Assembly (NCBI GenBank): GCA_031082125.1
Contig: JAVHLM010000042.1
Location: 1 to 51,352 of the forward strand
Source of the DNA: Candidatus Eremiobacterota bacterium
GTDB lineage: Bacteria; Vulcanimicrobiota; CADAWZ01; Ess09-12
Length of the DNA stretch: 51,352 nt
Direction of reading: 5' to 3'
Shown here: positions 1 through 51,352 of the stretch, one piece after another
Layout: every line of letters begins with the position of its first letter
Numbering within the stretch: the stretch's first letter is position 1
The notes under the pieces: generated by a model
Seen by the model: the letters and a program-made list of their open reading frames with translations, nothing else
Told to the model about the DNA's origin: nothing
The model's database searches: none
Program-made: the position numbers and the translations under genes

Positions 1-147
1 GATTGTCCCCCTCGGAAGCTCATAAGGCTCAGGGAGGAGGAGCATATCCTCGTAGTCCCCTGAAGCGAAGGAATCACTGAGGTGAAGAAGCTCTTCTTCA
101 TCTGGTATGAAGAATGATTGAATAGTGCAGGTCTCAAAAGTATCCAT
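1..147 (-). CDS. N-terminal part of a DUF222/HNH-type protein (paralogue of the gene at 50554), cut by window edge
   Basis: Seen: reading leftwards from an ATG at 147-145, 49 codons stay open to the window edge. The product begins MDTFETCTIQ and contains DEEELLHL and DYEDMLLLPEPYE. The protein starting at 50554 carries the same blocks (MDTHETHTIS, DEEELLHL, DYEDMLLLPEPYE), so the two genes are paralogues facing outward at opposite ends of the window. There is no Shine-Dalgarno sequence. A promoter ends 6 nt before the ATG, so the transcript is probably leaderless. Inference: the fuller copy resembles the N-terminal half of HNH-endonuclease proteins of the DUF222 type, so this one is presumably the same, but nothing of the catalytic part lies in the window. 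Confidence 0.75.
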   Translation of the reverse strand, partial: MDTFETCTIQSFFIPDEEELLHLSDSFASGDYEDMLLLPEPYELPRGTI

Positions 148-153
148 ACACTC

Positions 154-182
154 ATTGTAACATATTGAAAATTAAAAAGCAA
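154..182 (-). promoter_or_regulatory. Sigma70-type promoter of the left-edge gene (leaderless geometry)
   Basis: On the minus strand TTGCTT (182-177), a 17-nt spacer and TACAAT (159-154) stand 6 nt before the ATG at 147. Transcription would start at or next to the A of the ATG. An AT-rich element GCTTTTTAAGA (203-193) lies 10 nt upstream of the -35 box. A near copy lies 9 nt upstream of the -35 box of the right-edge paralogue. Confidence 0.65.
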
Positions 183-203
183 AGATACCACATCTTAAAA
201 AGC

Positions 204-551
204 CCATTGGATAAAGGTTTTAAGGCCATCGCTGGATGCCATGCAGAGGGCCCGGAAGAGGTGAGGAGGTTATAAATGACTCTGGAGTTCGTCCGTGTGG
301 AGCCTGGTGGCCTCCAGGGCTTCATGGGGCCATGAGGATCCTGGGAAACACCGAGAATATGACAAATATGAAATATTTATACACTCCGCACCCTCTGGAG
401 AAGCTCTTCCCTGCTGATTCTATCCGGGGGGAGGCCTCCCCCACACAATTGCAGGCGCAGTGGTAAAATCACCTGCCATTGTCAGGAAATCCTCAGGGCG
501 GCCTTCGGGTCACTGCCATGAGTGAGAATACCGGGGAAAGCCTCCCTGATA
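204..551. other. Intergenic stretch without a convincing gene
   Basis: No open frame here looks protein-like. A 19-codon frame starting near 278 follows GAGGTGAGGAGG but has no recognisable content. A perfect 16-bp GC-rich palindrome (GGGGGAGGCCTCCCCC, 427-442) is present. It has no loop or T-tract that would make it an obvious terminator. Confidence 0.4.
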
Positions 552-1026
552 CTATTCCGGAGTGGTCTTGACAATCACCGTCTTGAAGTAAAATCCGGCA
601 TCGCCCACCGGGTCGCATGCATTCGAGAGGGCACCCTCTGCGCCGATGTTGAGGATGTATATCTTGTCGGCTCCCACATACAGGTATTTGCCCTGCTCAT
701 CGGCGGCCATGGAATGGGGATCTGCACCAAGATTGTAGGGATTTCCTGCAATCACGTCCAGGGTGCCGTCATCCTGGTCGATGGCATACTGGAACATCGT
801 GGTGTTGCTGTTCGTCCCGTAAAGGTACTTGTTGGCGACGGTGCCGATGAGCGACCAGTTGCCCGTTCCTGTAGTAGCGATATCAGCCCCGTTATCACTG
901 AGCACGCCGGCATTGAAAAGCATACTGTGAATACTGGGAGTTGCAGGATTGACGCAGAGCGAATAGAGATGAGATGGCAAGAACAAGCAGGACCGACGGG
1001 ATATCAAGATGCCCTGATCTTTTCAT
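552..1026 (-). pseudogene. Decayed exported lactonase/YncE-type beta-propeller protein
   Basis: Seen: a good start (GGGGG, then ATG at 1026) begins a signal-peptide-like segment, MKRSGHLDIPSVLLVLAISS, but that frame stops after about 43 codons. A second frame, joined near 955-965, continues to 552 with propeller-blade sequence (KYLYGTNSNTTMFQYAIDQD, HSMAADEQGKYLYVGADKIY). This is the blade pattern of lactonase/6-phosphogluconolactonase-like seven-bladed propellers, which usually run to about 350 residues. Joined together, only about 155 codons remain, so the gene has both a frameshift and a large deletion. A short repeat protein with a sequencing error is possible but less likely. Confidence 0.6.
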
Positions 1027-1112
1027 TGTCAATCCCCCTTTTTATGCAGCAATGGTCCCCTTACCTGACATATAAAAAATTTTAGCAGAACGCCGTTTTT
1101 TTTTTCAATAGC

Positions 1113-1130
1113 CAAAATGTAAACATTTTG
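1113..1130. promoter_or_regulatory. 18-nt perfect inverted repeat, possible operator
   Basis: CAAAATGT-AA-ACATTTTG is a perfect palindrome with a 2-nt centre, just after a run of ten T. It lies between the start of the decayed propeller gene (minus) and the MoaD/ThiS-like gene (plus), where a dimeric regulator could act on either. I do not recognise the regulator. No T-tract follows the repeat, so it is not a plus-strand terminator. Confidence 0.35.
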
Positions 1131-1161
1131 TGCGATCAGGACCTCCATACTGCTCCCATTC

Positions 1162-1252
1162 GCTCAGGTGGAGCTGACAAAATGAATTTCTGCGGCAGGG
1201 GCGCCTGAGCTACTCCTGAGAGCGCTCCCGGGGAAATAATGGAGTAGTCCCC
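1162..1252 (+). ncRNA. Candidate structured 5' leader (possible H-type pseudoknot) of the MoaD/ThiS-like gene
   Basis: Seen: GGGGCGC (1198-1204) can pair with GCGC-U-CCC (1222-1229), closing a 17-nt loop. In that loop CTACTCC (1210-1216) is perfectly complementary to GGAGTAG (1241-1247) downstream. Together they give a classic H-type pseudoknot with an A-rich third loop (1230-1240). Competing pairs are GCTCAGG (1162-1168) with CCTGAGC (1204-1210), and GGGGA (1230-1234) with TCCCC (1248-1252). The element ends 55 nt before the ATG at 1308. It matches no riboswitch class I can name. This is a hand-drawn prediction. Confidence 0.3.
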
Positions 1253-1307
1253 TTTTACCAGAGGGATTTCCGCATCTGCCTTGAAAAGAGAAGAGGGAGG
1301 AGAGCCG

Positions 1308-1535
1308 ATGACGATCACCCTTGAGCTCACGGGGCACCTGCCCCACTACGGCGGCCAGGCCGAGGTGCGCCTCGAGCTGGCGGCGGGAGAGCCTCTTGAC
1401 GGGGCCCTGAAAAAGCTCGGCATCCCCCCTGACGAGGTGCTCCTTTTCATCATAGACGGGAAGCACTTTTACGGTGACCATGTCCCGCGGGATGGCGACA
1501 GGGTCAATGTGCTGCCGGCCATATCGGGGGGATGA
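1308..1535 (+). CDS. MoaD/ThiS-family ubiquitin-like sulfur carrier protein
   Basis: A 75-residue beta-grasp protein ending in Ile-Ser-Gly-Gly. The C-terminal Gly-Gly is the part that is adenylated and thiocarboxylated in MoaD and ThiS, which donate sulfur in molybdopterin and thiamine-thiazole synthesis respectively. Also visible are the central VLLFIIDGKHF strand, the acidic turn around HVPRDGDRV, and a hydrophobic end, VNVLPAISGG. The length is normal for the family. The start is ATG at 1308, behind AGGGAGGAGA; an in-frame TTG at 1281 is less likely. No moaE, moeB, thiF, thiG or cofactor gene lies nearby, so the pathway cannot be assigned. A tandem-GAF gene follows after 68 bp, and a possible structured leader precedes it. 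Confidence 0.85.
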   Translation: MTITLELTGHLPHYGGQAEVRLELAAGEPLDGALKKLGIPPDEVLLFIIDGKHFYGDHVPRDGDRVNVLPAISGG

Positions 1536-1603
1536 AGGCTTTTTCTCCGCAATGGAGAAAATGAAGGAGAGACACAGATATCTCAATCGGGGGAGGCTTT
1601 GGC

Positions 1604-2674
1604 ATGGATACTCACGACGCTTCATCAAAGGGAATATTTTATGACTACCTGATTTCCTTTCACAAGGTGGCCCGGGCCCTGGGCTCAACGCTCTCGTCCG
1701 ACGAGGTCCTCAGGAATATGCTTGAGAACATCACCGCCACGATGAAAGGCAAGGCGAGCTCAGTGATGCTCATAGATGAAAAATCCAGGGAACTTAAGCA
1801 CCGGGCAAGCCATGGCCTCAGCGAGAAATACCTTGCCAAGGGCCCCATTGATCTCGACAGGTCAATACTCGACAGGGAGAAGGGAGCGCCCATCCTCCTC
1901 AAGGACGCCACCGCAGACGAGCGTGTGCAGTACAGGGAGAGCGTGAAAGAGGAGGGAATCGGCTCAATACTGATAGTCCCCATAGTGGTGAAAGAGAAGG
2001 TCATAGGGGCTCTCCAGCTTTATACCGACGCCCCGCGGGAGTTCTCGGAAGACGAGATCCGTTTCCTGTCTTCACTGGCAGAGACAGGCGGCCTGGCCCT
2101 TGAGAACGCCTTCCTCTATGAGCAGAGGCAGAAGGAGAACCAGGCCTTCTGGGAGCTCGGCAAATCCATCAACGGGAGCCTCAAGCTCAACGAGGTGCTT
2201 GAGACGATGGCGAAGGGGATCACAAGAGCCCTTGACCTGAAGGGCTGCATGATAAGGCTCCTGGATGAGAAGCGCAGGGTTCTTGAGCTCATGGCCTCCT
2301 TTGGCCTGAGCCAGAAATACCTGAAAAAGGGGACGGTGGACCTTGACAAGTCCTTCATAGAGCCCATGGAAGGGAAATATGCCTACGTGCGTGATGCCGG
2401 AAGCGACACGAGGCTCCAGTATCCCCAGGAGGCCAAGGAGGAAGGGATTGCCTCGATCCTTTCGGTTCCCATGAAGGTAAGAGAGAAGATCGTGGGAGTT
2501 CTGCGCCTTTATACGAGCTACCCGAGGGAATTCAACAATGACGAGATGAACTTCATCAATGCCATTGCCGAGCTTGGGGGTACCGCCATTGAAAATGCCA
2601 TGATGTACAGCAGGGTCAAGGAGGACTACGACGACCTCCGCGAGAGCATCGGGAGCTCCCGGTCCTGGTTTTAG
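1604..2674 (+). CDS. Tandem GAF-domain sensor protein without output domain
   Basis: A 356-residue soluble protein made of two GAF domains (about 25-175 and 195-340) that look like an internal duplication. SEKYLAKGPIDLDRS and SQKYLKKGTVDLDKS match, as do KEEGIGSILIVP and KEEGIASILSVP, and PREFSEDEI and PREFNNDEM. GAF domains bind small ligands or chromophores, or mediate dimerisation; the ligand here is unknown. No kinase, GGDEF, phosphatase or DNA-binding domain follows, and only about 15 residues remain after the second GAF. It probably acts through a partner. The start is ATG at 1604 behind GGGGGAGGC. It could be co-transcribed with the MoaD/ThiS-like gene 68 bp upstream. Confidence 0.85.
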   Translation: MDTHDASSKGIFYDYLISFHKVARALGSTLSSDEVLRNMLENITATMKGKASSVMLIDEKSRELKHRASHGLSEKYLAKGPIDLDRSILDREKGAPILLKDATADERVQYRESVKEEGIGSILIVPIVVKEKVIGALQLYTDAPREFSEDEIRFLSSLAETGGLALENAFLYEQRQKENQAFWELGKSINGSLKLNEVLETMAKGITRALDLKGCMIRLLDEKRRVLELMASFGLSQKYLKKGTVDLDKSFIEPMEGKYAYVRDAGSDTRLQYPQEAKEEGIASILSVPMKVREKIVGVLRLYTSYPREFNNDEMNFINAIAELGGTAIENAMMYSRVKEDYDDLRESIGSSRSWF

Positions 2675-2702
2675 CCTCACGCCCGCTGAACCCCGGCGCC
2701 TC

Positions 2703-3881
2703 TTAATGCGAAAGCCTTGCCACGTAGAGGAAAGAGGGAGTCTTGCCCTTCCCGGCGGAAAGCTGCAGAAAAGCCAGGTCGGGGCCATGGGGAGACCACC
2801 GGGGCTCCCAGAGATACTCGGGATTTTCAACGCCTTCGACAGTTTTCACCTGGAATACCGTCGAGAGCCCCTGCCCTTTCTTGGTGACGACCTTGAGGGA
2901 CCTTCCCTCATCGCCGGTAAAGGCTATCCACTCACCGTCAAAAGACCATGAGACATTCCCCGGGTCATCGCCGGCATTCTTCACCTTCGTGCCCACGGGC
3001 ACCCGGGCTCTCACCCCCCCCCCTGCCTCTACTATGGAAAGCTCGTACTCCCCCTTCTCGCCGGCAGCTTTGAAAGCGACGGCAGCACCGTCAGGGGACC
3101 AGGCAGGCGCCCCGCATGATGCCAGGTCCTCCTTCAGCACTCTTGAGGTGCGGTCATGGCCTGCGATGCAGAGATCGTAGAGAAGGCGCTTGGGATCACG
3201 TTCTTCAAGTGAGAGGTAAGCGCAGAAGCGCCCGTCACGGCTCATCTGCGGGGAGCGCAGCTTCCCATAGGCCACTTTCTTCCCCATGAAAAGCATCTTG
3301 GACTTTACCACGTGGACGGCACTGTCAGTGAGCTGCCTGAAGCGCTTCCCATGGGCGTCAAGGGCGAAGACATAGCACTCCTTCACGTTGGAATCGTCGC
3401 TCTCCTTCTGGAATACGGCCACCACGTCACCCCCCGGGGAGAGGGAAGGATCGAGTATCCTTATCTTCCGCCATGACTTTTTCACGGGAAGGGGAAGAAG
3501 CCTCTGCTCCTTCCTTTTCACCTGGTAAAGATAGATGTCGCTCGTCTCCCCCCCCTCCTTGAGGGAAAACACTACGCCTCGGGAGGCGTCAAAGCCGAAG
3601 GGAGTGTATTCGGCGCCAAGGGAAAACTCCTCGAGGACCCTGCAGGAATCTCCCTCGAAGCTGACCCACCTGCCGCCGGAAAGAAGGCCCCCGCCTGAAA
3701 GGGACCAGAGGGGTGAGGTATAGTCACCGTCAAGAGGGGCGAGAACCCTCATATTGCAGGGAGGAGCAAGCTTTGTGCTGTCAAGGAGCGGTGCCGCCCC
3801 GAGGAACAGGGGGCTTTGCAGGAGCGCAAGGAACAGCAGGAAAGCCATCCCGAGAAGAGAGGCATAAAGGCTCTTTTTCAT
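2703..3881 (-). CDS. Exported TolB-like/PD40 beta-propeller protein
   Basis: About 392 residues with an N-terminal signal peptide or anchor (MKKSLYASLL, then a hydrophobic run to about residue 30). The body is repeated blades typical of WD40-like PD40/TolB propellers: LRSPQMSRDGRFCAYLS, APAWSPDGAAVAFKA, VSWSFDGEWIAFTGD and PRWSPHGPDLAFLQL. Such propellers usually bind proteins or peptidoglycan-associated partners in the periplasm; no catalytic motif is visible. It is the last gene of a three-gene minus-strand operon. A GTG at 3899 would overlap the upstream stop as GTGA. I prefer the ATG at 3881, which follows AAAGGAAG at a good distance and starts directly with the signal peptide. Confidence 0.75.
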   Translation of the reverse strand: MKKSLYASLLGMAFLLFLALLQSPLFLGAAPLLDSTKLAPPCNMRVLAPLDGDYTSPLWSLSGGGLLSGGRWVSFEGDSCRVLEEFSLGAEYTPFGFDASRGVVFSLKEGGETSDIYLYQVKRKEQRLLPLPVKKSWRKIRILDPSLSPGGDVVAVFQKESDDSNVKECYVFALDAHGKRFRQLTDSAVHVVKSKMLFMGKKVAYGKLRSPQMSRDGRFCAYLSLEERDPKRLLYDLCIAGHDRTSRVLKEDLASCGAPAWSPDGAAVAFKAAGEKGEYELSIVEAGGGVRARVPVGTKVKNAGDDPGNVSWSFDGEWIAFTGDEGRSLKVVTKKGQGLSTVFQVKTVEGVENPEYLWEPRWSPHGPDLAFLQLSAGKGKTPSFLYVARLSH

Positions 3882-3895
3882 GAGGCCACTTCCTT

Positions 3896-6493
3896 TCACC
3901 GTGATTCGGCCCAGTGAGCAAAGGTCCAGAGCTGGCCAATCCTGTCCCTCACCGTTGACGCGAGCTGCCTCTCGCTGAGAAGCTTTCCCAGCCCCTCCTC
4001 CTTGACCATGGAGACTTTCGAGGCATCGACGGACTCGTAGATAACGCCGAGCGTTGCGGCATAGAGATCACGACAGACACCGTATCCCATCCTGTCTGCC
4101 GTGTAGGTAAGGCCTTTCGATACCTTTTCGATGGTAAAATCGGCGGGTATGGTCCAGGTGACAAAGGTGGTGAGGGCTTCCCTTGCCTGGGGAGGAAGAG
4201 GAAGGCTGCCGATGAGAAAAAGAAGGTTGTCCCTGGAAAAGCCCTTGCGGCCTTTCGATTTCATAAGCTTCACCGCCAGTGACGAGATATTGTCGCCAAG
4301 GAGCCTGATGCCGGGAAGCTTCACAAGGGGCGCCACCCTGCCTATCCCCTCGCGGATTATCAGGGAGGCCATCTGCGTCGCCGCGTCGCCGAGCTGGCTC
4401 CTGTAAAAGCGGTGATCCATCCTCAGGCCTGCCATGTGATAGCCGAAAAGGAAGGTCTGCATACCCGGAGAGAGGGTGTCGGTGGAGCGGGGACTGTAAA
4501 TAAGAATATGCTTTACTCTTGGCTTCTCCAGGATCTCGTAGCTGAAAAACCTGAATGGCCTCATCCCCTCGTAGCGATAAAGGGTTATGGGAAAGCCTGA
4601 AAAAAATGAGAGCGCGTCAAATAACGGCGTGGGGAGTGAATAAAGGTCCTTCTGAGACACCTCGGTGCTCTGGCGGAGCAGCTCCTGGAACTCCTGCCTT
4701 TCCTGGTGGCTTTCGGCGGGAACGAGCTCCCTGTCGCCTGCCACCTTGTGGATGAGATCAATGAAGCGCCTCTCCTCAGAGTGGACATAGTCATCAAGGG
4801 CAAGCTTCTCAAGGCCCGTGGAAAAATCGGTTTCCATGACGCCCGCCATGGAGGTAGCCTTATAGGCCGCCTCCATCTCCCTGAACCGGTAAAGGAGCGA
4901 CTGGTTCCCCCGCTCCCCGCAAAAACCTTTCATCCTCTCCAGGAGGCCTTCATTGAGGGGCTGCTGCTTCCACATCGTGATGATGGCATCCTCGGGAGGA
5001 GCCCCTCCTGCTTCTTTCCCAAGGATCGCCATATTAAGGGCCATTGCCTCCTCATGGGCGGGATTGGAAGAGAGGAGGGCGCTTACGTAGCCCTTTGCCT
5101 TGGGGAGATTCCCCAGGCGCTCGAAGTGAATTCTCGCAAGGCTCATAAGGCAGCCATCGCGCTCCTGGGCAGCGAGCCTCAGCGAAAGGAGCTTTTCATA
5201 GGTTCTGGCCGCTTCATCCCAGTTCCCCTGCTTTTCAAGGCAGCCCGCCTTGCCAAGGTAAGCCTCCTTGCTGTCGTTCTTCTTCTCTATTGCCCTGTTG
5301 AAGCAGCGGAGGGCTTCATCGGCAAGGCCGTGGTCATTGAGAAAAGTCTCTCCCAGTATCACCAGGTCCTTTGCCACGGGATTCTTTTCATACTGGGTCA
5401 AGAGCAGCCTCAGGTCATCAGGTCTCGTCTCGCCGTCGCCAATGAGCCTGCCGATGCTTCCCCTGAGCTCCCTGAGGCCAATCTGCTCGTCAGGATGGCG
5501 CCTCAGGTGCTCCCTGAAAAAGCGGTCGGCCTTTTCAGATTCTTTTCTTGCCTTCCAGAACTGCCCCAGCTTGAGGGAGGGGTAATGGCCCGCCTCATCA
5601 TATCCCTCCTTCGCCGCCTCTTCAAAGTGGGAGAAAGCGCCTTCGTGATCGCGGGCGAACTCTTTCACGAGCCCCAGGTGGTACATTAGGGGACCCCTGG
5701 GGAGGAGCTTCCTCTCCAGGGCCCGATCAAGCACTGCTCCTGCAAAAGGCTCGCCTGCACAGTCCAGCTCCATGATGACCGAGGCAAGAAACCTTGTATT
5801 CTCGTCATCATGAGGTTCAAGCTCGTAGTGCTTCTTCAGCAGCATCATGGCCTGCCTGGTCCGGACGTTAAGAGTGCGGTAAGTCTTTGCGAGATGCTTG
5901 ATGAGGCTCCTCTGCTCAGGTCTGAGCTTGAGGGCTTTTTCCATCACCGCCAGGGCTTCCTGGTCAGTCCTTTCAATCGATATGAAGAGCGACGAGAGCT
6001 CAAGAAGCACGATGGCATCATTGGGCGTTACCGACAGGAGCTTCTCGAGGATCTCCGCCAGGGCCCCCTGGCTCCCCTTGGCCCGGTAAACACCTGCAAG
6101 GGCCCTCAGCAGTTCGATGCGCGTTTTCCTGCTCGAGAGGCTCCCGTGGGCGAGAAGGCTTTCATAGAACTCGCCCCGCTTCTCCTCTTCCCCGGCGCTC
6201 TCCATGAGAGGAACAAGGCGCCTGAGGGCCCCTGGGTAGTCAGGATTATAAAGAAGGAGCTTTTTATAGGCCTCCGCCGCGAGATCAGGCCTCCCCTGGG
6301 CTTCATGGATCTGCCCTCTCTCCATGAGGGCGTCACCGTTATCAGGATCCGTTGCGAGGACCTGCTCCAGGAGCGCCATGGCTTCCGAGTGCTTCTGCTC
6401 ATGAGAGAGCCTCTTTGCCGCCCTGAGACGCTTTGTCTTCTCTCCGTCTTGCTGGGGATTCCCTGCCACCGTTGTCACCTCGCTATGAAGCAT
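3896..6493 (-). CDS. Large TPR-repeat protein with uncharacterised C-terminal domain
   Basis: About 865 residues, no signal peptide, probably cytoplasmic. The first two thirds are TPR helices, for example SEAMALLEQVLATDPDNGDA, AAEAYKKLLLYNPDYPGA, ALAVMEKALKLRPEQRS, ALRCFNRAIEKKNDSKEAY and AARTYEKLLSL. From about residue 600 comes a globular domain (EKPRVKHILIYSPRSTDTLS, FLFGYHMAGLRMDHRFYRS) that recalls the peptidase-like C-terminal domains of big TPR proteins in myxobacteria. That resemblance is from memory, and no HExxH motif is present, so catalysis is unlikely. The start overlaps the end of the DUF1786 gene by 11 bp and the stop overlaps or abuts the propeller gene, so the three are surely co-expressed. 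TTG at 6496 and GTG at 6478 are alternative starts. Confidence 0.75.
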   Translation of the reverse strand: MLHSEVTTVAGNPQQDGEKTKRLRAAKRLSHEQKHSEAMALLEQVLATDPDNGDALMERGQIHEAQGRPDLAAEAYKKLLLYNPDYPGALRRLVPLMESAGEEEKRGEFYESLLAHGSLSSRKTRIELLRALAGVYRAKGSQGALAEILEKLLSVTPNDAIVLLELSSLFISIERTDQEALAVMEKALKLRPEQRSLIKHLAKTYRTLNVRTRQAMMLLKKHYELEPHDDENTRFLASVIMELDCAGEPFAGAVLDRALERKLLPRGPLMYHLGLVKEFARDHEGAFSHFEEAAKEGYDEAGHYPSLKLGQFWKARKESEKADRFFREHLRRHPDEQIGLRELRGSIGRLIGDGETRPDDLRLLLTQYEKNPVAKDLVILGETFLNDHGLADEALRCFNRAIEKKNDSKEAYLGKAGCLEKQGNWDEAARTYEKLLSLRLAAQERDGCLMSLARIHFERLGNLPKAKGYVSALLSSNPAHEEAMALNMAILGKEAGGAPPEDAIITMWKQQPLNEGLLERMKGFCGERGNQSLLYRFREMEAAYKATSMAGVMETDFSTGLEKLALDDYVHSEERRFIDLIHKVAGDRELVPAESHQERQEFQELLRQSTEVSQKDLYSLPTPLFDALSFFSGFPITLYRYEGMRPFRFFSYEILEKPRVKHILIYSPRSTDTLSPGMQTFLFGYHMAGLRMDHRFYRSQLGDAATQMASLIIREGIGRVAPLVKLPGIRLLGDNISSLAVKLMKSKGRKGFSRDNLLFLIGSLPLPPQAREALTTFVTWTIPADFTIEKVSKGLTYTADRMGYGVCRDLYAATLGVIYESVDASKVSMVKEEGLGKLLSERQLASTVRDRIGQLWTFAHWAESR

Positions 6494-7514
6494 CAAGCAG
6501 CCCTGCGGCCCCCAGGAGGCCGAAGCATCCTGTGAGCATCATATCCCCGAAGGGAGCTGCCTCGTAATAGCCAAGAGAGCGGACCATGGCCCTGTTGGGC
6601 CCTGTCACCGCCGTGAACGAGAAAGGCTCCATCGAGCGGTATTCATCAAGGATCACGCACCCATGGCCCTTCTCCTCCCAGACTTCCTCATGAGAGAGAC
6701 GGCTCTCGGCAAAACGCCCGAGCATGCCGGCAATCTTCTCCTTTGTCATAAAGCACGTATGGTGTTCAAGCAGGCCCAGGACCTTTTCCCCTTTCATGAG
6801 AGCCGCAAGGACATGCTGGTTGCCCATGTTCACTACGAGCGCGCCGCCGGCAGCCTTCTCTTTGACCAGGGGATCGAAAAGGGCGCCCAGAAGGGCTGCA
6901 GGGCCTGTATCCATCAGCTCGCTTGCCGGGAGCCGCTCCCTTATGGCCTTCATCCTGGTAAAGAGGGGCGGGATGTCATTGAAAAGGAGCGACCGCAGAG
7001 TCCCTCCCCCGGCAAGAAACTCCCTCCAGTAGGCAAACCTCACCTGCCTGTTGCTTCCCCTGAGGCATTCGCCGTGGTCCTGGACCGCCACGAGGTACCG
7101 GCAGGGCTGGGGCTTCCCGTAATGCCTGAAAAGGGCAAAAAGAGGCTCAAGCTCGATGTCTGAGAGGGCAAGGGAGTGCATCCCGCGGGGAGGGCTCTCG
7201 GCTATCATGATGCCCCTCTCCTTCACTTCCTCGAGATTGTCCCTGAAGGTTTTTGCCGCCGAGGGCGAGGCATAGACCTCATAGCCGGCCTTGATATGCT
7301 TCTTTACGGCAGAGCTCAGAAAATAGGATCCCATCACGGTCCCCTCGAGAAAAAGGGGCCTTCCCTCCATGGTATGCTCTTCCACCTGGCGGGCCAGCAC
7401 CGCGGCCCTCGTGGGAAGGACAAGCTTGATGCAGTTCTCAATAGCTGTTCCTTCCTCCCAGAGAAGGATATCCTGCGTCCCCGCGCCCACATCTATGGCA
7501 AGTACCGTCTTCAT
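6483..7514 (-). CDS. DUF1786-family protein (actin/Hsp70-like fold)
   Basis: 343 residues. The N-terminus MKTVLAIDVGAGTQDILL is a phosphate-1 loop of the sugar kinase/Hsp70/actin superfamily. A second Gly-rich segment, GGALVVNMGNQHVLAALM, looks like phosphate-2, so ATP binding is likely. By memory this is DUF1786, a family sometimes labelled as related to pyruvate formate-lyase activation; that label has no support here. The substrate is unknown. The start is ATG at 7514 behind CAGGGAGAAAG; a longer frame to 7571 lacks a site. It is first of the operon with the TPR and propeller genes and is divergent from the gene at 7626. Confidence 0.7.
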   Translation of the reverse strand: MKTVLAIDVGAGTQDILLWEEGTAIENCIKLVLPTRAAVLARQVEEHTMEGRPLFLEGTVMGSYFLSSAVKKHIKAGYEVYASPSAAKTFRDNLEEVKERGIMIAESPPRGMHSLALSDIELEPLFALFRHYGKPQPCRYLVAVQDHGECLRGSNRQVRFAYWREFLAGGGTLRSLLFNDIPPLFTRMKAIRERLPASELMDTGPAALLGALFDPLVKEKAAGGALVVNMGNQHVLAALMKGEKVLGLLEHHTCFMTKEKIAGMLGRFAESRLSHEEVWEEKGHGCVILDEYRSMEPFSFTAVTGPNRAMVRSLGYYEAAPFGDMMLTGCFGLLGAAGLLDAS

Positions 7515-7625
7515 CTCTTTCTCCCTGAATTCTTTGTGGTATGGATAGGATTTCGATAAAAGGGATTCCAAAATCCTTTGCCTAATTGATCCTGTGCGGT
7601 GAAAGAAAGTTTTCGGGAGGTTCCC

Positions 7626-8183
7626 ATGGCGGGATTCGGTCTTGACTTCAAGAGCTTCTTTGATGATTATTTCAGGAGAAATGACGAGAAATTCCTGGCC
7701 GAGCTCGGCGAGGTGATCAATGAGAGGGACGACTCCCGGGAGATTGCCGCCCTGGCTGACTGGTCCTTCAGGAATTACGTCATCGAGGCGCTGGTGAAAG
7801 CCCTCGAGGCGAACAATGAAAAAATATACCGGGACTTCGCGGACCTTCTCTCAGGCATTGAACCGCCTCAGCGCCACGAGCCCGCGCTCTATCAGGAGCC
7901 CCAGCGCTACGAAGAGAGCGCGCCCCCGGGGACAGGCTACCCTAAAAGAGCAAGCAGCAGCATCCCGGGAGGCGTTCCGGGGGGAGTCGCCGGGAGCGGG
8001 TACGCAGGAAGGTTTTCCTACGGGTCGCCAGGAGGGACTTCAATGGGAGGGTACAGCGGGGGCTCCCCGGGAACGATGCCCGGGAGCTTTCCCGGCATGG
8101 GACAGGCGCCCTCTGGCGGCGCCGACGAAAGCCAGGGAAACGGCGCGCCCCAGCCTCCCGTGGACTTCAACTTCGAAGCGTGA
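7626..8183 (+). CDS. Hypothetical protein with Gly/Pro/Ser-rich C-terminal tail
   Basis: 185 residues of unrecognised family. Residues 1 to about 75 are a charged helical region (FDDYFRRNDEKFLAELGEVI, ALADWSFRNYVIEALVKALE) that looks like a small interaction domain. Residues from about 80 to the end are low complexity, rich in Gly, Pro and Ser (GSPGGTSMGGYSGGSPGTMP), ending in DFNFEA. No signal peptide or membrane segment is seen. The start is ATG at 7626 behind CGGGAGG; an upstream GTG-type extension adds nothing conserved. It is monocistronic: the next gene is convergent and ends 9 bp away. The tail may be disordered and drive assembly or condensation, but that is inference. Confidence 0.6.
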   Translation: MAGFGLDFKSFFDDYFRRNDEKFLAELGEVINERDDSREIAALADWSFRNYVIEALVKALEANNEKIYRDFADLLSGIEPPQRHEPALYQEPQRYEESAPPGTGYPKRASSSIPGGVPGGVAGSGYAGRFSYGSPGGTSMGGYSGGSPGTMPGSFPGMGQAPSGGADESQGNGAPQPPVDFNFEA

Positions 8184-8192
8184 GAACTGCCT

Positions 8193-8483
8193 TCACAGCC
8201 GGTCTCTCTCCGGATCCTCGGGTACGTATCCCGGGGGAGGCGGTATCGCTACCGGGCCTCCCGTGATGGGGTGCCGTCCCGCGATGCCTCTCATAAGAAT
8301 CATCAGCAGCACGATAATGGCCACGATGCCAAAAATGGCCAGCAGCATCACGGTCCTGTTTCCATCAATGGCGGCGCGGACTCCCAGAGCTGCCATGAGA
8401 AACGAAGCCAGGATAAGGATCACATTTATGGCGATGATGCCCAGGATCCTCAGCCAGGGATTTTCAAAGGGGTGGCTGTTCAT
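8193..8483 (-). CDS. Small two-TM membrane protein downstream of glnS
   Basis: 96 residues with two clear membrane helices (about 12-35, ILGIIAINVILILASFLMAA, and 44-64, VMLLAIFGIVAIIVLLMILM). A short cytoplasmic or periplasmic proline-rich tail follows (GGPVAIPPPPGYVPEDPERD). The ATG follows the glnS stop by 2 nt, so it is translationally coupled and is the last gene of the six-gene minus-strand operon. I do not recognise a family. Confidence 0.6.
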   Translation of the reverse strand: MNSHPFENPWLRILGIIAINVILILASFLMAALGVRAAIDGNRTVMLLAIFGIVAIIVLLMILMRGIAGRHPITGGPVAIPPPPGYVPEDPERDRL

Positions 8484-8485
8484 GC

Positions 8486-10174
8486 TTACTTCTGCTTCTT
8501 CTCCATCTTTGCCCAGGTGTCCCTGAGGGAGATGGTCCTGTTGAAGATCAGGGCTCCTGCCCTGGAGTCGGGATCGACTGAGAAGTAGCCCAGGCGCTCA
8601 AACTGGAAGCGGCTCCCTGAAGGTGCATCACCAAGGCCTGGCTCCACCTTGCACCCCTTGAGCACTTCAAGAGATGCCGGGTTGAGAGAGGACGTGAAAT
8701 CCCCCTCCTCCCCCGGGTTGGGCTTTGTGAAAAGGCTCTCGTAAAGGCGCACCTCGGCATCAAGGCTATGGGCTGCCGAGACCCAGTGGGACGTGCCCTT
8801 TACCTTCCTGCCGTCCTGAGAGGTGCCCCCCTTCGTGGAGGGGTCATAGGTGCAGTGGACCTCGCTGAGCTCGCCGGTCTTTTCATCCTTGACCACACTG
8901 GTGCACGTCACATAATACGCCGCCTTCAGGCGCACCTCGCGGCCCGGGGAGAGACGGTAAAAGTCCTTCGGCGGGTCCTCGCGGAAGTCGTCGCGCTCGA
9001 TATAAAGCACCTTGGAGAAGGGGACCGACCTCTTCCCCGCCGAGGGGTCCTCGGGATTGTTGATGCACTCCACTTCCTCGGCGGCGCCTTCAGGATAGTT
9101 GTCTATGACCAGCTTGAGAGGCCTGAGGACTCCCATGACACGGGGGGCACGTCTGTTGAGGTCATCGCGCAGGCAGTGCTCAAGGAGCGAGATGTCCACT
9201 ATGCTGTCGGCCTTGGCGACGCCGATGACATCGCAGAAGACCCTGATGGCCTCGGGAGTGTAGCCGCGACGGCGCATCCCTGCAAGGGTAGGCATTCTCG
9301 GATCGTCCCAGCCCCGCACATGGCCTCCTTTCACAAGCTCAAGAAGCTTCCTTTTGCTCATCACTGTGTAGGTGAGGTTGAGCCTTGCAAACTCTATCTG
9401 CTGGGGGTGGCACTCCACCTCGAGCCGATCAAGATACCAGTCATAGAGAGGCCTGTGGATCTCAAACTCCAGCGTGCAGATTGAATGAGTGATGCCCTCT
9501 ATGCTGTCCGAGAGGCAGTGGGCAAAATCATACATGGGATAGATGCACCATTTGTCGCCTGTCCTGTGATGAGCGGCCTTGCGGATGCGGTACACAGCGG
9601 GGTCGCGCATGTTCACGTTAGGCGACGCCATGTCAATCTTTGCCCTCAGGACACAGGCGCCGTCGGGAAACTCGCCTTTTCGCATGCGCTCAAAGAGGTC
9701 AAGGCTCTCCTCCACAGGGCGGTTCCGGTAAGGGCTCTCCTTCCCCGCCTCGGTGAGGGTGCCGCGGTACTCCCTTATCTCGTCGGCGTCCAGGTCGCAT
9801 ACATAAGCCTTCCCCCGCTTGATGAGGTCCACGGCATATTCGTAGAGCTTCTCAAAATAATCGGAGGCATAGTAAAGGCGGTCATCCCAGTCAAAGCCCA
9901 GCCATTTCACATCGTGCATGATGGAATCGACATATTCCGTATCCTCCTTCGTGGGGTTAGTGTCGTCAAACCTCAGGTTGCATGTGCCGCCATACTGGGC
10001 GGCAACCCCGAAGTTCAGGCAGATGGACTTTGCGTGCCCTATGTGGAGGTAGCCGTTGGGCTCGGGGGGAAACCTCGTGGCCACGCGGCCCTTGTGCTTC
10101 CCTGTCTTCATGTCCTCATCAATTATCTCCCTGATAAAGTCCTTTGTCAGTTTTTCTGCGGGGGCTTCGCTCAC
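8486..10174 (-). CDS. glnS: Glutaminyl-tRNA synthetase
   Basis: Class I synthetase of about 562 residues, similar to E. coli GlnRS (554). It charges tRNA-Gln with glutamine. Visible are the HIGH motif in [18 protein letters not shown], the acceptor-strand region [14 protein letters not shown], the active-site stretch [20 protein letters not shown], and the KMSKS equivalent [13 protein letters not shown]-terminal anticodon-binding beta-barrel region follows. The GTG at 10174 sits 8 nt after AGGAG and gives MSEAPAEKL; an ATG at 10192 without a good site is the alternative. It lies 36 bp after gltX in the same operon. GlnRS suggests tRNA-Gln is charged directly here, without relying on the GatCAB amidotransferase. 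Confidence 0.95.
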
Positions 10175-10210
10175 CGTGGACACTCCTTTCATGAGAGCTT
10201 TTCTTCTCGC

Positions 10211-11725
10211 TCATTTTTTGGCATGGTTACTAAGAAATCCTGCTGCCTCCTCCAGTCGGCTCATGCAGCGGTAAACGCCCAGGGCGCTCATTGACTCGTA
10301 AAGCGGAAGGGACTCTCCTGAGCCGGTCACGGCAAGCCTTACGGCCATATGAAGAGCCTTGCTCTCCACGGAAAGCTCTTCCCGCGCCTTGAGCATACAT
10401 TCCTTGAAATGATCGGCAGTGACAATCTTTTCCGCATCATTCCTGAGCTTTTTCCTGAATGCCGTGAGAAGCTTCGCTGCCTCGTCACAGGACAGGCCCG
10501 CTTTCTGGAAATCCTCGAGGCGGTAGCTGAGGGTGAGCCTGAAAAGAAAATCAGTGATGGCGCCAAGCTCCCTTTCAAAGCGCCTGAACCGCTCCCTCAC
10601 CTGGGGCGCGAGGCCGCCAAGGTACTCCATGAGAAAGGATACCCGCGAAGAGAGATAAGAGCAGAACTCCCCGCTGTCCATCCTGTTGATATAGAGATCA
10701 TTGAGGGCATTGAGCTTCTCGTAGTCAAAGGCGGGGCCTGAGACGGAAATGCGGCTGACGTCAAACTCCCTGACAAGCTCGTCGATGGAGAATATCTCGA
10801 TATTCCTTATCTCCTCCTCTGTCCTCCCCTCCGTGGTCCGGGAGTACCCCATGAGGGCAAGAAAATTGAGAAGGGCCCCGGGAACATGGCCGGCGGCGCG
10901 GAACCACCGGAGGGACACGGGATTCTTTCTCTTGGAGATCTTGCTCTTGTTCCTGTCGGGGTTCCTCAAGAGCGACAGGTGGTAGAACTCAGGCACTTCC
11001 CACCCGAATGCCCTGTAGAGAAGCACATGCTTGAACGTGGAGGCAATCCACTCCTCGCCGCGGATTACCGTCGAAATCCCCATCAGGTGGTCGTCCACCA
11101 CGTTAGCCAGGTGGTACGTGGGAAAGCCGTCGGACTTCAGCAGCACCTGGTCATCAATCTCCGAGCATTTCCGGGAGATATTTTTGCCCCTGGTGCAGTC
11201 AAAAAAGGAAATCTCCGCGTCGGGAGTGTCCCCGGGGACTTTGAGCCTTATGACATGAGGCTCCCCGCGGGCCGCCCTCTCCTCGGCCTCAGAGGGCGGC
11301 ATGTTTCTGCAAGGCGAGTCTGCCGCAAAATAACCGACGGCAGGGCGTTTATCCTTTTCCTGGCGGGCCCTCAAGGCATCAAGCTCCTCCCTGGTGCAGA
11401 AGCACCGGTAGGCCCAGCCGTTCCTTATAAGCTCCCCGGCATGCTCCCTGTAGATGCCCTGTCGCTCGGACTGGCGGTAAGGCCCGAAAGGGCCGCCCAC
11501 GTCGGGGCCCTCGTCCCATGTGAGGCCCAGCCACCTGAGACAGTCCAGGATGGCCTGTTCCGATTCAGGCGTGGAGCGCTCCCTGTCAGTATCCTCTATC
11601 CTCAGGATAAACTTCCCGCCGCGGGACCGGGCCAGACACCTGTTAAAAAGCGCGATGTAGGCAGTCCCCACGTGGGGCTCCCCAGTGGGAGACGGTGCTA
11701 TCCTCACCCTTACTTCCTTGCTCAT
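10211..11725 (-). CDS. gltX: Glutamyl-tRNA synthetase
   Basis: 504-residue class I synthetase that charges tRNA-Glu. The HIGH-type motif is in VRIAPSPTGEPHVGTAYIAL, the RIEDTDRERSTPES segment follows, and the KMSKS-type signature is SKISKRKNPVSL. The spelling KISKRKNPVSL marks the GluRS branch that differs from the more common KLSKRHG form. A helical anticodon-binding domain fills the last third. The start is ATG at 11725 behind CAGGAGG; a longer open frame to 11839 overlaps the upstream peptidase gene and is not protein-like. It sits between an M24 peptidase (25 bp upstream) and glnS (36 bp downstream). Confidence 0.95.
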   Translation of the reverse strand: MSKEVRVRIAPSPTGEPHVGTAYIALFNRCLARSRGGKFILRIEDTDRERSTPESEQAILDCLRWLGLTWDEGPDVGGPFGPYRQSERQGIYREHAGELIRNGWAYRCFCTREELDALRARQEKDKRPAVGYFAADSPCRNMPPSEAEERAARGEPHVIRLKVPGDTPDAEISFFDCTRGKNISRKCSEIDDQVLLKSDGFPTYHLANVVDDHLMGISTVIRGEEWIASTFKHVLLYRAFGWEVPEFYHLSLLRNPDRNKSKISKRKNPVSLRWFRAAGHVPGALLNFLALMGYSRTTEGRTEEEIRNIEIFSIDELVREFDVSRISVSGPAFDYEKLNALNDLYINRMDSGEFCSYLSSRVSFLMEYLGGLAPQVRERFRRFERELGAITDFLFRLTLSYRLEDFQKAGLSCDEAAKLLTAFRKKLRNDAEKIVTADHFKECMLKAREELSVESKALHMAVRLAVTGSGESLPLYESMSALGVYRCMSRLEEAAGFLSNHAKK

Positions 11726-11750
11726 TTTATCCTCCTGTCCTGGCCATTCG

Positions 11751-12983
11751 TTATCCCTCGGGAAAGATCTCGAGCTCCCTGGGGAGATCGGAGAGCACTT
11801 CCAGGGTGGAGTCCCCGTGGAGGGCCACGACATCCTCAATCCTCACACCCATTTCTTCACCGGGGAAATAGAGCCCCGGCTCGACGGTGAAGACCATGCC
11901 GGGGAGAAACCTTTCATGGGATTTATAGTTGAATACGCTTACCCGGGGCTTCTCATGGAGGTCAAGGCCTATTCCATGGCCCAGCGAGTGGACATAGCCA
12001 TCCCTGGAGAGAGGGTTCCGGGAGAGGGTGGGAAAGCCCCTGCCCTCAAAGAAGGCCGATACCTTTTCGTCGGCCGACGACACGGGCACCCCGGGCCTTA
12101 TGGAAGCGAGGCCCACACCCTGCGCCTCCAGGACCGCCTGATAGAGCTCCTTGAGGCGGGGCGGCGCAGGGCCGATACAGACAGTTCTTGTCAGATCGGA
12201 GATATAACCTTTCCTCGTGCAGCGGGGAAATATGTCCAGTATCAGGGGCTTCCCCGCCTCGATGGCTACAGAGTCATCTCCAATGCTGTGGGGAATGGCC
12301 GAGTCACGCCCCAGGGATATGATGGGGGGATCGGCGGCGTTCATGGCGCCCTTTGCCATTTCCATGAAGGCGCGCTTCCTGAGATCACCGACAGTCACCG
12401 CCCTGCCGTTCCTGTGGACAAGCATGGTGCCCCTGAGCTGCTTGGACCTGAGATAATCAATAAGGGCCTTGATGATCACGCAGGTCCGGCGGGTCATGTC
12501 CCGCAGCACTTCAAGCTCGCCGTCGTCCTTGGTCTGCCTTATGGCCTGCAGGATGTTGTCATCCACATCCTGCACAAGAGCAATATGGGGGTAACGTTTC
12601 AGGATCTCCCGGTAGATGAAAAAGGAGCGCTGGATATAGTCTATACCATAAAAGGCCACATTTCCGCCTATTCTCAAGTGCTTTATCAGGTTGCCGTAAA
12701 AAGCCATCCACCGCTCGACTTCGTTCTGTATGTTTTTCATCTCGCGGCGGGAGACGATCTCCTCGGTATCAAGCCCGCGGAGCCCGCAGCGCTCCACCTC
12801 CCCGCGCTCCATCGAGTTGTGGATCACGATAAGCTCCTCGTCACGCTTCTTTACCAGGACAGGGTTCAGGATGTTGGCTTCCCCGATAAAATAAACAATA
12901 TCGGGGTTTGAGGAGCGGGGACCGGAGAGGATGATCCAGTCAATGCCTCTCTCTTTCATCGCTTCATCGAGGTGCTGCTTCAT
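11751..12983 (-). CDS. M24-family metallopeptidase (Xaa-Pro aminopeptidase-like)
   Basis: 410 residues with the creatinase/prolidase layout: an N-terminal domain (about 1-155) and a pita-bread catalytic domain (about 160-405). All five dinuclear-metal ligands are visible: Asp250 (LILDIFPR), Asp263 (ISDLTRT), His336 (SLGHGIGL), Glu368 (VEPGLY) and Glu383 (VRIEDVV). The expected reaction is removal of an N-terminal residue before proline, or cleavage of Xaa-Pro dipeptides, in the cytoplasm. The exact substrate is not readable from sequence. Its ATG overlaps the end of the upstream histidine kinase gene by 4 bp, so the two are translationally coupled. gltX follows after 25 bp. Confidence 0.9.
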   Translation of the reverse strand: MKQHLDEAMKERGIDWIILSGPRSSNPDIVYFIGEANILNPVLVKKRDEELIVIHNSMERGEVERCGLRGLDTEEIVSRREMKNIQNEVERWMAFYGNLIKHLRIGGNVAFYGIDYIQRSFFIYREILKRYPHIALVQDVDDNILQAIRQTKDDGELEVLRDMTRRTCVIIKALIDYLRSKQLRGTMLVHRNGRAVTVGDLRKRAFMEMAKGAMNAADPPIISLGRDSAIPHSIGDDSVAIEAGKPLILDIFPRCTRKGYISDLTRTVCIGPAPPRLKELYQAVLEAQGVGLASIRPGVPVSSADEKVSAFFEGRGFPTLSRNPLSRDGYVHSLGHGIGLDLHEKPRVSVFNYKSHERFLPGMVFTVEPGLYFPGEEMGVRIEDVVALHGDSTLEVLSDLPRELEIFPEG

Positions 12984-15607
12984 GGCGACTCCTGCCAGGG
13001 TTTTATCGTTTCATGGGGGGGCCGTGCCAGGGTGAAAAAGAAGGTCGATCCTTTCCCCGGCTCACTCTCCAGCCACACTTCGCCGCCATGGCGCTCTACG
13101 CCTTTCTTCACAATGGCAAGGCCTATCCCTGCCCCTTCGGTTGTGGCGGCTCCGCTGGATGAGCGGGTGAACACGTCAAAAAGTCTCTCATGAAACTCTT
13201 TTTCGATGCCTATGCCATTGTCCCTTATCTGAACCTCATAGAGTTCACCGCGGCGCTCCCACTGTACATCGACTTCCGAAGCGCGGTATTTGAGGGCATT
13301 CTCCACCAGGTTGAAGAATACCTGGTAGAGCACGGCATAATCGCCTGACACGGTGGGCCACTGCTCAGCCGCCCTGATCACGGAGTCGGCAAAAGTCTTC
13401 CTCTCCGAGAGGCTCAGGATCACTTCCCCGATGATCTCGCCCAGGTCTACCTCGGTAAAGCTCCGCTTTACAAGCGCATACCGGGCATAATGCTGAAGGC
13501 CCTTTATCATCTCCATGGCCTTATCGGAGTTCACCCATATGCGTTCTATGATGGTAGCCACCTCGCCGGCAAGCTTCTCATCCATCTCCTTGAGGAGGAG
13601 AGAGCTGTATTCCCTTATGCTCATAAGGGGGCTTTTCAGGTCATGGGATACGGCATACACGAAGCCTTCAAGCTCCTGGTTCTTATTGCTGAGCTCCTGC
13701 TGGCTCCTTTTTATATCACTGATGTCGAGCATGATCGTTGCGAGGCAGAGCGGCCTGCCGGTGAGGATTTCCTTCACAATGAAGGTGGTGATATGGACAT
13801 CGACCTCTTTCCCTGTCTTGAAATGCCGCAGTTTCGCCTCATCAGACCAGATTCCTTTCTCCTTCACTATGGGTATGATCATGCTCATCAGGGTACCCTT
13901 CCTGTCGCGGCCTACGAATTCATGAATCTTCAGCGTGGTGACGTCATAGGAATCATCGATCCCCACAAGCCTCCTCCCTGCCTCGTTCACATAGGTGACA
14001 TCACCTTCAAGGGTCGCCATACCGATGAACTCCTTGCTGTTCTTGACGAGGGACACGAATTTCTGAGCCTCCTGCTCAGCCCTCCTGCGCTCTGTGATGT
14101 CGCGGATCGTCCCCATGCTGGCCGCCCCGCCCTTGTACTCGATGAGGCTCCCCGTTATCTCGAGGTCCCTGATGCTCCCGTCCTTATGGATACCCTGGAT
14201 CTCATAGGTCACAGGCGCTTCGCCGCCGCTCTGGCGTACCGTGTAAATCTCCTTCAGGCGCTCAAGGTGATGAGGGGCGACAAATCTTTCCGCGGCCATC
14301 CCTGTGATCTCCTGGACTGAATATCCCGAGATATGCTCCATGGTCTTGTTGGCGAACCTGATGATGCCGTCCTGGAGAATCACGACGCCGTCTTTGGCCT
14401 GCTCCACAAGCGTTGAATACTTGGTCTCCGATTCAAAAAGGGCCTGCTGGGCTTCCAGTATCGTGGTGAGATCTTCCGTGTAGAGCAGGAGCAGGTCAGG
14501 GGGGACAAAGACCACGGTGGCCATGATATTTCTTGTCTTTCCCGTCGTAATATAGGTATACTTCGAAGTGACCCTTCTTGTGCCCCTGTCCTTCGCGCAC
14601 TGGCGTAACTCCTGGATCACATCGGGCCTTGCGGCGAACAGCTCTGACACATCCTTCCCCTTGAGGCCCGCAATGTTCCCCTCGGTGACTTCCAAGGCCT
14701 TCTCATTGTAATCGACGAGCTCCATCTGCTCACCGCTGATCTTGAAGAGGTATGAGGCCAGGGGGAAAAACCTGAAGAGGGACCGGAGCTTCTCCTCGCT
14801 CACTTTAAGGGCATCTTCGGCAAGCCGCTTTGTGGTGATATCCCTGATAAGCCCCACGAGATGGGTGATCTCGCCGCTTGAGTCCCTGAGTGGCACCTTG
14901 ATGGTGGTGAGAATATGGCGCCGGCCCTTCGAATCCGTGATGGGCTCTTCCGGTATCTCCACCTTCTGTGCGGTGCGGAACATCTCTTCATCTTTTTCCC
15001 AGAAAAAGTCGGCCTCCTCCTTGGGGAAAAAATCATAGTCGCTCTTCTGAAGCATATCCTTTTTCTCATGGCCCACCATCTCGCATAAAGCCCTGTTCAG
15101 GGAGACCCATCGGTGGCCCCTGTCCTTGATGAACACTGGATCAGGGATGGTTTCAATGACTGTTTCCAGAAAGTTTCTGTACTCGCTGAGCTCCCTCTCG
15201 ACAAAAGCCTTGTTGATGGCCTTGTTGATGGAATTGACAAGCCTCTCGTAGCGGGCAAGCCCCTCTTCCTTGTTGAAATAATCGCTTGCGCCTGCCCTCA
15301 GGGCCTCAATGGCAATCTGTTCGCTCCCCTGGGCGGTGAGGAAGATGCATGGAATGTCAATATTGCCCTCCCGAAGCTTATGGAGCATATCTATGCCGTT
15401 CATGCCGGGAAGCTCATAATCGGAGAGGATGAGATCGGCCTGTCCCGACGAAAGAAAAGCAAGAGCATCCTCTGCGGTTTCAACAATCTCAATGGAAAAG
15501 CCGGGATCGAGCTTTCTCAGCCTTGTCTTGATGAGAAGGCCATGATCAGGGTTGTCCTCGACGAGGAGCAGCCTTTTCTCATTGTTTCGATCTCTGTGCA
15601 AATCCAT
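12980..15607 (-). CDS. Hybrid receiver - four PAS - histidine kinase
   Basis: 875-residue soluble sensor kinase. An N-terminal receiver (about 10-130) has the phospho-acceptor in LILSDYELPGMNG (Asp63). Four PAS domains follow at about 145-265, 275-390, 395-515 and 520-645; three show linker-type ends such as LIRDITTKRLAED and TIRDITERRRAEQ. Then come a HisKA H-box (AVSHDLKSPLMSI, His near 653) and an HATPase_c domain with N-box FFNLVENALKY, G1 DNGIGI and G2 GAGIGLAIVKK. No membrane segment is present, so it reads cytoplasmic signals, or phosphate arriving from another kinase at its receiver. The start is ATG at 15607 behind CAGGAGAAACA. Its position in an operon with tRNA synthetases is unusual. 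Confidence 0.9.
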   Translation of the reverse strand: MDLHRDRNNEKRLLLVEDNPDHGLLIKTRLRKLDPGFSIEIVETAEDALAFLSSGQADLILSDYELPGMNGIDMLHKLREGNIDIPCIFLTAQGSEQIAIEALRAGASDYFNKEEGLARYERLVNSINKAINKAFVERELSEYRNFLETVIETIPDPVFIKDRGHRWVSLNRALCEMVGHEKKDMLQKSDYDFFPKEEADFFWEKDEEMFRTAQKVEIPEEPITDSKGRRHILTTIKVPLRDSSGEITHLVGLIRDITTKRLAEDALKVSEEKLRSLFRFFPLASYLFKISGEQMELVDYNEKALEVTEGNIAGLKGKDVSELFAARPDVIQELRQCAKDRGTRRVTSKYTYITTGKTRNIMATVVFVPPDLLLLYTEDLTTILEAQQALFESETKYSTLVEQAKDGVVILQDGIIRFANKTMEHISGYSVQEITGMAAERFVAPHHLERLKEIYTVRQSGGEAPVTYEIQGIHKDGSIRDLEITGSLIEYKGGAASMGTIRDITERRRAEQEAQKFVSLVKNSKEFIGMATLEGDVTYVNEAGRRLVGIDDSYDVTTLKIHEFVGRDRKGTLMSMIIPIVKEKGIWSDEAKLRHFKTGKEVDVHITTFIVKEILTGRPLCLATIMLDISDIKRSQQELSNKNQELEGFVYAVSHDLKSPLMSIREYSSLLLKEMDEKLAGEVATIIERIWVNSDKAMEMIKGLQHYARYALVKRSFTEVDLGEIIGEVILSLSERKTFADSVIRAAEQWPTVSGDYAVLYQVFFNLVENALKYRASEVDVQWERRGELYEVQIRDNGIGIEKEFHERLFDVFTRSSSGAATTEGAGIGLAIVKKGVERHGGEVWLESEPGKGSTFFFTLARPPHETIKPWQESP

Positions 15608-15627
15608 TGTTTCTCCTGTGTTGGAGC

Positions 15628-15927
15628 CTACCGGCAGGCGCCTCCCGGCAAAGAGGGCTCCTGCTCTTCGCGCTCAATCCTGCGAAGCCTCCTGAAGGCC
15701 TTGCAGAATACGCAGACTTTCTCAATCTTACCGATTGCCGGCGCAAGATCTGATTCCGGCTTTGAGCGGGAATAGATGCAGAGAGGGCAGATAGAGCAGA
15801 CAAAGGCTCCTGCCTTAAGCATCACTTTCTCCCTGCCGTCAGCTACGAGGCCCAGGTTCGCAAGAAAGGTGAGGACCGAGCCTGCGAGAAACCCCACCAG
15901 AACTCCCAGCAGAATCCATAAGAGCAT
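15628..15927 (-). CDS. Small membrane protein with CxxC motifs
   Basis: 99 residues: one N-terminal membrane helix (LLWILLGVLVGFLAGSVLTF) followed by a short domain with two cysteine pairs, CSICPLC and CVFC. These could form a zinc knuckle or a redox centre. The charged tail (RRLRRIEREEQEP) suggests a cytoplasmic C-terminus. The start is ATG at 15927, 7 nt after GAGGAGG; GTG at 15933 is too close to that site. It is first gene of the operon reading into the histidine kinase 20 bp downstream and could be a membrane tether or redox input for it (inference). No known family recognised. Confidence 0.6.
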   Translation of the reverse strand: MLLWILLGVLVGFLAGSVLTFLANLGLVADGREKVMLKAGAFVCSICPLCIYSRSKPESDLAPAIGKIEKVCVFCKAFRRLRRIEREEQEPSLPGGACR

Positions 15928-15992
15928 GGCCACTCCTCCTCTTCACTGTGTGCCCGGGGTCCTCTCGGTGATCCCCGGGATAACTATGGAAA

Positions 15993-16021
15993 ATAGTATC
16001 ATTCCCGGCAAGGAAAGTCAA
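15993..16021 (-). promoter_or_regulatory. Sigma70-type promoter of the 15927-to-8193 operon
   Basis: On the minus strand TTGACT (16021-16016), a 17-nt spacer and TACTAT (15998-15993) lie about 65 nt before the first gene. It should drive the CxxC protein, histidine kinase, M24 peptidase, gltX, glnS and small membrane protein. The divergent leader of the PAS/GAF gene begins just beyond it. Confidence 0.6.
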
Positions 16022-16068
16022 TCTTTTTAGGGAGCGGGAAATATGAGGCGCACCGAGGAGAATTTTAA

Positions 16069-19032
16069 TTGAAAACGAATATTGTGAGTCAAGATTGGTG
16101 GACTTTTGATATCACTATGGACAACTCGCTCTTCAGATCACTCATCGAATCGCTTGACGACGGCCTCGCCCTGATCAGGGACGACAATACCATCATTTAC
16201 TGCAACAGCGCCTTCAGAACATTAAGAGAGACGACATTCCAGCGGGCCGAAAATGCATCCCTCCTCAAGCTTTACCCGCCATCCCAGAAAGAGGGGCTCC
16301 TCTCCCTGCTGAAATCCCTGAGAAAGAAGGAGCCTTCCGAGCACACCACCCTGTTCGTGGAAACCGAGTCCGGCAGGCAGTTCTCCGATACTTACACCGC
16401 CATGACCGACAAGTTCGGCGAGGTCACCGGAATAATCGTCATGACCCGCGAAGTCCTCGCTACGGTGAAGACCGACGGGGGGAAGACCGTGGCTCAGAAA
16501 TACGTGAGCAAGGATGTCACGGAGATAAAAAAAGAAAAAACCATCAAGGAGATCACCAACAGGAGAAAAAGGGAGATAACGGCCCTCCACGGCCTTACCA
16601 TCGCTGCCTCAGAGGGTGAGAACACTGGCGAGATTCTCATGGAGTGCCTCAGGAACATCATGGAGATGTTCTCCCTGGAGGCAGGGGAAGTGCGCTACCT
16701 TGACAAAAAAAAGCAGCACTTCTCTCCCCCCGTTGCCTGCTTCGGCATGTCAGAGAGCTTTGTCAAGAAGTCGAGCGCTGCCGGCGTCGGGAAATGCCTC
16801 TGCGGCTCGGCAATCGCAAGAGAAGAGATTGTGTACTCGCCGGACATAACCCTTGAAGAGCAGCATCCCTGCAAGCACTGCATAGAAGAGGGATTCAAGC
16901 TGTCCGTCGGCGTGCCTCTCTTCTCTCAGGACGAGATCATCGGGATCCTCCACCTTGCCTCCCACAGGACCAAACAACTCGACGAAGACGATCTCTCCCT
17001 GCTCAAGATCGCGGGGAATTTCCTGGGGCTTATCCTGGACAACGAGAAGATGAATGAAAAGGCAGAAATTGCCAGGGAATACCTCAAGGGGATGATTGCC
17101 GCCAACACCGATCCCATCATAATAACAGACCCTGAGGGGAACATAATCGACATCAGCCCTGCACTGGAGAGAATGACGGGCTTCCCAAGGAAAAAGCTTC
17201 TCAAGACCCCGGCGGTGCGCCTCTTCCCCGAATCATTCAGGAGCCTCATCACCGACATGCTCTCCTCTGTGCTCACCGAGAACAAGGTAAGGGAGCTGGA
17301 AACCCACATCATCTCCCAGGAGGGAGATGCAATTCCCGTGGGCATCTCAGCCTCGCTTCTCAGAAAACCGGAGGGCACGCCGCTGGGAATCATCAACGTC
17401 CTGAAGAACCGGGCCGACGAGAAGAGCCTTCAGAAGGAGATCCAGAGGCGGAACAAGGAGTTTTCCCTCTTTTACAGCCTCTCTTTTCTCATGACTGCGA
17501 ACCTCAGCATCCAGGAGTTCACCACCAAGGCGCTCCACGAAGTTTTCAAGCTCATCAGCGTGATTCCCAGGGCGGTGCTCTATGAGTCATCGTCGCCAGA
17601 GGGACCGATTGAGCTTGTTGCCCACGTAAACATGCCCCCCGAGATTACTGGAAGCGAGAAGACCGTCCCCAGAGGAGAGTGCCTCTGCAGCAGCGTGCTT
17701 GAGAGCGGAGAGGTCCTCGTGAGCGATGCCCCTCAAAAGGCCATGGACTACCGTCATCATGGTGAAAAATGGAACATCCTGGTGCCGGTGAAATGCGACG
17801 AGAGGGTCCGGGGGGTTCTGGTGCTTTACGCTGACAGGAAGCCGCCGGCCGGTGCCGGTGACACGCAGCTCCTCGCCATGATAGGAAATGTGCTGGGAGC
17901 CGCCATGGTAAAACACACCCTGCTGAGAGAATCCATATCACATGATGAAAAAGCACTTGAAGGCACTCCCAGCCTCAGGATTTTACAGGCTGCCGTGAAA
18001 GCCTTCACTACCCATGACCATGACGAGGAAGCCCTCCCTTACCTTCTCTGCAGGGAGGCGAGAAGAATCGCCGATTTCCGCACTGCCACAGTAAGCCTCT
18101 TCGAGGAGGAGGCCCTTATCTCTTTTCACCTCTTTGGAAACGACAAGGTCAAAAAGAGCAGAATGGAAGGGATCCCCACGGGGACAAGGCTTGCATGGGT
18201 GATAGACAAGGCTGAGCCCCTTATCTGTGACAACCTGGCTCTCCAGGCAAAACCCTTCAGAGAGGATAACGCCCTTCTTCAAAGAGGGGTGGTCTCCCAT
18301 CTTTCCCTCCCTATTCTTTGGAATGAAGAGCTTTTCGGCGTGCTTACCCTTGAAAAGGCGACACTTACGCCCCTTGGCGGGGAACAGCTCATTGCCCTTG
18401 AGCTCATGATAGAGTATTTCGCCGCCCTCATCCATGAGCCCGTGAGCCCTCAATCCCCCGATGAGGACTCCCAGGCCCTCCGGTCAGAGATGGAGACCCT
18501 TGTGAACCAGCTTGAAGCCTATTCGGGAGAGATCCTCCGCACGAACCTTCATTTTGAAATCGAAAAGCTCCTCCTCTCGGCGGTAATAAAGTGGTTCGCT
18601 CCGGAGATTATCATGTTCCCCCTGGGAACCGGCGAAGGGGGAGAGAGGAAAGGCGTCGTCTATTCACGGAAAAAACCGGACAGGGAGATGGTCACGGCCA
18701 TTCAGATCTTAATCACCATGGAAGATGCCGCCCTTGGAAATATCCTGAACACTCTTACCCTCCATGCCGAGGAGCTCGCCGAGCTCCCACCCGCTCCGCA
18801 GCCTTTCAATGTAGAGAGCTTTCTGCTGGCGACCCCTCTCAAGCTCCAGGGTGACAACGGCCTTTTCTTCGCGATGGCTTCAGGCGCCGCGGGCCACTTC
18901 GAGCTGAAGCTGCCCGTGGCAAGATGCTTTTCCCTCCTCCTCACCATAGCCTCAATGAGAATGAGGGAGATTTCCGTGCTTGAGCGGGCCACGACTTCGC
19001 TCATTGAGATAAAAAAGGCCCTGAGCACTTAG
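16069..19032 (+). CDS. Large PAS/GAF sensor protein without output domain
   Basis: 987 residues, soluble. Domains in order: PAS (about 17-130), GAF (about 175-330), PAS (about 335-455), GAF (about 470-620), GAF (about 645-790) and a degenerate GAF-like domain to the end. The first GAF has a cysteine cluster (GKCLCGSAIAREE, then HPCKHCIEEG) and the second has GECLCSSVLESGE; these could hold metal, an Fe-S cluster or a redox switch. No kinase, cyclase or phosphatase domain is visible. The TTG start at 16069 lies 8 nt after GAGGAG; the next ATG at 16117 has no site. A 9-codon minicistron (16043-16072) with its own GGAG site ends overlapping the TTG, which suggests translational coupling. Confidence 0.8.
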   Translation: MKTNIVSQDWWTFDITMDNSLFRSLIESLDDGLALIRDDNTIIYCNSAFRTLRETTFQRAENASLLKLYPPSQKEGLLSLLKSLRKKEPSEHTTLFVETESGRQFSDTYTAMTDKFGEVTGIIVMTREVLATVKTDGGKTVAQKYVSKDVTEIKKEKTIKEITNRRKREITALHGLTIAASEGENTGEILMECLRNIMEMFSLEAGEVRYLDKKKQHFSPPVACFGMSESFVKKSSAAGVGKCLCGSAIAREEIVYSPDITLEEQHPCKHCIEEGFKLSVGVPLFSQDEIIGILHLASHRTKQLDEDDLSLLKIAGNFLGLILDNEKMNEKAEIAREYLKGMIAANTDPIIITDPEGNIIDISPALERMTGFPRKKLLKTPAVRLFPESFRSLITDMLSSVLTENKVRELETHIISQEGDAIPVGISASLLRKPEGTPLGIINVLKNRADEKSLQKEIQRRNKEFSLFYSLSFLMTANLSIQEFTTKALHEVFKLISVIPRAVLYESSSPEGPIELVAHVNMPPEITGSEKTVPRGECLCSSVLESGEVLVSDAPQKAMDYRHHGEKWNILVPVKCDERVRGVLVLYADRKPPAGAGDTQLLAMIGNVLGAAMVKHTLLRESISHDEKALEGTPSLRILQAAVKAFTTHDHDEEALPYLLCREARRIADFRTATVSLFEEEALISFHLFGNDKVKKSRMEGIPTGTRLAWVIDKAEPLICDNLALQAKPFREDNALLQRGVVSHLSLPILWNEELFGVLTLEKATLTPLGGEQLIALELMIEYFAALIHEPVSPQSPDEDSQALRSEMETLVNQLEAYSGEILRTNLHFEIEKLLLSAVIKWFAPEIIMFPLGTGEGGERKGVVYSRKKPDREMVTAIQILITMEDAALGNILNTLTLHAEELAELPPAPQPFNVESFLLATPLKLQGDNGLFFAMASGAAGHFELKLPVARCFSLLLTIASMRMREISVLERATTSLIEIKKALST

Positions 19033-19037
19033 GGGGA

Positions 19038-19958
19038 CTATTTCATCGCTTTTTCCATCTGTTCCACGTTACGCTTCATGAGAGGCACGTAGTCCAGATT
19101 TTCCCTGGTGCCTATGGGATCAAGCAGCAGCACTGCCACGCCGCACTCTTTCCCAATGACCTCTGCTGCCTTGGGGGAGAACTGGGGCTCGGCGAAAATG
19201 GCCGAAGCCTTGATGCGCTTCACTTCCTCCACGATATCCCTCACCTCCCGGGGGCTGGGCTCCCGTCCCGGTGACAGCTCGATGGCGGCGGCCTGGTCGA
19301 GGCCGTAGTCGCGGGCAAAATAGATCCATGCGGCATGGTGGGATATGAATCTCTTCCTGGAAAACTTCCCGGTCTTCTCCCTTATCTCCCCGTCAAGCTC
19401 CTCGAGGGTCCCGAGATACCTTCCGCTCCTCTCCCGGTAAAAGGCTTCGCCTTCGGGATCGACGGCAATAAGGGCATCACGTATTGCTTTCACATGGCAG
19501 CACGCGTTCCTCGGGCTGAGCCAGATATGGGGATTGCCTGTCTCGCCGTGGCCGTGGTGATCGTCGTGGGATTCATTGTCTATCACCTCTATGGTCCTGG
19601 AGAGCTCGATGACCCTCAGGGCCTTGTTTCCCGATGCCTCGACAAACTTATCCTTCCAGAACTCAAGCCCCAGGCCCACCACTACAAGAAGCCTTGCCTC
19701 AGCGAGGGTCCGCAGCTGCGACGGCTTAGGCTCAAAAGTATGGGGGCTTGACCCGGGGGGGATAAGGAGCTCCACTTCCACCCTGTCGCCACCCACCTGC
19801 CTGACAAAATCCGCCAGGGGCACAATGCTGACGGCCACTTTTATCTTCGAGGAGGGCGTTTTCAGAACATTGCCGGATGAAGGCGCCTTCGTGGCAGCGC
19901 AGGAACAGCACAGAAGCGCCGCAGCAAGCAAAAACAGCACCACACGATAATATTTCAT
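19038..19958 (-). CDS. ZnuA/TroA-type metal ABC transporter substrate-binding lipoprotein
   Basis: 306 residues. The lipoprotein signal ends in LLAAALLCCSC, so the mature protein should be lipid-anchored. Family features are KVAVSIVPLADFVRQVGGD, the metal-site histidine in GSSPHTFEPKPSQ, a His-rich loop (HDDHHGHG) before NPHIWLSP, a further His in FISHHAAW and a final Asp in LLLDPIG. Cluster 9 binding proteins with a His-rich loop usually carry zinc; manganese is possible. No permease or ATPase gene is next to it, so it is an orphan or its transporter is elsewhere. The start is ATG at 19958 behind GGGGGATT. It is convergent with the PAS/GAF gene and ends 5 bp from it. Confidence 0.9.
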   Translation of the reverse strand: MKYYRVVLFLLAAALLCCSCAATKAPSSGNVLKTPSSKIKVAVSIVPLADFVRQVGGDRVEVELLIPPGSSPHTFEPKPSQLRTLAEARLLVVVGLGLEFWKDKFVEASGNKALRVIELSRTIEVIDNESHDDHHGHGETGNPHIWLSPRNACCHVKAIRDALIAVDPEGEAFYRERSGRYLGTLEELDGEIREKTGKFSRKRFISHHAAWIYFARDYGLDQAAAIELSPGREPSPREVRDIVEEVKRIKASAIFAEPQFSPKAAEVIGKECGVAVLLLDPIGTRENLDYVPLMKRNVEQMEKAMK

Positions 19959-20138
19959 AGAATCCCCCGCCGGTATCTCACGATTCATCTGCCCCACAGA
20001 CCATTTGATCACGGCCTGGGCCTGGGGACATTCTTCTCTTCGGCCTCTCTGCACACCACAGAAGTTACCACGGCATGGAGGCGAACTCCTGCGTCGCCCG
20101 GTGAGAGGATTTCACTCCACGCTTCACGAAGAAATGGA

Positions 20139-20194
20139 GCGGCCCCATGAGGGTAAACCCCTGGGGCCGCCCACCTAAAAATCATGACGAGGTG
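20139..20194 (+). promoter_or_regulatory. Hairpin and possible Shine-Dalgarno-masking stem before transketolase
   Basis: GCGGCCCCA (20139-20147) pairs perfectly with TGGGGCCGC (20162-20170), with an inner GGG/CCC stem and a TAAA loop. Directly after it, CACCT (20172-20176) is complementary to AGGTG (20190-20194), which is the ribosome-binding site of the transketolase ATG at 20199. Melting or protein binding could switch translation. This is inferred from complementarity only. Confidence 0.35.
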
Positions 20195-20198
20195 CTTT

Positions 20199-22229
20199 AT
20201 GGATTTTGAACGTACCCAACAGCTTGCCCACACCGTGAGACTCCTTGCCGCCGATGGCGTGCAGAAGGCGAATTCAGGCCATCCCGGCATGCCCATGGGC
20301 ACTGCCGACATGGCGGCAGTGCTCTGGCAGGGTTTTCTTCACTTTGACCCCGACGATCCCCTCTGGCTCAACAGGGACCGCTTTGTGCTCTCAGCGGGCC
20401 ATGGCTCGATGCTTCTTTACTCCCTCCTCCATCTCTTCGGCTTTGCTGTCACCCTCGACGACCTGAAAAGCTTCAGGCAGTGGCACTCGAGGACGCCGGG
20501 CCACCCTGAGAAGGGGTGCCTCCCCGGCGTTGAATGCACCACGGGCCCCCTGGGGCAGGGCTTCGGCATGGGCGTGGGAATGGCCCTTGCAGCCAAGGTG
20601 ATGGCCAACCGATTCAACACCGGGGATTTCTCCCTTATCAACCACAGGATCTACGGCATCGTGAGCGACGGCGACCTCATGGAGGGCATCTCCGCCGAGG
20701 CGGCATCCCTTGCGGGGCACCTGAAGCTTGACAACCTCCTCTATCTCTATGACTCAAACAGGATCTCCATAGAGGGCTCGACGGACCTGGCCTTCACGGA
20801 GGACGTGGGAAAGCGCTTCGAGGCTTATGGATGGAAGGTCTTCCATGCCGACGGCCATAACCTCCGGGAGCTTTTTGAGGTGACAGGAAAAGCCCTGGAG
20901 GACAGGACGGCGCCGAAACTCATTGTCTGCAGGACCCACATAGCCCGCTGGAGTCCTGCCATGGAGGACAAGGCTGAATCCCACGGCTCTCCCCTGGGGG
21001 CCGAAGAGATCAAGGCCACGAAAAAAGTGCTCGGATGGCCCCAGGACAAAGACTTTTACATCCCCGACGAAGTTGCCGCTTTCTGCAGGAAAAGGGTTGA
21101 TGAGCTCAAAGCCCTCCACTGCGCATGGAAAACACAGTATGCCGCCTGGCGCAAGGAGCACCCCGACCTGGCGGAAAAGCTCGACGGCGCGCTGAAGAAG
21201 GAGCTCCCCGGAGAGCTTGAAAAAACGCTCATTGAGAACCTCCCCGACAAGGACGAGGCCACGAGGGTCTCCTCAGGTGCCGTGATCCAGAAGATCGGCA
21301 AGCTCATCCCCTTTGTCATGGGAGGCGCTGCGGACCTGGAGCCTTCGGTGAAATGCCATATCAAGGGGGCCGGCTCTCTCAAGCCCGGTGACTTTTCCGG
21401 GAGGAACATCCACTTCGGGATCAGGGAGCACGGAATGGGAGCCATCCTGAACGGGATGGCCCTCTATGGGGGGATAATCCCCTACGGCTCAACGTTCCTC
21501 GTTTTCAGCGATTACATGAAGCCCTCCGTGCGGCTTGCTGCGATGATGGAAGCCCAGGTGGTCTTCATATTCTCCCATGACAGCGTCTTCCTTGGAGAGG
21601 ACGGGCCGACACATCAGCCCGTGGAACACCTGGGAGCCCTCAGGATCATCCCCAACCTCAGAGTGATAAGGCCTGCCGATGCCATGGAAACGGCAATGGC
21701 TTGGTTCAGTGCCCTCAAAAGGAAAGAGGGACCCACGGCACTTGTCGTTTCGAGGCAGAATGTACCCCAGCTGAAGCGTGCCGCCCGATTTGACGCGTCG
21801 CTCATCACCAGGGGAGGCTACATCCTGGAGGACTCGAAAAAGCCCTCCCCCGATGTCATCCTGCTTGCTTCAGGCTCAGAGGTCCACCTTGCCCAGAGGG
21901 CTCACGAGCTCCTCAAGGCCCAGGAAATTGACGCCCGCATAGTCTCCATGCCTTCCATCGAGGTGTTCCTCGACCAGGAGCCCTCCTATAGGCACAGTGT
22001 CATTCCCAGGAATTTCGCCAGAGTGGTGGCCATAGAGGCAAGCCTCACAAGGGACTGGGACAGGTTCACCGCGCCTTCGGGGCTCACCATCGGGCTTACC
22101 CGCTTTGGTGACTCGGCCCCGGCCAAGACCATCGCGCAGCATTATGGATTCACCCCTGAAAAGGTAGCCGAGCGCGTTGCAGTGTGGCTGAAGGAAAAAG
22201 AGGAAGTGAAGGCCTTCCCTGCCCTCTGA
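20199..22229 (+). CDS. tkt: Transketolase
   Basis: 676 residues, normal transketolase length. It moves two-carbon ketol units between sugar phosphates in the pentose phosphate pathway, using thiamine diphosphate and a divalent metal. Visible are the N-terminal ANSGHPGMPMGTADMAAVLW, the TPP motif GDGDLMEGISAEAA through LYDSNRISIEG, the pyrimidine-domain stretch HFGIREHGMGAILNGMAL, and DGPTHQPVEHLGALR. The start is ATG at 20199, just after GAGGTG; an ATG at 20184 in frame lacks a site. It is divergent from the ZnuA-like gene and convergent with the response-regulator gene that ends 4 bp away. It appears monocistronic. Confidence 0.95.
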   Translation: MDFERTQQLAHTVRLLAADGVQKANSGHPGMPMGTADMAAVLWQGFLHFDPDDPLWLNRDRFVLSAGHGSMLLYSLLHLFGFAVTLDDLKSFRQWHSRTPGHPEKGCLPGVECTTGPLGQGFGMGVGMALAAKVMANRFNTGDFSLINHRIYGIVSDGDLMEGISAEAASLAGHLKLDNLLYLYDSNRISIEGSTDLAFTEDVGKRFEAYGWKVFHADGHNLRELFEVTGKALEDRTAPKLIVCRTHIARWSPAMEDKAESHGSPLGAEEIKATKKVLGWPQDKDFYIPDEVAAFCRKRVDELKALHCAWKTQYAAWRKEHPDLAEKLDGALKKELPGELEKTLIENLPDKDEATRVSSGAVIQKIGKLIPFVMGGAADLEPSVKCHIKGAGSLKPGDFSGRNIHFGIREHGMGAILNGMALYGGIIPYGSTFLVFSDYMKPSVRLAAMMEAQVVFIFSHDSVFLGEDGPTHQPVEHLGALRIIPNLRVIRPADAMETAMAWFSALKRKEGPTALVVSRQNVPQLKRAARFDASLITRGGYILEDSKKPSPDVILLASGSEVHLAQRAHELLKAQEIDARIVSMPSIEVFLDQEPSYRHSVIPRNFARVVAIEASLTRDWDRFTAPSGLTIGLTRFGDSAPAKTIAQHYGFTPEKVAERVAVWLKEKEEVKAFPAL

Positions 22230-22233
22230 TGCG

Positions 22234-24009
22234 CTATTTGATATATTTCTTTATGGTGCGGACCAGCATGTCGGGGTCAAAGGGCTTCTGCACGAAATCA
22301 ACAGCGCCGAGCTTCTGCTGCCGGTCAAGAATCCTGCTGTCGTCAAGGGAGGTAAGTAAAATCACGGGGACATTTTTCACGTCATCCTGAGATTTTATTA
22401 TCTCAAGGGCTTTGATGCCGTCCATGATGGGCATCATGACATCCAGGAGTATGAGATCGGGCCTCTCCAGGTTAATAAAGGCCAGGAGCTCCGCGCCGTT
22501 GGGGAAGGTCTTGACTCGGAAACCCTCTTTTTCCAGGTAGAGCTGGAGCATGTTGGAGATCAGGTGGTCATCCTCAGCGACAAAGACCAGCCCCTCGCCG
22601 AACCGGCACACCTCGGAAGATTCTTCGCATCCCTCATCACGGGCACGCTGCATGATCTTCACAAGATCGCGGTATATGATGAACTGATTTCTGCCGCTCT
22701 CCTTGGCATAGTAGAGCGCCTTGTCAGACCGCGCCACCAGGGTCTTCTCATCCTCCCCGTCATCGGGGCATGTGGTTACACCGGCGCTGAAGGTGATTTT
22801 AAGGGGCTCCTCCCCGTGGGGTACCGCGATGGTCCAGCTCTGCATCCTGTCATAGATGCGCCGCATGACCAGGTGGGCGTCCTTCAGGTCTGTCTCCGGC
22901 AGGATCAGGCCGAACTCCTCGCCGCCATAACGGGCCACCACATCGACATTGCGAAGCTGCGACTTGAGAAAGTCGGCAGTCTGCCTCAGGACAAGGTCCC
23001 CCACGATATGGCCGTGAGAGTCATTCACGTTCTTGAAAAAATCAAGGTCAATGATGACAAGTGAGAATTTTCTCTTGTAACGCTTCCATCGCGTGATCTC
23101 CTCGATGAGCCTCTCATAGAAATAACGGTGGTTGTAGGCACCGGTGAGGCCGTCCTTCACGGCGAGCTCCTTGAGGATCTTTGTCCTCGCCATGAGGGCC
23201 CCCACGCGGGCCACGAGCTCCTCGGGATAAAAGGGCTTGGTGATGTAGTCGTCGCCGCCGATGGAGAGACCTTCAATCCTGTCCTCGAGAGTGTCCTTGG
23301 AGGTGAGAAAGATGATGGGAAGAATATTGCCGCCGGGCCGCTGCCGTATTATCTTGAGGACATCCATGCCGTCGATGTCGGGAAGCACGATGTCCAGAAT
23401 CACCATGTCGGGTGAAAACTTGAAGACCTCCTCAAGGGCCGTCTTTCCATCAGTGGCCACCTTGATGGTATAGCCCGCTCTGGTAAGGTACTGCTCCACG
23501 AGCTCACCGATGGTCTCATCGTCATCGACGATGAGGATCCGCGAAGGCCGGGTCACTTTCTTATCATCGTGCTCTGCCAGAGCAAAGGACTGCCACTGGG
23601 GTCCCGCCCCGCCGCTCTGCTGAAGCAGGTGCTCCCCTTCTTCAGCAGGATAGCGATCCTCAACGGCCTGCACCAGCAGCTCCTCCATCTCAGCGGTGTG
23701 GGCCCTGAGGGATGAGAGAAGGTCTCCTCCCACTTCCATATCGCCATGATCCTCGGAAGGCAGAGAGTTTTCAGCCTTCTTTGATATGACGCCTATCTGG
23801 GGAAACCCGTAAACGCCGCTGGAGCCTGCTATCTTGTGGTAATTGAAACGGAGCTCCTCGATAAGCGACCTTTCGCTCCTGCCCTCTTCAAGCATCACGA
23901 GCGCGCTTTTTATCGCCTCAATCCGCTTTTTCGTCGTAGGGAAAAAGGAGCGGGAGGTCAGCTCCCTCTGATCCTTTTTCACTTCTTCCTTCGAGGCTTT
24001 TTTCTTCAC
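22234..24009 (-). CDS. HPt - receiver - GGDEF diguanylate cyclase - receiver
   Basis: 591 residues, soluble. The N-terminal Hpt-like domain (about 20-125) has its histidine in FNYHKIAGSSGVYGF (His58). REC1 (about 155-275) has its phospho-Asp at 206 (VILDIVLP). The GGDEF domain (about 280-450) keeps the active signature GGEEF (362-366) and an inhibitory RxxD site (RNVD, 353-356), so it should make cyclic di-GMP with product inhibition. REC2 (about 472-590) has its Asp at 523 (LLLDVMMP). Two receivers and an Hpt in one chain imply a phosphorelay controlling the cyclase. The start is GTG at 24009 behind AGGAAG. It is co-directional with the FecR-like and GAF-GGDEF genes upstream. Confidence 0.9.
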   Translation of the reverse strand: MKKKASKEEVKKDQRELTSRSFFPTTKKRIEAIKSALVMLEEGRSERSLIEELRFNYHKIAGSSGVYGFPQIGVISKKAENSLPSEDHGDMEVGGDLLSSLRAHTAEMEELLVQAVEDRYPAEEGEHLLQQSGGAGPQWQSFALAEHDDKKVTRPSRILIVDDDETIGELVEQYLTRAGYTIKVATDGKTALEEVFKFSPDMVILDIVLPDIDGMDVLKIIRQRPGGNILPIIFLTSKDTLEDRIEGLSIGGDDYITKPFYPEELVARVGALMARTKILKELAVKDGLTGAYNHRYFYERLIEEITRWKRYKRKFSLVIIDLDFFKNVNDSHGHIVGDLVLRQTADFLKSQLRNVDVVARYGGEEFGLILPETDLKDAHLVMRRIYDRMQSWTIAVPHGEEPLKITFSAGVTTCPDDGEDEKTLVARSDKALYYAKESGRNQFIIYRDLVKIMQRARDEGCEESSEVCRFGEGLVFVAEDDHLISNMLQLYLEKEGFRVKTFPNGAELLAFINLERPDLILLDVMMPIMDGIKALEIIKSQDDVKNVPVILLTSLDDSRILDRQQKLGAVDFVQKPFDPDMLVRTIKKYIK

Positions 24010-24138
24010 CGCAGCTCTTCCTGGTGTCTTGTATGGGATACAATCACTGCACTATACACAGGTATATATTCATTATATGTTGCGGTAATCCTTCAGCTGA
24101 ACCCTTCGGGGAGAGCAGGAAGCTTGAGAGCAAAGGCG

Positions 24139-25443
24139 CTATTCCATGGTTTCAAGCGAGGGAGGAGGCGGCGGGCCCGAGTCGTCCTTGTCCACAAAGG
24201 GGAACCATTGTTTGACCGATGACTTGTCCGAACCGCCTGAATGCGATGAGCCCTTGGACACCGGGGTAGATGCCGATGACGAAGCCGATCCGCCATCCGC
24301 TTTCCCCCACACGGGGGTGAAGGATGACCCCGAGTAGCTCTCGGAAGCAAGAAGACTTGATATTCCGCCGGGGCCGAGAGAAGGGGGAGGGGGCGGAGCG
24401 CTCTCCTCACCATCTTCACCCTGTTTCCCTGAGGCTCCTTTCGCGCCGGGCGCCTGAGGGAAGAGAAGATAGGAATACTGCTTCATCTCCGAGAGGGCCG
24501 GGCTATACTTGGGATAGGGGTCATGCCCCCCCCTGGTCTTCTCCTTCACCCAGCGCTCAAAGGAATACCGGTCATTGACGGCCACCTGTTTCCCCTGGCC
24601 TTTTGAATGCGTATTTTTTTCACCACCGGAGCTGTTCACCGCCACCGTCGCTGCGGGAGCCTCGTGCGAATTGTACCGGGTCACGCCGTCAGGGGGAGTG
24701 ATATAGCTCAGGGCAAAATTCCAGTTCTGCCAGCTGTCGCTCTTGCGGAACTCCACCATGGCAATGGAGGTGAATTTCCTGTTCTTGATGATGTAGCGCT
24801 GGCCGGGGAAAACCCTCGCCTTGAAGCCCGGATATTTGGAGAGGGCCACATAGACGTTTCCCCTGTAGTTGCCTACTTTGGTGGTGCCGTCAGCAGTGAG
24901 CAGCACTTCCATCGAAGAGCGGCCGGGATATATCAGCGCCTCGTTTGTCTTGATCCTCATGTGAGCAAATTCCGATTTATCGACCCACAGCCTCCCCCTG
25001 GTAAGAAATATTTCAATCTCCAGGGGGAGGAGCACCGGTGTCTTTCCTTTGAAGTATTCAATGACTCTGGTGAGGCTGTCAGTCCTTTTCCTGACCCTTC
25101 TGAATTCAATGGAGGTCTCAGGGGCGAGGCGGAGAGATATGGCGTCCTTGAAGAGAATTACGGTTCTCTGGGCGCCTGTAGTGCTGATGATATCCCCCTC
25201 CTTAATATTGTGAATCCCCCAGTCAATGATAAGCTTGTTCTGCACCTTTTTCCAGTCCTGCCATTCCGTGCGGACCATCTTCACTCCCCCGCCGAAGCAG
25301 AGGATCTTTCCCTGGACGGCGATGCCTGTAGTAACGGCGCTCACGAGCCACATCAAAAGGAACACCAGAAGCACGGCTCCCAGGATAAGCTGCCGCTTTC
25401 TCGGGGGATAATTCAAGAGATTGACGCCAGGGTGTTTTTTCAT
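24139..25443 (-). CDS. Membrane-anchored FecR-like domain protein with Pro/Ser-rich tail
   Basis: 434 residues: a short cytoplasmic start, one membrane helix (about 20-42, LILGAVLLVFLLMWLVSAVT) and a FecR-like beta domain (about 75-225). The FecR-like features are GDIISTTGAQRTVILFKDAI, RLAPETSIEF, a mid-domain RLWVDKSEFAHMRIKTNEAL, and NYRGNVYVALS. The rest is low complexity with two PPPPPSL blocks. FecR domains typically sense periplasmic signals or act as anti-sigma factors, but no sigma factor is adjacent here. The start is ATG at 25443, 8 nt after AAGGA, downstream of a clear promoter. It is followed at 129 bp by the HPt-REC-GGDEF-REC gene. Confidence 0.75.
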   Translation of the reverse strand: MKKHPGVNLLNYPPRKRQLILGAVLLVFLLMWLVSAVTTGIAVQGKILCFGGGVKMVRTEWQDWKKVQNKLIIDWGIHNIKEGDIISTTGAQRTVILFKDAISLRLAPETSIEFRRVRKRTDSLTRVIEYFKGKTPVLLPLEIEIFLTRGRLWVDKSEFAHMRIKTNEALIYPGRSSMEVLLTADGTTKVGNYRGNVYVALSKYPGFKARVFPGQRYIIKNRKFTSIAMVEFRKSDSWQNWNFALSYITPPDGVTRYNSHEAPAATVAVNSSGGEKNTHSKGQGKQVAVNDRYSFERWVKEKTRGGHDPYPKYSPALSEMKQYSYLLFPQAPGAKGASGKQGEDGEESAPPPPPSLGPGGISSLLASESYSGSSFTPVWGKADGGSASSSASTPVSKGSSHSGGSDKSSVKQWFPFVDKDDSGPPPPPSLETME

Positions 25444-25475
25444 CAGTAATCCTTGAGAGGCATCGCTCCATATCA

Positions 25476-25504
25476 ATCTTACCAGAAATCGCCATGGCGG
25501 TCAA
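25476..25504 (-). promoter_or_regulatory. Sigma70-type promoter of the FecR-like gene
   Basis: On the minus strand TTGACC (25504-25499), a 17-nt spacer and TAAGAT (25481-25476) lie about 32 nt before the ATG at 25443. It may also serve the diguanylate cyclase gene downstream. Confidence 0.6.
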
Positions 25505-25537
25505 TTAACTCTTCCCCGGGATGCTCCGCCACTCACG

Positions 25538-27481
25538 CTAGCCCGAAGGATAGGACGTATTGTTGCCGCCCTTGTTTTTTGCCTGCTGAAGGGCTTCCTC
25601 CACCTTTGCGATAAGATCTTCCTTGTTTTTCGCGTCAACAGGGAAATTTGCCACCCCTATGGAGAGGCTGGAATGAATCTTGGATTTCTTCGCCCTTGCC
25701 ATGCTTCTCATCTCGAAAGCCATCCTGATGCGCTCGCTGATCAGCACGGCGCTCGACTTGTCGGACTGCAGAAGAAGCACGGCAAACTCGTCGCTCTGAA
25801 TGCGTGCCACTACATCAGTCTCCCTGGTGTGGGCCTTGATTATCTCGGCGACCTCCTTGAGTAATTTGTCGCCTGATTCCGTTCCATATTCCTCGTTTAT
25901 CCTGGTAAAATTATCAATATCGATGAGGGTGAGGGAGAGGAGGGCTTCATAACGCTGGCTTCTCTTTATCTCCTCACTGAAGCGCTCGTTGAAGTAAATG
26001 GCATTGTAAAGGCCCGTGATATCGTCATACATGCCTCCCGCGATGGTCTTCTGGAAGAGCTGGGCGTTCTGGAGGGTTACCGCGGCAATATTGGCGAAGC
26101 TCACGACGAATTCCAGGTTCTCTATGGTGAAGGCATAATTATCGGGTCTCCCGAGGTAGAGAACGCCCAGAATCTCCTCCTCGTAAAGGATAGGGGCAAC
26201 CAGGGCGCTCTTTTCATAGGTGAGAAGGGTCTGGAGCTCAGCCCCGTCGATGAGGACCGATCCCGAATCAATCTTTACAGGCTTCTGCTTCTCTGCGACC
26301 CAGCCGGGAAGGCCTTCACCGAGCCTGAGGCTGAAGTTGCGGAAAAAATCGGAGTAAGGGCTGTAAGCCACTTCGGCAAATATTTCGGGCTGACCCTCCA
26401 TGGACTCGAGCATGAAGAGAATACAGGTCTGGGCGGGGATTATCTTCAGCAGGTGCTCGACGATTGACATATAGGCCTCTTCAGGATTAAGGCTCTTGTT
26501 GAGCTCCATCGAGGCATCCAGGAGGGCCTGGATCTTTGCCAGTTTCTTTTTAATGCCCTCAACGTCCTTTTCCCCCTCTTTCAGGCGCTTTTCAAAGATG
26601 AGCGTCATCTCCTTCTCTTTCTCCTTGTAGAGCTCCGTCTGGGCAGTGGCCTGGTTTTTCTGCTCGTGGAACTTCTTGTACATCTTCTCAAGCTCTTCTT
26701 TGCTCTCTTTAAGCTTGTTCTTGAGATCGTCGCCCTCGTTTTCCTTCTCTGTAAGGGCATTTGACAGGCCCTGGATATGCTTTTTATCATTCTGGCTGTC
26801 TTCAATGATCATATTCTTTTCTTCCTGGGCGATGCGTTTCGTTTCGGCGATCTCCTCCTCGAGACCGACGGCAGTCTTGAAGATCCAGAGGAGCATCACG
26901 CCGACCATCACGACGTACTTCAGCATGTCAACGCAATATTTCAGGACCACTTTCTTTGCCGCGCCTTCCTGGGCAAGATCAATATGGAGATTCACTGACG
27001 TTGAAGTGATGCTCACCATTTCCCCGGCGACAAGCACACCATAGATGAAGCCGGGAAGCAGCACGGCGAAAAGAAAAGCCGAGTTGCCCAGGAAAAGGGC
27101 CGCCTCAAGGGCGGGGAGCACGAAGCCCAGCAGCATATAGGCCGAGCCCAGAAACACATTGGTGATGAGGCCCGTGACAAGGTCGGAGAAAATGAGAAGG
27201 TACACGTAGAATTTCTTCTCACTGCACCTGAAGGCATAGATGGCCGCGCAGAAATGATAGAAGAACAGGAATGCCGTGACAATCCAGAGAGGGCCCTGGG
27301 GGCCGCCGGCGGGACCCATTCCGGGGAATATGGAAGGAAGCGTGACAAGATGGGGGCTTGCATCGGGAGTATTCAGGTTGGTGAGAAAAAGGCCCAGCAT
27401 GAGAGCAAGAAACCTGAAGCCAAAAAGGTACCATACAAGCCCTGCAGAACCCCTCGACTGGTTTCCCGCATCCATCGGCAC
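25538..27481 (-). CDS. Membrane coiled-coil GAF protein with degenerate GGDEF domain
   Basis: About 647 residues. Several membrane helices fill about 15-215. A long charged coiled coil (about 218-330) leads into a GAF domain (about 335-480) and a GGDEF domain (about 485-640). The signature motif is changed to QSDEF (ETDVVARIQSDEFAVLL), losing both glycines needed for GTP binding. The RxxD site (RETD) and the DDITGLYN start are kept. It therefore probably binds cyclic di-GMP, or acts as an allosteric module, instead of making the messenger. I place the start at GTG 27481, 6 nt after GAGGAG; ATG 27475 and TTG 27508 are alternatives. It is divergent from mfd. Confidence 0.8.
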   Translation of the reverse strand: MPMDAGNQSRGSAGLVWYLFGFRFLALMLGLFLTNLNTPDASPHLVTLPSIFPGMGPAGGPQGPLWIVTAFLFFYHFCAAIYAFRCSEKKFYVYLLIFSDLVTGLITNVFLGSAYMLLGFVLPALEAALFLGNSAFLFAVLLPGFIYGVLVAGEMVSITSTSVNLHIDLAQEGAAKKVVLKYCVDMLKYVVMVGVMLLWIFKTAVGLEEEIAETKRIAQEEKNMIIEDSQNDKKHIQGLSNALTEKENEGDDLKNKLKESKEELEKMYKKFHEQKNQATAQTELYKEKEKEMTLIFEKRLKEGEKDVEGIKKKLAKIQALLDASMELNKSLNPEEAYMSIVEHLLKIIPAQTCILFMLESMEGQPEIFAEVAYSPYSDFFRNFSLRLGEGLPGWVAEKQKPVKIDSGSVLIDGAELQTLLTYEKSALVAPILYEEEILGVLYLGRPDNYAFTIENLEFVVSFANIAAVTLQNAQLFQKTIAGGMYDDITGLYNAIYFNERFSEEIKRSQRYEALLSLTLIDIDNFTRINEEYGTESGDKLLKEVAEIIKAHTRETDVVARIQSDEFAVLLLQSDKSSAVLISERIRMAFEMRSMARAKKSKIHSSLSIGVANFPVDAKNKEDLIAKVEEALQQAKNKGGNNTSYPSG

Positions 27482-27568
27482 TTTGTTCTCCTCGATAGAA
27501 TCGATCAATATTCATTCTTCAAGTTCACTTTTAATCCTTTCCCTCCCGCCCCCATGGAGGGACTCCCG

Positions 27569-27597
27569 TTGACTCATTGGAGAGGGAACGATATAAT
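27569..27597 (+). promoter_or_regulatory. Consensus-like promoter of mfd
   Basis: TTGACT (27569-27574), a 17-nt spacer and TATAAT (27592-27597) are close to the sigma70 ideal. The -10 box contains the ATG at 27596, so that ATG cannot be the start of a message from this promoter. With a start site near 27604, the ATG at 27614 has a leader of only about 10 nt. Confidence 0.7.
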
Positions 27598-27613
27598 GGT
27601 CAAGGTGGTTTCC

Positions 27614-30600
27614 ATGGTCCATTCATCAGATTTTAACGATATCAGGGCACTTCAAGCTTTCAGGAGCCTGGGGAGCTCGATTGAAAAGGGAACAAGCTGC
27701 GCCGTTTCAGGGATCGTTCCCCCGGCAAAGCCCCTTTTCATGGCTCTTCTGCTGGCGGAGCTGCCCCTTCCCTCATATCTGGTCACTTCCGACAGCGAGA
27801 AGGCTGAGCGCTTTTACCACGCCCTCCATTTCTTTACCCCCCCCGCCATGGCAGGCAGGATAGCTCTCATGCCTGAAATCAACGATGATGAAGGGGAGGA
27901 TCTCTCCGGCGGCGCCACGGCCCTCTGGCTTCCCGTGCTGGAAAAGCTCTCGCAGAGGGAGGAGATCTTCCTCATCACCCCGCTTTCAGCCCTCCTGAAA
28001 AAGATAGAGACTATGGAGAACCTCAGGCAGGGCGCCTTAAGCGTCGTGAAAAACCAGGTCATATCCCCCTCCCGTCTTTGTGAGCACCTCGTGGAAAGAG
28101 GATACGAAAGGAGTGCCCTCGTGGAGAAAAGGGGGGAGTTCTCTCTCCGCGGCTGCATTCTGGACATGTACCCCGCCACAGGTGTTCCCGTAAGGCTCGA
28201 ATTCTGGGGCGATGAGGTTGAATCCATCAGAGGGATAGACGTCGCCACGCAGCGATCGGCCGGGGAGGCGCCCTCGGTGAGAATACTCTCCCTTTCGGGT
28301 ACAAGAGAGAGTTCAACTCTTCTGGATTATCTTCCCCTGAGCTCCTGGCTCATCCTGGACGAGCCTTCGCAGCTTGCCCTCCAGGCCTACGAGCACGGAG
28401 AAACGCCTGCCGAGGCCGCTGACACTTCTTTCAAAGACAGAAAATTGATAAGCCTCTCGTCCTGGGGCCACGAGGAGGAGATCCACTTTGCCACGGCGAC
28501 CCTCTCGCCCTTCTACCGGAAGCTCGAGGATTTTTCCCTCTTCCTCAGGGAGAAAAGGGCCCAGGGTCACCAGGTCATCGTGATAAGCACCCAGGATGCC
28601 AGGCTCAGGGATGTGCTGGCGCAAGAGGGAATCGCCGCCGCTGATGAAGCGGAGCCCGGTGCAGGCTTCGTGAGCCTCGTCCATGGCTCTCTCGACGAGG
28701 GATTCTTTTTTGAGCCAGGCTGGACGGTCCTCACCGACAGGGAGATCCTGGGCACAAAGCGGAGCGCCCATTTCATCGCCGCTGAGAAGCGGTACATCCC
28801 GGTAAAGCTCGAGGATCTCACGCCCGGCGACTTTGTGGTCCATGTGCTCCATGGCATCGGGGTTTACAGGGGCCTCAGAACGCTCACGATAAAAGACCAT
28901 GCCAAGGAATTCCTGGCCCTGGAGTATGCGAAGGGCGACATGCTCTTTGTTCCCGTTGACCAGATGGAGCAGATCCACAGGTTTACCGGTCTCGAGGAAA
29001 AGACTCCCTCCCTCTCCTACCTGGGAGGCAAGGAATGGAAGAATACAAGGGCCAAGATTCGGCATGAAGTGGAGGAAATCGCAAAAAAGCTCGTGGAGCT
29101 CTACGCAAGAAGAGACGCCCTGGAAGGCTTTGCCTTCTCGCCTGACATGCCATGGCAGGGCGAGCTGGAAAGCAGCTTCCCCTACGAGGAGACGCCCGAT
29201 CAGCTCAAGGCAGTGGAAGAGGTAAAGCATGACATGGAAAAGATCCGCCCCATGGACAGGCTCATCTGCGGCGACGCGGGGTACGGCAAGACCGAGGTGG
29301 CGCTGAGGAGCGCCTTCAAGGCGGTCATGGACGGGAAGCAGGTGGCCCTCCTGGTACCCACCACCATACTGGCCGATCAGCACTACACGACTTTCTCCGA
29401 GAGGCTTGCGCCTTTCCCCATGAAAGTAGAGATGCTCAGCCGCTTCAGGAGCGCCGGGGAACAGAAGGCCATCATCGACTCCCTCAGGGAGGGAAGCCTC
29501 GACATCATCATCGGGACCCACAGGCTCCTTTCGGAAGACGTGCAGTTCAAATCCCTGGGCCTTGTGATTATCGACGAGGAGCAGCATTTCGGCGTCCTTC
29601 ACAAGGAGAGGCTCAAGGAGCTCCGGAGCCACGTGGATGTCATCACCCTCTCGGCGACACCCATCCCCAGGACGCTCTCCTTCGCCCTCTCGGGCATCAG
29701 GGACATGTCCCTCATCACCACGCCGCCTGAAAACAGGCTTCCGGTGAAGACCTTCCTTCTCCCGTTCCGCCACGAGGTGATAAAAGGCGCCGTATCGAGA
29801 GAGATTGAGAGGGGGGGGCAGGTGTATTTTATCCACAACAGGATAAGGGGGATAGCCCAGATGGCAAGCGCCATAGAGAAGCTTGTCCCGGGAGCCCGCG
29901 TGGCCACTGCCCATGGGCAGATGAGCGAGGAGGACCTGGAGAGGATAATGAAAGGCTTCCTGGACAGGGCCTGCGATGTCCTTGTCTGCACGACCATCAT
30001 CGAGAGCGGCATTGACATCTCCAATGTGAATACCATCATAATCAACAATGCTTACGGATTCGGGCTTGCCCAGCTTTACCAGCTCAGGGGAAGGGTAGGC
30101 CGCTCGCACCGGCAGGCCTATGCGTACCTGCTCTATCCCGCCCACAGGAAGCTTGGCGACATGGCCAGAAAGCGGATGGAAACCCTCAAGGACTTCTCTG
30201 ACCTCGGCGCCGGATTCCATATCGCCATGAGGGACCTGGAGCTCAGGGGCGCAGGGAATATCCTGGGGACGGAGCAGCACGGCTTCGTGAGAGCCGTCGG
30301 TTTTGACCTTTACTGCAGGCTCCTGGACGACGCCGTCAAGGAGCTGAAAGGTGAAAAGCCCCGCAAAGAGGAGGGAGGCCCCTCGATTGAGCTCCCCCTC
30401 TCTGCGTATCTCCCCGGGGACTATGTGCCGGATGACCGCCAGAAAATCACTCTGTACCGCCGCATGTCAGCCCTCACCACGGCCGAGGAGGCAGCCTCCA
30501 TTGAAGAGGAGCTCCGCGACCGCTTCGGCCCCCTGCCTCCCGAAGCGCGGAACATGCTGGCGCTCCTTGTGGTGAAATCCCTTCTCATTTCGATGAGAAT

Positions 30601-30832
30601 CCCGAAAATCAGCCATGAGGGCTGCGATGTCTTCATGCTCATGCCGTTTTTCGAGGGGTTCAGCGCCGAGGCGCTCAGGGCGCTCCGCGCCACCGGCACC
30701 GCCATGGAGCTCAGAAACAACAGGCTCACCCTCGTGGGCCTGCTGGATAAAGAGGAGTGGACAGCGAAGCTGATAAGGTTTCTTGCCGCCTTCAGGAAGG
30801 CTGCGGGCTCTTCCCCTTCACTTCCATCATGA
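27614..30832 (+). CDS. mfd: Transcription-repair coupling factor
   Basis: About 1072 residues (E. coli Mfd has 1148). Mfd pushes stalled RNA polymerase off DNA lesions and recruits UvrA. Seen in order: a degenerate UvrB-like N-terminal part (RLEFWGDEVESIRGIDVATQ), the RNA-polymerase-interacting CarD-like domain near 406 (GDFVVHVLHGIGVYRGL), motor Walker A near 554 (CGDAGYGKTEVALR), a DEEQ box near 654, the TPIPRTL motif, GRVGRSHRQAYAYLLYPAH near 826, and the C-terminal TRCF domain from about 930. ATG 27614 follows AAGGTGG; ATG 27596 lies inside the -10 box. The frame stays open upstream to 27254, but that part antisenses another gene and is not conserved-looking. The 3' end overlaps a convergent gene by 41 bp. 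Confidence 0.95.
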   Translation: MVHSSDFNDIRALQAFRSLGSSIEKGTSCAVSGIVPPAKPLFMALLLAELPLPSYLVTSDSEKAERFYHALHFFTPPAMAGRIALMPEINDDEGEDLSGGATALWLPVLEKLSQREEIFLITPLSALLKKIETMENLRQGALSVVKNQVISPSRLCEHLVERGYERSALVEKRGEFSLRGCILDMYPATGVPVRLEFWGDEVESIRGIDVATQRSAGEAPSVRILSLSGTRESSTLLDYLPLSSWLILDEPSQLALQAYEHGETPAEAADTSFKDRKLISLSSWGHEEEIHFATATLSPFYRKLEDFSLFLREKRAQGHQVIVISTQDARLRDVLAQEGIAAADEAEPGAGFVSLVHGSLDEGFFFEPGWTVLTDREILGTKRSAHFIAAEKRYIPVKLEDLTPGDFVVHVLHGIGVYRGLRTLTIKDHAKEFLALEYAKGDMLFVPVDQMEQIHRFTGLEEKTPSLSYLGGKEWKNTRAKIRHEVEEIAKKLVELYARRDALEGFAFSPDMPWQGELESSFPYEETPDQLKAVEEVKHDMEKIRPMDRLICGDAGYGKTEVALRSAFKAVMDGKQVALLVPTTILADQHYTTFSERLAPFPMKVEMLSRFRSAGEQKAIIDSLREGSLDIIIGTHRLLSEDVQFKSLGLVIIDEEQHFGVLHKERLKELRSHVDVITLSATPIPRTLSFALSGIRDMSLITTPPENRLPVKTFLLPFRHEVIKGAVSREIERGGQVYFIHNRIRGIAQMASAIEKLVPGARVATAHGQMSEEDLERIMKGFLDRACDVLVCTTIIESGIDISNVNTIIINNAYGFGLAQLYQLRGRVGRSHRQAYAYLLYPAHRKLGDMARKRMETLKDFSDLGAGFHIAMRDLELRGAGNILGTEQHGFVRAVGFDLYCRLLDDAVKELKGEKPRKEEGGPSIELPLSAYLPGDYVPDDRQKITLYRRMSALTTAEEAASIEEELRDRFGPLPPEARNMLALLVVKSLLISMRIPKISHEGCDVFMLMPFFEGFSAEALRALRATGTAMELRNNRLTLVGLLDKEEWTAKLIRFLAAFRKAAGSSPSLPS

Positions 30833-31937
30833 CAAGGGCTACGTCGTCTGATTCAAAGAACGTCCCCGAGTGCCTTTTTACATCTTCCAGGATATGCTCC
30901 AGGATATCCTCGAGGGAGGAGTCCCTGGCCTCCTTGATCCTGTCGAGAAGCCGCGGGAAGGAGAAGAGCTGCCCTTCGGGGCTCCTCGCTTCGCTCACTC
31001 CGTCGGTGAACAGGATCACTTTGTCGCCCGGGAAGAGCACTGTCTTCTTTTCAAGCCACTGATTGGCGGAAAAGACACCTACGGGAAAGCCCTCGGCTTC
31101 GAGAAGCTCGATGGAGCCGCTCCCCCTTATGATAATGCCCTTCTGATGGCCTGCATTCGAATAGGTGAGCTCCCTTGTCTCTTCGTCGAGAATCGAGTAA
31201 AACATGGTGCTGTACCAGGAGCCCTCGCCCCAGAGGTCAATGAGCCTCCTGTTGATCTTGTCCAGGATGAAGGCGGGAGAGTAACTCTTCTTACCCCATT
31301 CGTAGAAAAAGCTCATAATCACCGCCATTACAAGAGATGCCGGGATACCTTTCCCCATTACGTCGCCTATGGCGAGCACGACGTGCTTTTTCTTGAAAGG
31401 GCGGAAATAATAAAAGTCGCCGCCCACTTCCATGCACTGGTGGATATAGCCCAGGACCCTTATCCTCTCGAGGTCAAAAGCCTTTGAGAGAAGAGTTTTC
31501 TGGAGAGCCTTGGCCAGGTCCACGTCGCGCTTCATGCGCTCCTCGAATTTCTTCACGTCCACGAACTTGTTCACGGCGAGGACCACGATGAGCGACAGCA
31601 GTGACCACTTGATAACCTCTATAAAGTCCTTCAGGACATAGTCTATAAAGGTCATCTCCGGGCGGATAGAGGCCAGGTGGAACGCGAGAAGGGCCAGGGG
31701 AAAGAAATAAAAGCCCCGGAGCCTGAAAAAAAGGCAGCCTGCCATAAGGGGTATAAAAAAGAGATCAAAGTGGAGATCTCTCCTGGTAAGGTGAAGTATG
31801 AGGGCGCAGGCCGCAATGAGTGCCACCACAAGCATCATCAGGCCGATGCGGTATTTTTTCTCGGGAAGCTCAACGGCAAGCGAGACAATTTTCCTGTCAA
31901 GCTTGCGCAGGGCGACCATCAAACGCTTGAGCCTCAT
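30792..31937 (-). CDS. Membrane RsbU-like PP2C serine phosphatase
   Basis: 381 residues. The N-terminal part has about three or four membrane helices (roughly 30-50, 57-72, 75-90 and 108-124) and a short signalling helix to 150. A SpoIIE/RsbU PP2C domain (about 155-375) follows, with metal-site motifs VGGDFYYF (171-178), GDVMGKGIPA (191-200), LFTDGVSEARS and SDDVALVMM. Such phosphatases dephosphorylate anti-sigma-factor antagonists in partner-switching pathways; no partner is encoded nearby. The start is ATG at 31937 behind GAGGGAGG. The last 41 bp run into the 3' end of mfd on the opposite strand. Confidence 0.9.
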   Translation of the reverse strand: MRLKRLMVALRKLDRKIVSLAVELPEKKYRIGLMMLVVALIAACALILHLTRRDLHFDLFFIPLMAGCLFFRLRGFYFFPLALLAFHLASIRPEMTFIDYVLKDFIEVIKWSLLSLIVVLAVNKFVDVKKFEERMKRDVDLAKALQKTLLSKAFDLERIRVLGYIHQCMEVGGDFYYFRPFKKKHVVLAIGDVMGKGIPASLVMAVIMSFFYEWGKKSYSPAFILDKINRRLIDLWGEGSWYSTMFYSILDEETRELTYSNAGHQKGIIIRGSGSIELLEAEGFPVGVFSANQWLEKKTVLFPGDKVILFTDGVSEARSPEGQLFSFPRLLDRIKEARDSSLEDILEHILEDVKRHSGTFFESDDVALVMMEVKGKSPQPS

Positions 31938-31986
31938 GGTGCCTCCCTCATTATTTTCCCTGATTGGATCCGTGCAATTTCCCTCA

Positions 31987-32015
31987 ATAATACATGACGC
32001 CCATGAAAAAGTCAA
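31987..32015 (-). promoter_or_regulatory. Sigma70-type promoter of the RsbU-like phosphatase gene
   Basis: On the minus strand TTGACT (32015-32010), a 17-nt spacer and TATTAT (31992-31987) lie 49 nt before the ATG at 31937. It is the same TTGACT hexamer seen at the other strong promoters in the window. Confidence 0.6.
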
Positions 32016-32151
32016 ATGACCTCCAAGGAAGGATCTGCCGGGGAGAGAATAGATATGATGATGCCGTCTGGCATGCTCTGTGAGAATAAGAAGGAAAAGA
32101 GAAGGCACCTGCTGGCATATAATGAGCATCAGGATAAGAAAGGAACAGACG

Positions 32152-34147
<1,996 letters not shown>

Positions 34148-34170
34148 GGGAGTTTCAGGAAAAGACCTGA

Positions 34171-34199
34171 GAGGAGGGGGGAGGTACCCCCTCCTCTTT
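34171..34199 (+). terminator. Intrinsic terminator after eno
   Basis: GAGGAGGGGG (34171-34180) and CCCCCTCCTC (34187-34196) form a perfect 10-bp stem around the loop GAGGTA, followed by a short TTTA. The T-tract is weak but the stem is strong. It separates eno from the UbiA operon, whose ATG is 20 bp further on, so some read-through may occur. Confidence 0.7.
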
Positions 34200-34219
34200 A
34201 TCATCCTGCTGGAGTAACG

Positions 34220-35137
34220 ATGAAGGCTGGGACACTGCAAGACTGGGCGGCCCTTGCGCGCCTCCCCTTTCACACCGTGGGCGTTTTCCCCTTTATCCTG
34301 GGCTCAGTCCTCGCATGGCGCGAAACGGGAGCCTTCAACTGGCCTGTCATTCTCTGGGGGACCCTTGCCGTCATCCTCATCATGGCAGCGACGTATCTCG
34401 CAGGGGAGTACTATGACTACGATGTCGATACCCTTTCCGGGAAGATGGAGAAGAACCGCTTCTCGGGAGGCTCGGGCGTGCTGCAGAAAGGTATCATGCC
34501 CCGCCACTATCCCCTTGTAGCTTCCATAGTCAGCCTTGGCGCCGCGGCGGCGATAGGGATCGTGATCCAGCTCGTATACAGAACCGGCCCCCTCACTATC
34601 CCGATGGGAGCTTTCGGGATAGTCTGCGGCTATTTCTATTCCACCAGGCCCATCAGGTGGTCTGCCCGGGGTGTGGGAGAGATCCTGATAGGGATCTGCT
34701 ATGGGTGGCTCACCGTCGCCACGTCATATTACCTCCAGACGGGTATCATCACTCCTTTCGTCACCCTTGTCTCATTCCCCATAGGCTTTACCATTTTCAA
34801 CGTGATCCTCATCAACGAGTTTCCCGACTATCCCGCCGACATGGAGGACGGGAAAAAAACCCTCGTCGTGCGCTTTGGGAAGGAAAAGTCCGCAGTGTTT
34901 TACATGCTCGCTTCTCTAGGAGCCTGGATATCATATATCCTCATTGCCGTGGCCTGGCCATCGTTTACAGCCCTCTATGCCGGGCTCCCCTTTCTGCTGC
35001 TCTCGGTGGCGACGACCCTCGAGGTGGCAAGAGGAGACTGGCGCCGCAGGGAGAACCTAGAAAGGATATGCGCGAAGACCATCGTGATCAACCTGGGGCT
35101 CTCGGCAGCCCTCATCGCAGCCGCCCTCATCAGGTAG
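34220..35137 (+). CDS. UbiA-family prenyltransferase (MenA-like)
   Basis: 305-residue integral membrane protein with about eight or nine helices. The two Asp-rich substrate motifs of UbiA aromatic prenyltransferases are present: GEYYDYDVDTLSGKMEKNRF near 62-81 and NEFPDYPADMEDGKKTLVVR near 195-214. The second resembles MenA (dihydroxynaphthoate prenyltransferase) and its archaeal relatives more than UbiA proper. The acceptor could be a quinone precursor, or another aromatic or lipid head group. The start is ATG at 34220 behind GGAG. It heads a tight three-gene operon with a radical SAM enzyme and a GT9-methyltransferase fusion; no menaquinone gene is adjacent. Confidence 0.85.
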   Translation: MKAGTLQDWAALARLPFHTVGVFPFILGSVLAWRETGAFNWPVILWGTLAVILIMAATYLAGEYYDYDVDTLSGKMEKNRFSGGSGVLQKGIMPRHYPLVASIVSLGAAAAIGIVIQLVYRTGPLTIPMGAFGIVCGYFYSTRPIRWSARGVGEILIGICYGWLTVATSYYLQTGIITPFVTLVSFPIGFTIFNVILINEFPDYPADMEDGKKTLVVRFGKEKSAVFYMLASLGAWISYILIAVAWPSFTALYAGLPFLLLSVATTLEVARGDWRRRENLERICAKTIVINLGLSAALIAAALIR

Positions 35138-35187
35138 GGAAGGTTGGCCCCCGCAGGGCCCTCCCCCTTTACCTGCCCCCCACCCTC

Positions 35188-36351
35188 GTGCTCCGGCAGC
35201 TCGGGAGCGCTCTCCTTCTCGCCCGCACGACGGGCTGGCGGGGACTTCCCAGGTGGATCGCCTCGGGGGGGGTGCGCACCCTCCCGGTGGCGGCAGGAGC
35301 TTATGGCATGGGCTGCATCGGCTACCCTGCCCACCCTGTGTGGGAGATAACGACAGCCTGCAACTCACGGTGCATCCATTGCCATGCCTCATCGGGTGAG
35401 CCCATGGAAGGGGAGCTCACCACCGCGGAGGGACTGGCCCTCATCGACGAGATCGTGAAAGTCCGCGAGTTCAGGATGCTCGTGTTCACGGGGGGAGAGC
35501 CCCTTGTGAGGAGCGATCTGCTGGAGCTCTGCCGTTACGGTACGAGGCGGGGACTTTCAATCGTCATCGCGAGCAACGGGATGCTTCTTGACAGGGGTAA
35601 GGCCCGGGAGCTCAGGAAGGCCGGTGTGCGGGGGATGGCAATAAGCCTGGACTCCTGCGATGCCGAAGTGCACAACCACATAAGGAGCCTTCCCGATGCC
35701 TATGACAGGGCCCTCGAGGGGATGGCCCACGCGAAAAAGGAGGCGATGGTCCTCCAGGTGAATTTTACCGCCACGAGGCACAACCTGGGCGATCTTGAGA
35801 GGACCATCGCCATGGTGTCCACCCTTGGCGCCGATATCATGCTTGTCTACCAGCTCGTGGAGGTGGGCCGCGGGAGCGCTCTCGGATCACTCGCACTCTC
35901 AAAGGAGGAAAACAGGCAGGTGGGAGAGATCATAAAGAAAGCCCAGAAGAAAGCCCTCATGGTCATAGAACCTGTCGCATCGCCGCAGTACTGGCCTCTC
36001 CTTCTTGACGGGCGGGGAGAACCCTCCCCGGGGAAGCTGCGCCTGGCCCGGCCCTTTTTCCATGGATGCACCGCGGGGAGGGGCTTTGTATATATAAAGG
36101 CTGACGGGGAAGTGTGGCCCTGCCCCTTTGTGGAAGTCTCAGCAGGCAACGTAAGGGAGAGACCCTTTCACGAAATCTGGCGCCAGGCGTCCCTTTTCAG
36201 GGACCTTCGCTCAAGAAAGCTCCTGAAAGGCCGCTGTGGGGAGTGCACAATGCATGAGATATGTGGAGGCTGCCGCGGGAGGGCCCATGCCGCCACCGGT
36301 GACTACATGGCCGAGGATCCCCACTGCTATTTCCTGGAAAAAGAGGAGTAA
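35188..36351 (+). CDS. Radical SAM/SPASM-domain enzyme
   Basis: About 387 residues. The [4Fe-4S]-SAM motif is TTACNSRCIHCHASSG (CxxxCxxC near 58-65), followed by VFTGGEPLVRSDLLELC. The C-terminal SPASM-like region has cysteines in HGCTAGRG, EVWPCPFVEVSAGNV and KGRCGECTMHEICGGCRGRA, ending near a last HCYF, enough for one or two auxiliary clusters. Relatives modify peptides or tailor cofactors (PqqE, NirJ and AhbD groups); the substrate here is unknown. The start is uncertain. GTG 35188 is the best in-frame candidate, but it has no clear ribosome site, and ATG 35305 is another. The gene begins almost at the UbiA stop and ends 4 bp before the GT9 fusion. Confidence 0.85.
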   Translation: MLRQLGSALLLARTTGWRGLPRWIASGGVRTLPVAAGAYGMGCIGYPAHPVWEITTACNSRCIHCHASSGEPMEGELTTAEGLALIDEIVKVREFRMLVFTGGEPLVRSDLLELCRYGTRRGLSIVIASNGMLLDRGKARELRKAGVRGMAISLDSCDAEVHNHIRSLPDAYDRALEGMAHAKKEAMVLQVNFTATRHNLGDLERTIAMVSTLGADIMLVYQLVEVGRGSALGSLALSKEENRQVGEIIKKAQKKALMVIEPVASPQYWPLLLDGRGEPSPGKLRLARPFFHGCTAGRGFVYIKADGEVWPCPFVEVSAGNVRERPFHEIWRQASLFRDLRSRKLLKGRCGECTMHEICGGCRGRAHAATGDYMAEDPHCYFLEKEE

Positions 36352-36355
36352 TCGC

Positions 36356-38284
36356 ATGTATCTGCTCATAGCTCCCAGGGGGACACATGAGAAGGGGAAC
36401 TTTTATGGCCACCAGGTTATCGATGGCAAGGTCCTGGTCTTCAAGCAGTACTGGTGGCACCTCTTCAGGCGGCTGGGGTGGAGAGACATCACGCCACCCG
36501 GATGGGGCGGGAGAAGCACCAGGCCTGCCGGCCTGAAGAAGGTGCTTCATATACACCACAGCGCATTTGGCGATATGCTCTTTCTTACACCCCTGTTCAA
36601 AGCCCTTGCAGAAAAATATCCAGGCATCACTCAGGCAGTGTTGACGGGCAGGAAGGGCGCCATGGTTCTTGAGGGCAATCCCTGGGTGTCAGAGGTAAGG
36701 ATTGACAAAGACTTGCCCGATCGTGATGAAATTCCACAGATCGATGACATTGTGCAACTCGATGAAATTGAGCACTATGATGACATCATCAACTACGACG
36801 GCATGGTCACCATATTCCCCGAGTGCGAGCTGACGAATGTCTATGATGTCTCTGCAGAATGGGCGGGGATTGAGCTTGAGAATCACCAGAAGAAGCCCGA
36901 AATGCACTTTCTTGATCATGAGCAGGCTGGTGCCGATGCGCTTCTTGCCTCGTGGGGAATCAGGCCCGGCGACAGGTATGTCATGATGCAGTATGATGCC
37001 TCGTCGAATGTGCGCACTATCCCCCTTATGACCCTTCTTGACCTTGCAGAGAGGATAGCGGCAGACGGCTACAAGGTGATTCTTTTCGGTGGCGGCGACC
37101 TGGCAAGGAAAGTGATCTACAGATGCAGCGCATGCGGCAGGAGAAATCTCGCCAGGCCGGCAGAGAGAATCAGGGAGATTAAGGTTAACTGCCCCTGCGG
37201 GGTAAGGGCCGAGGTACAGCAGGGGTACAACGGCAGCCATGAACTCTTTTTCATTGATCCCGAGAAGGTGACCATCAGGACCACCGCGCTTCTTATCAGA
37301 GAGGCTGCGGCTCTTGTCGGCCCTGATTCATGCGGGATACACCTGGCGGCGTGCTTTGAAAAGCCTTCCCTGGGGATTTTCTATAGCTTTGACGGTGATC
37401 TCAGGATGAGATATTACCGGAATGCACGGTGCATGCAGGTTGATGTGCCCTGCGGACCCTGTTTCCAGCATGGAAAGAGACGGTGCAGGTACCACGACAT
37501 CTCAGGATTTTCGCGGTGCCTGGAAAAGCTGACCGCAGAATCCATCTATCAGGAATTCGCCTCGATGATGAGGGGTGAGCAAAGCCCCATGGCCCTTCCC
37601 TTTGTCCCCCCTCCGGCGCGGCCATGCCCGGTCTGCACCTCGGGGTCACGCTATTATATCTGCAGGAAGAAGACCGTCTGCTACTATGAATGCTCTCAAT
37701 GCGGGGCATTTTATACTGACAGGGAGGTCGAGGAGCCGGCACAAAGAGTTGAAAACTCCCCTGATAAATCTCTTCTCATGGGTATCGAGCGCAGGCTCAG
37801 GAGAATAGGCAAGCTCCTCCACGAGAAATTTTTCGGGCCCGGCGCCCGCGCCCTTGAGGTCGGGACCGGCGCAGGGCACACCCTCGATGAGCTGCAGCGC
37901 CGGGGATGGGAGACTGAGGGAATTGACCGCGCAACTTTTCTCGATTTCCGCACGGAGAAGCACTATACCCTTCTCTGGATGAACAAGGTCTTCGAGCGCT
38001 TCCATCATCCTCGTGAGGTGTTCCGCCACGCCTTCGAAATCCTTGTGGAAGGCGGGGTTTTCGCCATGCAGGTCACCGATGGCGGCGAGTGGAGAGAGGA
38101 CCGGTTCAGGTCGCGCTGGGGCGGTATCAATGCCTCCTATGCCGGAGAATATTCGGTCATTCCCGATGAAGGGTCCCTGAGATTCCTGAGCGGGCACTCG
38201 GGCTTTGAATATCTGGGGAGAGAGGCGATGAGCGAGCCCGGCTTCCTGTTCATAGCATTCAGAAAGGAAACGGGTGCGGGATGA
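36356..38284 (+). CDS. Fusion: GT9 (heptosyltransferase-like) glycosyltransferase - zinc ribbon - SAM methyltransferase
   Basis: 642 residues. The N-terminal domain (about 58-410) is a family 9 glycosyltransferase, as in LPS heptosyltransferases: KVLHIHHSAFGDMLFLTPLF, KYPGITQAVLTGRKG, VILFGGGDLA and VGPDSCGIHLAACFEKPSLG. Inside it, near 256-278, a four-cysteine ribbon is inserted (YRCSACGRRN, VNCPCG). A second ribbon near 423-449 (RPCPVCTSGS, YYECSQCGAFY) opens a C-terminal methyltransferase with motif I LEVGTGAGHTLDEL near 500 and ALEV/FHHPREV features of the Methyltransf_23 type. It probably builds and methylates a surface glycan (inference). The start is ATG at 36356, 7 nt after GAGGAG. 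Confidence 0.8.
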   Translation: MYLLIAPRGTHEKGNFYGHQVIDGKVLVFKQYWWHLFRRLGWRDITPPGWGGRSTRPAGLKKVLHIHHSAFGDMLFLTPLFKALAEKYPGITQAVLTGRKGAMVLEGNPWVSEVRIDKDLPDRDEIPQIDDIVQLDEIEHYDDIINYDGMVTIFPECELTNVYDVSAEWAGIELENHQKKPEMHFLDHEQAGADALLASWGIRPGDRYVMMQYDASSNVRTIPLMTLLDLAERIAADGYKVILFGGGDLARKVIYRCSACGRRNLARPAERIREIKVNCPCGVRAEVQQGYNGSHELFFIDPEKVTIRTTALLIREAAALVGPDSCGIHLAACFEKPSLGIFYSFDGDLRMRYYRNARCMQVDVPCGPCFQHGKRRCRYHDISGFSRCLEKLTAESIYQEFASMMRGEQSPMALPFVPPPARPCPVCTSGSRYYICRKKTVCYYECSQCGAFYTDREVEEPAQRVENSPDKSLLMGIERRLRRIGKLLHEKFFGPGARALEVGTGAGHTLDELQRRGWETEGIDRATFLDFRTEKHYTLLWMNKVFERFHHPREVFRHAFEILVEGGVFAMQVTDGGEWREDRFRSRWGGINASYAGEYSVIPDEGSLRFLSGHSGFEYLGREAMSEPGFLFIAFRKETGAG

Positions 38285-38287
38285 TGG

Positions 38288-39346
38288 TTATTTCCCCCCG
38301 CAGGCCTTCAGGCATGCTATCACCTTCGTGAGGCCGCTGTCCTGTGCGAGTGCCATGGGGGTCTTCCCTTTGCCGTTGCGGGCATTTGGGTCGGCGCCCG
38401 CTTTTATCAGAAGCTCCACTGTTCTGCAGATACCTTCCTCGCTCTGAACGGCTGACGAGCCTACCGCGCAGTGGAGCGGCGTGTCCCCGTCGGTATCGCG
38501 CGCCTTCACCTCGGCCCCTTTTGCCACCAGAAGGCTGACCTTGTCAATATTGCCGCCGGAGCATGCAGTATGAAGAGGGGTGACATTCAATTTGGCCTTC
38601 GAGCTCACCTTTGCGCCTGCCTCTATAAGTATCTCTGCGCACTCCATGCCGCCGCTGTCATGAAAGGTGCACATATGAAGGGGCGTCATCCCTTCCCTGT
38701 CCTGCGCGTTCACCTCAGCGCCCCTGGCGATAAGCAGGCGGGCCTCCTCGGCATCATTGGAGCGGGCCGCGAAATGGAGGGGGCTCCAGCCGTTCCTGTC
38801 CTTTTCCTGGATGTCGGCGCCGCTTTCGAGGAGGAGCGCCAGTACCTCCTTGTGGCCGTGGGCGGCATTATGGAGGGGCGTCTGGCCGTACTTGCCCCGC
38901 GCTTTCATGTTCGCGCCTCCTGAGATAAGGGCCGCTGCGGCCTCCCTGTTTCCCTCCGACGCCGCAAGGTGAAGGGGAGTCGTGCTGAACTCGTAATCCT
39001 TCGCGTGAACGTCGGCGCCTTTTGAGATAAGGAGCTTTATTACTGCTGCCTTTCCCTTCATTGAGGCGTAGTGGAGCGCCGTGGCGCCGTACCGGTTTTT
39101 CGCTTTCACGTCGGCTCCGAGGCTTATCAGATAGAGGGCTGTCTCATCCTTCCCGCGGCCTATTGCCAGGATCAGAGGAGTGGCGCCCTCGCGGTCCCGG
39201 GCGTTGAGAAGGCCCGGGTCTTTCTTCAGGAGGGCCTTCACCCCGGCAAGATCGCCCTTTTCCGCGGCATCGTGAATGGGGGCGGAAAAGACCGCTCCCG
39301 CAATGATGATGACAAAAACCATTGAAAAGATAAGGATTCTCTGCAT
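38288..39346 (-). CDS. Exported ankyrin-repeat protein
   Basis: 352 residues. An N-terminal signal peptide (MQRILIFSMVFVIIIAGAVFS) is followed by about ten ankyrin repeats from residue 22 to the end. Examples are GATPLILAIGRGKDETALYL, TTPLHLAASEGNREAAAALI, WSPLHFAARSNDAEEARLLI and DTPLHCAVGSSAVQSEEGIC. The whole mature protein is repeats, so it should be a periplasmic or secreted binding scaffold. The start is ATG at 39346 behind GGGAGGT; the longer open frame to 39535 lacks a site and would destroy the signal peptide. It is convergent with the GT9 fusion, ending 3 bp from it. Confidence 0.88.
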   Translation of the reverse strand: MQRILIFSMVFVIIIAGAVFSAPIHDAAEKGDLAGVKALLKKDPGLLNARDREGATPLILAIGRGKDETALYLISLGADVKAKNRYGATALHYASMKGKAAVIKLLISKGADVHAKDYEFSTTPLHLAASEGNREAAAALISGGANMKARGKYGQTPLHNAAHGHKEVLALLLESGADIQEKDRNGWSPLHFAARSNDAEEARLLIARGAEVNAQDREGMTPLHMCTFHDSGGMECAEILIEAGAKVSSKAKLNVTPLHTACSGGNIDKVSLLVAKGAEVKARDTDGDTPLHCAVGSSAVQSEEGICRTVELLIKAGADPNARNGKGKTPMALAQDSGLTKVIACLKACGGK

Positions 39347-39410
39347 TCCAACCTCCCTGCCATTGAACTTCTGAGGGGCTGCGGGTCCTGCAGCTTTCCT
39401 CACGGTTTCC

Positions 39411-39440
39411 ATTGTAGCAGAAAAGGGGGCACTGCCGCAA
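39411..39440 (-). promoter_or_regulatory. Probable promoter of the ankyrin gene
   Basis: On the minus strand TTGCGG (39440-39435), an 18-nt spacer and TACAAT (39416-39411) lie about 65 nt before the ATG at 39346. The -10 box is good and the -35 box is partial. Confidence 0.45.
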
Positions 39441-39531
39441 TACTGCCGCCGCGGAGGGGGATGGGAATCACCTCCGCGGCATAGGCGATTCGCGCGATGG
39501 CACCAGAGCTTCTCAGCGCTCGTCAGCGCCG

Positions 39532-40359
39532 TCACGACATTCTCTGCGGCACTATCAAGTGCTCCCTCACGTAGTTGCGGATGCCGCGCCGCACTTCTTC
39601 GGGCACCCGCTCATCAAAGCGCATCTTCCCGCCCGACAGGCTCACAAGGCCGCAGAGCCCTGGCGTTTCCTGCAGGATCAGCAGCAGGCTCTGGAAGATC
39701 TCGTCATCAAGGGCCTGCCCGGGATTTTCGCAGACCTCCCATTGATAATCACCTGATTCCTGCCCGGGGTAATCACTGAATCCGCGGAGAAGAAGGCTCA
39801 GGGGAAAGGTGAAATACAGGCTTTTCACATTTCCATTGTCTTCAGAAGGGAGGGCAGAGTAGCGCTTCCAGGCCCTGGAAAGCTCGCGGGGCTCGGGCGA
39901 GTTCTGCTGGCCGGGCCCATCGCAGTTGACAAGGGCGACGATAGTCTTCACCACTTCAGGGACCGGGAGCAGGTGGCGGTCATTATCCAGCTTTACCGGC
40001 TTTTTGCCGCTGAGGAAAACGCCTCTGCCGCACCCGGGGCAGGGCTGCCCTATCAGTTCCGTGAGGGATTTTACTTCCGTGCTTCCGCATGAGGGGCAGG
40101 CGCGGGGGTCACGGGCGAGATCAAGGCTCACCATGGTGAGGCACCTGAGGCAGGCGCAGCGCTCCGCAAAGCCGGCCTTGCCGGCTTCCACCGCCTTCGA
40201 ATAAGGGAGGCCCGTTATCCTGAAGACCTCCTGAATCTCACCGGGATGGGGGCACACGACAGGGGTGCCGGCCTTATCAAGGGCATAGAGGTATCCCCTT
40301 CCTCCCGGGGGGAGGGAAAAATCGCACGTGTCACAGAAGAACTCTTCGAATACCGGCAT
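39532..40359 (-). CDS. Zinc-ribbon protein of unknown function
   Basis: 275 residues, no signal peptide. The first 115 residues hold many cysteines: FFCDTCDFSLPPG (Cys9, Cys12), VVCPHPGE, ERCACLRCLTM, RACPSCGSTEV and QPCPGCGRGVF, enough for two or three zinc ribbons or knuckles. The second half (about 120-275) is a different, mixed domain (YFTFPLSLLLRGFSDYPGQE, PEEVRRGIRNYVREHLI) with no motif I can name. Metal binding is a safe inference; nucleic-acid or protein binding is only possible. The ATG at 40359 follows GGGGAT. It is co-directional with the repeat protein upstream, 108 bp away. Confidence 0.65.
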   Translation of the reverse strand: MPVFEEFFCDTCDFSLPPGGRGYLYALDKAGTPVVCPHPGEIQEVFRITGLPYSKAVEAGKAGFAERCACLRCLTMVSLDLARDPRACPSCGSTEVKSLTELIGQPCPGCGRGVFLSGKKPVKLDNDRHLLPVPEVVKTIVALVNCDGPGQQNSPEPRELSRAWKRYSALPSEDNGNVKSLYFTFPLSLLLRGFSDYPGQESGDYQWEVCENPGQALDDEIFQSLLLILQETPGLCGLVSLSGGKMRFDERVPEEVRRGIRNYVREHLIVPQRMS

Positions 40360-40467
40360 TATATCCCCATGTTCTTCACAGAACCGCGCTTTCCCTGGAC
40401 TTTTCCGCAGTTCTGATCAGTCCGCTGTGCGGGGGCCAGAGGGAGGAGTCCGGGCGGTCACCTGGTT

Positions 40468-40890
40468 TTATCTGTCAAAGAAGAAGAGGTATGCCGCCAG
40501 CGCTTTTATAAGGGAGCGGTCATAGCCGTCACACTGCATATAGATGCTGCCGCTTTTACGCACGTAGCCGCTGGAATCAACCTCATAGAGGATTGAGCCG
40601 TTTGATCTCAGGTAATCCCCGTCAATCTGCCCGATTATCAATCCGCTCCTCCTGATATAGTTGTCATCGCCAATCTGCCCAATGATGCTGCCGCTTTTAC
40701 GCACGTAGTTCCCGTCATATTCCCCGACGATGGTGCCTTTCACCCTGAAGCAGCTCCCATCGATTTCCGCTACTATGGATCCATTCCTGCGCAGGTAGTT
40801 GCCTGCCTGGCAGGGCTCGCACAGCAGAAAAAGCAGTGCCAGCAAGAGGAGAGCCATAACGGCTCCTGCAAGAAAACCGCTTTTCCCCAT
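40468..40890 (-). CDS. Exported short-repeat beta protein (six ~16-residue repeats)
   Basis: 140 residues: a signal peptide or anchor (GFLAGAVMALLLLALLFLLC), then six repeats of 15-16 residues with the pattern Y-[VIL]-R-x-x-G-S-I-[IL]-x-[QE]-[IV]-D. Examples are NYLRRNGSIVAEIDG, NYVRKSGSIIGQIGDD, NYIRRSGLIIGQIDG and GYVRKSGSIYMQCDG. The alternation suggests short beta hairpins closing into a small ring, as in the '4-fold beta flower' proteins; that name is from memory. The start is ATG at 40890, 8 nt after AGGAG; the frame upstream overlaps the promoter. The function is unknown, probably periplasmic or surface. Confidence 0.65.
   Translation of the reverse strand: MGKSGFLAGAVMALLLLALLFLLCEPCQAGNYLRRNGSIVAEIDGSCFRVKGTIVGEYDGNYVRKSGSIIGQIGDDNYIRRSGLIIGQIDGDYLRSNGSILYEVDSSGYVRKSGSIYMQCDGYDRSLIKALAAYLFFFDR
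40543..40708. repeat. 25-nt direct repeat inside the beta-repeat gene
   Basis: The same 25 nt occur at 40543-40567 and 40684-40708, offset by 141 bp, which is exactly three protein repeats (47 codons). Protein repeats in this gene therefore seem to have been copied as a three-repeat block not long ago. Confidence 0.75.
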
Positions 40891-40942
40891 TTTCGTCACT
40901 CCTTCCGTACTGATTCCGGCAGATCCCGGGCTTCCACAGAAT

Positions 40943-40971
40943 AGTATACTATAAATCCGGGAATGTCTCAA
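40943..40971 (-). promoter_or_regulatory. Sigma70-type promoter of the beta-repeat gene
   Basis: On the minus strand TTGAGA (40971-40966), a 17-nt spacer and TATACT (40948-40943) lie about 50 nt before the ATG at 40890. The -10 box lies in a perfect 12-bp palindrome, ATAGTATACTAT (40941-40952). Confidence 0.6.
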
Positions 40972-41179
40972 TCCATCGCAATATCACCCTGCCGCAGGGG
41001 CAGGGGCGATGTGGGCGGCCACCATGACTTCAGAGGGGACTGCCCTGAACGGAATCTGCTGTTCCTGGTTTTTCACACCAGGAGAAATTATCCGGGAAGA
41101 GAATTACCCTTACTGACACAGGCTTCGTTTCCAGCAGCTTATGCCGTGATTCATTCCATCACCGAGGAGGTACTTTACC

Positions 41180-42262
41180 ATGAAAAGAATCTCGCACACC
41201 ACGCTCATTCTTGCCAGTGTGGTCCTGCTTGCCGCGGCAATCTTCTGTTCCGGCGGATGCGGGGGCGGCTCAACCTCTTCAGGCACCTGGGGAGACGGCG
41301 GTTCCTCGAACACCGCCATTACCGCAGTCGGATGGGCTTCAGGCAACGGCGGGTATATCACTAAAACTGCCGACGGCGGGACTACCTGGAGCCTTCAATC
41401 TTCGGGCAGCACCAAAGATCTGAATCAGCTGAATTTCATCGATTCACACAACGGATGGGTCGTCGGGAAAGAAGGCACTCTCCTGAAAACCACAGACGGC
41501 GGCAAAACCTGGACAACCCTCGCCAGCGGCTCTGTCCAGGCTCTTACAGGAGTTTCCTTTGTGGACACGAACACCGGCTGGGCTGTGGGGGAAAGCGGAA
41601 CGATACTGAAGACTGCAAACGGAGGAACGACCTGGAGCCTTCAGGCGAGCGGCACCGTTCAGAATCTCTCATCAGTCTCCTTTGTGGACTCCAATAACGG
41701 CTGGGTGACCGAATCAAGCGGAGGAAAAATCCTTCGGACGACAAACGGGGGAGTCAACTGGGTCGAAAGCGACCTCGGACCGACCTTTGCCACCTCTCAG
41801 ACCCCATTCGGCCCCCCTTCTTTTGCGGCGGTAGAGTTTACCACTGCCACCACAGGATGGATTGGCGGGTCACAGCTGAATTTTAACGGCGCCGCAGCGG
41901 GATTCATGGCGCGGACGAGCGACGGCGGAACCACGTGGACCGGTGGACTGGTGGGCGGTGACTTCAGCTCCATCAAGGACATCAGCCTGCTTGGTGTCAG
42001 CAACGGCTTTGCCCTCCTGAGCGGCGGGCCCGGCGGACCAAGCGACAGCAACCTGCTCATCTCCAATGACGGAGGCGCGACGTTCACCTCAAAGGCCATC
42101 AATGGGCAGCCCTCCTCCCTGTCATTCATCGATACCGCCAAAGGCTGGGTAGCGCTCACAAACGGAAATGTGCAGAGCACCACCGATGGGGGCAGCACCT
42201 TTGCTTCGCAGGCTTCCGGTATTTCCCAGATAAATGCCGTCCAATTCATAAGCGTGAAATAG
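41180..42262 (+). CDS. Ycf48/BNR-like beta-propeller lipoprotein
   Basis: 360 residues. A lipoprotein signal ends in AAAIFCSGGC, then a Gly/Ser linker, then propeller repeats of the Ycf48/sialidase-BNR kind: GGYITKTADGGTTWSLQSSG, NGWVVGKEGTLLKTTDGGKT, TGWAVGESGTILKTANGGTT, GKILRTTNGGVNW and SDGGTTWTGG. Ycf48 itself helps assemble photosystem II, but this repeat type is widespread in non-photosynthetic bacteria as surface propellers, so no photosynthetic role is implied. The start is ATG at 41180, 8 nt after GAGGAGGT. It stands alone between the beta-repeat gene and the nucleotidyltransferase module. Confidence 0.85.
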   Translation: MKRISHTTLILASVVLLAAAIFCSGGCGGGSTSSGTWGDGGSSNTAITAVGWASGNGGYITKTADGGTTWSLQSSGSTKDLNQLNFIDSHNGWVVGKEGTLLKTTDGGKTWTTLASGSVQALTGVSFVDTNTGWAVGESGTILKTANGGTTWSLQASGTVQNLSSVSFVDSNNGWVTESSGGKILRTTNGGVNWVESDLGPTFATSQTPFGPPSFAAVEFTTATTGWIGGSQLNFNGAAAGFMARTSDGGTTWTGGLVGGDFSSIKDISLLGVSNGFALLSGGPGGPSDSNLLISNDGGATFTSKAINGQPSSLSFIDTAKGWVALTNGNVQSTTDGGSTFASQASGISQINAVQFISVK

Positions 42263-42289
42263 GGCTCCTGCCGCCGGCAGGAAATCGCA

Positions 42290-42319
42290 TTGACTCCCGG
42301 GCCGTATTCCTGGTATACT
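42290..42319 (+). promoter_or_regulatory. Sigma70-type promoter of the nucleotidyltransferase module
   Basis: TTGACT (42290-42295), an 18-nt spacer and TATACT (42314-42319) lie about 50 nt before the ATG at 42369. It gives the two-gene module its own transcript. Confidence 0.6.
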
Positions 42320-42368
42320 CACCTCAGGGCCTGATCAAAGCATTTATCCCTGGCGGAATCTTTACTTT

Positions 42369-42851
42369 ATGGATTATGGCAGAGTTTTCCAGTTAATCAG
42401 GGAATTGAACCGTCATGAGGTTGAATACATCGTCGTGGGGGGAATTGCCCTTGCGCTTCACGGGGTGGTGCGCGCCACGGAAGATATCGATATATTTATC
42501 AAGCCGACCAGAGAAAACGTGGAGAGCCTCAAGAGCTCCCTGAAAGCCCTGTGGAACGACAATGCTGTCGAGGATATCTCAGCTGATGATCTGCTGGGAG
42601 ATTATCCCGCCCTGACCTATGGCCCGCCTGATGACTCCATGTCCATTGATATCCTTACAAGGCTGGGAGAAGCATTTTATTATCAGGATCTTGAATCGGA
42701 AACGGCTGAAGTGCAAGGTCTGCCGGTAAGGATTGCGACGGTAAGCACCTTGATCCGCATGAAAAAAGATACCGTCAGGCTGCAGGATAAAGCCGATGTA
42801 GAAGCCCTGCGCAGGAGATTCGAAAAAGAGGGGGATGAAAGTGCCTCTTAA
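42369..42851 (+). CDS. Nucleotidyltransferase-fold protein (MNT/AbiEii-like, possible toxin)
   Basis: 160 residues. The nucleotidyltransferase core shows YIVVGGIALALHGVVRATED followed by DIDIFIKPT: the glycine motif, then the Asp-x-Asp metal pair. A later acidic strand is MSIDILTRLGEAF, and the end (STLIRMKKDTVRLQDKADVE) is typical of small minimal nucleotidyltransferases. Members of this group act as toxins that add nucleotides to tRNA or proteins, or as their AMPylating regulators. The next gene overlaps by 17 bp, which supports a two-gene module. Only a weak ribosome site precedes the ATG. Activity is inferred from motifs. Confidence 0.8.
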   Translation: MDYGRVFQLIRELNRHEVEYIVVGGIALALHGVVRATEDIDIFIKPTRENVESLKSSLKALWNDNAVEDISADDLLGDYPALTYGPPDDSMSIDILTRLGEAFYYQDLESETAEVQGLPVRIATVSTLIRMKKDTVRLQDKADVEALRRRFEKEGDESAS

Positions 42852-43065
42852 GAAGTTCCGCACCATTGAAGAAATGAATGCCGGGAGCGCTCCGGAAGGC
42901 GGGAACAGCGCTGCGAGGATGGAAGCTCTGGCAGCTCTGATGGAAACCATGGTTCCCCCCCTGTGCAGGAGGGGAGTGCGGAAATTCAGGACCATCGAGG
43001 AAGCCAATGAAGCGCGGCTCACTCTCGAGCGGGAAAGGGCAGAGAAGTTAAGAGAAAAGCGATAA
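42835..43065 (+). CDS. Small partner of the nucleotidyltransferase, with two FRTIEE motifs
   Basis: 76 residues. The same short motif occurs near both ends: KKFRTIEEMNAG (about 6-17) and RKFRTIEEANEAR (about 49-61), joined by a helical stretch (ARMEALAALMETM) and PPLCRRGV. I recall small proteins with FRSIEE-type motifs at both ends next to nucleotidyltransferase genes, which fits an antitoxin or specificity subunit, but I cannot check it. The start overlaps the enzyme gene by 17 bp; GTG at 42841 is also possible. The 3' end overlaps the convergent response-regulator gene by 47 bp. Confidence 0.6.
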   Translation: MKVPLKKFRTIEEMNAGSAPEGGNSAARMEALAALMETMVPPLCRRGVRKFRTIEEANEARLTLERERAEKLREKR

Positions 43066-43477
43066 GGTCTTCGTTTTCGGTTACGCCATCTCCGAGCTCG
43101 ATGATTATGCGAGCGGAGTCAATCAATTGTTTCATTATGGCCACATCGACCGGCTTCATGAAATACCCGAGCGGGTCAAGGTCCTTGGCGCGCTCCATGC
43201 GATCCCTGTCGGAATAGCCCGTCATGAAAATCACCGGGACGGAATACTCTGAGGTGATGATGCGGGCGGCCTCGATGCCATCTGTCTTTCCCGCAAGATT
43301 TGCATCCATCAGCACAAGGTCCGGTTGTTTTTGAGCAACAGACGCCACTGCTTTTTCTCCCGACGCCACCAGGGCGCATACTTCATATCCCGCCTGCTCA
43401 AGCTCGCATTTAATTCCGAGCGCGATAATGGCTTCATCTTCAGCAACAAGGATTCTTACCGGCTTTTTTCTCATCAT
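43019..43477 (-). CDS. Single-domain response regulator
   Basis: About 152 residues. A receiver domain shows the acidic pair in RILVAEDEAII, the phospho-acceptor in DLVLMDANLAGKTDG, the Thr in VIFMTGYSD and the Lys in GYFMKPVD. There is no DNA-binding or enzymatic domain; about 25 residues follow. Regulators of this kind often pair with HisKA_2/HWE kinases, as here. The ATG overlaps the kinase stop in ATGATGA (43477-43471), so translation was coupled. Because the kinase gene is broken, this regulator may be orphaned. The last 47 bp overlap the FRTIEE gene on the other strand. Confidence 0.85.
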   Translation of the reverse strand: MMRKKPVRILVAEDEAIIALGIKCELEQAGYEVCALVASGEKAVASVAQKQPDLVLMDANLAGKTDGIEAARIITSEYSVPVIFMTGYSDRDRMERAKDLDPLGYFMKPVDVAIMKQLIDSARIIIELGDGVTENEDLIAFLLTSLPFPARE

Positions 43478-44879
43478 ACCCCCGGGATTTTCGAGGTCTC
43501 GGCGAAACGGATCTGGCATGTGAGCCCCCGCCGGGCCTCGAAATAGACTTCTCCCTGCAGCTGATGCTCGGCGAGCGCGAAAATGCTCTGCATCCCCAGT
43601 GACTGCTGACCGCGAAAATCGAAGCCGGGCGGCAGCCCGACGCCGTTATCTGAAAAAACAAGCTCCAGCATGGTATCCCCTGTTTTCCTTAATTGAAGCG
43701 AGATCTCACCGGTCATGTCACCGGGAAAAGCATATTTCAACGCATTTGACATAAGCTCGTTCACAATTAATGCGCAGGGGGTGGCTATGTCTATGGAAGC
43801 TGAGACAGGCTCAAGATCAATAACCAGGGAGATCTTGCCGGGAGACACCTTGAAGCTCTGCATCAGCAGGGTTGCCAGCTCAGAGAAATACTCCCTGAGG
43901 TCAACGCGGGAGAGATCCTGCGACCGGTAGAGCATCTGGTGGACCAGCGCCATTGCCTTGATCTTCTGCGTGATCTCCCTCGCGAAGTCTGAAATCCCGG
44001 TATTTTTTCGTTGGGCGGCTTCAAGGACAAGCATGGAATGAATCACCTGCATGTTGTTCTTGGTGCGGTGATATAACTCGCGCAGCAGGATTTCCTACTC
44101 CCTGAGAGCCTGGAGAATCTTCGCCTCTGCCCGCTTGCGCTCCGTGATGTCATCGTAAATGGCGACGATCTCGCCGCCGGGCAGCTTATATACCCGGTTT
44201 TCCCGCCATGTTCCCGGGTCGTGCTCATCGCGGTAAAGAGCGGCAGGGAAATATTCCGCCTGCCCGGTCCTCCACACACGCTGGAAAACCTCAAACACGC
44301 CGAACTCTTTCACCCCGGGGAATACCTCCGTGACGCGCTTCTCCAGGATGCTTCCCCTGTCTACTTTCTCGATGAGCTCCCCTGCCTTGTTAAAATCCCT
44401 GAAAACAAAATCCTCACCGTTATCGACAGCCCCATAGACGGCCACTGCGCTCGGCATTGTGGAGAAAAGCTGTTTAAAGCGCTCCTCGCTCTCACGGATC
44501 GCCTCCTCAGCTCGCCTGCGGTTCGTGATGTCGCGGGTGACTGCCCAGAGGTACCTGGGCTTTCCGGGCGAATCAAAAACCGAAAAGCCTGGAGCTCGAT
44601 GGGGAAAACCACTCCATCCTTACGGATATACTCTTTCTCAAAGATTCCTGAATAGCCTTCCTTGAAAAGCCGGCGGTTCCAGATCTCCTCGCGCTCCCAT
44701 GAATGCCATTTCTCAGGCGTGATGCTGTCGAAGCTTTTCATTGCCAGCAGTTCCTCTTTGCAGTAACCGAGCATGTCACAGTATGCCCTGTTGGCATCGA
44801 CAATCCGCCATTGAGGGTGAGCGCCACCAGGCGCCGGAGGCTGTCTCTTGAGAAAAGAACAGGCTCCGCGCTGGCGTGA
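43474..44879 (-). pseudogene. Decayed PAS-PAS-HisKA_2 sensor histidine kinase
   Basis: Joining frames recovers a two-PAS kinase. PAS1: WRIVDANRAYCDMLGYCKEE to GVVFPIELQAF. PAS2: MPSAVAVYGAVDNGEDFVF to IYDDITERKRAEAK. Kinase: EILLRELYHRTKNNMQVIHS, then NELMSNALKYAFPG and FSDNGVGLPPG. Lesions: the 5' end is lost at the DUF3160 gene; a frame change lies near 44803-44815 (VALTLN then RIVDAN); a base is missing at the A5 run 44575-44579; and TAG at 44097-44095 replaces what is normally a Lys codon in LREKEILLRE. Three or four independent faults argue against sequencing error. From 44052 a 192-codon frame stays open and includes the ATPase domain, but lacks the H-box start. Confidence 0.85.
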
Positions 44880-44884
44880 TCAGC

Positions 44885-47284
44885 TTAAACATCCTGGAAA
44901 TAGCTCTTTATCCACTCCGGGCGAGGCGGTGGAGAAGACCTGAGCATATCGCGCCATTTCTCGTCGGTGAGGCGGTCAGCCATGGGGTGCCTGAACTCGT
45001 AATAGGAGAGCACGGGGCCCGCGGCAAGCACAATATCACCCTCGGGGCGGGCATAGGCCACAATGATATAATCCACATATCCCGAGGCTTCCTCGAGCAC
45101 CTGGCCTGAGTTCACATCAGTATGCACATCGCCGATAATGGTGGTCTTCAATCCCTTTTCATCAACCTCACCGATGGCACCCTTCAGAGCAACGGGAAAG
45201 CTCCCCAGGAAAAGGTTGTCAGCCTCTGTAAGGGGAGTATTCTCCACCTGGCGGATGCAGATCTCATTGAGCCTCTCGAGGGTTTTCACCAGCGACAGAA
45301 TTCTCATCTCGGACTGCGCGTCCAGGACACCCAGCTCTTTCAGTCCCGCGTGGGCCATCCTTGCCGTGGTGAGCATTTTTGCATAGAATTCAGGAAGCGG
45401 CTCCACGATGCCCTTTGGCGGCGGCGGCGGAGTGGGAATGACCGGTGCTCTCACGCAGGTGGTAACCTCCATCCGCATCGTATAGCTCTGCTTGGCATAG
45501 AGGATGGTGTCGTGGCGCAGGGCTGCCCACGAAGAGAGGGCCGTGTCAAGCTGCCGGTCAAGCCAGGCATCCTGCCGCTGGTAGGTCTGGTATCCCTCGC
45601 CTCTCTCCGCCACCAGGGATTTCAGGGCATAGAGCCAGGACCAGTAGAGGTTCCGGTTCCAGTCCTCGGGCTTGAGGGAGGCGAACTCGGCCCTGAGCCT
45701 TTTTATCTGGGGCGCATATCCGGGCCACTCATCATTTTTTCCCTGCCGGATGTGCTCTTCCGCCCGTCTGCTTCCCAGGACGCTGAACACGTCAAGCCCC
45801 ATGGGGACACCCCGGGCTGAATAGAGGGTTTTACCTGTCTGTCTGTCCTTGAGGTAGGTAACGGTAAAGCGATCGGGAATCTCACCGGGAAGCATCCCCA
45901 CTGCCGGAGAAACCAGCTCTCCCAGGATATATGAATCGGGAATATACCGCTGCCCCATGAACCGGAAGCCCATGGTGGCATCCAGGACCCGGTCAAGCTC
46001 CTTCACTGATGCCGGCTTTTTCGCATCGAACTCGTTGAGGTCTATGCCGGCATTACCTGTCCCGGAAAAAATTGCCGGCCCTTTAAGCTTCGCAAGCTCA
46101 AGAACGAGCCTGGCATATTTCTCTTCTCCCTCCAGGTCGCCGGGAGAGAGCGTGCTTCCAAAGACTTTTCGCAGGCAGTCCCGGTAATCATAGATGGTGA
46201 GGTCATCGGAAAATCCGACGTAAAATGCGGTGACGGCATAGATCCGGTCCCATGCATCGGTTATCTTTTTCCCGCCCCCAAGGGTGAGGGTGCCGCAATA
46301 TTCCGAAATGAGCGAGGCCTGGATGGTCTGAATCTTTGCATTTTGCCTGTTTACCAGCGCACGAGCAGGAGGAATGAGGGGCCCGCAGATCTCATTCCCT
46401 TTGAGCAAAAAGGTCATGCGGCCGAACCACATCATTCCCCTGAAATATTTTTTCAGTGTCTCGCTCCTGGTATAGTGCCCGCGGGGCTTATACTGGCTGT
46501 AATCCTCCGGAACCCGCATGAGGGCATGAGCCTGCGCGTCTGCATATTCGGCAGGTCCCTTGTGCTCTTCTATATTTTTGCACTCCCATTCCACTACCTC
46601 TCTTACAGAGGAGGGAGGCCGAAAGGCAGGATCAAACTGGCACATGGCCACGGAAAAATAGGCAACATTCCGCTTTGCGGCTTCCCTGAGATCACCTGTG
46701 AGGGCAGTGTAATCCTTCTCCGACTGCGCGAGCAGCGCCCTTGTCACGTCCATAATCTCGGGATAAAAAACCTTCTCCTCCATATTTTTCAATGTTTCGT
46801 CAAACTGCACGTGAAAAAGATGCAGCGGTGTATCGGCGGTCACATAGATGGGAACCTTCCGGTCGATGATCTCCCTGTAAGGCGCCGTGATGTCTTCCTG
46901 GGGGCCGCCCTTATAGACCACAAAGCCGTTCTTTCCCAGAAGCTCTTTGCACCTGGCATTGGTGAGATAGGTGCGCTCCAGGTCTTTGAGGTTGGATACC
47001 TTTGCAAAATCAAGCGGGAGGGTATAGGCAGGCATTTTCAAGGTAAAATTCTTTTTTTCAGGTTTATAGTGCTTCAAAAAGGCCTTTGTCATATCCTTTG
47101 CCCGCTGAGGGGTATTTACCTCAGGCTTATTCGTGCTCCGTGGAGACGGTTGCACTGATGGTTGCATTGACAGCTGCGGTGACGGCTGCAGTGCCCCCGT
47201 TTCCTGCTTCATGCACCCCGGGGAAAGCAGAAACAGTATCACGCAGAAGGAAAGGCAGATCGTTAAATTGAGAGCCTTACTCAT
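44885..47284 (-). CDS. DUF3160-family lipoprotein
   Basis: 799 residues. The lipoprotein signal ends in ILFLLSPGC, followed by a Pro/Gln/Ser linker with repeated QPS units (about 33-55). The rest is the DUF3160 type: KNGFVVYKGGPQEDITAPYR, PIYVTADTPLHLFHVQFDET, GMMWFGRMTFLLKGNEICGP, FMGQRYIPDSYILGELVSP, PMGLDVFSVLGSRRAEEHI and a late GDVHTDVNSGQVLEEASGYV. The function of the family is unknown; it is found in outer-membrane or periplasmic proteins of bacteria and archaea. The start is ATG at 47284 behind AAAGGAGGAG. Its stop lies just before the decayed kinase, whose 5' end seems to have been lost at this border. Confidence 0.85.
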   Translation of the reverse strand: MSKALNLTICLSFCVILFLLSPGCMKQETGALQPSPQLSMQPSVQPSPRSTNKPEVNTPQRAKDMTKAFLKHYKPEKKNFTLKMPAYTLPLDFAKVSNLKDLERTYLTNARCKELLGKNGFVVYKGGPQEDITAPYREIIDRKVPIYVTADTPLHLFHVQFDETLKNMEEKVFYPEIMDVTRALLAQSEKDYTALTGDLREAAKRNVAYFSVAMCQFDPAFRPPSSVREVVEWECKNIEEHKGPAEYADAQAHALMRVPEDYSQYKPRGHYTRSETLKKYFRGMMWFGRMTFLLKGNEICGPLIPPARALVNRQNAKIQTIQASLISEYCGTLTLGGGKKITDAWDRIYAVTAFYVGFSDDLTIYDYRDCLRKVFGSTLSPGDLEGEEKYARLVLELAKLKGPAIFSGTGNAGIDLNEFDAKKPASVKELDRVLDATMGFRFMGQRYIPDSYILGELVSPAVGMLPGEIPDRFTVTYLKDRQTGKTLYSARGVPMGLDVFSVLGSRRAEEHIRQGKNDEWPGYAPQIKRLRAEFASLKPEDWNRNLYWSWLYALKSLVAERGEGYQTYQRQDAWLDRQLDTALSSWAALRHDTILYAKQSYTMRMEVTTCVRAPVIPTPPPPPKGIVEPLPEFYAKMLTTARMAHAGLKELGVLDAQSEMRILSLVKTLERLNEICIRQVENTPLTEADNLFLGSFPVALKGAIGEVDEKGLKTTIIGDVHTDVNSGQVLEEASGYVDYIIVAYARPEGDIVLAAGPVLSYYEFRHPMADRLTDEKWRDMLRSSPPPRPEWIKSYFQDV

Positions 47285-47447
47285 ATAATACTCCTCCTTT
47301 ATTGCTCAGCACATTTTCCAGGCCTTTCAATCAGTCACCGGAATTGACATTTTATTCCTCAACAGAAAAATCTCATAAAGGACAAAAGGCGTAAATCTTT
47401 GAATAAGAGAGCGCACCCCAAGATGTACTCTCCCCCAATGAGGCTTT

Positions 47448-47579
47448 ATGACCAAGAGCATTACTCCCGCAGGCAAATGGAGATCCTCTCCAGATGACCT
47501 CGTGGAGATCTTTCACCAGACCCTCCAGGACGTTCCAGAGGCTGAACGGCACAATTGGAAAACATCAGTGAAACATTGA
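47448..47579 (+). pseudogene. N-terminal remnant of a TfoX-like protein
   Basis: A 43-codon frame begins MTKSITPAGKWRSSPDDLVE and goes on through IFHQTLQDVPEAERHNWK before a stop. This matches the opening of small TfoX N-terminal-domain proteins, which by memory read KWRKSPEELV...PGVERRKMFGYPAAFVNG. The frame diverges and stops exactly where ERRKMFG should come, and nothing of the remaining ~70 residues is visible, so this is a fragment. It fills most of the gap between the DUF3160 gene and the GDPD promoter. Confidence 0.5.
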
Positions 47580-47607
47580 GTATTCACGCGTTCAAATCAG
47601 CCGAATA

Positions 47608-47636
47608 TTGACTTTTAGGAGCCTTGACCTTATAAT
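47608..47636 (+). promoter_or_regulatory. Consensus-like promoter of the GDPD gene
   Basis: TTGACT (47608-47613), a 17-nt spacer and TATAAT (47631-47636) lie 36 nt before the ATG at 47673. It is one of the best promoters in the window, matching the mfd promoter in both hexamers and in spacing. Confidence 0.7.
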
Positions 47637-47672
47637 GCTTTCAGGGGCACAACGCAGAGGGGACTTTTCAGC

Positions 47673-48704
47673 ATGGACATGAGAATTGGCATTGCAGGGA
47701 ACAGGGCGCTGCAGGAGAGCTTCCGTGAGCATGAGAGCGCCGGTAACCCGCCTGTGACTTCAGCAGCCTTCCCGGGAATCTCAGACTCTTTTGCCGCTTC
47801 TGAGGCCCCGCAGCCTCAGAAGAAGCCTTTCATCATCGGCCACCGCGGCGCCTCGTCGCTTGCCCCCGAAAACACCATGGCATCTTTCAGGAAAGCCCAG
47901 ACCCTCGGGGCCGAGATGATAGAGCTTGATGTCCACCGGACCAAAGACGGCGCCCTGATAATCATGCATGATGACACGGTGGACAGGACCACCGATGGCC
48001 AAGGCGCAGTGAAAGATCTCACATTGAGAGAGATAAAGGCTCTCGACGCCGGCTCGTGGTTTTCACCTGACTTCAAGGGGGAAGGGGTTCCCACCTTTGA
48101 CGAGGTGCTTCAATGGGCACGGGGGAAAGTAAAAATTGACATCGAGATAAAAAACTCTATGCAGTACCCCGGTATCGAGAAGGAGATCATTTCACTCCTC
48201 AAGGCGCGGGGCATGGAGAAGAACGTCATCATCACCTCCTTTGATCCGCAGTGCATAAAGAACGTGAAAAAAGAGGACAGCACCATAAAGACAGGCGTGC
48301 TGCTCCATCCCGAACCGCTTGTCACTTCCCTGAAAGTCGGAACTCCCCTGGGGGCCTTCGCAGGCCTTGCAGGCAGCCTTCTCGCAGGCTTCCACCCCGC
48401 CGTCACGGCGGGGCTTGCCGTGGCCGGCGGGATAGCAGGCTTTTTCGCCTCAAAGGCTATAGGAAAGAAGCTGAGCCTCAAGGATGCCCAGGACAAGGAT
48501 GCCGATATCCTGCTGCCTCACTGGTCCATAGTGGATAAGCAGTGGGTCAAGGACGCCCATTCCCAGGGCACCGAGATCTTCGCTTACACGGCCAACAAGC
48601 CCAAACTCGTGCACAAGCTGCTGGACTACTACGGCGTGGACGGCATCATCACCGACAACCCGGAGCGCTTTATCGAGAACGACGACAGCTTCTGGCCCTT
48701 CTGA
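47673..48704 (+). CDS. Glycerophosphodiester phosphodiesterase with hydrophobic Gly/Ala-rich insert
   Basis: 343 residues. The GDPD barrel shows FIIGHRGASSLAPENTMASF near 53, EMIELDVHRTKDGALIIMHD, DRTTDGQG, DIEIKN, and the C-terminal ends EIFAYTANKPK and YGVDGIITDNPERF. The enzyme releases glycerol 3-phosphate from deacylated phospholipids. Two oddities stand out. A 50-residue unconserved N-terminal extension has no signal peptide. An insert near 219-262 (GTPLGAFAGLAGSLLAGFHP, then AVTAGLAVAGGIAGFFASKA) looks like a Gly-zipper membrane hairpin. The insert falls where the barrel normally continues from strand to strand. The start is ATG at 47673 behind AGAGGGG. Confidence 0.85.
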   Translation: MDMRIGIAGNRALQESFREHESAGNPPVTSAAFPGISDSFAASEAPQPQKKPFIIGHRGASSLAPENTMASFRKAQTLGAEMIELDVHRTKDGALIIMHDDTVDRTTDGQGAVKDLTLREIKALDAGSWFSPDFKGEGVPTFDEVLQWARGKVKIDIEIKNSMQYPGIEKEIISLLKARGMEKNVIITSFDPQCIKNVKKEDSTIKTGVLLHPEPLVTSLKVGTPLGAFAGLAGSLLAGFHPAVTAGLAVAGGIAGFFASKAIGKKLSLKDAQDKDADILLPHWSIVDKQWVKDAHSQGTEIFAYTANKPKLVHKLLDYYGVDGIITDNPERFIENDDSFWPF

Positions 48705-48840
48705 ATGATGCCTTCATTTTGCGGACCCTGACGTGGAGGCTATCCTGCTTGATGCCGGTTCAGGGAGCGAGAGGGACCTGGATCCCAAAAAACTCATGGA
48801 GCTCGTCGAAGAAGCACCCATGGTGCGGTGAATTATCCTT

Positions 48841-50004
48841 CTAAAACTCATCTACTTTCTCGATCTGCACCTCAAAAGTGAGGGTGCCTGTCGAGGCTCT
48901 GAAAGTCCTTGTCGTTTCACTCTCCGAAAGCTCAAGGGTCCTTGTCTTTATGAGCCTTCCCGATTCTTCAGATACATCGGCATGGAGCGCCTTAGGCCTC
49001 CCCGTGTTCCCGTCAAATGAGAAGGTGCCTGTTATACTGCGTCCGCCGCCGAGTCTGTGGGGAGCGGCAATGTTCACCTCCCCCTCGCAGGGTTGCCTGT
49101 CGATGCTTCCAGCCGGAACCATCCTGCCGTTCTCTTTGACGAGCATCTGAAGAGGAGAGTCATCGAGGCTCCGGAGATCATGGGCGGCACTGTTGACCTC
49201 GTTCATCAAATCCCATGCGCTCAGGTGCTGGAAAGCTTCATGGAGGGAGTCGCTTCTGCCCATGGTGACCCGGTAGGTGACACCTTCCATGGAGACTGAG
49301 CAGGTTGTGCTCGTGGCGTCCTGCGAGTATTCCACATGCCGTGTCACCTTTTTTCCGGCGATTCGGGTCATTACCTCTGCGGAGATTCTTTGCGGCTCTC
49401 CGGTCGTGCGGTCATAGCTCATGGTCCCTGAAACGCTTCTGCTTCTTGTGATGACCTGCGGTGTCCTGATGGAGACTTCGCCCATCCCGCGCAGCTCATC
49501 GACGCTCACCTTCTCCTGGTCCGCACCGGGGAACGGTGCAGGGGAGTCATCGAGCTTTCTCAGATCCTGCGCTGTTTTCCCGAGCTCATCCAGTACCTCC
49601 CCTGTAGTCATCTGGAAAGCTTGCTCTCTGAATGCCGGGAGTTCCTGACTTTCAATGACACGCTCATTTACCGGCTGCGCTGCAGGCTGTGCCACCGGTC
49701 TTACTGCCGGGGCAGCGGAAAGAGCCGATGGAAGCATTGCAAGGCCTGTCAGGCCAAGAGTCATTGTAAAGGCAAGCTTCCTGAGAAATGATCGCTCTTC
49801 CCCCCTGCCTTCTTCACTTTCCACGCGGGGATTCAATGAAGCCATGAAATTTTCAGGGACTTTGCCTCCCCCCGTCTTCTCGCCTGGAGTATATCCATCA
49901 GGAGGGCAGGTTTTCTGCCCCTCGCCTTCCGGCAGCGTGAGGCGCCTGGGAAACTTGTGGACAGTGGCTTCCTGGAACGCAGGTCCTGCTTTCTCAATGG
50001 TCAT
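48841..50004 (-). CDS. Membrane-anchored protein with an internal tandem duplication
   Basis: About 387 residues of no known family. After a charged 70-residue start comes a membrane or signal segment (about 71-95, KLAFTMTLGLTGLAMLPSAL) and a Pro/Ala linker (RPVAQPAAQPV). Two homologous units of about 125 residues follow. Unit 1 (from about 126) has FREQAFQMTTGEVLDELGKT, DLRKLDDSP, GEVSIRTPQ, SVSGTMSYDRTTGEP and VTYRVTM. Unit 2 (from about 256) has LHEAFQHLSAWDLMNEVNSA, DLRSLDDSP, GEVNIAAPH, SITGTFSFDGNTGRP and LTFEVQI. The shared beta-rich pattern suggests a repeated extracytoplasmic domain. I use ATG 50004; GTG 50037 has no site. Confidence 0.65.
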   Translation of the reverse strand: MTIEKAGPAFQEATVHKFPRRLTLPEGEGQKTCPPDGYTPGEKTGGGKVPENFMASLNPRVESEEGRGEERSFLRKLAFTMTLGLTGLAMLPSALSAAPAVRPVAQPAAQPVNERVIESQELPAFREQAFQMTTGEVLDELGKTAQDLRKLDDSPAPFPGADQEKVSVDELRGMGEVSIRTPQVITRSRSVSGTMSYDRTTGEPQRISAEVMTRIAGKKVTRHVEYSQDATSTTCSVSMEGVTYRVTMGRSDSLHEAFQHLSAWDLMNEVNSAAHDLRSLDDSPLQMLVKENGRMVPAGSIDRQPCEGEVNIAAPHRLGGGRSITGTFSFDGNTGRPKALHADVSEESGRLIKTRTLELSESETTRTFRASTGTLTFEVQIEKVDEF

Positions 50005-50497
50005 GCTAAGTGCCGTCCTTTCTTGCCCGGGTTTCACTGGTCGCGGGACGGTGCCGGTTTCACCACGGGTCTGGTCATGAGAGCTGCAGGTGCCGGGACA
50101 GGGGTTTGATGCGGTGAATATGCTTCGAAGAAAAATTTGTTATTTACCTTGCGCGGGTGCAGGTGAAAATCTGGTACCTGAATCTTCCTGATGACAGTAT
50201 AGCAGAAATTCTCTCAATGCTTGTTGCCATTATGTTAAATCTGGGATCGGGCAGCGTCCGGACTTTTCACCTCCTTACTTTCAGTTCTGCATCTTCGTGG
50301 GATTGCGCCCGATCAGAATCTTTTTTGGAGTGAATTTTATTTTACCCGGCAGAGGCTTCGGTTTTCAATGCATGGAAACCGGCACAATCTTTTGCCAGAT
50401 GGCCTTCAATAGGCTCCAGGATCATTTTTGACCTCTTAGTCCCTTCCGGACCCTTTGGATGGCATCCTGTGATGTGCTTATATTCTATCTGTGACAA
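50005..50497. other. Intergenic stretch, no gene recognised
   Basis: About 490 bp without a protein-like frame. A perfect 8-bp inverted repeat GATCGGGC (50245-50252) / GCCCGATC (50307-50314) encloses 54 nt and is followed by six T (50321-50326), which could be a small RNA ending in a terminator. The region from 50330 onward is AT-rich. Confidence 0.35.
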
Positions 50498-50518
50498 GCT
50501 TTTTTAAGAGTGCATTAT

Positions 50519-50547
50519 TTGATATTTCATCAACGCTGTGATATGAT
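50519..50547 (+). promoter_or_regulatory. Sigma70-type promoter of the right-edge gene (leaderless geometry)
   Basis: TTGATA (50519-50524), a 17-nt spacer and TATGAT (50542-50547) stand 6 nt before the ATG at 50554, so the message would begin at the start codon. No Shine-Dalgarno sequence is present. GCTTTTTTAAGA (50498-50509) lies 9 nt upstream of the -35 box, matching the element at the left-edge paralogue. Confidence 0.7.
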
Positions 50548-50553
50548 CTAACC

Positions 50554-51352
50554 ATGGATACACATGAAACCCACACAATCTCTGATCTGTTCCTTCCCGA
50601 TGAAGAGGAGCTTCTTCACCTCGGTGAATCATTTTCTTCACAGGATTACGAAGATATGCTGCTCCTCCCCGAGCCTTACGAGATCCCTTCGGGAACCACA
50701 TGCAGGCCGGAGCACTTGATCAAGATAACCAGGGAGGGCCTCATTCCCGAAGCGGAAAGGCTCACGGGGGACATCACCTTCGGCTCAATCGACAGGGATG
50801 AGCGGGCAGAGCGCATTGATTTTCTGCTCTGCGAGGCAGTCCGCGGCCGCCTGGCACTTGATCTTACACTCGGCGGCCTTCTCGTCACTCTGAAAACGAA
50901 AGGGGTTGATCAGTTAGGATACCGCTCCATGGGCACCTTCGCCACGGAGCATCTCTCGTTCTCCGGGCGCACCGCGTCGGAGCTGATGCACAACTTCGAG
51001 CTCCTCAAGGCGCTCCCCCTCACCCGGGAAGCCTATCTTGAGGGCAGGATCGCGAAGAGCGCTCTGAGGTTTCTCTCGAGGGTCGCCACCCCCCAGAACG
51101 AGGCTGAATGGCTCGCCATTGCAAGTGGGCGCTCCCTGTGCGGCCTTGAGGGGGAAGTGAAAAGGGCCCTCGCAGAAGGGAAGGCTCCTTCGGCTCCCGC
51201 TTCTGAAGAAAGCCTGCGCACGGCGGGCGGGGCGTGCGATGATGTGCACGGTGACGAGGCTGAGGGCACGATGATGTATTTCAGCGTGCCGCCCTCCCTT
51301 GCCCTCACCTGGGACTTCGCCCTCTCCCTCTTCCGGGACAAAGAGCACTATG
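50554..51352 (+). CDS. DUF222/HNH-type protein, N-terminal 266 codons (cut by window edge)
   Basis: From ATG 50554 the frame is open to the window edge. The opening (MDTHETHTISDLFLPDEEEL, then DYEDMLLLPEPYE) matches the left-edge gene. The middle resembles the helical N-terminal domain of HNH-endonuclease proteins: LGGLLVTLKTKGVDQLGYRS, FATEHLSFSGRTASELMHNF and YLEGRIAKSALRFLSRVATP, then NEAEWLAIASGRSLCGLE. In known proteins of that type a C-terminal HNH nuclease domain follows; here it would lie outside the window. The family is widespread in genomes as multicopy genes, and its role is not settled (defence or mobile DNA has been suggested). The message is probably leaderless. Confidence 0.75.
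   Translation, partial: MDTHETHTISDLFLPDEEELLHLGESFSSQDYEDMLLLPEPYEIPSGTTCRPEHLIKITREGLIPEAERLTGDITFGSIDRDERAERIDFLLCEAVRGRLALDLTLGGLLVTLKTKGVDQLGYRSMGTFATEHLSFSGRTASELMHNFELLKALPLTREAYLEGRIAKSALRFLSRVATPQNEAEWLAIASGRSLCGLEGEVKRALAEGKAPSAPASEESLRTAGGACDDVHGDEAEGTMMYFSVPPSLALTWDFALSLFRDKEHY

Follow-up and report, generated by a model that had tools for sequence, protein, structure and literature searches.

Does a single gene in the 51,352-nucleotide stretch of DNA analysed here (the window) join a glycosyltransferase of family 9 (GT9) to a methyltransferase, and do the cysteine clusters of its product set it apart from other GT9 enzymes?

Gene organization and the paralogous copy

Positions 36356-38284 of the forward strand form one uninterrupted frame of 642 codons with an ATG start, which lies four bases after the stop codon (36349-36351) of the upstream radical SAM gene. 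The GT9 domain spans residues ~61-405 and is followed by a class I SAM methyltransferase domain at residues 495-637 (Table 1). The N-terminal extension (residues 1-60) has no match in Pfam, shares 50% identity with the corresponding part of a paralogue and appears as low-confidence strands in the AlphaFold2 model.

Table 1. Coordinates of the fusion gene, its modules and its upstream neighbours in the window
Feature	Position	Strand	Basis
UbiA-family prenyltransferase, upstream, same direction	34220..35137	+	Pfam, profile match
Radical SAM/SPASM protein, heme-biosynthesis AhbD/NirJ-like, start uncertain	35308..36351	+	Pfam, profile match
Shine-Dalgarno-like AAGAGGAG, overlapping the end of the radical SAM gene	36341..36348	+	Read from sequence
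Whole ORF, 642 aa, GT9 domain and ribbon-methyltransferase	36356..38284	+	Frame, Pfam
N-terminal extension, residues 1-60	36356..36535	+	
GT9 N-lobe, residues 61-200	36536..36955	+	Alignment
Insert between C-lobe strands 2 and 3, residues 254-302, ribbon C257/C260/C279/C281	37115..37261	+	Alignment, AlphaFold2
GT9 C-lobe after the insert, residues 303-362, D324-S325 and H329 (DSxxxH)	37262..37441	+	Pfam, alignment
C366/C369/C377/C388, common GT9 C-terminal Cys cluster, TibC iron-finger position	37451..37519	+	Alignment, PMC4358343
Methyltransferase ribbon, residues 419-455, C424/C427/C446/C449	37610..37720	+	Alignment
Class I SAM methyltransferase domain, residues 495-637, motif I EVGTGAG, D524	37838..38266	+	Pfam, alignment, fold match
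Junction D524/R525, 21 paralogue residues absent	37925..37930	+	Alignment, models

The paralogue is a full-length protein of 663 residues encoded on another contig of the same genome (G000:C1:58021-60009), with 47% identity to the window protein end to end and an identical module order. By region, the identity is 58% for the GT9 C-lobe, 54% for the methyltransferase and 35% for the ribbon insert. All 12 cluster cysteines are kept in both copies, including the eight named in the first-pass annotation, which had made its ribbons depend on their conservation. C359 and C442, which lie outside the clusters, are also common to both copies, and none of the nine cysteine columns found in one copy alone is conserved. 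The AlphaFold2 models of the window protein and the paralogue are of moderate confidence, with a mean pLDDT of 72.9 and 73.9, respectively.

Both domains of the window protein score above their Pfam gathering thresholds and the paralogue has the same layout, bearing out the fusion of GT9 and methyltransferase in one chain that was claimed at first pass. The alternative that two genes were merged through an assembly error, as raised there, or through a sequencing error now carries virtually no weight. Although searches beyond this genome recovered no other full-length relative, a mis-join is excluded because the independent full-length paralogue on another contig has its modules in the same order; in addition, the third-position GC stays high throughout the ORF.

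Across 148-149 genomes of the phylum, the search yielded no third full-length member. Pattern scans over ~85,000 genomes (two scans of genome_contigs and one of viral_contigs) and tblastn against plasmids and phages recovered no full-length relative either; as the pattern scans demand an exact short match, and would thus miss distant relatives, these results do not establish that the architecture is rare outside the phylum. None of seven long GT9 frames examined in the phylum contains a methyltransferase domain; one of them has a GT2 domain. A GT2-GT9 fusion protein is encoded in another genome of the phylum (L071, 91-2361, forward strand). The literature, as far as searched, describes no GT9-methyltransferase fusion. 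Overall, the architecture is real and so far rare, and is assembled from known modules.

The GT9 domain and its cysteine clusters

The Pfam family Glyco_transf_9 (PF01075) matches residues 304-376 with an E-value of 7e-9 and 35.8 bits against a gathering threshold of 22, and scores 40.2 bits in the paralogue. This match covers the GT9 C-lobe alone, the N-lobe being divergent. Structural similarity search with the first half of the protein using Foldseek gave the heptosyltransferase WaaF as the best match (1psw, E 4e-12), followed by GT9 3tov and WaaC, with TibC lower; against the heptosyltransferase equivalog models, the window protein scores far under the cut-off. By alignment, D73 (36572-36574) corresponds to the D/E of the GDxxxxTP motif, that is, the catalytic-base position, for which D110 of TibC serves as the reference (PMC4358343). 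A non-catalytic scaffold, as the GT9-like PnsB1 appears to be in the plant NDH complex, would also agree with the divergent N-lobe, and PnsB1 (9grx, 7wff) is among the nearest structures by Foldseek and phmmer. However, the GDxxxxTP acid and the DSxxxH motif (D73, D324, S325 and H329) are kept in both copies, as is R220, and both WaaF and 3tov outscore PnsB1; we consider a scaffold role decidedly improbable.

The C-lobe contains a four-Cys ribbon with the spacing C257-x2-C260-x18-C279-x-C281, located in a 62-residue loop that joins strands 2 and 3. The initial alignment set the GT9 sequences against eleven further GT9 proteins of the genome and the phylum; the comparison was then widened to 77 distinct GT9-profile ORFs, among them both proteins themselves, a truncated paralogue duplicate and several poorly aligned ORFs. 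In the other aligned GT9 proteins of the phylum, the same loop has at most 41 residues, mostly 22-29, and at most two cysteines, whereas the 62-residue four-Cys form occurs only in the window protein and the paralogue among the 77 ORFs. The C257-C281 ribbon is therefore unusual, and the claim of a four-Cys ribbon inside the GT9 fold holds. In the AlphaFold2 models, the insert consists of four short strands with the cysteine pairs at both turns, resembling a zinc ribbon, with pLDDT values of ~76-87 in the paralogue and ~64-76 in the window protein. The window insert also weakly matches DUF1922 (PF09082; E 0.0018, 18.9 bits against a curated cut-off of 30), which we take to be a zinc ribbon; this match is not seen with the insert of the paralogue. 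Apart from its cysteines, of which all four are kept, the insert belongs to the less conserved parts of the protein. This inserted ribbon is the new element of the architecture.

The protein has two further cysteine clusters. The cluster C366/C369/C377/C388 sits at a C-terminal position where 44 of the 77 GT9-profile ORFs have at least three cysteines, and matches by position the four-Cys iron finger of TibC (Cys 339, 342, 358 and 370), a metal site tied to assembly and substrate recognition (PMC4358343); in the window protein, the metal at this site is putative. The cluster C424/C427/C446/C449 aligns with the N-terminal ribbon (C-x2-C ... C-x2-C) of stand-alone Methyltransf_23 proteins, one of which is encoded on contig C6 of the same genome. 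The first-pass account of the ribbons is accordingly only partly sustained. Both sets of cysteines that it reported exist, but the clusters number three, C366-C388 having been missed. Its second ribbon does lie between the domains, but is the ordinary N-terminal ribbon of Methyltransf_23, whose presence in stand-alone enzymes rules out a special linker. The novelty that it saw in ribbons within a GT9 enzyme stands for the C257-C281 insertion among the GT9 proteins of the phylum, but is tempered by the four-Cys iron finger already present in TibC (PMC4358343).

The tip of the TibC thumb (F265 and V266) lies 35 residues past K230 (PMC4358343), and C257 of the window protein lies 37 residues past R220. 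Judged from residue spacing and strand order rather than superposition, the inserted ribbon is apparently at the position of the TibC thumb. Membership in the TibC family was ruled out, as the Aah/TibC model (NCBIfam TIGR04414) matches neither the window protein, nor the paralogue, nor anything else in the genome, and no partner with the autotransporter beta-domain (PF03797) was found in the genome.

The methyltransferase half

Methyltransf_23 matches residues 479-589 of the window protein (E 2.5e-13, 50.5 bits against a gathering threshold of 27). Structural similarity search with the second half returned the sugar C-3'-methyltransferases KijD1, MtmC and TcaB9. Compared to the paralogue, the window copy lacks 21 residues at the junction of D524 and R525; in the model of the paralogue, these residues form helix B and strand 3, leaving the Rossmann core of the window copy incomplete. 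Since these two elements are absent, the methyltransferase activity of the window copy is doubtful, and methylation by it may be weak or lost.

It follows that the window copy might be a glycosyltransferase with a degenerate methyltransferase half of structural or regulatory use, the paralogue alone being truly bifunctional, a reading that we regard as an even bet. The 21-residue segment is present in the aligned stand-alone methyltransferases as well as in the paralogue, which reaches 79.6 bits for Methyltransf_23, and the TM-scores to methyltransferase structures are lower for the window copy than for the paralogue. On the other hand, motif I (EVGTGAG) is intact, as is the acidic D524 that follows strand 2, and the rest of the domain is about as conserved between the copies as the GT9 C-lobe.

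Gene neighbourhood and proposed function

The radical SAM/SPASM gene upstream is closest to heme-biosynthesis models, yet stays below their cut-offs. In a second genome of the phylum (L106), the UbiA and radical SAM genes (34220-36351 in the window) likewise lie side by side, there preceded by a gene reading as uroporphyrinogen-III methyltransferase/synthase, an arrangement suggestive of a connection with heme or quinones. L106 yielded no full-length relative of the GT9-methyltransferase protein, and the neighbours of the paralogue are different ones, namely a C10 peptidase gene and a lipoprotein gene whose product reads as von Willebrand A-like. A functional tie between the fusion and the UbiA and radical SAM genes was thus rejected, their link being one of position. 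The peptidase (L052, 10331-12223, forward strand) is of the C10 family (streptopain-like), has a carboxypeptidase regulatory-like domain and is divergent from the paralogue. Directly after the fusion gene and convergent with it lies a gene for an ankyrin-repeat protein (38288-39535, reverse strand), and positions 39532-40359 on the same strand encode a Cys-rich protein of 275 residues that has several CxxC pairs and scores above the cut-off with no Pfam family. No obvious glycan genes are among the neighbours of either copy. As these neighbours differ and none is glycan-like, they say little on function.

Elsewhere in the genome, RfaE domain II (ADP-heptose synthase) is found on contig C13 with 204 bits against a cut-off of 181.5. 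The region G000:C13:7834-18427, which contains three GT9 genes besides the ADP-heptose synthase domain, is probably an LPS-core cluster. Judging from RfaE domain II, the organism can probably make ADP-heptose.

We propose, with a probability of roughly 55%, that the window protein is a two-domain cytoplasmic glycan-modifying enzyme that combines GT9 sugar transfer with a tethered ribbon-methyltransferase and uses the inserted ribbon for contacts. The GT9 part, with its predicted GT-B fold, would pass a sugar on to an acceptor, with ADP-heptose as a possible donor of heptose; by analogy with WaaC and TibC, D73 would act as the base, and R220, D324 and H329 would bind the donor. The tethered methyltransferase is predicted to be of the sugar type and to modify either that same glycan or one next to it. 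All three Cys4 sites would be structural metal sites, of which the C-terminal GT9 cluster and the methyltransferase ribbon would each have arrived with its own module. That one chain both adds a sugar and methylates, as put forward at first pass, is only a possibility, and the intact paralogue is a stronger candidate for such a bifunctional enzyme than the window protein.

Rather than taking part in catalysis, the inserted ribbon most likely makes contacts between subunits, between domains or with the acceptor, because the lengthened loop is apparently the one that bears the oligomerising thumb of TibC. Zinc ribbons often bind nucleic acid or partner proteins, and the poor conservation of the insert beyond its cysteines (35% identity) would also fit a ribbon that targets the enzyme in this way and takes no part in its own assembly. 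Against this, the gene has no nucleic-acid context and nothing specific speaks for targeting, so that we hold this role unlikely. Taking the contact role a step further, the two proteins could represent a novel family of bifunctional GT9-methyltransferases, with the inserted zinc ribbon in place of the oligomerising thumb of TibC and with sugar transfer and methylation carried out within one metal-stabilised assembly; this is speculative, and we would not expect it to hold. If true, a second, independent C-lobe metal ribbon together with a methyltransferase would represent another route for building GT9-like assemblies, with sugar transfer coupled to methylation in the same way. With the methyltransferase intact in the paralogue and shortened in the window copy, the two diverged proteins of this genome offer themselves as a natural pair for such a test.

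Among known systems, the GT9 heptosyltransferases WaaF/RfaF, WaaC and 3tov share the GT-B fold and the GDxxxxTP and DSxxxH motifs with the window protein, which differs from them in the 62-residue Cys4 loop, the N-terminal extension and the fused methyltransferase. Similar to the window protein, the zinc-ribbon Methyltransf_23 enzymes have an N-terminal Cys4 ribbon followed by the SAM-binding domain, but the window copy is without helix B and strand 3. KijD1, MtmC and TcaB9 possess an extra C-terminal domain, whereas the chain of the window protein stops after the SAM domain. The zinc beta-ribbon of DUF1922 has a CxxCG...CxCG-like pattern in common with the window insert; however, the ribbon of the window protein sits inserted within another domain. 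Moreover, TibC and AAH (BAHT) resemble the window protein in the GT9-like fold, the N-terminal extra domain and the four cysteines at the C-terminal position (a putative metal site in the window protein), as well as in a C-lobe insertion at a similar distance from the donor-binding basic residue (K230-F265 compared to R220-C257). The thumb of TibC is a beta-hairpin used for the dodecamer, whereas the loop of the window protein is predicted to form a metal ribbon instead, and TibC is without the methyltransferase that is fused to the window protein.
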